Virus record (IMG/VR): IMGVR_UViG_3300010158_000196
Span: 1-34,017 of that record
Source: a virus
Length of the DNA stretch: 34,017 nt
Direction: 5' to 3' (one strand)
The translations under genes were made by a program, and so were the position numbers. The notes under the pieces are model-generated. The model made no database searches, was not told where the DNA came from, and saw only the letters and a program-made list of their open reading frames with translations. Below are positions 1 to 34,017 of the stretch, one piece after another (position 1 is the first letter of the stretch; each line of letters opens with the position of its first letter).

Positions 1-287
1 AAATACGCAATGATGTTAGTGCCTGCAGTACTGGCAGGCCAGTAATTGGAAACACGACGACGGCCAGTTGTGTCAGTAAACTCAACGCCTTGAAAAGCAC
101 CGGACCAAACAGCGCCTACGGTGGCGATAATGATAACGCCAGCGGACGCACTGTATTGTACAGGTTGACCTTTGAGAATGTTCGAGCCGTAGCCCGACGT
201 AATGCCGTTGGTAAGCGCTTGCGCGCGATCCAGACCCGAAGGATGAAACGCGGGGCGCAAACCGAACGGAGCAGAGGTAGCACTCAT
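1..287 (-). CDS. Virion structural protein, capsid region (partial, N-terminal 95 aa)
   Basis: The start codon is at 287, with a strong AAGGAG ribosome binding site just upstream; the frame is open to the left edge, so the C-terminus is missing. The N-terminus reads MSATSAPFGLRPAFHPSG and later contains GVEFTDTTGRR and SNYWPAS. This PFGLRP...HPSG...GVEYTD-type pattern is familiar from phage structural proteins encoded next to the scaffold, but I cannot tell whether it is the major capsid protein or a decoration protein. Its place after the scaffold-like gene and the strong Shine-Dalgarno sequence fit a highly expressed virion protein. That it is structural is moderately sure; its exact role is inferred from position. 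Confidence 0.65.
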   Translation of the reverse strand, partial: MSATSAPFGLRPAFHPSGLDRAQALTNGITSGYGSNILKGQPVQYSASAGVIIIATVGAVWSGAFQGVEFTDTTGRRRVSNYWPASTAGTNIIAY

Positions 288-305
288 ATTAACTCCTTAA
301 ATAAA

Positions 306-839
306 TTACCCAAATACGGGCACTTTTGCGGTTTGGTCAAACTTCATGCCGTCGCCTTCAATCATAACCAGCGGCTTACCCCGACTATCTTTTGCACCGA
401 GCATTTGCTCTTGTTGAACTTGCACCTTTTCTTGTTCGTCCAATGGGGCGTAATGATGCATTTCTGCCATTAGGTCCTGGTAGACGTCCTCGGGTAGTTT
501 GTACAAAATCATCTCGTTGCACGCGACAAATCCTTCATGTTCACCTGACTTGACTCTATAAGTCTCAAAGCCGTGCACTTCTTCGGCTTTCACAGGCATA
601 TAGCCTAGTCGTAAACGTTTATGGATGGGGTCATACTGGTTGGTAGTAGAAAGCCAGCACAAATGAAAACCCGGAATCTCGGGTGGGGTCGGAAGCGCTT
701 CTTGCAGCCACTCCGAACGGAATGCCCTACGGCGTTCCTCAGACGATACAAACTGTTCTTCAGGCGGACGACGCGATGCATCATCATCCGCACGTGTTTC
801 ACGGCCTGCACGAGTATTTCTTTTCAAACGATCATCCAT
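306..839 (-). CDS. Conserved phage hypothetical protein, 177 aa
   Basis: The ATG at 839 overlaps the TAA of the scaffold-like gene by one base, which suggests translational coupling. The first 45 residues are very charged and Arg-rich (GRETRADDDASRRPPEEQ). The middle and C-terminal part looks globular, with HLCWLSTTNQYDPIHKR and HHYAPLDEQEK. I recognise no catalytic motif, signal peptide or membrane segment. Its place between scaffold and capsid-region genes makes a head-assembly role plausible, but that rests on context only. Confidence 0.8.
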   Translation of the reverse strand: MDDRLKRNTRAGRETRADDDASRRPPEEQFVSSEERRRAFRSEWLQEALPTPPEIPGFHLCWLSTTNQYDPIHKRLRLGYMPVKAEEVHGFETYRVKSGEHEGFVACNEMILYKLPEDVYQDLMAEMHHYAPLDEQEKVQVQQEQMLGAKDSRGKPLVMIEGDGMKFDQTAKVPVFG

Positions 840-1831
840 TATGCGCTCCTAGTCTTGTTACTGCGGTCCCATTCAGCGTAGTTGCGAATGGCTTTCTGCC
901 TAAGTTCTGAATTTTCCCACAAACCTGCCTCTTTCATCGCAGATACGCGCTGAGGGCTTAATCGAAATTCATTCGATCTAGTAGTTGCTGTGGTTTCACG
1001 TCCTGAACTTGTCATAACAGACCTGGGCCTTTGCGTTCGAGTACCGGAGTCATTATACCCCTGTTTTTGAGCTGTGGGAATATACTTTTGCAAACGATCT
1101 GTAAGTTCTTCCCAATAATCTTCAGATGTTGGGTCATAGCCTTCACTTGTAAGGCGTTTGTCAATGACTTGGGCAATTTGAGACTCCTCATTCTTACCGC
1201 TTGGGTCGTACCATGGGTTGTCTTCCATCCATTCAGTAGCCATTCTTTTGACAACAGGGTCGGGCTGCGTAATGTTTTGCGCAGGCTGCGACATTTGCTT
1301 TGTAGCTTGATGCTTTAAGCTGGTCAAAGACTCCAACTTGCGCTGCGCTTCAAACCACATTTCTTGCGCAGACGTTACGCCGTGCCCATCCTTGGACTCA
1401 ACAGCATTTTGCATCTTCATTTTAGCGTACTCAACCTGCACGCCGGCATCTTCAATGGCCTTATCAACACGTGCAAGCTCGGCGCCTGATGTACGTTGCT
1501 CAATATGGGCAATGCGCTCTGATAAAGACTGATTTTGCTGCCGTAAAGCGTTAACTAAATGCGAAGATTCACGTGCTTTTTCACGGTGAAGTTGCTTTTT
1601 TAGCTTTCGTTCCTCACGTCGAGCGGCTCGAATGGCCTCTCTGTTAGGGTCGTGGTCCAGCCCATCATTTTGTTGTGATGGACTATCCATATCGTTGGTG
1701 CTTGAGTCATCTGAGTGCATCAACGAATCAGTATTTGCTTGCGGAGATGCAATAGCATCAGGCAAAGTGACAACTGCGCTGCCATCTTGGTCTTCAGACA
1801 CTTGCATTTCCATTTTATCTGTAGATGTCAT
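839..1831 (-). CDS. Putative capsid scaffolding protein, 330 aa
   Basis: The ATG at 1831 is chosen over an upstream TTG because AAAGGA sits six bases before it. The first 65 residues are acidic and low-complexity. Residues of roughly 65-200 are strongly helical and coiled-coil-like, rich in Arg, Lys, Glu and Gln (REERKLKKQLHREKARE, then ELARVDKAIEDAG and ESLTSLKHQATKQM). The C-terminus is basic, ending ...AEWDRSNKTRSA. An acidic N-terminus, central coiled coil and basic C-terminal tail, placed between portal and capsid-region genes, is the usual pattern of phage scaffolds, in which the basic tail binds the coat. No protease motif is visible. The assignment is from architecture and position, not sequence family. 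Confidence 0.6.
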   Translation of the reverse strand: MTSTDKMEMQVSEDQDGSAVVTLPDAIASPQANTDSLMHSDDSSTNDMDSPSQQNDGLDHDPNREAIRAARREERKLKKQLHREKARESSHLVNALRQQNQSLSERIAHIEQRTSGAELARVDKAIEDAGVQVEYAKMKMQNAVESKDGHGVTSAQEMWFEAQRKLESLTSLKHQATKQMSQPAQNITQPDPVVKRMATEWMEDNPWYDPSGKNEESQIAQVIDKRLTSEGYDPTSEDYWEELTDRLQKYIPTAQKQGYNDSGTRTQRPRSVMTSSGRETTATTRSNEFRLSPQRVSAMKEAGLWENSELRQKAIRNYAEWDRSNKTRSA

Positions 1832-1849
1832 AAGTTTTCCTTTCAAAAC

Positions 1850-2269
1850 TTAGATGAAAGCTTTAATAGCCCTGGGATCGCCTGTCACTCGGCCAATAAT
1901 CTCATGGTCATTAAAGAACGTAAACAGCGCCTTGCCTTTTGCGCTGCCATCTTCAAAGTCAATCTCCCAGCGATCGCCGCCCCACTTTGGCACGCGAACG
2001 TAATCACCAACTTGGCACCACACGCCTTCAGGCCATGGTTCCATAGTGTCTCGCTTTTTGAACGCAATAGGTCCAACAGCCAAGACTTTACCGATCATGG
2101 TATTCCACTTCTCGGTTTCTTTCGATTCTTCTGGGATGTAAATGCCAGAACTCGTCACCTTATCTTTTACTGCTCTCAATTGCACGAGAACACGAGCACC
2201 GTACGGCGCCATAAGTGGATCGATTACTGGAAACGCTTCTTCAAGCGTTTGCTCTGCATCAAAGGTCAT
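1850..2269 (-). CDS. GroES-like co-chaperonin, 139 aa
   Basis: It resembles the 10-kDa co-chaperonin fold: PYGARVLVQL, a mobile-loop-like segment TSSGIYIPEES, then IGKVLAVGP, VGDYVRVPKWGG and a C-terminal NDHEIIGRV. GroES proteins are about 95-100 aa; this one has about 20 extra N-terminal residues and an insert around FKKRDTMEPWPEGVW. Phage co-chaperonins such as T4 gp31 cap host GroEL to fold the capsid protein; that role here is inferred from the capsid neighbourhood. The ATG at 2269 is preferred over an in-frame TTG at 2287. The gene overlaps the 61-aa gene upstream by 11 bases. Confidence 0.8.
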   Translation of the reverse strand: MTFDAEQTLEEAFPVIDPLMAPYGARVLVQLRAVKDKVTSSGIYIPEESKETEKWNTMIGKVLAVGPIAFKKRDTMEPWPEGVWCQVGDYVRVPKWGGDRWEIDFEDGSAKGKALFTFFNDHEIIGRVTGDPRAIKAFI

Positions 2270-2444
2270 CTCTTTTTTCCTCTTCAAGTAAGTTGTTGAT
2301 AATCTGCAAGGTTTCTTCCAAACCTGCGTGACGTCCTGTTAAGCGCAAATAACTTTCAAAAGTTGAGCAATGACCTTGCGCCATTGCATCAGCAATCTCA
2401 AACTGCTTTTGCTTAATCAGGTCTATAAGAACGCTAATTCGCAT
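2259..2444 (-). CDS. Small helical protein, 61 aa
   Basis: The ATG at 2444 overlaps the TAA of the preceding 114-aa gene by one base (TAATG), and its own end overlaps the co-chaperonin start, so it sits in a coupled chain. The product is short, largely helical and ends acidic-basic (LLEEEKRDDL). I recognise no domain. Short helical proteins of this kind often lie near portal genes in podovirus-like genomes, but the function is unknown. Confidence 0.65.
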   Translation of the reverse strand: MRISVLIDLIKQKQFEIADAMAQGHCSTFESYLRLTGRHAGLEETLQIINNLLEEEKRDDL

Positions 2445-2788
2445 TAGCGTCCTCGACCGGCACTCTTCTTCATAGGCGCAACTATCGCAATAGTCAATCC
2501 GCCTTTAGCATGCCCGCCTTTTTTCATGGTGGCAATCTTACCCGTGGGCTTATTGTAAGGGAGCTTTTGGCTGCTGTCGTTAATTGCTGTCTGAGACTGT
2601 TTTTCAGACTTAGCACCCATGGTGTTGTGCTTAGCGCCTGAAGCCTCATCCCACATCACTTCAGCAGGCTTCTTCACTGCCCCGCCTCCCGCGTACTTGG
2701 CGACTTTACCGCCGCGCTTTAAGTGTGTTTCAGCGCCTGCTTGGCCCATGGCCAAACGTTTGTGCATGTTAATTGCGTCATCGCTCAT
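2444..2788 (-). CDS. Basic Gly/Lys-rich hypothetical protein, 114 aa
   Basis: The ATG at 2788 has a good AGGAG site. The product is very basic and glycine-rich, with GGKVAKYAGGGAVKK near residue 30 and KKGGHAKGGLTIAIV near the C-terminus, ending in KKSAGRGR. These KYAGGGxV / KKGGxAKGG patterns recur in small phage proteins near portal genes. The composition suggests nucleic-acid or capsid-interior contact, but there is no recognised domain. It lies directly downstream of the portal gene (two-base gap). Confidence 0.7.
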   Translation of the reverse strand: MSDDAINMHKRLAMGQAGAETHLKRGGKVAKYAGGGAVKKPAEVMWDEASGAKHNTMGAKSEKQSQTAINDSSQKLPYNKPTGKIATMKKGGHAKGGLTIAIVAPMKKSAGRGR

Positions 2789-2789
2789 G

Positions 2790-5294
2790 TTAAGCTCCTA
2801 AATTAGATTGCAGATGTTGTTGAGCGGCGAGTGTAGTCTGCAGTTGCTCATGTTGCAGCTGTACAGCGTCCCTTGAAAGTTCGGCTGCCTTGATCCGTTC
2901 TTGTACCAAGTTATTTTCAGTATTCTCAACTTGCTGTGCTTGCAGTTTTTGCTGCGCAAGTTGGGTGTCTGCTTGATCTTTTTGTGTTTTACGCTGTGTT
3001 TCAGCCATCGCTGTTTGCCCAAGCATTTGCACCTGCGCCATGATATTGGGATCAGTAGGCGCGCCTTGCTGCATGCCTTGCGACAGTTGCTGCATCTTCT
3101 GCATCAGCTGCGCCATAACCTGCCCAACTTGCTGAAGCTGCTCTGCCGCGTCTTGGTGCACATGCTGTGTTGCAACGGCAAGCAACTGCTGCGCTTCGCG
3201 GATGGTAGGCTCAACCTTAAGCACATTGTAAGGGCGGCCCAGCGCTGTACTGGTGTAGCCATCAGCCATGGTAAGGTACCATAGCGTCAAGTGCTGCTTA
3301 AGATGCTCTAAACATTGTGGGATAAACCCCGGGGCAATTGCTGGGTTGCCTCCAAACAGCGGGTCCAACGCATAAGCAATGTGCACCTTGAAGTGCGCAA
3401 TATGATCTTGCATCGGGTACGCACCAACTGGCTTGCCAATGGTCATGGCCACGTTTTCAAGTGCAGGATTCATATCATGCATCTCTTGCGGATCTGGCAA
3501 CACCATGGCTATGTCAGTAAGCTTAATCTGCTTAAGGATTCGCTTCTCAACTTCAAGGCGGTTGTACAGGTCTGGGTTTGCTTGCGCGCGAGCAGCAAGG
3601 GTTTGGATTTGCGCGTAGCGTTGGCTCTCAGCAAAGATATGCGGGTCACTAACTGGGATGACATCAGCGTTGGAAATGAAGTCGTCAGTTGTGACTTTTA
3701 GATCTTCAACAATCTCACTCTTGCGCTGGTCATTGAGATACCAACGATTGATACGGGCAAGAACTTTAAAGACACGGCGCTGAGAATCATGCAACCGCGA
3801 GTGGATAGAGCTAAACACCGCAGCGCCTTGCTCAATCAATGCTTGTGTAGTGCCTACAGGCGCATTGGATGTGATATCAGCAATCTTCTCTTCACTGGTG
3901 GTAACCACACCCTTTGCTGCGTCAGTTAGAATTCCTAGTAACTGCAGAAGCACCGGGCTTGGGCCATTGAAAGGCACAGGCATGGCAATCTTGCGGATGT
4001 CATCCACTCCCGGTGCGCCTTCAATCTCAGCTACCTGCGTAGGCTCAATGACCGTGCTTTGCCCTGAGATCTTGGCGCCTTTGAGCTTGAGCATAGTAGG
4101 TGCATTGTTAATATGCGCCGAATCAAGCAGAGCACGCAAAGCTCCAGTAAGAGCAGCAGATAGCCCGCCAATAAGATGGGGAAGACCAATGGCATAAGCA
4201 CCGCGCCAAGGAATAAACTTAAACTCAATAATCCAATCAAGCTTCGTATACGCATCATCGCCATCTTCCCAGTTACGATACAAGCCTACAACATCGCGTG
4301 ATGTCTCATCGATCATCATGATGTAAGGCGCACGTGCGCCTTGGCTATACTTGTCATCGGCTTCTTCAAGCCAAGTGCAGATATGGAATACACGACGCAC
4401 GCCATCAACGTTGTCAGCTTTCTGCCGGCGGCCCTCAATCTTGTCATTAGCTTTTTCTGACTTAGTCTCATCAGGCATCATCGAAGTCTTATACACGCCT
4501 GTGTCGATGTACAAGCCTGTTGAAACGCGCAAGTCATACTCTTCTTGCGTGATGTCTTGCACTTCAGTCATACGACTGGCTGTGTAGAAGTTGCCTGCTG
4601 AGAAGGGAAGGTAGATGTTGTCAATGGGAACAAACTCAGCACGTGGGCGACGCATCTGCTCGTCATACCACATCTTGATGTATTGCGAGCCTCCCAGTGG
4701 TAGTTGCGTAAGCATCTGCTCTTGCTCATCACGATACTCTTCAATCTGCTCTGTCAACTGCCAGTTCATGTAGTCGCGCTTACGCTCTGCGCGATCTACT
4801 TTATCTGCAGTAGTATCACCCACAATCTTGGTCTTGACAGGTCCATCGGCAGGGAATAGTTCTTTAATGGCTCGTGCCGCGAAGTCCACACACGCCTCGG
4901 CCATGACAGGATGGACCACCTTTGAAGCGCCTAGGAACTGCGCACCGCCAGGCGCATCAGAGCCTAAGCCCGTACGACGCAAGCCGTCTTCATACTGCTT
5001 ATCGCGATCTTCTCGAGCCTCCTTGTCTTTCTCAATCAAGTCAATGTACTTAATTGCAAGACCGTCCAGCATAAGTAGGTCAAACTTATCTGCCAAGTTC
5101 TCATAGAAGTCAGGCTCATCATCAGGCCCTTTAAGATCAGGCATGCGCACAATTGCTGAGCCATCTTCTAGCTCCTCAACGTCCGAGTCACTCTGATCAA
5201 AGAGATCAATTTCTGCTTTATGCGCCTCAGGCTCATCAGCAATGCCGTCAACAAAGCGATCGTAGTCTTGGGGGATGGGCATTTCAAGAGCCAT
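2790..5294 (-). CDS. Portal protein, P22/N4-like, 834 aa
   Basis: The portal forms the dodecameric ring at one head vertex through which DNA is packaged and ejected. Supporting features are its size, its place downstream of the terminase genes, and the conserved region MPVPFNGPSPVLLQLLGIL...TSNAPVGTTQALIEQG followed by HSRLHDSQRRVFKVLARINRWYL, which is typical of the large podoviral portal family. Residues 1-60 are acidic. From about residue 690 the protein is Gln-rich and helical (QQVGQVMAQLMQKMQQLSQG), like the long C-terminal barrel of P22-type portals. The start at 5294 has AAGGAA four bases upstream. The identity is fairly certain; P22-like versus N4-like is not resolved. Confidence 0.85.
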   Translation of the reverse strand: MALEMPIPQDYDRFVDGIADEPEAHKAEIDLFDQSDSDVEELEDGSAIVRMPDLKGPDDEPDFYENLADKFDLLMLDGLAIKYIDLIEKDKEAREDRDKQYEDGLRRTGLGSDAPGGAQFLGASKVVHPVMAEACVDFAARAIKELFPADGPVKTKIVGDTTADKVDRAERKRDYMNWQLTEQIEEYRDEQEQMLTQLPLGGSQYIKMWYDEQMRRPRAEFVPIDNIYLPFSAGNFYTASRMTEVQDITQEEYDLRVSTGLYIDTGVYKTSMMPDETKSEKANDKIEGRRQKADNVDGVRRVFHICTWLEEADDKYSQGARAPYIMMIDETSRDVVGLYRNWEDGDDAYTKLDWIIEFKFIPWRGAYAIGLPHLIGGLSAALTGALRALLDSAHINNAPTMLKLKGAKISGQSTVIEPTQVAEIEGAPGVDDIRKIAMPVPFNGPSPVLLQLLGILTDAAKGVVTTSEEKIADITSNAPVGTTQALIEQGAAVFSSIHSRLHDSQRRVFKVLARINRWYLNDQRKSEIVEDLKVTTDDFISNADVIPVSDPHIFAESQRYAQIQTLAARAQANPDLYNRLEVEKRILKQIKLTDIAMVLPDPQEMHDMNPALENVAMTIGKPVGAYPMQDHIAHFKVHIAYALDPLFGGNPAIAPGFIPQCLEHLKQHLTLWYLTMADGYTSTALGRPYNVLKVEPTIREAQQLLAVATQHVHQDAAEQLQQVGQVMAQLMQKMQQLSQGMQQGAPTDPNIMAQVQMLGQTAMAETQRKTQKDQADTQLAQQKLQAQQVENTENNLVQERIKAAELSRDAVQLQHEQLQTTLAAQQHLQSNLGA

Positions 5295-5302
5295 GGTATT
5301 CC

Positions 5303-8300
5303 TTATTCATAACCTTCAAGTAGCATGCGCAATTGCGTAACTAGTGCGTCACGAAGAGTAGTGCTATACGCATAGTCATCTGATGCCATGCCTAACACAT
5401 TTTCCCAGCCTGCACGACCATTGTTCTCAAGGTCGCGTATTGAGCTACGAATTTGGCGCATTGCAGTAGGCCTAGCCATAGTGCTAAACACGCTCTCATC
5501 AAGAATTTCTAAAAGATGCTGCGCTTCAGCCATAGTACGTTCATCAGCAAGATCTGCGTCTCGTTCGGCAGCAAGATCTGCATGTCGTTCGGCAAGTATG
5601 TCTTCACGCGCTGCAGGGGGCAGCTGCGCAGGTCGTGCAGCGTTATTGCGCGCTTCCATGCCCATACTCACATCACGAGCAAGTAGCTCAAGCATATTTG
5701 GTGTAAACGTGTCTAATTGCAGTGTGGCGCCACCAAAAACCCTATTGCCGTTACGAATTAAGTTAGCAACTTCATTCGGGTCATCAACCCCATGCGTACG
5801 TGTTTGTTCCATAATACGCGTTGCAGCGTCATTGACAAGATTGAATTGCTCAGCATTTCGTAGTACAGATCGACTTAGGTCACCATAAGGCATAACTCTA
5901 ACATTTGCGTTTAATGACGCTGCAAACTCACCATTACGTAAACGCTCCATACGCGCAGCCAAGGCGTCTTCTTGCGGGGCAGCAGTCGCAGCAGCAGGTT
6001 GATTAGCGCCATGCTGCTGATCTACTTCCCAGTCATCTACATGTATATCAGGCAGTATATCAGGTATGGCTGCAGGTGCTTGCGCAGCTGGTGGGCCTGC
6101 CATACGCTCATGCGCAAGTTGCCGCAGTGCTGATTCAAGAGTAGCGGGGTCAATCCTGTCATTGGTGCCTACATGCAAAGGCCGATCATGCCGCATCTCA
6201 TCTACAAACGCCAAGATAGTTGGGTAATGCTGTCTATTGCGATCAAAGCGCTGGCCTAGTTGATTCGTAAGCATAGGCACTGCAAGCCTGTCGGGGTCAC
6301 TAAGTTGACTATGCAAGTCCTCATCAGACATACGTGACAAAACGCGAGGCATTGACGCGTCGGCATTACTAGGCAATTCTCTAAAGTATCTTATAACAGC
6401 GTCTCGTGTGTCGGCTGACAGGCCAACCAACACACGTTGCGCTTCGTTAGAGGTAAGTACTGTTTCTAATGCAGGGATACCAATTTGCTGACTTGTGTAT
6501 AGCCTATTGTCTTGCAGCGCTTGCTCGTCAAAGTAATGGTGGATGTAGTCAACAGCGGCTTGACCTGTGCGTCTTTCATTAGGCGACAAGTCATCGCCAT
6601 ACACGCCTGCAAAGTCGTTAAAGTTGTACTCAGACGGCGTTGAGTAGTTAGTGGCAAGACGCTGGTCTGTTCCTATGCGGGCTATACGTGCATCAATGTC
6701 ATTGATATGCGCTAATGCATCCTGTATTTGTTGGTGCGTATTGGTTAAGTCATTCAAATCACGAAGAGCTACATCCCGTGCTTGTTGTAATGATTGCAGC
6801 GTGTCGGTGCTGCGTGCAGTAGGCAGTTGCGGCGTAGCCTGCTGCTCTTGCTTTAGCGTTGCAGCATACGTGCGCAAAGCGTCTTTAGTCATAAACCGCG
6901 GCAAGTCTGGGTGCGCAGCTGCCAAGTCATTTGCGCTGCGTAAACCTAGTATACGAGCAGCGTCAGAACTGCGCACAGTATCCAAAACACTTGTGTTTGC
7001 GCTTAAGTTGCTTTCAACACCTGCAATATCGCCACGCTTATTTAAGTAGTCAGCAATTGCTTGGTGGTATTGCGCAGCAATAGGTCCGTTGGTAGCACCT
7101 GATTTTGTTGTAGGGCCTGAAACGTAGCCTAATGAGTACTTATCGCTGCCTCGCTTGTGTAGTTCAAGCATTGCAACAGGAAGCTTAGTCTCATTATCAT
7201 GAATTTGCGCAAGTATGGAGTCGCCGCGCATTGCGTTGTAAACGTAACTACGTAACGAGCCTGTGCCTTTAGGGTTTTTGTTGCCTGTAATGGGGTCAAG
7301 GTAGGGTTCGTAATTGGGGTCGTTACCTGTAAACGGGTGTGGGCCTTTGCCCATATATTTACCACTTTCGCCTACGCACATATCAAGCACTGCGGTTGCG
7401 TCACTTACGCGCTGTTCACCAACATTACGTGGTGTGTTGGCAGTTGTCTCAAGTAAGATGTGGCCGCCAATTTGCTGAGCCTCTGGGTCGTTGGTTGTGC
7501 GATCAGCAATGGCTGCGGTTGCATTTGTAAGATATTGTTGCCGCGCAATTCCCGCGGCAGCTTCGTCCTGTATGCGCTTTGTAGCAATTTGCCGGACATA
7601 CTTTTCAACAGTCATTGCGCTTAGCGTATCAAGTGGGATTTTCTTTTGCATCACGTCGTTGTACACAGACTGCGCAATGCCAGGTAATCCTATTTCGTTA
7701 AGCCGCTTTGCCGTATACAAAGTTGCTGCATCCGGTACATTAGGGTGCGTAACGTCTGGGTAGAACTGCTTTGCAGGATAAGCTAAGTCAATAAGAAACT
7801 TCTCTTTAGTTACTGGTGATACTGCTGTATCCGCAAGGTTCTCATACATGGCGCCAAGCTTTAAGTTCTCAAGCTCATTTGCTATTTTTACACGCGCATT
7901 TCGCATACGCGTAGTCGCGTTAGTTGCTTCTAAGTTGCCAACATTAGCTTGTGCAAAGTCATTTAGGTTTTGCGTTGCCTGATCAAGCTCAGCTTGCTTA
8001 GCGTCAATTGCAGTTTGTAACGCAGACCCAGGCATACCTGCTTTTTCTCGAGCAGTATCTGCAAAACGCTGTGACACTTCGCCTTGGCTGCGCACATCTG
8101 CTGCAGGCCTAAATGTGTAGCCTTCAGAGGCCGCTTTTAGAAGCGGGTCATTAGCAGTGCCTACATACTTACTTGCGTAGTTAGTTAGGTTGTTAGCAAC
8201 CCACTTCATGCCTGCCTCATGCCTGTTGAAGTAGTCCTCCACAGTAGGCAATGACGTGCCTTGTGCTTGGGCTAACTGCTGAGCTTCAGGTGTCTTGGCA

Positions 8301-9322
8301 AAGTCGTCAATGATTTGCGCTTTAGCGTCCGCGTACTCATTACTAGATCGCCCGCCGAGACGTGACTCAAACGCCAGTTGCGCAACACGAGGCGACGTTG
8401 CGTCAGGGTACATCTCCATCATGCGCTGCTTATTGTACGTGTTAAACGCATCAACCATTGCAGCTGTATCAAGATACCGAGTCATGTAGTCGCCTAAGAC
8501 TGAGCGGCTTGGCTGGTTGGTGTCAATGGTGTGCACAGGCGCCGCTTGCAAGTTTGTAAGCCCGCCCAAGTCTGCAGTCTCAGCCTGCGTAGGTGTAGCC
8601 AAGTTGCCTGTCATAGGGTCTTTGGCACGTGCAACTTGAGTGCCCAGCACACGAATAGCGCCCATTTGCGCTGCAGCAGAGCCAGCTGCAGGCCCTAACT
8701 CGCCTACTGTATCTAACCCAGGCGCTACGCTTTGTAGCTTGGTGCCTAGCGTAGGCGCGTTGGTGATGGGGTCAATGCGTGTAATGCCTGCTTTAGCATT
8801 GGCAAAGTCAGTTGGTATATCACGGACTTGCTTACCAATGCGTGAAGCTTCAGCGCCAACAACACGCAGGTCATTAGGCGTAAAGCCTCTGCGCGGTAAT
8901 CCCATCGCTTCAGGAAATGGAAAGGGCAGCTTGTCAAGACCTGTTGCAGACATAACATCAGGCAATGTTTCGTATGCAAACTTTTTGCCTTGTTCTGTTA
9001 CAGGCTCTCCAAGTAGCTTATACAAATTGGCGATGTTTTCTTCAGCAGTAGGTATACGCTCTTTGCGGTACGCTTCAGCAGCTGCAGGGTCATTCTCAAC
9101 GTACTTGCGGTATAAGTATCCGGGCCCTGCGTTTATACCCTGCCCTAAAGTTTGCGCAGCCCCGCCAATTAGTGATAAAGGCCCGCCAATGATGGCGCGT
9201 GCTACATCAGAACCTGCTTGCGCGCCTGTACGTGCTTGTTGGCGTACTGCGTCTAAGGGCGAGCCATCCCAACTGTCGCCTTGCCCAGGGTCAAAAGAGC
9301 CAAGATCAATAGGTAGTGCCAT
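5303..9322 (-). CDS. Very large presumed virion/ejection protein, 1339 aa
   Basis: This is the largest gene of the window, between the 426-aa gene and the portal, with start and stop nearly touching both neighbours. The N-terminus has LGSFDPGQGDSW, a motif shared with two other presumed virion proteins here. Around residues 690-790 a segment (SYVYNAMRGDSILAQIHD...KLPVAMLELHKRG...) resembles a module that recurs in very large phage proteins. Several stretches are coiled-coil-like, including the tandem LAERHADLAAERDADLADER near residue 1245. No lysozyme, transglycosylase or polymerase motif was found. A protein injected with or packaged beside DNA is the best guess. The start at 9322 has no strong ribosome site and is probably coupled to the gene before it. 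Confidence 0.75.
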   Translation of the reverse strand: MALPIDLGSFDPGQGDSWDGSPLDAVRQQARTGAQAGSDVARAIIGGPLSLIGGAAQTLGQGINAGPGYLYRKYVENDPAAAEAYRKERIPTAEENIANLYKLLGEPVTEQGKKFAYETLPDVMSATGLDKLPFPFPEAMGLPRRGFTPNDLRVVGAEASRIGKQVRDIPTDFANAKAGITRIDPITNAPTLGTKLQSVAPGLDTVGELGPAAGSAAAQMGAIRVLGTQVARAKDPMTGNLATPTQAETADLGGLTNLQAAPVHTIDTNQPSRSVLGDYMTRYLDTAAMVDAFNTYNKQRMMEMYPDATSPRVAQLAFESRLGGRSSNEYADAKAQIIDDFAKTPEAQQLAQAQGTSLPTVEDYFNRHEAGMKWVANNLTNYASKYVGTANDPLLKAASEGYTFRPAADVRSQGEVSQRFADTAREKAGMPGSALQTAIDAKQAELDQATQNLNDFAQANVGNLEATNATTRMRNARVKIANELENLKLGAMYENLADTAVSPVTKEKFLIDLAYPAKQFYPDVTHPNVPDAATLYTAKRLNEIGLPGIAQSVYNDVMQKKIPLDTLSAMTVEKYVRQIATKRIQDEAAAGIARQQYLTNATAAIADRTTNDPEAQQIGGHILLETTANTPRNVGEQRVSDATAVLDMCVGESGKYMGKGPHPFTGNDPNYEPYLDPITGNKNPKGTGSLRSYVYNAMRGDSILAQIHDNETKLPVAMLELHKRGSDKYSLGYVSGPTTKSGATNGPIAAQYHQAIADYLNKRGDIAGVESNLSANTSVLDTVRSSDAARILGLRSANDLAAAHPDLPRFMTKDALRTYAATLKQEQQATPQLPTARSTDTLQSLQQARDVALRDLNDLTNTHQQIQDALAHINDIDARIARIGTDQRLATNYSTPSEYNFNDFAGVYGDDLSPNERRTGQAAVDYIHHYFDEQALQDNRLYTSQQIGIPALETVLTSNEAQRVLVGLSADTRDAVIRYFRELPSNADASMPRVLSRMSDEDLHSQLSDPDRLAVPMLTNQLGQRFDRNRQHYPTILAFVDEMRHDRPLHVGTNDRIDPATLESALRQLAHERMAGPPAAQAPAAIPDILPDIHVDDWEVDQQHGANQPAAATAAPQEDALAARMERLRNGEFAASLNANVRVMPYGDLSRSVLRNAEQFNLVNDAATRIMEQTRTHGVDDPNEVANLIRNGNRVFGGATLQLDTFTPNMLELLARDVSMGMEARNNAARPAQLPPAAREDILAERHADLAAERDADLADERTMAEAQHLLEILDESVFSTMARPTAMRQIRSSIRDLENNGRAGWENVLGMASDDYAYSTTLRDALVTQLRMLLEGYE
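5547..5594. repeat. 24-bp tandem duplication inside the 1339-aa gene
   Basis: Two adjacent 24-base units (5547-5570 and 5571-5594) differ at only two positions. Both keep the frame and encode the repeated ADLAAERD / ADLAERH octapeptide of a C-terminal coiled-coil stretch. It looks like a recent in-frame duplication. Confidence 0.85.
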
Positions 9323-9324
9323 AA

Positions 9325-10605
9325 CTATTCGTTGTCAACAGAGCCAGTCCACCCATGCTTACGCATCCGATCTAAAGCGTCTTCGTATTCAGTACCCCCA
9401 TACTCGTTTGCCTGACCCCAAATGTCGTCAAGGAGGTTGTCATCTATAAGATGCTTGTGCAGTTCATTTGAGAGTGCGTCTTTTTGTTTTTTGTACTTAG
9501 TATAGCCGCTTTTGCTGTTGTATTCTGAATGTCCGCGCTCCATCTCGCGAAAGCGATCAACAACTTGATTTATGAAGTTGTCGTAAACATCCATGCCATC
9601 AGCGTCATTGCCTTCTTCCTTGACAGCTTTTTTGGCAGCTTTATCTAAGAACTTGTTGTCATTCCAAACGTCAAGATACGAAGTTGCGCGAACAGCTTCT
9701 TTTGCTCGCCCATCTTCCATAATGCCTTCCAGTGAATTGCGCGTATTAGAAATTCCAGCAACTTCACCAAGCAATTTGCTGCCATCGCCAATAAGCTCTT
9801 TTACAGTTGCAAGTGGAAGTTTTGTTTGCGCAGCAACAGTCTCAGCATCAAGTCCTACGGCTTTAGCAGCATCAGTGTAGTTGTCGCCTTCTTCTACTGA
9901 AGCCCAAAGCTGTGTATGCGGCACATCTTCTGGGTCGTCCCAATTATCGCCAACGCTTTGACCTGTGGACGTCTCATAAGCCTTCTTGGCACTGTCAGTA
10001 TTTTCCCAAATCGTGGACGCGTAGGCTGCGATCTTTGCGGCAGCTTTTGCACTGTTGATAGCAGGTGCAGCGGTTTGCGCCATCTGTGTCAAGGGAGCCA
10101 AAGGCGCAACAATCTCAGGCACGACATCAGCAATCTTGGGTGTAGGCAGCATCTGATTGACCACTGCTTGCCCGGCACGTTGTAGCACCTCACGACGTGA
10201 CATAGGCGTTGCTGCAGCTTTGTTGACCAGTGCACCCAGCGCGCCTAATGCAGAGGGCGCGTCGTAGCTACCTCTACCCGGGTCAAAACTTCCTAAGTCT
10301 GGCTTAGGCGCTTGTACAGCAGGCGCAGGCGCTGATGCGGGAAGCGGAACGTCTTGTGGGCGTACTGCAGGTAAGTTCTCGTTTGACGTAGGGCGCAAGC
10401 CAAGTATTGAGCGCCTTGCCAAGTTAATAGGGGGCTCAGCTACAGCAGGTGGGCGTATAGTGGGTGGGCGCTTACCAAAAAGCCCCACCTGCAGCATATC
10501 TGGGTCTTGGCCTAACTGACTTGCACCGTCATCGTAGACCTGAGGTTGCTGACCTTGCGCTAGCATCTCAGCACGCATGCGAGCTAGTGTTTCATCATAG
10601 TCCAT
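9325..10605 (-). CDS. Presumed virion-associated protein, 426 aa
   Basis: It lies between TerL and the 1339-aa gene, with two-base gaps on both sides. The first 100 residues are Pro/Ala-rich and look disordered. They lead into DLGSFDPGRGSYD near residue 107, nearly the same motif as at the start of the next gene. Residues of about 230-290 contain an EGDNYTDAAKAVGLDAETVAA segment that could be a helix-turn-helix-like fold. The C-terminus is charged and rich in Asp, Glu, Lys and Tyr. I recognise no enzyme family. The shared motif and operon position suggest a partner of the 1339-aa protein. Confidence 0.75.
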   Translation of the reverse strand: MDYDETLARMRAEMLAQGQQPQVYDDGASQLGQDPDMLQVGLFGKRPPTIRPPAVAEPPINLARRSILGLRPTSNENLPAVRPQDVPLPASAPAPAVQAPKPDLGSFDPGRGSYDAPSALGALGALVNKAAATPMSRREVLQRAGQAVVNQMLPTPKIADVVPEIVAPLAPLTQMAQTAAPAINSAKAAAKIAAYASTIWENTDSAKKAYETSTGQSVGDNWDDPEDVPHTQLWASVEEGDNYTDAAKAVGLDAETVAAQTKLPLATVKELIGDGSKLLGEVAGISNTRNSLEGIMEDGRAKEAVRATSYLDVWNDNKFLDKAAKKAVKEEGNDADGMDVYDNFINQVVDRFREMERGHSEYNSKSGYTKYKKQKDALSNELHKHLIDDNLLDDIWGQANEYGGTEYEDALDRMRKHGWTGSVDNE

Positions 10606-10607
10606 AG

Positions 10608-12035
10608 TTATTGCGCATATGGGTTGATACGTGGGCTGCGGTCCTCGTCATACGAGTCATCGTCATTGTACACCGGATCGATGTTCAAAAACCCTTGGTC
10701 CCGTAATAGACGCAACGCCTGTGAGGTTGCATCCACAAGGTCATCATGCCTGACCTCTGGGAACGAGCATAACTGGTTTAGTAGTGGCTCGACCCAGGTC
10801 CGTGGCGCGCCAGGGTTATTCGTAGACTCAGGCACGTAAATCAGTCCACGCTTGATGATTGGCGCAACGATATTAAGCCTCATCATCTTATCGGCGTTGC
10901 CGGGATTGTAGCCTCTGACCTGCAGGCCCGCACGGCGCAAGTCTTGGATGAGGGAGATGCCGGCGGACTTGTCCTCGATCAAAATCATGTCGACCTTCTT
11001 GCCTGAGCCAAACTCATTCTCGTCGCCGTAGATGCTGGTCGCCTCGTCCACGACTTTAGGTCGCAGGTCAGGATACTGCAGGTGTTCTTCCCAGCAGTCA
11101 ATAATCATCGCCGACATGGGCTTATCGGGCGAGGGTTTGAAGACGCCAAACACCACACACGCGGTCGGGTCATTCTTAGTTTTGTCCGACGTGGCAATGT
11201 CGTAGGACTGCACAATATACTCAAAGCGTGGCAGCGGCTTCTCATGGGGCCAAAGCTTGAACCAGTCGCGTTTGACGATGCCGGCTTCTTCTGGGTCGAT
11301 GATCTCAGCATGAATCTCTTGGCGCCCAAGTGTCGTGCCCTCATATTGCAAGATCTGCTTTTGGAAGCTCGGTGCGAGGTTCTTGATGTTATCGTACGTG
11401 GATGCTGAGGTATAGCATACATCATCCCCATCTCGGTTGACCAGATCAACAATCAAGGGCCTTGGCTTAGGTGTTGTGGTGGCAATGATCCGTGGGTGCT
11501 TACCAAGGCGCATGCCAAACTGCAACATGTTCCATGCGTCATCAAGGTAGTCCCATGCAGCCAGCTCATCCAGCCACCCGCCATGGAACTGTGGACCTCG
11601 GAAGCGTGAAGGCTCAAACGCTGGGATGCCTTTGATTATGCTGCCATTGACAAGCTTGATCTCATTTAGCGATTTGATGTAGTCTGCAATGAGAGTGTGT
11701 GGCATAACCGCAATCAAGCCTGACTCACCTTCAAAGCAAACATCACGCACATCTCCGCCTGTCGGAGCTGATACTAGCCACCGCGTCCCAGGTTGGCTCC
11801 AAGCTTCCCACCAAGTCCATTCAGCTGCGCACCGAGTCTTACCTGCACCGCGCCCAGCAAGCAGAAGCCAAATGTCCCACCAATCTCCGCCTGGTGTGAT
11901 CTGATGCTTGTTCGCGATTGACAGCCACTTAACGCGAGCTTTCAACGCCGCCTGCCATTCAGGCGATGCTTGATTCAGGTTAGGACCAGACGCTATGCGC
12001 TGTGCAAGTCGTTCAGCTGTTGCCGGATTCAGCAT
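10608..12035 (-). CDS. terL: Terminase large subunit, 475 aa
   Basis: TerL is the ATP-driven DNA packaging motor and headful or site-specific nuclease. The N-terminal ATPase has a Walker A motif GRGAGKT at residues 61-67 and a Walker B with catalytic acid in GGWLDELAAW (D156, E157). The C-terminal RNase H-like nuclease shows acidic clusters in QSYDIATSDKTKND, MILIEDKSAG and RHDDLVDATSQAL. Length and order are normal for the family. The start at 12035 overlaps the end of TerS by 23 bases and has no clear Shine-Dalgarno sequence, which implies translational coupling. Confidence 0.95.
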   Translation of the reverse strand: MLNPATAERLAQRIASGPNLNQASPEWQAALKARVKWLSIANKHQITPGGDWWDIWLLLAGRGAGKTRCAAEWTWWEAWSQPGTRWLVSAPTGGDVRDVCFEGESGLIAVMPHTLIADYIKSLNEIKLVNGSIIKGIPAFEPSRFRGPQFHGGWLDELAAWDYLDDAWNMLQFGMRLGKHPRIIATTTPKPRPLIVDLVNRDGDDVCYTSASTYDNIKNLAPSFQKQILQYEGTTLGRQEIHAEIIDPEEAGIVKRDWFKLWPHEKPLPRFEYIVQSYDIATSDKTKNDPTACVVFGVFKPSPDKPMSAMIIDCWEEHLQYPDLRPKVVDEATSIYGDENEFGSGKKVDMILIEDKSAGISLIQDLRRAGLQVRGYNPGNADKMMRLNIVAPIIKRGLIYVPESTNNPGAPRTWVEPLLNQLCSFPEVRHDDLVDATSQALRLLRDQGFLNIDPVYNDDDSYDEDRSPRINPYAQ

Positions 12036-12465
12036 CGGCTTGTCGTGCAGCTAGCAGATCAGCAACCAGGTCCTTAGCAAAATCGTGGATAACGTCGACT
12101 TGAATGGCTCCGTCGTTCTTACCAACGACCTCGACTTTGTTGTTTTCGCGGTACTCATTGGGGAACCTAGCAGCCATAGACCGAGACCAAAGCCCGGTGT
12201 TAATCCGCGGTCCGCCTGGGTTTTCAATCATGTGATTCTGGGCCAAAGTCTCCCAATAATCAAGCGCATGCTGCTTCGCTTCTTTCAAGGCATTGCGAAA
12301 CTCCTCGTGCACAGCTTCCCAGTCTGATATGTTAGTAGGGTGAAGCCCAAGGCGCGATCCTATTTGATGACGTGAAAGCCCTTCTTTGCCCATGTCTGCA
12401 ATTTTATCGCAAAGTGCTGGGTTGTACTTTGTAGGGCGTCCTATGGGTCGTTTTTCAGTAGTCAT
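12013..12465 (-). CDS. terS: Terminase small subunit, 150 aa
   Basis: TerS recognises the packaging site and hands DNA to TerL. The N-terminus GRPTKYNPALCDKIADMGKE is followed by a helix-turn-helix-like segment (LSRHQIGSRLGLHPTNISDW, residues about 30-50), as in many small terminases. A conserved-looking MAARFPNEYRENNKVEV segment lies in the middle. The adjoining TerL supports the call. The ATG at 12465 is only seven bases from a TATAAT box on the same strand, so the messenger may have almost no leader. Confidence 0.85.
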   Translation of the reverse strand: MTTEKRPIGRPTKYNPALCDKIADMGKEGLSRHQIGSRLGLHPTNISDWEAVHEEFRNALKEAKQHALDYWETLAQNHMIENPGGPRINTGLWSRSMAARFPNEYRENNKVEVVGKNDGAIQVDVIHDFAKDLVADLLAARQADAESGNS

Positions 12466-12681
12466 AGCTTAGATTATACACATTCTGGTGAAAAGTTGAT
12501 CATTTTTGGCCTATTACAAAAAGTATTACAACGGGCTCGAAAACTATATACGGGGGAGTATATATATATAAATATTCCTTTAGTTTTAGTAGTAGTAATA
12601 TATGTAATAATGTAATTAGAGTTTAGAAACAACAACTTAGAGCACTTTGCAGTGTAATCAGCTGTTGTAATACTGCACGAA
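12466..12681. other. AT-rich spacer with inverted repeats between terS and primase
   Basis: This 216-base stretch has no convincing gene. It is strongly AT-rich, with a run of alternating TA near 12559-12572. TATTACAA occurs at 12512 and 12524. GTATTACAAC (12523-12532) is exactly inverted as GTTGTAATAC (12664-12673). A small hairpin TATATAC/GTATATA spans 12545-12564 around a GGGGGA loop. No clear intrinsic terminator for the primase gene was found. It may hold the late promoter, regulatory sites or an origin. Confidence 0.6.
12473..12478 (-). promoter_or_regulatory. -10-like box TATAAT before terS
   Basis: A perfect TATAAT on the minus strand lies seven bases before the terS ATG, within TGTATAAT, which also starts the promoters at 17861 and 18929. 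No good -35 box is seen at the usual spacing. If used, transcription would start at or near the start codon, giving a leaderless or very short-leader message. Confidence 0.45.
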
Positions 12682-14811
12682 TTAGAAGGAATCTGTAATA
12701 TTTTGCACCTCTTTTGCCACTGCATCAGCAGTAGCTTTTGCAGCATTTCGTTTATTACAAATCTCCCAATCATTGGTTTTGCCTATAAACCAACCGCGCA
12801 TCGTAATATTTTTTGTCACATCGCCAGCATCTGTCTTCATAAACACCACAGCTTCATCGCCGGGCGCAATGCCGGCCAAAGCAGACTTAACGTACTTAGC
12901 TGAGGGCATCCTTTCATCACCTTGCCAAGCTCTAAAGAGTATTTGCAGTTGCTGATTGGTAAAGAATGCCACGCCATTTATATGCGTTCTAGCCCATTCG
13001 ACGAGGTCATTGGCGAATTGTTGAGTGACGGATTGAGAAAGTTTCACGACTTGTGCCTTGCGTTTAGTGTTAGGTGCTGCCTTGAAAGGGTCAAATGTTG
13101 AGATGTCGCGGTTGTAGTACCAGTTAAGCACCGCGCCAAATCCCCCAGCCCTTGCCCACCGCATGAGTGCTACAACTAGAGGCTGCGTCTCCGCGTTGGT
13201 AAGTGTCTCCGGTTTATAGATAGCTTCACGTCTAGCGCTGTTGCCCATCGTTGTGACGTAAGGCCTGTTGGTTGTGAAGACAAAGTTGATGTAGTTCTCT
13301 ATTGAGTATTGCGCCCCGTACTTATTGTTGATGGTAATCTCCTTAGATGTGATGAAGTTCTTTAGCTTAGCGCTATGGTCATCACGATCGGATGAAGGCT
13401 CATTCACCACCACAAAGATCTTGTTGCGTAGCAGCCCATTGAAGGCGCCAAACAACTCATCAGGCCCCACAATGATTGCCGGTGCCCCATCACCAAGACC
13501 CAGCATCTCTGCTATGAACTCAGCCACAGCAGATTTGCCAATGCCCTCACTGTTAGACACAAACTGTGGAGTGGTGTTGTTTCGCCGGTGTGGGAATTGG
13601 ACTATGTTGGCAACCCAATCATGCCAATACTCCATAAACTCAATTTCATCTCTAAAGAAGTACTTGCAGAATTCAGCGTACAAATTGATGTCACCTGCCA
13701 CAGGAAAGTGCGACCAAGCGTTAAGATAGTTGTAACAGCCATCTGGAGTGACCCTAAGTCCCTGGTACCGTGGGTAGATCCCCACCTTTTTAATATCGCA
13801 CCTCTTGGGCCACTTCTTGTACTCCTCAATGAGAGGTATCTCACGGCTAACAACCTTAGGTGGTGCGCCATTGCGGCCTTGCACGGTGCTGGTCTGAATG
13901 AAGATGTGCTGAGCTGAGTCTATACGTGCTTTGTTAAAGTTCAGAATGTGCCCGTCCATCAACCGGATGACATCGCCATTGAGCATGGCATACTTTGTAG
14001 AGAACTCATGTAGCTTCACATCTAGTGTATCCACGCCATTCATGACGATGCTGGTTGCGGTGAGCACCTCTGTCAGCGTCTTACCAGCCTGCAGATGGTC
14101 ATCAATGGCGTACTTCTTGCCTTCGCCATAACCGAAGCGACCGACACGGCAAAGATGGACCTCAGCGCCAAGCCCACGCAATGTGATTGCTAGCTTAGTC
14201 TCGGCTAATGCCACCTGCTCATTGGGCTCGCCTTCAGCCTTGGCGCCGTCATAGTCAAAGATGATGTAGACCTGTCTGCTCTTGGACTCAAAACTAGTCT
14301 TTTTGCGCCACATGATCTGCATCAAGTCTTTGTGCAGGTGCAGCCCCTGTTTGTCCGTCCAGCTAGTAACCCCTGCCAACCCCAAGCATGCGTAAGGCAG
14401 TGTGTCTGCAACCAGCACTTTGGTGATGGACCATGCCTTGAATTCACCTTCTGTGATGATGACGGGAATGTCTACATCCGTAATGACGCGGCGCCAATTG
14501 GTTTTGATGGGAAAATAGATATGACTGCCACTGGCTCGAGCCTGTGAGTACTTCATCTTGGACCGAGGCTGCAATAACCTAACGCGGTCAAAGCCGGTGT
14601 CCTTGCCGTCGATGTCACGATACGGGATGCGTATACTCCACTCACCGGTGTGCCCAAGCAGAGCACGGGTTTGCTCACGATCAAGCAACTCAAGACCTAA
14701 TTGTGCTATGTCAGTGGCATCATAGCCTCGGTCCTGAAGATAGTTGGTGTATAATTGCTGCGGAGTTACTATACTTGCGCCGAATCCGGTCGGCGCAATC
14801 TGTGGTTCCAT
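12682..14811 (-). CDS. Primase-helicase, TOPRIM plus SF3-like, 709 aa
   Basis: The N-terminal half looks like a TOPRIM/DUF3854-type primase, with IPVIITEGEFKAWS (Glu at 121) and VYIIFDYDGAK (D186, D188) as the metal-binding acids. The C-terminal half has a Walker A SEGIGKSA (residues 421-428), a Walker B-like KIFVVVNEP (about 464-472) and FVFTTNRP, as in D5/DUF5906 superfamily 3 helicases. It would prime and unwind phage DNA for the family A polymerase encoded on the other strand. The ATG at 14811 has AAGGA five bases upstream. It faces away from the plus-strand early genes across a 289-base control region. It is the only replication gene on the minus strand. Confidence 0.85.
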   Translation of the reverse strand: MEPQIAPTGFGASIVTPQQLYTNYLQDRGYDATDIAQLGLELLDREQTRALLGHTGEWSIRIPYRDIDGKDTGFDRVRLLQPRSKMKYSQARASGSHIYFPIKTNWRRVITDVDIPVIITEGEFKAWSITKVLVADTLPYACLGLAGVTSWTDKQGLHLHKDLMQIMWRKKTSFESKSRQVYIIFDYDGAKAEGEPNEQVALAETKLAITLRGLGAEVHLCRVGRFGYGEGKKYAIDDHLQAGKTLTEVLTATSIVMNGVDTLDVKLHEFSTKYAMLNGDVIRLMDGHILNFNKARIDSAQHIFIQTSTVQGRNGAPPKVVSREIPLIEEYKKWPKRCDIKKVGIYPRYQGLRVTPDGCYNYLNAWSHFPVAGDINLYAEFCKYFFRDEIEFMEYWHDWVANIVQFPHRRNNTTPQFVSNSEGIGKSAVAEFIAEMLGLGDGAPAIIVGPDELFGAFNGLLRNKIFVVVNEPSSDRDDHSAKLKNFITSKEITINNKYGAQYSIENYINFVFTTNRPYVTTMGNSARREAIYKPETLTNAETQPLVVALMRWARAGGFGAVLNWYYNRDISTFDPFKAAPNTKRKAQVVKLSQSVTQQFANDLVEWARTHINGVAFFTNQQLQILFRAWQGDERMPSAKYVKSALAGIAPGDEAVVFMKTDAGDVTKNITMRGWFIGKTNDWEICNKRNAAKATADAVAKEVQNITDSF

Positions 14812-14833
14812 GTTGATCCTTGGTTGGTTTTAG

Positions 14834-14865
14834 GGCACTTTGAAGTTGTATAGACTTCAGGTGCC
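14834..14865 (+). terminator. Hairpin with T-rich tail, terminator-like
   Basis: GGCAC pairs with GTGCC and GAAGT with ACTTC, with one bulged T and a seven-base loop (about 12 pairs). On the plus strand it is followed by TTATTTTT, the form of an intrinsic terminator, which would block plus-strand antisense transcripts entering from the primase gene. On the minus strand it would sit in the leader of the primase message instead. Direction of action is not proven. Confidence 0.45.
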
Positions 14866-15043
14866 TTATTTTTGGTGTGATGCTTATAGAAATGGAAAAG
14901 ATGTTCACATAGATACCTTTCAATAGTCAAGTTGATGGGACGGAGCATGGCCCCGCAAGTTATGTAATATACACCATCTAGGGGCTGGGTGGTGGCTTAA
15001 AAACTTTTTTTGCTAGGGCGGTACAAAGCTGCAAAAGCGGATG

Positions 15044-15071
15044 TACAATGCACTTACAGCAACGTTGCTGT
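15044..15071 (+). promoter_or_regulatory. Early promoter candidate with palindromic operator
   Basis: TACAAT (15044-15049, five of six bases of the -10 consensus) is followed six bases later by the perfect 16-base palindrome ACAGCAACGTTGCTGT (15056-15071). The palindrome would cover the start of transcription, a usual place for a repressor. The same 12-base core recurs at 28221-28238 after another -10 box. No convincing -35 is seen. Confidence 0.55.
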
Positions 15072-15100
15072 GACACCTTGACTATAGAAAGCTACACACC

Positions 15101-15238
15101 ATGAACGACGTACAATTGCATGACTTCCTAGAAATTCTGATTGATTTATCATTGGAAGGGGAAACTTTTGAGATCTGCATAGCAGCTCTTAAACTACAAA
15201 CAGCATTGCTATCCGTTTATGGTGACAACTTTCTGTAA
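15101..15238 (+). CDS. Small early protein, 45 aa
   Basis: This is the first gene after the divergent region, starting ATG at 15101 after a leader with TATAGAAAG. It encodes MNDVQLHDFLEILIDLSLEG..., an acidic helical peptide ending YGDNFL. No known domain is recognised. The position as the first gene behind an operator suggests immediate-early expression, and such tiny proteins often target host functions, but that is speculation. Confidence 0.6.
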   Translation: MNDVQLHDFLEILIDLSLEGETFEICIAALKLQTALLSVYGDNFL

Positions 15239-15270
15239 TCAATCAACCTGAACTTTGAAAGGCATCTATC

Positions 15271-15507
15271 ATGAAAATGAAAAACAGCGTCCCACAGCCT
15301 ACACGGCACCCCCACATTCCACGTGTGTATTGTATCTTTGTGAACGGCAATTGGCACTCTGATGTCGAAGCCTTCTCAGAAGAGCATGCACTTGACAAGA
15401 TGGTTGGCAACATCGGCTACTACGTCCATGAGATCAGCGCCGAGCTGCTTGAAGGCACTGATGAGCCTGAAGAGGCCGGCTACCCCCGCAGTCTGTATGG
15501 CAACTAA
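15271..15507 (+). CDS. Small early protein, 78 aa
   Basis: The ATG at 15271 follows TTGAAAGGCATCTATC, a good ribosome site within the repeated leader element. The middle reads PRVYCIFVNGNWHSDVEAFSEEHALDKM, a small mixed alpha/beta fold seen in phage proteins that I cannot name. The C-terminus is acidic (ELLEGTDEPEEAGYP). No membrane segment or enzyme motif is seen. Confidence 0.7.
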   Translation: MKMKNSVPQPTRHPHIPRVYCIFVNGNWHSDVEAFSEEHALDKMVGNIGYYVHEISAELLEGTDEPEEAGYPRSLYGN

Positions 15508-15517
15508 GGAGAACATC

Positions 15518-15709
15518 ATGGAAGAAGGCATTACAGTCATGGCAGAAGATGACACACGCATCAATGTAGATGCTTGGGACACTTACGGCGAACCGTTAAA
15601 GGTTTGGCTTAACATCGCCGTGCCGCGAGCGTCCTGCAGCGCGGTGCTTACTAAAGAGCAGGCAATGCAGATTGCGGCAGCTCTTATAAAATTTGCGGAG
15701 GCAGCATGA
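15518..15709 (+). CDS. Small early protein, 63 aa
   Basis: ATG 15518 is chosen because AAGGAG lies seven bases upstream; longer in-frame starts would overlap the preceding gene. The product has a beta-rich middle (DDTRINVDAWDTYGEPLKVWLNI) and a C-terminal amphipathic helix (TKEQAMQIAAALIKFAEAA). Function unknown. It ends overlapping the next gene in ATGA. Confidence 0.7.
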   Translation: MEEGITVMAEDDTRINVDAWDTYGEPLKVWLNIAVPRASCSAVLTKEQAMQIAAALIKFAEAA

Positions 15710-15876
15710 CCATCAAAACGTCTTTTGTTTACCCGCCCATTCCTGTGCGCGACTTTGACTGGGAGGCTTATATTGATGGCTATGAGCCTGGCGATGCGCT
15801 GGGCCATGGCGCCACTGAAGAAGAGGCCATCGCCGATCTATTGTCTATCATCACCCAACCCAAGGAATTATCATGA
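15706..15876 (+). CDS. Small early protein, 56 aa
   Basis: It starts inside the stop of the previous gene (ATGA, 15706-15709) and has GCGGAGG upstream as a ribosome site. The product, MTIKTSFVYPPIPVRDFDWEAY..., has the DWEAYIDGYEPGDALGHGATEEEAIADLL pattern in two parts, like small phage proteins of unknown function. It is acidic with no membrane segment, and is missed by length-limited gene finding. Confidence 0.7.
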   Translation: MTIKTSFVYPPIPVRDFDWEAYIDGYEPGDALGHGATEEEAIADLLSIITQPKELS

Positions 15877-15965
15877 CCATCGAAGACCTCTGCATCGGCG
15901 TACTGGCAGGCGTCTTCGCGCTTGCAGTATACTTCATCACCATCTGCATGTTAGGACTAGAATGA
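15873..15965 (+). CDS. Single-pass membrane peptide, 30 aa
   Basis: It starts in the ATGA overlap at 15873 and ends in another at 15962. Residues 7-27 (CIGVLAGVFALAVYFITICM) are one hydrophobic membrane-spanning segment with only a few flanking residues, acidic at both ends. AAGGA lies five bases before the start. Such peptides can act on the host inner membrane, for example in exclusion or lysis timing. Being joined by overlaps on both sides argues that it is translated. Confidence 0.6.
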   Translation: MTIEDLCIGVLAGVFALAVYFITICMLGLE

Positions 15966-16138
15966 ACACTACTCACAACCCAGCGCATATGCAAGACTGG
16001 GAGCAAGCTTTTGACGACTGGGTTGTACTACTCAAGCGCGCTAATGCTATGGAATTGTTGGATGACCCCAAGGCTATCTGGGACGAAGCTTGGCGCCAAG
16101 CTTGTATCATCAACGCTAAAATAGAAGCTACGCAATGA
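15962..16138 (+). CDS. Small early protein, 58 aa
   Basis: It begins at the ATGA overlap at 15962, with TTAGGA as a possible ribosome site. The product is helical and Trp-rich (MQDWEQAFDDWVVLLKRAN, IWDEAWRQACI). No known family. It ends in an ATGA overlap with the lipoprotein gene. Confidence 0.65.
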   Translation: MNTTHNPAHMQDWEQAFDDWVVLLKRANAMELLDDPKAIWDEAWRQACIINAKIEATQ

Positions 16139-16356
16139 AGTACCTATACGCAATAGCCATTGCAGTGATGGCTCTCAGTGCTTGCAACGACGAGCATAAA
16201 CCACCACCGTTGAAGGAAGGCTGGATACGCATTGATTGGCCTGACTTTAATGCAACATATGTTGTGCCTATTGTGATGGATGACGGAACCAATTGCGTTG
16301 TAGCTGGTGGACGCTATGGGCAAGATATCTCCTGCGACTGGAGGAAGAAGAAATGA
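16135..16356 (+). CDS. Predicted lipoprotein, 73 aa
   Basis: The N-terminus MKYLYAIAIAVMALSAC is a lipoprotein signal with a LSAC lipobox, so Cys17 should be lipidated after signal peptidase II cleavage. The mature part, about 57 residues, has two further cysteines (TNCVVAGG and DISCDW) that could form a disulfide in the periplasm. Early phage lipoproteins such as T5 Llp act in superinfection exclusion by blocking receptors; Rz1-type spanins are the other option, but no partner Rz gene overlaps here. Gene borders are set by ATGA overlaps on both sides. Confidence 0.7.
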   Translation: MKYLYAIAIAVMALSACNDEHKPPPLKEGWIRIDWPDFNATYVVPIVMDDGTNCVVAGGRYGQDISCDWRKKK

Positions 16357-16499
16357 AAGCAGGACGAAAGCCAAACCCACCGAAGCCAGCGGAGCCTTGG
16401 TACACAGTGCTTGCAAGGGCGTTAAAGGCGTACAACTTCCCTGCGACTGACGCAACCAAAGAAACTCAACCACAAACTGCATGGAGACATTTACTATGA
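16353..16499 (+). CDS. Small basic protein, 48 aa
   Basis: It starts in the ATGA overlap at 16353 behind GGAGGAAG. The product starts KAGRKPNPPKPAEPWYTVLARALKAY, a Pro-rich basic segment followed by a helix. No known family. It ends overlapping the next gene's ATG at 16496. Confidence 0.6.
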   Translation: MKAGRKPNPPKPAEPWYTVLARALKAYNFPATDATKETQPQTAWRHLL

Positions 16500-16903
16500 C
16501 AGGATTTGATAGCAAACGCAAAATCGCGCAGGACAGGCTGGACGACGACGATGTTCAGGTTTACGCAAAGCCTAGGCTTGACCAAGGCCCAGACTACGAG
16601 CGCGGGTTTGTGGACGGGATGCTGCACCAGACGCAATCCAGTGTTGACAAAGCAGTCAACCGGATGGCACATCCAGCGCAAGAGCCGGTGGACAATGATT
16701 TTTTTAAAGTTCTCTCAAGGAACAACCCAAGCCCAGATCAACGCCCTACCTGCACAATTATTCATCCGCCAAAACCTGTTGGTCACTGGGTGTTATACCC
16801 CCAAGCGACTCCGTACACATCGTTTGCTATGTACCACAAGCCAACGGACAAACAGATTAAAAACACTGAGCAGCTACTTGGATGGGAATGGAGGGACGCA
16901 TGA
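16496..16903 (+). CDS. Hypothetical protein, 135 aa
   Basis: ATG 16496 is preferred (ATGA overlap with the previous stop, TGGAGA upstream); ATG 16481 is possible and would add five residues. The first half is charged (KRKIAQDRLDDDDVQVYAK), and DYERGFVDGMLHQTQSSVDKAVN follows, a pattern common in small phage proteins. The second half has HWVLYPQATPYTSFAMYHKPTDKQI. No recognised domain. Confidence 0.7.
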   Translation: MTGFDSKRKIAQDRLDDDDVQVYAKPRLDQGPDYERGFVDGMLHQTQSSVDKAVNRMAHPAQEPVDNDFFKVLSRNNPSPDQRPTCTIIHPPKPVGHWVLYPQATPYTSFAMYHKPTDKQIKNTEQLLGWEWRDA

Positions 16904-17121
16904 CTAGAGTACGAGTAAGAAACTGGGCCGAGGAAAGACGTGCGCGGGAACTTCGCAAGCTGCTGGCCGAGATCGACCCACACCCCGTGAGCACAACGCC
17001 GCCGCCTACGCCGTCACCGGCCATGAGCCTGTGGGAGCACCCCGAATACCGGCCAGAGCAGATGACATCCGGACGCCCCGGAGCCAACGACCATCAACAC
17101 ATCAAGAGTAAAAGATTTTAA
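16900..17121 (+). CDS. Small basic/Pro-rich protein, 73 aa
   Basis: It starts in an ATGA overlap at 16900 with GGAGGG upstream. It has a highly charged N-terminal helix (RVRNWAEERRARELRKLL) and a Pro-rich middle (TTPPPTPSP). Base composition here and in the next gene is more GC-rich than in the surrounding genes, which may hint at separate acquisition. Function unknown. Confidence 0.6.
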   Translation: MTRVRVRNWAEERRARELRKLLAEIDPHPVSTTPPPTPSPAMSLWEHPEYRPEQMTSGRPGANDHQHIKSKRF

Positions 17122-17122
17122 A

Positions 17123-17362
17123 ATGTTCAACGATTTGCAAAAACAAAGGCTGCGCAACCTGAGCCGCGTGATCACCGGCGACAAGAAGGACTACCCGGTG
17201 GCAGCCAACGCGCCGCTGGAGGCCTACATCAAGGAGCTGCGCGAGGAGTACCCTGAGTATTTCCTGACGCCCAAGGACCTGTCAGAGCGGGTGTTCATGG
17301 ACCAAACGCGATCTGGAGCTTATACAAGCTATGTGCGCCCTCGCCGGAGTACGTATGCTTAA
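17123..17362 (+). CDS. Hypothetical protein, 79 aa
   Basis: ATG at 17123 directly follows the previous stop; the ribosome site is weak. The product is helical and charged (FNDLQKQRLRNLSRVITGDKK, AYIKELREEYPEYFLTPKDLSERVF). I recognise no domain. The end overlaps the next gene by eight bases. Confidence 0.6.
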   Translation: MFNDLQKQRLRNLSRVITGDKKDYPVAANAPLEAYIKELREEYPEYFLTPKDLSERVFMDQTRSGAYTSYVRPRRSTYA

Positions 17363-17501
17363 ACAAGTAAAACCGCCTTCTTCAGAGCCGCATTACTGGG
17401 TTTGTACGAAGTGCAATTGGGCTTGGCAAACATTGCAAGAAGCCAGTAAACACGCTTGCCGACAGGCGCAGACAACCACCATCAACGCAAAAGGAATGTA
17501 A
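17355..17501 (+). CDS. Zinc-finger-like mini-protein, 48 aa
   Basis: It encodes CTKCNWAWQTLQEASKHAC, that is C-x2-C then H-x-C, a possible zinc knuckle of the kind found in small DNA- or protein-binding phage factors. It starts inside the end of the previous gene (17355, after CCGGAG) and its TAA overlaps the next ATG by one base. Short, so the coding call rests on spacing and the cysteine pattern. Confidence 0.55.
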   Translation: MLKQVKPPSSEPHYWVCTKCNWAWQTLQEASKHACRQAQTTTINAKGM

Positions 17502-17812
17502 TGACCGATGACACCAAAGCCTACATTGGTGAGGCAATTTTAAGCCCTGAAGAAACAAAAAAGCGCGTTAAAAAAGTCAAGGAAGGCGCTGATGCGCCAT
17601 TGACTGACATGATCTACGGCGCAACGCCTTTAGCACGTGAGCTCGACACTGACGTGCTGCCACAAGCACAGTACAACTTCCAAGGCGAGCAGAACGCCTT
17701 GCAGCGCTTCATGAGCATGTATGAGCCTGGCGAGCTAGTCATGAGGCAGAACTTTAGGCGGCATGTCCTACAGATCTTGGAAGACTGGCGCCTTAAAGAC
17801 GTGAAAAAGTAA
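17501..17812 (+). CDS. Hypothetical protein, 103 aa
   Basis: ATG 17501 overlaps the previous TAA by one base and has AAGGA nearby; a longer frame from 17456 lacks a ribosome site and overlaps the zinc-finger gene. The first half is charged (SPEETKKRVKKVKEGADAP), the second is helical with LQRFMSMYEPGELVMRQNFRRHVLQILEDW. No known domain. It closes the early ladder and is followed by a control region. Confidence 0.65.
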   Translation: MTDDTKAYIGEAILSPEETKKRVKKVKEGADAPLTDMIYGATPLARELDTDVLPQAQYNFQGEQNALQRFMSMYEPGELVMRQNFRRHVLQILEDWRLKDVKK

Positions 17813-17851
17813 ACTTTTTGCAACTTTTTTTCGAAAATGTGAAAAAGTTGC
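17804..17851. repeat. AT-rich inverted repeats after the early ladder
   Basis: AAAAAG (17804-17809) pairs with CTTTTT (17814-17819). GCAACTTTTT (17820-17829) is an exact inverted copy of AAAAAGTTGC (17842-17851). The second could form a ten-pair hairpin with a 12-base loop. There is no following T-run, so a classic terminator is unlikely; an operator or weak pause site is more plausible. Confidence 0.5.
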
Positions 17852-17860
17852 AGAAACAGC

Positions 17861-17929
17861 TGTATAATTCAACTGTAGGCAACTACAAACTGGTCCCTCT
17901 AACTTACTTGTTTACTGTTTATTGAAAGG
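17861..17929 (+). promoter_or_regulatory. Promoter candidate and leader of the DUF932 gene
   Basis: TGTATAAT at 17861-17868 contains a perfect -10 box without a clear -35. The transcript leader ends with TGTTTATTGAAAGG (17916-17929), which is identical to 18945-18958 before the next gene and supplies the ribosome site. Confidence 0.55.
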
Positions 17930-17937
17930 CAATCATC

Positions 17938-18897
17938 ATGGCACACATGCTCGCAACTACCCTCACTGGCAAGTCCGCAATGGCTTACGTAGGTGATACC
18001 CCTTGGCACGGTCTAGGTCAAAAGCTAACCGCTGATTCTCCCATTGAAACCTGGGCCGAGGAGTCTGGCTTAGACTTCCAATTGGCAACTGCTGATGTGC
18101 AGTTTGCGCCTCCTGCTTCTGTGTGGAACGGCTTTAAGCCTCAGCACACAGCATTTCGTGGCAAGAAAGTCATGTACCGCACTGACAACGAGTTGCCTCT
18201 TGGTCTTGTATCTAGCCAGTACAAGATTGTGCAGCCTGTTGAAGTGCTGGAATTCTTTCGCGACATGGTTGGCAGCATTGCCCATCTGGAAACAGCCGGT
18301 GTGCTTCGCAACGGTGCCCACTACTGGGCCTTGGCACGGATGGATGGTGAGTTCAACCTGGCTGGCGATAAAGTCAACCAGTACCTGCTTCTAGCCTCAT
18401 CTGCAGATGGTTCTTTAGCAACACAAGCACGGCTAACATCTGTTCGCGTTGTATGCAACAACACGTTGCAACTTGCGCAAAAAGGCAAGGCTGAGGTTAG
18501 CGTCCGTCACAACTCGGTGTTTGACCCCGTCGCTGTTAAAACTGAGTTGGCCAATTTCAACGACGCATTCAAGGCCTTTGAGCATACCGCCAAGTTCTTG
18601 GCCGGTGTCAAAGTGTCCAGCATGCAAGCCCAGGCTGTATTCACCAAGCTCCTTGGCGGTGACGATAAGAAACCTAGCCGCGCAGCACAACGTGCATTGG
18701 CATTGTTTGACGGCGCTGGCATTGGTGCTGATCTTGAATCCGCCAAGGGCACAGCATGGGGCGCATTGAATGCAGTCACTCAGCTGATGGATTGGGAAAC
18801 AGCCCGCACAGGTGATGCGCGGCTGGCCAACGCGTGGTTTGGCGGCGGCGTAGCTATCAAGCAACAAGCTGTTCAAGACCTGTTGGCCTTGGCATAA
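17938..18897 (+). CDS. DUF932-family phage/plasmid protein, 319 aa
   Basis: The N-terminus (AMAYVGDTPWHGLGQKLT) and the following layout, with YRTDNELPLGLVSSQYKIVQPVEVLEFF and SVRVVCNNTLQLA, match the DUF932 phage/plasmid-like family. Its molecular role is not established; some annotations link it to recombination or DNA-binding. The length is normal. It has its own promoter-like box upstream and an intrinsic terminator directly after the stop, so it is a single-gene unit and probably strongly expressed. Confidence 0.85.
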   Translation: MAHMLATTLTGKSAMAYVGDTPWHGLGQKLTADSPIETWAEESGLDFQLATADVQFAPPASVWNGFKPQHTAFRGKKVMYRTDNELPLGLVSSQYKIVQPVEVLEFFRDMVGSIAHLETAGVLRNGAHYWALARMDGEFNLAGDKVNQYLLLASSADGSLATQARLTSVRVVCNNTLQLAQKGKAEVSVRHNSVFDPVAVKTELANFNDAFKAFEHTAKFLAGVKVSSMQAQAVFTKLLGGDDKKPSRAAQRALALFDGAGIGADLESAKGTAWGALNAVTQLMDWETARTGDARLANAWFGGGVAIKQQAVQDLLALA

Positions 18898-18900
18898 AGC

Positions 18901-18927
18901 GGTTGGGGCTTCGGCCCCACCCTTTTG
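18901..18927 (+). terminator. Intrinsic terminator with cUUCGg tetraloop
   Basis: TGGGGC and GCCCCA close a TTCG loop, the very stable cUUCGg tetraloop, extended by two more GC pairs across one mismatch and followed by CTTTTGTT. It lies four bases after the DUF932 stop. Confidence 0.8.
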
Positions 18928-18928
18928 T

Positions 18929-18958
18929 TGTATAATTGCAACATTGTTTATTGAAAGG
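18929..18958 (+). promoter_or_regulatory. Promoter candidate and leader before the replication operon
   Basis: TGTATAATT (18929-18937) gives a perfect -10 box just after the terminator, and TGTTTATTGAAAGG (18945-18958) repeats the leader of the DUF932 gene exactly. The usual -35 position falls inside the terminator hairpin and has no match. Confidence 0.55.
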
Positions 18959-18963
18959 TACCT

Positions 18964-19479
18964 ATGAATGTCTTCTATCTTCACGATTGCGCCGCTGTTG
19001 CTGCAGGCATGCATTGTGATAAGCACGTTGGCAAAATGCTCATTGAGTCAGCACAAATGCTGGCCACAGCGCACCACCAACATGGCAACGGCGCCAATGT
19101 AACCTACAAGCCTACTCACGTCAATCACCCAAGCAACATCTGGGTGCGTTCTGGCAGGCTCCACTATGACTATGTTGTCGAGCTTGCCTTGGCCCTTGGC
19201 AGGCAGTTCTACGTCCGTTACGGCAAGCACCATAAAACGCAAGGCATTGTCATTGCCGAGCTTATTAAAGCGCCTCCTGCAATGTACAAAATGCCTTTGC
19301 TTTGGCAGCCGCCGCCCCTGGCCATGCCTGATGAATACAAGTCTTCCAACACCATCGAGTCTTACCGCCGCTTTTATGCTAGTAAAATCGAACGTATGCC
19401 AATGGTATACAACAAAGGCACTTCACTTCCACCCTATTGGCTGTCAGACATCTGGGCCAACAACCTGAAAGCAGCATAA
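18964..19479 (+). CDS. DKH-motif phage protein, pyrimidine dimer glycosylase-like, 171 aa
   Basis: The start MNVFYLHD...HCDKHVGKMLIESAQMLATAHH, then THVNHPSNIWVR, RYGKHHKT and AMPDEYKS, is a pattern of a common phage family often annotated as related to T4 endonuclease V-type pyrimidine dimer glycosylases. I see the family pattern but cannot confirm activity from residues. If real, it would repair UV damage in phage DNA, which fits a surface-water phage. It opens the replication operon and its TAA overlaps the next ATG by one base. Confidence 0.7.
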   Translation: MNVFYLHDCAAVAAGMHCDKHVGKMLIESAQMLATAHHQHGNGANVTYKPTHVNHPSNIWVRSGRLHYDYVVELALALGRQFYVRYGKHHKTQGIVIAELIKAPPAMYKMPLLWQPPPLAMPDEYKSSNTIESYRRFYASKIERMPMVYNKGTSLPPYWLSDIWANNLKAA

Positions 19480-19880
19480 TGTACGATAAAGTCCGTGAGT
19501 TTAGGCAAAAGCTTCAATTGCCTATTGGCGAAATACCTGCACTAATCCGCAGCGATGAAAGCTCTTACTTTTCAAGATTCATTCTTGAAGAGCTTAGTGA
19601 ATACATGCGTGCATGTGAGGAAGGCTCGTTGGTTGACGCTGCCGATGCGTTGGTAGATCTGGTTTATGTTACTCTAGGCTGTGCTCATGCAATGGGGCTA
19701 CCTTTTGATGAGCTCTTTGACATCGTGCATGCAGCAAACATGAAAAAGCAGCCTGCAAATGAGTTTGTTCGCAGCTTACGTGGCACACGCTATGACGTGG
19801 TTAAGCCTATGGGCTGGGTTCCGCCTGAAGAGGCCATGCAACGTGTCATCAACACGCATCTTATGAGGCATAACCCATGA
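19479..19880 (+). CDS. MazG/HisE-like nucleotide pyrophosphohydrolase, 133 aa
   Basis: It has the all-alpha NTP pyrophosphatase signature: EELSE (E-E-x-x-E) near residue 40, then DAADALVDLVYVTLGCAHAMGL with the metal-binding Asp residues, and FDELFDIVHAANMKK. These enzymes cleave (d)NTPs to monophosphate and pyrophosphate. Substrate cannot be read from sequence. In this genome, with a likely dCMP hydroxymethylase downstream, a dCTPase role like that of T4 gp56 is attractive, but the common phage MazG role is equally possible. ATG 19479 is used; the longer frame lacks a ribosome site. Confidence 0.8.
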   Translation: MYDKVREFRQKLQLPIGEIPALIRSDESSYFSRFILEELSEYMRACEEGSLVDAADALVDLVYVTLGCAHAMGLPFDELFDIVHAANMKKQPANEFVRSLRGTRYDVVKPMGWVPPEEAMQRVINTHLMRHNP

Positions 19881-20248
19881 ACATCAAAGACCTAATTGAC
19901 GAATTCGTTTCTGTCAAAGGCAAACGTGAAGCGCTAACTACCGAGGCTTCAGCACTTACAAAGAAGCTTGCAGTCATTGAGGCAGACATCATGGAGCAAA
20001 TGGCTACGCAAGGCATCTCCAAAGCTGGCTCAGACAAAGCATCATGCACAATGAAAGAAGTGTCCAATCCAACCATTACTGATTGGCAAGCTTTTTACGC
20101 ATACGTAGCAGATACAAAGCAATTTGAGCTGCTGCACAAAAGATTGTCCTCCACGATTTTCCGCGAACGTTGGGAAGCCGGGGAGACAATACCGGGGACT
20201 TTGGCTACAAAGTCTTTTGAACTGACCGTTTATCGCAAAAACTCGTAA
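19877..20248 (+). CDS. Conserved phage hypothetical protein, 123 aa
   Basis: It starts in an ATGA overlap with the MazG-like gene. Residues 1-50 form a coiled-coil-like helix (KGKREALTTEASALTKKLAVIEADIM). The C-terminal part contains DWQAFYAYVADTKQFELLHKRLSSTIFRERWEAGETIPG, a pattern that recurs in small phage proteins near replication genes. No catalytic motif is seen. Confidence 0.75.
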   Translation: MNIKDLIDEFVSVKGKREALTTEASALTKKLAVIEADIMEQMATQGISKAGSDKASCTMKEVSNPTITDWQAFYAYVADTKQFELLHKRLSSTIFRERWEAGETIPGTLATKSFELTVYRKNS

Positions 20249-20264
20249 CTTGTTAAGGACTATC

Positions 20265-21029
20265 ATGAGCAAAAATATCGTCGCTAAAACTGAAACCGCG
20301 CAAATCAGTTTGTTTGAAGACCAACTAGCCGCAATGGCTATGGACCATGTCAAGGCTGAGCAATCAACACTTGGCACAGCATTCCTGTCTACCAAAAGTG
20401 GTGTGCTAACCTACCGCGGCAACCCCATTGCCAACAACTCATTGGACTGCGTAATCCTTGCAGGCCCTATTGAGCGCTTGTACTATGACAGCCGCTATGA
20501 CCCCACCAAGATTGTCGCGCCAAAATGCTTTGCCATTGCAACTGTTGCAACCGGCATGGGGCCATCGGCAGCAGTCTCCGACCCTATGCGCAAAGAGTGC
20601 GAAGGCTGCCCTTGCAATGAATGGGGCTCAGCTGCTAATGGCGGCAAAGGCAAGGCATGCCGAGAAACACGCCGGTTGCTATTGCTGCCTGCTGATAGCA
20701 TTGCTAGCCCAGCCGCAGTCCAAGCTGCTGAGGTTGTCGCATTGCGTCCGCCTGTTACCAGCATTCGTGCGTACACAACTTACATTCAAACAGTTGCCGC
20801 TACGTTGCGCCGCCCTAGTTTAGGCGTGGTAACTACCATTGCAGTTGTGCCTGACGCTAAAACTCAATTCAAGGTCACCTTTACCATGAAAAGTGTAGTG
20901 CAGGATGCTGATGTGCTGAACGCCTTGATTACGCGTGGCACCAATGAAAGTCAGAAAGCCTTGGAGTTTACAAACTTTGTAGGCGATGACGCAGCCCCTG
21001 AAACGTCTGCGCAATCGACACGCTTCTAA
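20265..21029 (+). CDS. Zinc-motif replication-associated protein, 254 aa
   Basis: ATG 20265 has AAGGAC four bases upstream and replaces a longer frame from 20250. The centre has four cysteines in CEGCPCNEWGSAANGGKGKAC, about residues 112-132, that could bind zinc, and an earlier Cys in APKCFA. Phage proteins with this CxxCPxNxWGS...GKGKAC motif often lie just before the DNA polymerase. A single-stranded DNA-binding role is my inference from that place and the Ser/Thr-rich C-terminus. Its TAA overlaps the polymerase ATG by one base. Confidence 0.7.
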   Translation: MSKNIVAKTETAQISLFEDQLAAMAMDHVKAEQSTLGTAFLSTKSGVLTYRGNPIANNSLDCVILAGPIERLYYDSRYDPTKIVAPKCFAIATVATGMGPSAAVSDPMRKECEGCPCNEWGSAANGGKGKACRETRRLLLLPADSIASPAAVQAAEVVALRPPVTSIRAYTTYIQTVAATLRRPSLGVVTTIAVVPDAKTQFKVTFTMKSVVQDADVLNALITRGTNESQKALEFTNFVGDDAAPETSAQSTRF

Positions 21030-22846
21030 TGGAACCAATTTTCCTCGACTTTGAAACCGAGGGAATAGAAGCAAGGCCTAAGTACCCACCGGTGCCTGTA
21101 GGTCTTGCTATCTATGACCCTGAAGGTGAAATACGTGATGGCTACTACGCCTTCGGCCATCTGCACGACAATAACTCTACCAAAGACGAAGTTCATGAGA
21201 TACTCAAAGCCATTTTCTCGTCAACTCGGTCGATTTGCTTTCACAACGCTTCATTTGACCTGGACGTCGTTAACGTACATTTTGGGCTCAACACTCCATC
21301 GGCTGATAGAGTTAACGATACCCTTATTCTGGCTTTTCTGCATGACCCTCATACTCGATCTCTGTCTCTCAAAGACTTAGTTGTTACATGGGATATTGCA
21401 AAGCCAGATGAGCGTGATGAGTTGAAGGCATGGGTCATTGAGAACGTGCCAGAAGCAAAGAAGAAAAAGTCTACCTGGGGAGCATACATCTGTCGCGGTC
21501 CAGTTGAACTGGTGGGTCGCTACGCTATGGCTGACGTACGGCTTACTTCACAGCTTTATGACTTTTTGGCTTTAAAGGTTTTGCCTGCGCAGTTAGTGCC
21601 TTATCGCCGTGAAATTGAGCTGATACCCATGTTGCTTGAGAATTCAAGCTTAGGCATACGTGTAGATGTGGAAGGTCTTGATAAAGCAAAGTCACAAGCA
21701 GAAATAGACATTGCGCTTTGTAATGATTGGGTACGTGCATTGTTGGGGTCTTCTGAATTGAATGTTGATAGCGACCAACAGCTGGTCGAATGTATTTATC
21801 AATCAGAGCATTGGGACAAAAATAAAGCATGGCCCGCCACGGACAAAGGCCAATTACAAGCCACAAAAGAAGCATTTGATGAGATGCTTACCAACCTGGA
21901 GTTGCGCGATGTCCTCAGATTTAGAGCAAACCTTTCGACTTGTCTATCTACTTTTATTGAGCCGTGGCTACACGCCTCTCGTTCTACGGGTCGAATTTAT
22001 ACCAACTGGAATAGTGTCAGAGGTGAGCGTGGAGGAACTCGAACTGGGCGACTATCTTCCACACCAAATTTTCAGAACGCCCCCGTCAGGTATCCAGTAG
22101 TTACGTTGCCCAAAGATTTGCAGGTTGCCGCATTGCCTTTGATTCGTAGCTTTATCTTGCCTGATGAAGGCCACAAGCTTATTGCATGCGACTTTAATGC
22201 ACAAGAGCTTCGTATCTTTGCCCACTTTGAAGGCGGCAATCTTATGAAGCAATACCAGGTGGATGCACGTGCTGATTTGCATACTTACGCAGCAACAATG
22301 ATGACTGAAGCCAGTGGCAGACCTGTTAGTCGTACGTACTCAAAGGGCGTAAGCTTTGCGATTCTGTATGGCGCAGGCCCAGGCAAGATTAGTGATATGC
22401 TAGGCATTGATATGAACATGGCACGCACATTGGTGAATGCCTACACAACAGCTGTGGCGCCAGGGCTTAAGGTCATGCAGGCAACAATGCGCACGCGATA
22501 CAAACTAGGTGAGCCCCTTAAGACTATTGGCGGCAGGCTTGTCAAGATGGAGCCGCCTAAGGTTATTGACGGCCGCATCCGTGAGTTTGATTACAAAGGC
22601 GTCAATCTGCTGATTCAAGGCTCTGCTGCAGATCAAGCCAAGGCTGCAATGCTACTGTATCAAAAGACACGCAAGGATAGCAGGTTGCTACTTAGTGTGC
22701 ACGATGAGTTGGTCATTAGCGCGCCAATTGACGCACTTGAACGCGAGGCAGAGTGCCTAGTCAATGCAATGTGTAATGCGCTAACTATGGACGTGCCAAT
22801 GATTAGTGACTACAAAATTGGCAACAACTATCAGGAAACCAAATGA
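21029..22846 (+). CDS. Family A DNA polymerase with 3'-5' exonuclease, 605 aa
   Basis: This is the replicative polymerase. The exonuclease domain has motif I FLDFETEG (D7, E9), motif II NASFD (N73, D77) and motif III YAMAD (Y165, D169). The polymerase domain has TGRLSSTPNFQN (339-350), motif A ACDFNAQELR (D388), motif B RTYSKGVSFAILYG (R435, K439, F443, Y447) and motif C SVHDEL (H558, D559, E560). F443 is at the E. coli Pol I F762 position, not the Tyr of T7. No 5'-3' exonuclease domain is present. Length fits compact phage enzymes. Confidence 0.95.
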   Translation: MEPIFLDFETEGIEARPKYPPVPVGLAIYDPEGEIRDGYYAFGHLHDNNSTKDEVHEILKAIFSSTRSICFHNASFDLDVVNVHFGLNTPSADRVNDTLILAFLHDPHTRSLSLKDLVVTWDIAKPDERDELKAWVIENVPEAKKKKSTWGAYICRGPVELVGRYAMADVRLTSQLYDFLALKVLPAQLVPYRREIELIPMLLENSSLGIRVDVEGLDKAKSQAEIDIALCNDWVRALLGSSELNVDSDQQLVECIYQSEHWDKNKAWPATDKGQLQATKEAFDEMLTNLELRDVLRFRANLSTCLSTFIEPWLHASRSTGRIYTNWNSVRGERGGTRTGRLSSTPNFQNAPVRYPVVTLPKDLQVAALPLIRSFILPDEGHKLIACDFNAQELRIFAHFEGGNLMKQYQVDARADLHTYAATMMTEASGRPVSRTYSKGVSFAILYGAGPGKISDMLGIDMNMARTLVNAYTTAVAPGLKVMQATMRTRYKLGEPLKTIGGRLVKMEPPKVIDGRIREFDYKGVNLLIQGSAADQAKAAMLLYQKTRKDSRLLLSVHDELVISAPIDALEREAECLVNAMCNALTMDVPMISDYKIGNNYQETK

Positions 22847-23484
22847 ACTTCTCACATTCCAGCATTTCCACGTATGAAGATTGCCCTCTTAAGTACAAGC
22901 TTACACGTATTGATCATTTGTCTGAGCCTACAGGCCCAGCTGCTGAGCGTGGCAAGCGCATTCATAAAGAGTTTGAAGAAGCCTTTGGCGGCTTGGGGTT
23001 AGTGACAGCCGAGTTGGAGCCTTGGCTTGACTTTATCAACGACATCAAAAGCTACTACACTATTGTGCTGCCTGAGCTTGACACAGGCGTACGGCGTGAT
23101 TGGTCACCTTGCGGTTTTAAAGATGATGACGTCTGGCTGCGAGGCCAGATTGATTTACTTGCAATAAAAGACAACAAGGCACGCATCATTGATTGGAAGA
23201 CAGGCAAAGAACGCGACTACGAAAAGCAGTTACGGCTTTACGCAACACTTGTTTTTGCGCTGTACCCTGCTGTAGATACTGTTGAGCTTGAGCTTGCGTT
23301 CATTGACTTGCAAAAACCTGTGACATGCGCCACTGTCATACGCAAAGACTTTCCTTTGCTAAAGACATGGATGACTAACCGCATGACAAAGATTGAAAAA
23401 GACGCTATCTTTGCGCCAAAGCCTAACGCCAATTGCAGGTATTGCCACTTTCGTAAAGACAACGGTGGGCCTTGCAAATGGTAA
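22843..23484 (+). CDS. Cas4/RecB-like PD-(D/E)XK nuclease, 213 aa
   Basis: It has the PD-(D/E)XK core: LRGQIDLLAI (D104), RIIDWKTGK (D117, K119) and a following KQLRLYA helix with Gln129 and Tyr133. Cys14 (YEDCPLKY) and C-terminal CRYCHF...C (C198, C201, C211) match the cysteine set that holds an iron-sulfur cluster in Cas4 and AddB. It would act as a single-strand exonuclease or end-processing enzyme in replication or recombination. It overlaps the polymerase end by ATGA and the next nuclease gene by seven bases. Confidence 0.85.
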   Translation: MNFSHSSISTYEDCPLKYKLTRIDHLSEPTGPAAERGKRIHKEFEEAFGGLGLVTAELEPWLDFINDIKSYYTIVLPELDTGVRRDWSPCGFKDDDVWLRGQIDLLAIKDNKARIIDWKTGKERDYEKQLRLYATLVFALYPAVDTVELELAFIDLQKPVTCATVIRKDFPLLKTWMTNRMTKIEKDAIFAPKPNANCRYCHFRKDNGGPCKW

Positions 23485-23765
23485 CCAGTGTCATACTTGA
23501 GCGTGACCTTGAGGGCTACTTCTCAAAGCAATGCAAAAAGCATGGTTTACTTACATTAAAGCTAAACGTGCGGTTTCAACGTGGCTGGCCTGATCGCATT
23601 GTGCCTCTTGAAAATGGTGAGGTATTGTGGGTTGAGCTTAAGCGGCCCGGTGGTACCGTATCACCTATGCAAGAAAAAGTACACAATGAGCTTACGGTTC
23701 GTGGGCATAAAGTCTTTGTAATTGACTCGAAAGAAGGGATCGACCGTGTTCTGGGAACCGCATGA
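23478..23765 (+). CDS. VRR-NUC domain nuclease, 95 aa
   Basis: A stand-alone VRR-NUC fold: ERDLEGYFSKQCKKHG, then RFQRGWPDRIVPL, VLWVELKRPGG (E-x-K) and SPMQEKVHNELTVRGHKVFVI. Stand-alone phage VRR-NUC proteins cut branched DNA such as Holliday junctions. ATG 23478 is inside the stop of the preceding gene and is favoured over TTG 23472. It overlaps the helicase start by 20 bases. Confidence 0.85.
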   Translation: MVTSVILERDLEGYFSKQCKKHGLLTLKLNVRFQRGWPDRIVPLENGEVLWVELKRPGGTVSPMQEKVHNELTVRGHKVFVIDSKEGIDRVLGTA

Positions 23766-25131
23766 GTACCAAAAAGAAGCTGTAAAGTTTCTAATTGAGC
23801 GTGGGTCTGGGCAGTTGTGGCTGGACCCAGGGCTCGGCAAAACTGCAATTGTGCTATCAGCATTTCGCACTTTACGACTTGCAGGTGCTGTAAAGAAGAT
23901 GCTGGTTGTTGCACCATTGCGCCCCACTTACACTGTGTGGCCGCATGAGACTAAAAAGTGGGAACAGTTTTCAGGCTACTCGGTTGGTGTGCTTCATGGC
24001 GCCAAGAAAGACAAAGCATTAAGTACTAACCATGACATCTATGTCATCAACTTTGAAGGCTTGGCTTGGCTGTCGCATAAGATGCATGGCAAAGTATGGC
24101 CGTTTGAGATTCTTGTCATAGATGAGATCTCTTATTTGAAAAACACGCAAACGCAACGCTTTAAGACTTTAAAGCCCGTGCTTGATAAGTTTGATCGCCG
24201 CTGGGGCCTCACTGGGTCACCCGCGCCCAATAGCCTATTAGATATATTTGGGCCGCAGTTGATTATTGACCAGGGGGCCACGTTTGGTCCCTACGTATCA
24301 AGGTTTAGGGCAGAGTATTTCTACCCTTCAGGTTTCAACGGCTATGAATGGAAGTTGCAATCAGATGGCGAAACAAGAATCCAAAAAAAGCTTGATGGTA
24401 AAGTGCTTCGGATGGCAGCTCTCGATCATCTTGACTTACCTGTCTTGGCCTACAACGATGTCAGAGTCCAACTTCCGCATGCTGCACGTAAAATGTACGA
24501 TGCTTTTGAAAAAGCTTTAACTTTGGAGCTTGAGCAAGGCACAGTGACAGCTGTTAACGCAGCTGTTGCAGTTATGAAGGGCCAACAAATTGCCAATGGT
24601 GGTTCTTATCTTGATGGCAACGAGCGGGAGACATTGCATGTACACAATGCTAAGACTGAAGCGGTTATGGACCTTGTGGAAGAGCTATCAGGTCAACCTT
24701 GCATCATTGGATACCATTTTCAACATGACTTGGAGAGGCTTAAAAAAGCTTTTCCTCATGCGCCTATTATTGGTTCGGGCGTCATTGGCACTAAGCTTGA
24801 TCATATTATTGCGAGTTGGAATGCCGGCGAGGTACCAGTTTTACTTGCGCACCCTATGTCGGCGGGTCACGGTCTCAATTTACAAGGCGCAGGTCATGCT
24901 GTAATCTGGTACTCGTTGACTTGGTCATTAGAAATCTACGAGCAGTTTATTCGCAGACTCTGGCGGCAAGGCCAAAAGAACAACGTCATGGTGCATCACA
25001 TCATTGCTGTAGACACAGTTGATGAGGCCATCATGCTTGCTGTGCGTCGTAAAGACAAAACACAACAAAAATTGCTAAACGCGGTGCGTGATTACATTCA
25101 TCGTGATATAATTGTAAGTGTTGAACATTGA
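23746..25131 (+). CDS. SNF2-family DNA helicase/translocase, 461 aa
   Basis: GTG 23746 follows AGAAGGG by seven bases and is chosen over the TTG at 23722. The N-terminal motor lobe has Walker A DPGLGKT (about 27-33), LVVAPLRPTYTVWP, DEIS (126-129) and LTGSPAPN (about 156-162); the C-terminal lobe has MSAGHGLNLQGAGHAVIWY and QFIRRLWRQGQ. Phage enzymes of this type move on DNA during replication, recombination or repair. With the two nucleases immediately upstream it may form an end-processing set. The gene encodes the TATAAT box for the following operon near its 3' end. Confidence 0.9.
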   Translation: MFWEPHEYQKEAVKFLIERGSGQLWLDPGLGKTAIVLSAFRTLRLAGAVKKMLVVAPLRPTYTVWPHETKKWEQFSGYSVGVLHGAKKDKALSTNHDIYVINFEGLAWLSHKMHGKVWPFEILVIDEISYLKNTQTQRFKTLKPVLDKFDRRWGLTGSPAPNSLLDIFGPQLIIDQGATFGPYVSRFRAEYFYPSGFNGYEWKLQSDGETRIQKKLDGKVLRMAALDHLDLPVLAYNDVRVQLPHAARKMYDAFEKALTLELEQGTVTAVNAAVAVMKGQQIANGGSYLDGNERETLHVHNAKTEAVMDLVEELSGQPCIIGYHFQHDLERLKKAFPHAPIIGSGVIGTKLDHIIASWNAGEVPVLLAHPMSAGHGLNLQGAGHAVIWYSLTWSLEIYEQFIRRLWRQGQKNNVMVHHIIAVDTVDEAIMLAVRRKDKTQQKLLNAVRDYIHRDIIVSVEH

Positions 25132-25173
25132 CATTATTCATTGTAAGTTTATTCACCTTTTAGAAAGATCTGT
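25107..25173 (+). promoter_or_regulatory. Promoter/leader candidate before the modification cluster
   Basis: TATAAT (25107-25112) lies inside the helicase 3' end. TTGACA (25128-25133) lies after it and has only a weak -10 partner. ATTGTAAGT occurs twice (25111-25119 and 25140-25148), 29 bases apart; CATTGTAAG also begins the palindrome region at 28217. The leader ends in TTTTAGAAAGA. A promoter is plausible but the exact one is not clear. Confidence 0.4.
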
Positions 25174-25440
25174 ATGACCGTTACCAAAGAAGTCTCTACC
25201 GCTGTTAAAGAGCGCAAAGCACGTGGCCCCAATATTGACAAGGGCACTATCATCCGCATCAATGTTGCTGCTAACCCTAAGCGTGAAGGCACCCTTGCCC
25301 ATGCACGCTTTGCACTGTATGAAGATGGCATGAGCATTGAAGACTACATTGCTGCAGGTGGCCGTTCTAGTGATGTGCACTATGATCAGGCACGTGGTGA
25401 CATCTCTTTTGAAACTTCTGACGAAGCTGTAGCTGCGTAA
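25174..25440 (+). CDS. Hypothetical protein, 88 aa
   Basis: First gene after a promoter-like region, ATG 25174. The N-terminus is basic (VKERKARGPNIDKGTIIRINVAANPKREG) and the middle reads ARFALYEDGMSIEDYIAAGG. It has no recognised domain. Its TAA overlaps the ATG of the glycosyltransferase-like gene by one base, so it is coupled to the modification cluster. Confidence 0.7.
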   Translation: MTVTKEVSTAVKERKARGPNIDKGTIIRINVAANPKREGTLAHARFALYEDGMSIEDYIAAGGRSSDVHYDQARGDISFETSDEAVAA

Positions 25441-26327
25441 TGAACATACTCATCACGGGCGTCACAGAGACGCACATCAATTATCATGGTAGGGCAAGCT
25501 CTACCAAGTTCGTCTCTATCCCTGAAATGATGGCATCTGCGTATCGCGATTTAGGCTACAACGTGGCGCATCGTGCGGTAACTGTAGGTGAGGATCTTTC
25601 ATGGTTTGACGTCGTGTTTGTGTATGTGTATCCTCTGGATCATAACGCAATTTCCCATGTTGGGGCCACGTATGCACTGGAGGTAAGGCCGGATGCATAC
25701 GTGTGCCTTGACGATTGGTCATTTCAAGAAATTATGCCTACGTGGGCAAAAGTGATTGACTTGCAAAAGCTGCAATCACGTACATGGTTGGCGCCACTAT
25801 TTCCTTGGGGCGACGTAAATAAGATGGGTTTGCAGGTCAACCGGATTGTTGCATGGGACCCGTCGCCTTTGTATATCCCACCGCCAGTGCACCAATTGGC
25901 ATGGGGTCAGCGTAAGCAAGAATGGTACAACGCGTCCCTATCAACAGGGGCGCATCTATGGGCGACAGCGCAAAGTCTTACATGGCCCGTCAACTCCGTT
26001 GGGGGTAAACAGCTAGGGCAACCCCGCAAGCTTGAAAGCGATATTGTTTGGGAATACGGCTTTTACAAAGGCGTGCTTTGCCCAACATACACGCATGCAG
26101 GTTGCGGCTGGTGGCGTGTAAGATATTTGCATGCCAAGCTTGCAGGTTGTGTGCTTGGCGGTGATCGTATGGAGCTTGACGCCATTGGCCCAGCATATAG
26201 CTTTACATTGCATGAAATTGAATCCATGGATGATGAGATGCTAAAGCAACTGGTTGTAGGACAGCAAAAAGAATTGCTAACAGCGCCAAGATTCACAACA
26301 GTAAATATACTAAAGAGTCTTATATGA
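25440..26327 (+). CDS. Putative GT-B DNA glycosyltransferase, 295 aa
   Basis: The N-terminus MNILITGVTETHINYHGRASS with an alternating strand/helix pattern parallels T4 DNA beta-glucosyltransferase as I recall it (…INF…SSE…). VCLDDWSF (D91/D92) falls where that enzyme has its catalytic Asp in a TDIRLPF segment. The C-terminal region THAGCGWWRVRYLHAKLAGCVLGGDRMELDAIG (about 219-250) resembles the donor-binding helix of GT-B enzymes (R...EA.A.G), although the usual Glu appears to be His. It would add a sugar to hydroxymethylated bases. The ATGA overlap with the kinase-like gene and the hydroxymethylase-like gene beyond it support this. The family assignment is by eye and uncertain. Confidence 0.55.
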   Translation: MNILITGVTETHINYHGRASSTKFVSIPEMMASAYRDLGYNVAHRAVTVGEDLSWFDVVFVYVYPLDHNAISHVGATYALEVRPDAYVCLDDWSFQEIMPTWAKVIDLQKLQSRTWLAPLFPWGDVNKMGLQVNRIVAWDPSPLYIPPPVHQLAWGQRKQEWYNASLSTGAHLWATAQSLTWPVNSVGGKQLGQPRKLESDIVWEYGFYKGVLCPTYTHAGCGWWRVRYLHAKLAGCVLGGDRMELDAIGPAYSFTLHEIESMDDEMLKQLVVGQQKELLTAPRFTTVNILKSLI

Positions 26328-27268
26328 TCATCATTCTAGAAGGGCCTGATGGCTCTGGCAAAACAACACTTGCTGAAAAGCTACGTGCTGTTGTAAGTGA
26401 AAGCCCCGGCAATATGATGCATAGCGTTGCGCATGGGCCTTACGCAGGTTTGGATGCTGAACAACTTTGCAAACTGTACTTTCGGTCAATGTCGCCTGCG
26501 TTGACGTTTGATGATAGTCTTATCATGGATAGGTCATGGCTGTCGGAGCCTATTTACGCTGACGCGTATCGCAATGGTATTTCAAGAGTTGACATGCCTC
26601 GCCGCAGAATGCTTGAGCGCACTGCATTGTCACGTGGTGCTGTTGTCATACTTTGCCAGCCCGACTTTGAGGTGTGTGAGCAGGCATTCATGTCACGTAA
26701 AGCTGAAGAATATCTGGACAATGTTGACCAGTTACGCCAAGTTTACAATGATTATGAAACTTTAGATTTACAAACTCATTTGCCGGTAGTGCATTACGAT
26801 TACGTGCATGACAACTTTCAAGATTTGCTTGCACGAATTGAAAAAGTACGTATTGACAACAAGAGTGTAGGCGGCGGCGCATTTGTTGAAGGTAACTACC
26901 TTATGCTATGTGATAAGGGCCCGCAAATGAACGTTAAGTCATCTGCTGTGGTTGTCCCGTTTGTCAATTTTCTTGATAATGATGGCCCCAGCAGAATGCT
27001 GTCAGCAACGCTTGAGCAAGACAATGTTCCTGAAAATATGTTGTACTGGGCAAATACACAAAACGCTGCAGGCGCCCCTACAAGCCCTGACTTTATTGCG
27101 CAGCTTAAGCCGCGTAGGATTTTTGCTCTTGGCAATAACGCGTATGCCTGGGCACTGAATAACAACATCAAAGCAACTAAGCTTCCGCCGCCGTTGTATC
27201 ACATGCAAAACTACCCAGATCAACCCTATCACATTTTTGAGGATAACGATGGACCTAGCAGCAATTAG
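26324..27268 (+). CDS. P-loop dNMP kinase-like protein fused to a UDG-like domain, 314 aa
   Basis: Residues 1-180 resemble thymidylate-kinase-type enzymes: P-loop GPDGSGKTTL (7-16), IMDRSWLSEPIY (DRS at 69-71), the lid-like SRKAEEYLDNVD and a C-terminal helix. Residues of about 188-300 form a second domain with LMLCDKGP, SRMLSATL, MLYWANT, KPRRIFALGNNAYAWAL and HMQNYPDQP, the layout of uracil-DNA-glycosylase folds (LKP..IFALG..A..., then a His in a late strand). The catalytic residues of UDG are not evident. With the next gene, the kinase may make hydroxymethyl-dCDP; alternatively it phosphorylates modified bases in DNA. Confidence 0.6.
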   Translation: MIIILEGPDGSGKTTLAEKLRAVVSESPGNMMHSVAHGPYAGLDAEQLCKLYFRSMSPALTFDDSLIMDRSWLSEPIYADAYRNGISRVDMPRRRMLERTALSRGAVVILCQPDFEVCEQAFMSRKAEEYLDNVDQLRQVYNDYETLDLQTHLPVVHYDYVHDNFQDLLARIEKVRIDNKSVGGGAFVEGNYLMLCDKGPQMNVKSSAVVVPFVNFLDNDGPSRMLSATLEQDNVPENMLYWANTQNAAGAPTSPDFIAQLKPRRIFALGNNAYAWALNNNIKATKLPPPLYHMQNYPDQPYHIFEDNDGPSSN

Positions 27269-28034
27269 CAATGAAGAAGGCCTTATCAATCTGTACTACG
27301 TTTTACGTGAGTACGGTGAATGGGCATCACCACGAGGCGAAACCACTCTTGAGATTGAAAACTTTGCCTACACAGTTGGCCCCTACGTGCGTTTCAACTC
27401 TTTCAAAGGCCGTAACTTCAATCTTAAGTATCTAAAGCGTGAGTTTGCATGGTACGTTAAAGCCAACCCGTACGATTTGTCCATCATGGAGCATGCAGCT
27501 CAATGGGGCAAGATTGTTGCCAATGGCAAACTTAATAGCAACTACGGCTCATACTGGTTTGGCAGACATGGCGTACGCAATATTGTCAAGCTACTAACTG
27601 AAGACCCTACCAGCCGTCGTGCAGTTATTCCAATGTACGGTACAGATGTTGACCACATGGACATAGACGCAAAAGATGTGCCTTGCACTATTGCCATTGA
27701 GTTTCGCATTCGCAATGGTAAGTTAAACGCTCGTGCCATCATGCGCAGTCAAGACATCTTGTGGGGCATGGCCAATGACATACCTACATTCTCGTTTTTG
27801 CAAGAAATCATTGCAGTGCTTTTAGACGTAGAGATGGGTAATTTGACTGTTACCGTTGGTTCTTTCCATGTTTATGTGCCTCGTATGGAAATGTTCCGTG
27901 AAATCATGGATAGCCATACATACGAAGTCCTCTCAGACATGCCACCTCGCATAGTAAAAGCCGAAGCTTTGGAGCTTATCAACTGCATCATCAATCCTAA
28001 ATACGAGTTCTCAAAATGGCTACTGAACGTTTGA
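27249..28034 (+). CDS. Thymidylate synthase family, likely dCMP hydroxymethylase, 261 aa
   Basis: ATG 27249 has GAGG six bases upstream and overlaps the kinase gene by 20 bases. Thymidylate synthase family residues are all visible and by chance share E. coli numbering: SRR (122-124), catalytic C146 (DVPC), R166/S167/D169 (MRSQD), H207 and Y209 (FHVYV). The dUMP-selecting Asn177 is Asp here (GMANDI, D177), the change that turns the family to dCMP. KLNSNYG (94-100) matches the T4 dCMP hydroxymethylase better than the usual LGPVYG of thymidylate synthases. Product is most likely 5-hydroxymethyl-dCMP; 5-methyl-dCMP is possible. Confidence 0.8.
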   Translation: MDLAAISNEEGLINLYYVLREYGEWASPRGETTLEIENFAYTVGPYVRFNSFKGRNFNLKYLKREFAWYVKANPYDLSIMEHAAQWGKIVANGKLNSNYGSYWFGRHGVRNIVKLLTEDPTSRRAVIPMYGTDVDHMDIDAKDVPCTIAIEFRIRNGKLNARAIMRSQDILWGMANDIPTFSFLQEIIAVLLDVEMGNLTVTVGSFHVYVPRMEMFREIMDSHTYEVLSDMPPRIVKAEALELINCIINPKYEFSKWLLNV

Positions 28035-28201
28035 ACGTGCGGCCTTCCGCTGAGCATGCGCTACGTACCTCCATTGCGGCAATGCTTCGCCAACGATACA
28101 CTTTGCCTGAAATCATTGAGGCTTTGATGTCTGTAAAGATTGAGCTTGTAAGTGTTGACAACTGGCAAAAAATTGCTGCTGAAGCAGACTTCAAACCGTA
28201 A
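28016..28201 (+). CDS. Small helical protein, 61 aa
   Basis: ATG 28016 overlaps the end of the hydroxymethylase-like gene by 19 bases. The product is helical and amphipathic (ALRTSIAAMLRQRYTLPEIIEALMSVKIELVSVDNWQKI). A helix-turn-helix is conceivable but not clear. It ends the modification cluster. Confidence 0.65.
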   Translation: MATERLNVRPSAEHALRTSIAAMLRQRYTLPEIIEALMSVKIELVSVDNWQKIAAEADFKP

Positions 28202-28207
28202 ATGTAG

Positions 28208-28259
28208 TATAATCCACATTGTAAGCAACGTTGCTTACGTAACTTGATTATTGAAAAGG
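28208..28259 (+). promoter_or_regulatory. Promoter with perfect 18-base operator palindrome
   Basis: TATAAT (28208-28213) is followed seven bases later by the perfect palindrome GTAAGCAACGTTGCTTAC (28221-28238), centred where transcription would start. The leader then carries TTATTGAAAAGG (28248-28259), the repeated ribosome-site element. The palindrome shares its 12-base core with that at 15056-15071, which suggests one regulator for both. Confidence 0.65.
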
Positions 28260-28266
28260 ACTCATC

Positions 28267-28959
28267 ATGACAAAAATCCATTGGACCAAAGCTGAAACAG
28301 ACACAGTGCTTTCAAACGCGCACTATCTTTTTGACACAAGTACCTACATGCACTTTGATGCGATTAAAGCAGCGCAAAAAGTGCTGCCTGTACACAGACA
28401 GCGGGCGTTTAACACCCACTCAGTTGCAAACACACTCATTAAAGAGCTTAAGTTGCGTGTGGCGCGGGGCGTGCCAAAGCAAAAAGCAATAGAACCACCC
28501 ACACCAGCCAATGCAGTGGCGCCAATGCCCACCAGTACACCCTGGGACCCTACTCTTGATGACCTAGTTCAAGCCGTAGCAAAGAAAATTGCTGGCACAC
28601 TAAAACATGCGATTGCTAATGCTGTTAAAGAGCTTGAGCATGAGTATGGGCTGCACAAGCATAGCTGTGAATACACAGCAACTGGCGTCAAAAAGAAACG
28701 TGTAGTCATCATTGGCTTGTTGAATGACCAAGTGCATACAATGCAAAAAGAGTTTAGCAATGACTTTGACATAAAGTGCATTGACACTGACCGCGCAATG
28801 GGGATGTCTCCTCCAGACGCTGATGCTTACTTGCTAATGAAGAACTTCATCAACCACCCGTTGTACCACAAGTATCAAGCATTCCCAAATCATGTGTTGA
28901 TTGATGGCGGCATATCATCTTTGCGGATGTGGTTCTACACTAAAGGCAAAGAGCTTTAA
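28267..28959 (+). CDS. Possible regulator, Myb-like N-terminus and DUF2325-like C-terminus, 230 aa
   Basis: ATG 28267 follows the operator palindrome. The N-terminus (HWTKAETDTVLSNAHYLF...AQKVLP) resembles a small Myb/SANT-like helix bundle, and residues of about 130-230 (KKKRVVIIGLLNDQVHTMQKEFSNDFDIKCIDTDRAMGM...ADAYLLMKNFINH) resemble the DUF2325 Rossmann-like fold. A linker rich in Pro/Ala and a helix (residues 75-120) join them. An operator at its own promoter would fit autoregulation. Its stop overlaps that of the convergent gene. Assignment is tentative. Confidence 0.55.
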   Translation: MTKIHWTKAETDTVLSNAHYLFDTSTYMHFDAIKAAQKVLPVHRQRAFNTHSVANTLIKELKLRVARGVPKQKAIEPPTPANAVAPMPTSTPWDPTLDDLVQAVAKKIAGTLKHAIANAVKELEHEYGLHKHSCEYTATGVKKKRVVIIGLLNDQVHTMQKEFSNDFDIKCIDTDRAMGMSPPDADAYLLMKNFINHPLYHKYQAFPNHVLIDGGISSLRMWFYTKGKEL

Positions 28960-30134
28960 TCCCAGCCTTCGCCTTTTCCGGGGTCAAACGCATTGGCCTT
29001 ATGCTCTTTATACGCCTTGATGCCTTGGTAGGCTAGAGGCGGTAAGGCCATGGCTGTGCCAACTGCCTTGGCAACTGGATGAGGTACCATAGACACCAAG
29101 CCGCCTATACCACTGAGCCCAGCCATAACGCCTTCAAGTGTATTGCCTGCTTGAAGCTCATTGTAAGCATGCACCAACTCAGCGCCAGATAAGCCGCCCA
29201 TGATGATGTTAAAGCCTGGGATCTTAGACAAGAATGATTTTGCCTTGGATAGCTCATCAACACTTGCTTGTGCAGCATTCTTAGCTGCCGTTGCGTTAGC
29301 TAATGGTGCAGGAAGTCTTGCGTTACGCGCATTGTCCATTGCAAGTTGCGCCGCTGCAGCCTCAGTTTGCGCAGTTCTATGCGCTATCTCAGCGTCTACA
29401 ACAGCTTGCCGAGCTTGCGTTACTGCAGGTGCCTCATTGTAGCTACGTGGCACAGCAATCCCACTACGTGTTGCCTTGTAATCTGCAGGCAAACCTTTTT
29501 CAACCTGGTAGTTCCTTGCAGCCTCAGTAACGCTGTCGCCGCCTGGGCCCATGGAGCCTACAACTTTTTTGTTCCATTTATCGCCTGCTAAATCTTCAGC
29601 TGAAATAGTTGCAGGGTCAAGCCCAACGGCACGAGCTGCAGTATGCGCTGCGTCACGAACATTTCTGGCGTCTTCCAACACAGTGTTTGCAATCTTATGC
29701 TCATTTATAAGTCTATTAACGCCGCCTTGATACGTGTCAATCAAAGACTTTTCAAACGCTGCCTTGCCTGCAAGATCTGTTTTAGCGGCTGTCAAGTCGG
29801 GGCTAACGTACTTAGGCGCACGCGAGCCTGCGACAGCGCCTGTAATGCCACCTACAATTTCACCTATGCCTGTATCGCTGTTGCTAGCAGCTTGTGGTTT
29901 TGCCGCGCTTGCAGCCGACTTTGGAAAAGGCGCACCGGCATCTCCTGCAAGCATTGGGTTGTTAGCACGTTGCGACATTGCCGCGCTGTAGTCATCTTCA
30001 GTACCACCAGGGTTACGTGCCGCCCAATCGTCGTATGAAAGCTGCTGTGGCGCAGCTACTGGTGCTGATGCGCCAAAGGGCACAGCAAGACTTGCGTCAA
30101 ACTTGTTTAAAGAGTCAATGCCAGACGTTGCCAT
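28956..30134 (-). CDS. Presumed virion protein, 392 aa
   Basis: ATG 30134 has AAAGGC upstream. The N-terminus is Ala/Pro-rich; the middle is a long Ala-rich helical coiled-coil-like region (about 130-300: EKSLIDTYQGG..., ARQAVVDAEIAHRTAQTEAAAAQLAMDNARNA). Residues near 310-360 (FNIIMGGLSGAELVHAY...GLSGIGGLVSMVPHPVAKAVGTAMAL) are hydrophobic and could insert into membranes, like ejection proteins. The C-terminus ends AFDPGKGEGWD, the FDPGxG motif shared with the 1339-aa and 426-aa proteins. The stop overlaps the convergent gene's stop. Confidence 0.7.
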   Translation of the reverse strand: MATSGIDSLNKFDASLAVPFGASAPVAAPQQLSYDDWAARNPGGTEDDYSAAMSQRANNPMLAGDAGAPFPKSAASAAKPQAASNSDTGIGEIVGGITGAVAGSRAPKYVSPDLTAAKTDLAGKAAFEKSLIDTYQGGVNRLINEHKIANTVLEDARNVRDAAHTAARAVGLDPATISAEDLAGDKWNKKVVGSMGPGGDSVTEAARNYQVEKGLPADYKATRSGIAVPRSYNEAPAVTQARQAVVDAEIAHRTAQTEAAAAQLAMDNARNARLPAPLANATAAKNAAQASVDELSKAKSFLSKIPGFNIIMGGLSGAELVHAYNELQAGNTLEGVMAGLSGIGGLVSMVPHPVAKAVGTAMALPPLAYQGIKAYKEHKANAFDPGKGEGWD

Positions 30135-30143
30135 ATGTAGCCT

Positions 30144-32111
30144 TTATTTCTTTTTCAAGAGAAGCTGGTCAAGCCCAGTCAACGCGTTTAGGTAATCGCT
30201 GTTTTGCTGCGTGTATTCAGGATGCCTAAAGAATGCTCTAGGATTCTTGGCAGACGCACCAGGGTTTGCCTCATTCCATGCGCCATAAATGTTAACAATT
30301 TTTGCCTCATTCTGATGCTGCAATAGGCGCTTACCTGCCCAGTAGTATATAGCCTCAGGTAGATTGCCCGTGTTTGCAATTGCTGCGCTAAGCTGCTGAT
30401 CTTCATAGTTGCTAAGACGCCCGCCAATTGCTTCTCGATTCAATGAAAGATTGGCAACAGTTTCTTCTGCAATAGCATTGAATACGCGAGTGGCAAGCAG
30501 CTTTTGATTGTCATCCAGTTTTAAGTTGCTAACCAAGTCTGCTACAGGGATATTAGCATGCCCAAAATGCCCCATGCCTACACCAGTATTAAGCATTTGC
30601 CCCACAGCTTTTGCAGCACGCTGAATAACAGTGTCAATATCACGAGCTTGCAACTGGCCAAAAACAATTTGACCATCAGGGCTTGTTGCAATTTTCCGCA
30701 ACGTAGACATATTGTTTATGGCTTGCGAACTAATTGTAGGGCTAAAGCGATTAAGAGCTGCAATTCTGTCGTTAAACGGCTTCAACTGTGTTTCCGCGCT
30801 CTTTGTCTCTACACCAATTTGCGCTTCACCTGCTTTTTGCGCAAGGGCACGTTGCACAGCAGGCGAGTCAGTCCCCGCTACTTGCCGCTGTTGCGCTGGT
30901 TGCGGCATAGGTTGTGGTTGTGGTGCTTGCTGCGCAGGTGCTTGTCGTACCGGGGTTTGCCCGCCCACTTGCGCAAGTAGCTTGTCAATCTCAGCAAGTT
31001 GTGGCCCTAGCACTGCTTGCATTTGCTGGTTGCCTGACTTAACAGCCATGTCCATTACTGTTGAAAGCTTTTCACGACTTGCAGTTAGCGTGTTAATTAT
31101 TGCAGCAGGGTTTTGCTGTTGCATTGGCATTGCTGCAGGTCGTAAAGCGCTAGGCTCAGCTGCAGCAGCAGGCCCCATGGGCAAACTTGGCGTTGGCGCA
31201 GGTTGTGGCGCAGTCATGGCTGGTTGCGGCGCGGGTATGACTGGCTGAGGCGCCTGTGGCATTGCCGGCTCAGGTGAAGGGGTTATCATAGGCGTGCCGC
31301 TTTGAGGCCCGCCTGGTGCAGGCTGCGCGTCCGGTATAGTTGCAAGTGGCACTGTAGGCATCACTTTAGGCGGCGTTATTTCAATGCCATACTCTTTGGC
31401 AGCAACCGGGCCAACTTTATCAATAAAATCAGCTTGCGCACGACGCTTGGCGTCTTGATCATCTCCAGCTTTAAGCAGTTTAAGTTCTAAGTCAAACTTT
31501 GCATTTTGTAGCTCAAGCCCTTTGAATTGATTGCCAATTGTGTTTTGATTCCTAGTTTCAGTAAGCTGATCTTGCGCAATCTGCGTTTTGATTTGCTCAT
31601 TGGTCATACCTGCAAAGTCTTTGACCATAGCACCTACAGTAGGGTTCTTGGCGGCGATTTGCAAGTATACTTTGGGGTCAATATTTTGTAGCTTTGCAGC
31701 CGTCGTTGTTGTTGCTGTAGGCCCTGTGCCTGTGCCAGTTGCAGACCCGCCTTGCAATGTTTGCGCAACATCGGTAGGCGACGCGCCAATTGCAAGACCT
31801 AGCATTTTCATTGCGTCAGCACGACTTTGCACTTCATACTTCTGGCCTTCAATTTGCATTTTCAATTGCGCAATCGCAGGTGCGCGCTCTAACTGCGCCT
31901 GTTGCTGCTGTCCCATTACAGAAGCTGCACGACCTATACCTTCACCAAAAGAGCCTGTGCGGCCTGGGTCCAGCAAAGCACCTGCAATGCTAAACCAGTT
32001 AGTGTTATTGCGGTTATCAAATGAGCTAGATAACCGAGTCAGTGCGTCAATGTATTGCTGCTGCGCATCAGGATTGGTTGCAGCGTCAGTAGGTAACGTA
32101 GGTAGTGCCAT
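30144..32111 (-). CDS. Presumed internal virion protein, 655 aa
   Basis: ATG 32111 has AAAGG upstream and MALP at the N-terminus. Residues of about 30-60 hold WFSIAGALLDPGRTGSFGEGIGRAASV, a segment common in phage internal/tail proteins. A long Pro/Gln/Ala-rich linker runs over about residues 245-335 and a second near 385-415. The C-terminal part (FSPTISSQAINNMSTLRKIATSPDGQIVFGQLQ...) is helical and resembles a soluble domain. No enzyme motif is seen. Likely an ejected or tail-tube-associated protein. Confidence 0.7.
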   Translation of the reverse strand: MALPTLPTDAATNPDAQQQYIDALTRLSSSFDNRNNTNWFSIAGALLDPGRTGSFGEGIGRAASVMGQQQQAQLERAPAIAQLKMQIEGQKYEVQSRADAMKMLGLAIGASPTDVAQTLQGGSATGTGTGPTATTTTAAKLQNIDPKVYLQIAAKNPTVGAMVKDFAGMTNEQIKTQIAQDQLTETRNQNTIGNQFKGLELQNAKFDLELKLLKAGDDQDAKRRAQADFIDKVGPVAAKEYGIEITPPKVMPTVPLATIPDAQPAPGGPQSGTPMITPSPEPAMPQAPQPVIPAPQPAMTAPQPAPTPSLPMGPAAAAEPSALRPAAMPMQQQNPAAIINTLTASREKLSTVMDMAVKSGNQQMQAVLGPQLAEIDKLLAQVGGQTPVRQAPAQQAPQPQPMPQPAQQRQVAGTDSPAVQRALAQKAGEAQIGVETKSAETQLKPFNDRIAALNRFSPTISSQAINNMSTLRKIATSPDGQIVFGQLQARDIDTVIQRAAKAVGQMLNTGVGMGHFGHANIPVADLVSNLKLDDNQKLLATRVFNAIAEETVANLSLNREAIGGRLSNYEDQQLSAAIANTGNLPEAIYYWAGKRLLQHQNEAKIVNIYGAWNEANPGASAKNPRAFFRHPEYTQQNSDYLNALTGLDQLLLKKK

Positions 32112-32123
32112 ATAACGCCTTTA

Positions 32124-33017
32124 CTATTTAGGAAGGTAGTTATTATTTTGTAGCCAACTAATTAACTGTTGCCCGCCTGTTGTGTTAGAAATACCGGCAG
32201 TAAGCGCCCCAAGCCCTGTAATTGTTTGCAATGGCGATGCTGAGTATTGGCCCGCTTGGCCTGGGCCATTGTATGTGCTTGTCACATTGGTAGGTACGGT
32301 GTAGCCTTTACCAAGATTAGATGCAGCTGTCAATGTTTGCAATGGAAACAGCTCTTTATTTTGCCCAATAGTCTGCTCTTGCCCGCCCATTGTAGCCAGT
32401 GTATTGACGTCATTTGTGCCTAATGTTTGCGTAGCACTTGCAAGGTTGCCCATTAAACCTGCGCCTGACAAGTCAATGCCCTGTTGATTTTGCGCAGCAG
32501 TTAAAGCTTGCCCGTATCCACTTTGCAATGCTTCACCTTGTTTTTGCGTAATATTTTGCTCGGCATTTGCAATGTTAGATGCAAGCACATTAGCGCCTTG
32601 CTTAGACCCAAACATGCCTGAGCCTACAATGCCTGAAGTAACTTGCGGCGCCAAGCCTCTTGCAATGTTGTTTTGCCCTTGTATGCCAATGTTGTTTACT
32701 ACATCATTGATGTAGGGTGACATAAATGATTGCACGCCATTCGGATTACTCGGGTCAACTGCTGATTTTGTGCCCGCAGTTACAAGATCAGTTGCAGATG
32801 TTAGCGCAGGTTGGTAGTTGCCAACATTCCCTGCAGCATTTTTCCATGCACTTTTTTGATTAGCAGTGGCGCCTACAAATTGCGCATCTGTTGCAGCTTT
32901 TGAGCCCTTGGTTACTATGTCATTGAGATATGAGGTGTACCAATCAGGGGCTGTTGTCGTCTGCGACGTCGTTGACTTAATATCCGGTAGCGGTGAGCCT
33001 TGTGTTAAATCTGGCAT
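32124..33017 (-). CDS. Presumed virion protein, Asn/Gln/Ala-rich, 297 aa
   Basis: ATG 33017 has GAAAGGA upstream. SFMSPYINDVVNNIGIQGQNNIARGLAPQVTSGIVGSGMFGSKQGANVLASNIANAEQNI (split here over about residues 92-150) is a pattern seen in internal proteins of podoviruses, where a (F)M(N/S)PY segment precedes a helical region. The C-terminus is Gly/Thr/Asn-rich (GPGQAGQYSAS, TGGQQLISWLQNNNY). No enzyme motif. It is the third of four leftward late genes. Confidence 0.7.
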   Translation of the reverse strand: MPDLTQGSPLPDIKSTTSQTTTAPDWYTSYLNDIVTKGSKAATDAQFVGATANQKSAWKNAAGNVGNYQPALTSATDLVTAGTKSAVDPSNPNGVQSFMSPYINDVVNNIGIQGQNNIARGLAPQVTSGIVGSGMFGSKQGANVLASNIANAEQNITQKQGEALQSGYGQALTAAQNQQGIDLSGAGLMGNLASATQTLGTNDVNTLATMGGQEQTIGQNKELFPLQTLTAASNLGKGYTVPTNVTSTYNGPGQAGQYSASPLQTITGLGALTAGISNTTGGQQLISWLQNNNYLPK

Positions 33018-33020
33018 AAC

Positions 33021-34017
33021 TTATCCTTTCAAGTATTCTAATGGCGATTTAGCCTTAGGGGGAATTTTATGTATAGGCGCTGAGCGTTTATGCTTACGAA
33101 TAGCTTCTCGCATTTTATCTAAACGCTTTGCGCCTGCGTCTGAAGAGCCATTGCCAAGCGACGCAACAGTGTCAGCGTCAAACACATACTCGCCATCTGC
33201 AAGCATTGCAGGAATGTCATCAGATTGCCCATCGCCGCGACCCTTAACATAGTGACCAGTAGCGCCTGTAATAAACTCAGGACGATGGCGCGAAAGCCCG
33301 CCCTTTGCGTAAGACTGCGGCTCTTCAGCAGGCATATGTGTTTGCGGTATTTCCTGCATACGGTAGTACGGAGAGATTGCAGCCATTGTCTGTGGGTTTA
33401 CGTTAGACATTTGCGGATACAACTGCACCAATTCTTTTAGCAAATTAGATTGGCTATTTGGCGCTAGACTTGAAAGACCTGTACTTTGCAATGCTTGTGA
33501 TGAATTACCGCCTACATTAGTGGTGTTATTGATTAAGCTAAGGCCTTGCTTCATCAAGTCTGCGCCATTTGAATTGTCAAATGGTCTAGGTACTTTTAAC
33601 CCGTCAAGCGCGCTGTTAACGCCATACGCTGCAGCCAATTGCTCTGGTGTAAGCATTCCTGCAGCTGCTTGTGCTGCGCCTACAGAGCCGGGGGACATGC
33701 CGGATGCTACAGCTTCATTACCGGATGCTGCCAACTTAGCAGCCGCAGCGTCGGCACCAGTAAGCGAAGTAAGACCTGGAAGCCCTGCGGCTGCAGCAAC
33801 TTGCGTTGGTGTTAGCACACCGGCGGCGTTTGCAACAGAGCCAACAGAGCCTGGAGTGAACGTCCCCGAAGCAACTGCCTCATTACCAAGTCCTGTTGTA
33901 AGTGTTCCGCCAGCGGTGGTTCCTGCGGCAACAAGCTCCGCAGCAGTAGGAGCAACATATGCAGGCAAGGTAGCGGCTAATGCTCCCGGCGCACTACCGG
34001 CGGTAAGAATCTCAGGC
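33021..34017 (-). CDS. Virion structural protein with repeats (partial at right edge)
   Basis: The frame is open to the right edge, so the true N-terminus is outside; the first in-window TTG at 33968 is not a reliable start. The N-terminal part has at least two repeats of GNEAVASG...PGSVG..AAG.LTP.Q.AAA.G, 55 residues apart, and a weaker third at the edge. The C-terminal part holds HYVKGRGDGQSDDIPAMLADGEYVFDADTVASLGNGSSDAGAKRLDKM (about residues 238-286 of the shown frame), a motif common to phage tail or virion proteins, and ends in a basic KHKRSAPIHKIPPKAKSPLEYLKG tail. Confidence 0.75.
   Translation of the reverse strand, partial: PEILTAGSAPGALAATLPAYVAPTAAELVAAGTTAGGTLTTGLGNEAVASGTFTPGSVGSVANAAGVLTPTQVAAAAGLPGLTSLTGADAAAAKLAASGNEAVASGMSPGSVGAAQAAAGMLTPEQLAAAYGVNSALDGLKVPRPFDNSNGADLMKQGLSLINNTTNVGGNSSQALQSTGLSSLAPNSQSNLLKELVQLYPQMSNVNPQTMAAISPYYRMQEIPQTHMPAEEPQSYAKGGLSRHRPEFITGATGHYVKGRGDGQSDDIPAMLADGEYVFDADTVASLGNGSSDAGAKRLDKMREAIRKHKRSAPIHKIPPKAKSPLEYLKG
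33621..33887 (-). repeat. Ala/Gly-rich protein repeats, about 34 aa each
   Basis: Units at 33786-33887 and 33621-33722, offset 165 bases, encode GNEAVASG...LTP.Q.AAA.G with high identity. A looser copy runs from the right edge to about 33920 (TAGSAPGALAATLPAYVAPTAAEL). Repeats of this type suggest duplication within a fibrous or assembly region. Confidence 0.7.

Follow-up and report, generated by a model that had tools for sequence, protein, structure and literature searches.

The 34,017-nt stretch analyzed here (hereafter the window, corresponding to IMG/VR record IMGVR_UViG_3300010158_000196, in whose coordinates all loci are given) carries an operon that, together with an upstream PRA-PH gene, probably encodes a cytosine-replacement pathway. 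This pathway would follow the logic of phage T4, with formation of 5hmC and its subsequent glycosylation in DNA, but would be assembled from different parts. The genes concerned are the following:

19437..19880, plus strand: 147-aa PRA-PH/MazG-like NTP pyrophosphohydrolase, predicted dCTP pyrophosphatase (PF01503, linkage)
21029..22846, plus strand: family A DNA polymerase (PF00476, E 7.5e-54)
25174..25440, plus strand: 88-aa protein with the motif NPKRxGTLAxxRFxLYxxGMTVxEYxAAGGRxGDIxYD, kept directly 5' of the glycosyltransferase (GT) gene in most relatives
25440..26327, plus strand: 295-aa GT-B-fold protein, predicted 5hmC-DNA glycosyltransferase (phrog_14998, AlphaFold model, co-occurrence)
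26324..27268, plus strand: 314-aa two-domain protein, dTMP-kinase-like at residues 1-178 (predicted 5hm-dCMP kinase) and probably a degenerate UDG-superfamily domain at residues ~185-305 (PF02223, VIA-align, hhalign)
27249..28034, plus strand: 261-aa thymidylate-synthase (TS)-family protein, predicted dCMP 5-hydroxymethylase (PF00303, PDB relatives, active-site residues)
28016..28201, plus strand: 61-aa protein, not a constant part, absent from many otherwise intact cassettes

An earlier note on this DNA had described five coupled genes at 25174-28201, and their frames, coordinates and coupling are borne out: the five plus-strand ORFs are intact and all four junctions overlap. The 88-aa and GT genes share TAATG (25438-25442), the GT and kinase genes share ATGA (26324-26327), and the overlaps of the kinase with the hydroxymethylase gene and of the latter with the 61-aa gene measure 20 nt (27249-27268) and 19 nt (28016-28034), respectively. 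The hydroxymethylase ORF has 261 aa from the ATG at 27249; an upstream TTG at 27237 would make it 265 aa. Searching for the same neighborhood in other phage genomes, as the note had proposed, recovered the order helicase-88aa-GT-kinase-hydroxymethylase in dozens of IMG/VR contigs. Among the 131 fetched loci with full-length GT, kinase and hydroxymethylase genes (they represent 74 distinct DNA segments and encode 72 different protein triplets), these three genes were invariably contiguous and at most 60 nt apart. Such recurrence is well above chance, and the gene set is widespread among uncultured bacterial viruses, with at least 74 distinct sequences. Judged against the relative L010 (75-84% identical), the cassette genes are under purifying selection, with dN/dS of 0.06-0.17 for the GT, the kinase, the kinase C-terminal half, the hydroxymethylase and the 61-aa gene, and 0.36 for the 88-aa gene; the kinase C-terminal values for L003 and L005 were disregarded because their coordinates were out of frame. 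The scans for regulatory sites were uninformative: 11 promoter-like sites were scattered on both strands (6.3 +/- 2.2 in shuffled sequences), and the terminator count was close to the shuffled mean. The genome is podovirus-like, as previously suggested, according to its portal and terminase. The window covers only 34 kb as a linear fragment, against 52-60 kb for the genomes of its relatives, so that no list of missing enzymes can be given.

The base targeted by the pathway is best indicated by the TS homologue. It matches PF00303 (E 1.1e-19, 71 bits against a cut-off of 24.3), and its top PDB relatives in phmmer are the CMP hydroxymethylase MilA (8.6e-19) and the T4 dCMP hydroxymethylase (3.9e-12). 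Its active-site residues are C146, T147, R166, S167, D169, G173, D177, H207 and Y209, thus including both the catalytic Cys (C146) and the Asn177-to-Asp switch (D177), a published switch that marks cytosine-modified contigs (PMC8670742). VPCT was found in all 131 fetched relatives and D177 in all 127 in which the motif could be matched. D177 is also present in the homologues of AXL3, PW916, ctUtU524, Xp15, Acinetobacter MD-2021a and Forza, while FBB1 and Aeromonas phage 25 offer an internal contrast, encoding an N177 thymidylate synthase beside a D177 copy in the same genome. From D177 and T147, we strongly infer that the window enzyme acts on a cytosine-type substrate. The earlier description of a dCMP hydroxymethylase-like protein thus agrees with the sequence-based assignment to the dCMP rather than the dUMP type (C146, T147, D177). 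A uracil/thymine-type pathway was the first considered, as PW916 and AXL3 are annotated with a dUMP hydroxymethylase/thymidylate synthase and a dCMP deaminase, and was ruled out because all these homologues have D177. Ordinary nucleotide scavenging, in which the thymidylate synthase and thymidylate kinase of a phage would have unrelated neighbors, is what the database annotation would suggest, the best NCBIfam names being thymidylate synthase and dTMP kinase, with scores that fall far short of the cut-offs; however, D177 and T147 in the relatives, together with CMP/dCMP hydroxymethylases as closest PDB relatives, make it extremely improbable.

In principle, a homologue with D177 could also act as a methylase or, as in RB69, as a 5-hydroxylase. 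TS-family enzymes that synthesize 5-hydroxy-dCMP, of the RB69/Mosigvirus kind, do exist and act before glycosylation (PMC13390438), and a directly linked pentose was reported for phage Thanatos (PMC12838424), so that a sugar could be attached through the C5 hydroxyl itself. Nevertheless, D169 and G173 (MRSxD...G) are common to the window enzyme and T4 gp42, whereas the single RB69-type sequence compared has MRSQN and no glycine, and we consider this route very unlikely. Systems of thymidine hypermodification (SPO1, ViI, M6 and HTVC023P-type pelagiphages) also have a TS-family enzyme near pol A, and some HTVC023P-type phages have a GT as well (PMC9599517); the portal encoded in the window shares 31-33% identity with those of the HTVC023P type. 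These systems, however, work on the thymine/uracil side with aG/PT-pyrophosphorylases, in contrast to the cytosine-type window enzyme.

The earlier note outlined hydroxymethylation, phosphorylation, incorporation and glycosylation; this outline is kept here, but it left out a dCTPase step, the PRA-PH gene at 19437-19880 having been overlooked. The encoded protein belongs to the all-alpha NTP pyrophosphohydrolase family (PF01503, E 1.8e-15) and shares 46% identity over 84 aa with AXL3 gp30, a neighbor of the AXL3 kinase. The gene is present in the window and in 10/10 tested relatives longer than 50 kb, and in L242 it lies inside the operon; ctpbd312 has neither a PRA-PH gene nor a TS homologue. 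From its family and linkage, the PRA-PH protein is likely the dCTPase. The closest phage relatives of the window pol A are those of ctUtU524, PW916 and AXL3, i.e., phages with a sister cassette.

The glycosyltransferase-like protein of the earlier note was recovered as a member of phrog_14998 (E 8.8e-16), and its AlphaFold model (pLDDT 86) has a GT-B fold. In VIA-align, the top rows are GT-B enzymes, and the best solved match is T4 beta-glucosyltransferase (BGT, 1nzd; Z 16.8, with 277 residues aligned at rmsd 4.0), on a par with SenB, which is not a DNA enzyme (Z 16.7), and followed by T4 AGT (Z 14.5); Foldseek gave weaker matches, with E 4e-4 to 2e-3. Neither Pfam nor a PDB sequence search yielded a match to the protein, and no sequence similarity to any characterized glycosyltransferase was found. 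The fold does not tell the acceptor, SenB scores as well as BGT, and the genomic base could be plain 5hmC if this Pfam-orphan protein acted elsewhere, e.g., with the cell surface or a protein of the virion as its target. Against this stand three observations. The GT gene sits between the helicase and kinase genes of the cassettes with overlapping junctions. Furthermore, 8/9 other, unrelated phage records holding the GT family encode a D177-type TS even when the genes are not adjacent, the weight of this co-occurrence lying in the non-T4 records because T4-like phages carry gp42 anyway. Finally, a methyltransferase occupies the same slot in the AXL3-type cassette, which suggests a decorator position. 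Three head-gene relatives without a TS homologue (Caulobacter RW, CRP-902 and ctpbd312) also lack the GT, and C48C1 is a GT-bearing record without a detectable TS homologue. A genome with hydroxymethylation alone seems unlikely, and the co-occurrence points to 5hmC in DNA as the acceptor of the GT. Regarding the donor, UDP-galactofuranose was hinted at because DSL-LC01 and FBB1 both have a UDP-galactopyranose mutase beside their GT homologue. This candidate was set aside and a host UDP-sugar is assumed instead, because no gene for this mutase was found in the window or 10 relatives.

The earlier note also proposed a kinase-UDG-like fusion, of which the kinase part holds well. The N-terminal half contains a P-loop and a dTMP-kinase fold, matching PF02223 (E 1.3e-6, 28.7 bits against a cut-off of 27) and aligning by VIA-align to dTMP kinase 4s35 (Z 15.2, rmsd 3.2, 166 residues); the alignment of the whole protein covered residues 1-179 only. 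With 35.2 bits against the 83.25 of the dTMP kinase equivalog TIGR00041, it is not filed as a dTMP kinase. The UDG part is less well backed. The C-terminal half reaches at best 16.6 bits against PF03167 (12.5 bits for the window protein; E 0.0086-0.079; cut-off 24.3), and neither a PDB profile search for UDG nor a tblastn search for this domain in phages gave a match. When aligned by hhalign to family-4 UDG, the C-terminal half of older relatives yields a probability of 73 (E 3.1e-5) with collinear motifs and controls at 0.31-0.36, versus a probability of 4 (E 0.0099) for the window clade alone; negative controls overall lie at E 0.3-0.9. This half is probably a degenerate UDG-superfamily domain, matched by profile through its older relatives only. 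The catalytic motifs GE/QxPG and HP(S) are absent in the window clade, with CD[KR]GP (motif A) and PPPL[YH]H (motif B) in their place in 70/70 distinct proteins, while the invariant Asn (W.NT/A) is retained. Because the catalytic motifs are lost, the domain most likely serves to bind, and not to excise, the modified base, nucleotide or DNA, a role that we propose with low confidence.

One alternative is an active sanitizer, which would clear deaminated bases (5hmU or U) out of DNA or the nucleotide pool, or else attack host DNA. It is conceivable given the retained Asn and because two members of the UDG superfamily, Brig1 and Brig3, excise 5hmC or glucosyl-5hmC (PMC13160076). Moreover, AXL3-type relatives keep GE..G and PHP and adjoin a dCMP deaminase gene, whose product could make 5hm-dUMP. 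Brig1 and Brig3 are host defense enzymes, in contrast to the kinase-fused domain of the window. Against a sanitizer, this domain has lost both motifs, no deaminase occurs in the window or 10/10 long relatives, and L242 manages without any UDG-like domain. We thus regard excision as quite unlikely. Speculatively, and with little confidence, the glycosylase fold may instead serve as a fidelity module that checks or holds 5hm-dCMP against dCMP or 5hm-dUMP, so that only the hydroxymethylated nucleotide is phosphorylated. Ancestral forms beside a dCMP deaminase may still hydrolyze the deaminated nucleotide, and the deaminase-free window clade would have kept binding only. The joint loss of UDG motifs and deaminase fits this idea, in few independent lineages.

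In the pathway that we favor, the PRA-PH protein would hydrolyze dCTP to dCMP, clearing the unmodified precursor, and the TS homologue would convert dCMP to 5hm-dCMP with methylene-tetrahydrofolate, the hydroxymethyl product being less firmly indicated than the base. The kinase domain would yield 5hm-dCDP, as its fold and linkage suggest, and the host NDK would produce 5hm-dCTP, which the phage family A polymerase would accept and incorporate. Finally, the GT-B protein would use a host UDP-sugar as donor and glycosylate 5hmC in DNA, and the modified DNA would be shielded from restriction and CRISPR nucleases. The same logic is found in the glucosyl-5hmC pathway of T4 (gp56 dCTPase, gp42 dCMP hydroxymethylase, gp1 dNMP kinase, alpha-gt/beta-gt), which also shares the D177-type enzyme with MRSxD..G and, in BGT, the best match to the GT-B model. 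In contrast to T4, the window genes form one compact operon in a podovirus-like phage, the kinase resembles dTMP kinases and bears a UDG-like extension, the candidate dCTPase is a PRA-PH protein, and a profile search of the T4 and RB69 genomes detected no member of the GT family.

The sister cassettes of AXL3, PW916 and ctUtU524 (Axeltriavirus and relatives) contain a homologous kinase-UDG fusion (32-35%), a D177 TS homologue, PRA-PH, pol A, exonuclease and helicase in similar order. They differ in a SAM methyltransferase in the GT slot, a dCMP deaminase after the TS homologue, better preserved UDG motifs and records classed as siphovirus-type. In support of the pathway, AXL3 DNA resisted 35/37 restriction enzymes, and the two that did cut it have A/T-only sites (PMC7504290); in these digests, however, a modified C cannot be told apart from a modified G, and AXL3 carries the methyltransferase, not the window GT. 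By identity (37%), the closest TS homologues belong to the 5-carbamoyloxymethyl-C system (MetaGPA; Xp15, Acinetobacter MD-2021a), which shares D177 and, in MD-2021a, a nearby PRA-PH-type hydrolase, but in which the decorator is a NodU-type carbamoyltransferase. Carbamoylation as in Xp15 was ruled out, since no Carbam_trans_C domain gene was found in the window (a fragment) or the 10 long relatives, with Xp15 and MD-2021a as positive controls.

If this reconstruction is true, a large group of uncultured podovirus-like viruses would join the T4-like phages in having glycosylated-cytosine DNA, and the hitherto unassigned phrog_14998 would gain a function as a new DNA glycosyltransferase family, providing new enzymes to read or protect 5hmC. 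It would also help explain the restriction resistance of AXL3-type phages, and labels like the "deoxyuridylate hydroxymethyltransferase" of PW916 would be corrected.

The suggestion that both small proteins could be further pathway parts found no support. The 61-aa protein has no relatives in Pfam, PHROG or NCBIfam, and its gene is dispensable, as many otherwise intact cassettes lack it. The 88-aa family, without a relative in Pfam, PHROG, NCBIfam or PDB, is missing in a few cassettes and present in nearly all others, and its counterpart in L242 forms the C-terminal part of a 201-aa protein.

The five reading frames that the earlier note placed at 25174-28201 are present as stated, with overlaps at four of the four junctions, and encode an 88-aa protein, a putative glycosyltransferase (GT), a kinase, a thymidylate synthase (TS) homologue and a 61-aa protein. 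At the patterns used, our scans of IMG/VR recovered 356 relatives of the kinase, many being distant kinases, and 100 relatives of the GT; 80 were retained for each protein. The order helicase-88aa-GT-kinase-TS, with optional 61-aa and 230-aa genes behind it, is nearly universal among relatives, and GT, kinase and TS genes are contiguous at all loci with full-length copies (131/131), representing 74 distinct DNA segments, a number given because some contigs occur twice among these loci. The 88-aa gene is seldom missing from the cassettes; the 61-aa gene often is, and is dispensable. The suggestion that both small proteins are pathway parts is not supported.

Genes of the window outside the operon
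1850-2287, - strand: GroES-like co-chaperonin gene (phrog_3188, E 9e-9), downstream of the portal gene
17938-18897, + strand: DUF932 protein (PF06067, E 5e-52), with another copy in phage ctUtU524
19437-19880: PRA-PH pyrophosphohydrolase, homologue of the protein adjoining the kinase in phage AXL3
28267-28959, + strand: 230-aa protein, directly 3' of the operon and kept in many relatives

No annotated relatives of the 230-aa protein were found. A GroES-type gene is similarly placed in ctpbd312 and Caulobacter phage RW.

The 261-aa protein is a TS-family member whose closest PDB relatives are the CMP hydroxymethylase MilA and the T4 dCMP hydroxymethylase. Its numbering coincides with that of E. 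coli TS, and it carries C146, T147, R166, S167, D169, D177, H207 and Y209, T147 replacing the His and D177 the Asn of TS. The serine of its MRS motif, as in T4 gp42 (alanine in MilA), is consistent with a deoxynucleotide substrate. D177, found in all fetched relatives with a motif match and also in AXL3, PW916, ctUtU524, Xp15, MD-2021a and Forza, is the published switch from dUMP to dCMP, and in MetaGPA positions 147 and 177 best separate cytosine-modified from unmodified contigs (PMC8670742). A TS-family 5-hydroxy-dCMP synthase is present in RB69 (PMC13390438); this homologue has MRSQN without the following glycine, whereas the window protein and T4 differ in both respects. In PW916, the homologue (3280-4098 of the fetched sequence) is annotated as a deoxyuridylate hydroxymethyltransferase, yet has the cytosine-type D177, and on sequence grounds the annotation is probably wrong.

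The GT, a member of phrog_14998, had no sequence match in Pfam, NCBIfam or PDB. Its AlphaFold model (pLDDT 86) is of the GT-B type, and VIA-align placed T4 BGT at the top (Z 16.8 over 277 residues, at rmsd 4.0), level with SenB, a selenosugar synthase, and followed by T4 AGT (14.5). A D177 TS homologue occurs in eight of the nine other phage records with this GT family, as a raw count (DSL-LC01, FBB1, Aeromonas 25, GMA2, GodonK, Sixama, Forza and ctIqW946), while no TS homologue was detectable in the ninth, C48C1; FBB1 and Aeromonas 25 additionally carry an ordinary N177 thymidylate synthase. In DSL-LC01 and Erwinia phage FBB1, the GT homologue adjoins a UDP-galactopyranose mutase (L160 4992-7128 and L162 1937-4062, respectively), and the sugar donor in these phages may be UDP-galactofuranose. 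To our knowledge, galactofuranose is not known as a DNA sugar.

Residues 1-178 of the kinase resemble dTMP kinase in the predicted model (Z 15.2), with P-loop and DR motif present; the substrate assignment is putative. Residues 185-305 form an alpha/beta domain in the predicted model, for which the UDG label of the earlier note is weak, all Pfam UDG matches being below cut-off, and draws its support from AXL3-type relatives. The homologous domain of AXL3, PW916, ctUtU524 and the relatives L182 and L183 displays the UDG-like motifs VGE.F.E, PF, W.N, LG..A and HPQ, and in hhalign it is collinear with family-4 UDGs (probability 73, E 3.1e-5; unrelated control profiles, E 0.31-0.36). The window clade alone reached only E 0.0099, and at the positions of the catalytic motifs it has CD[KR]GP and PPPL in 70/70 proteins. 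We read this half as a probable derivative of the UDG superfamily that would have lost its catalytic motifs in the window clade. Purifying selection on this half is strong (dN/dS about 0.06, dS being saturated), and it therefore has some function.

The earlier pathway, in which dCMP is hydroxymethylated, phosphorylated, incorporated and then glycosylated in DNA, seems largely right, but overlooked a likely dCTPase. The PRA-PH protein, whose gene is found in 10/10 long relatives, is the natural candidate for the missing step of dCTP removal. The divergent operon of the relative L242 (260-4780) encodes a 201-aa protein ending in an 88-aa-like domain, a GT, a kinase without the UDG-like half, with the PRA-PH gene between these two, a D177-type TS homologue and a dCMP deaminase. 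A dCMP deaminase gene also lies 3' of the TS homologue in AXL3, PW916, ctUtU524, L182 and L183; none was found in the window or its 10 long relatives (0/10).

In contrast to the window, a SAM methyltransferase occupies the GT slot in the AXL3-type cassette, and a carbamoyltransferase does so in Xp15 and MD-2021a, phages of the 5-carbamoyloxymethyl-C system; because of these replacements, this position seems to take exchangeable decorator enzymes. Of 37 enzymes, only two cut AXL3 DNA, and the sites of both are A/T-only (PMC7504290). This result fits modified C, or modified G, and ties the kinase/TS/PRA-PH core that the cassettes have in common, rather than the GT, to real DNA modification. The operon would share the logic of T4 5hmC-glycosylation, built from other components. 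Sequences, gene order, conservation, active-site residues and predicted folds are what we observe; every reaction, including the final sugar on 5hmC, we infer.

The record is a linear virus fragment of 34,017 bp, the longest relatives being mostly 52-60 kb. Its portal is closest to those of ctpbd312 (57%), Caulobacter phage RW (51%) and Roseobacter phage CRP-902 (36%), and portal and terminase fit a podovirus-like head. Unlike the head genes, the polymerase and helicase resemble those of ctUtU524, PW916 and AXL3, and owing to these different phage relatives the genome is a mosaic. The head-gene relatives RW, CRP-902 and ctpbd312 have neither a TS homologue nor the GT. One relative, contig IMGVR_UViG_3300027747_000004, measures 110,994 bp, about twice its 52-60 kb relatives, a size that concatemer formation, a chimera or a genuinely larger genome could explain.
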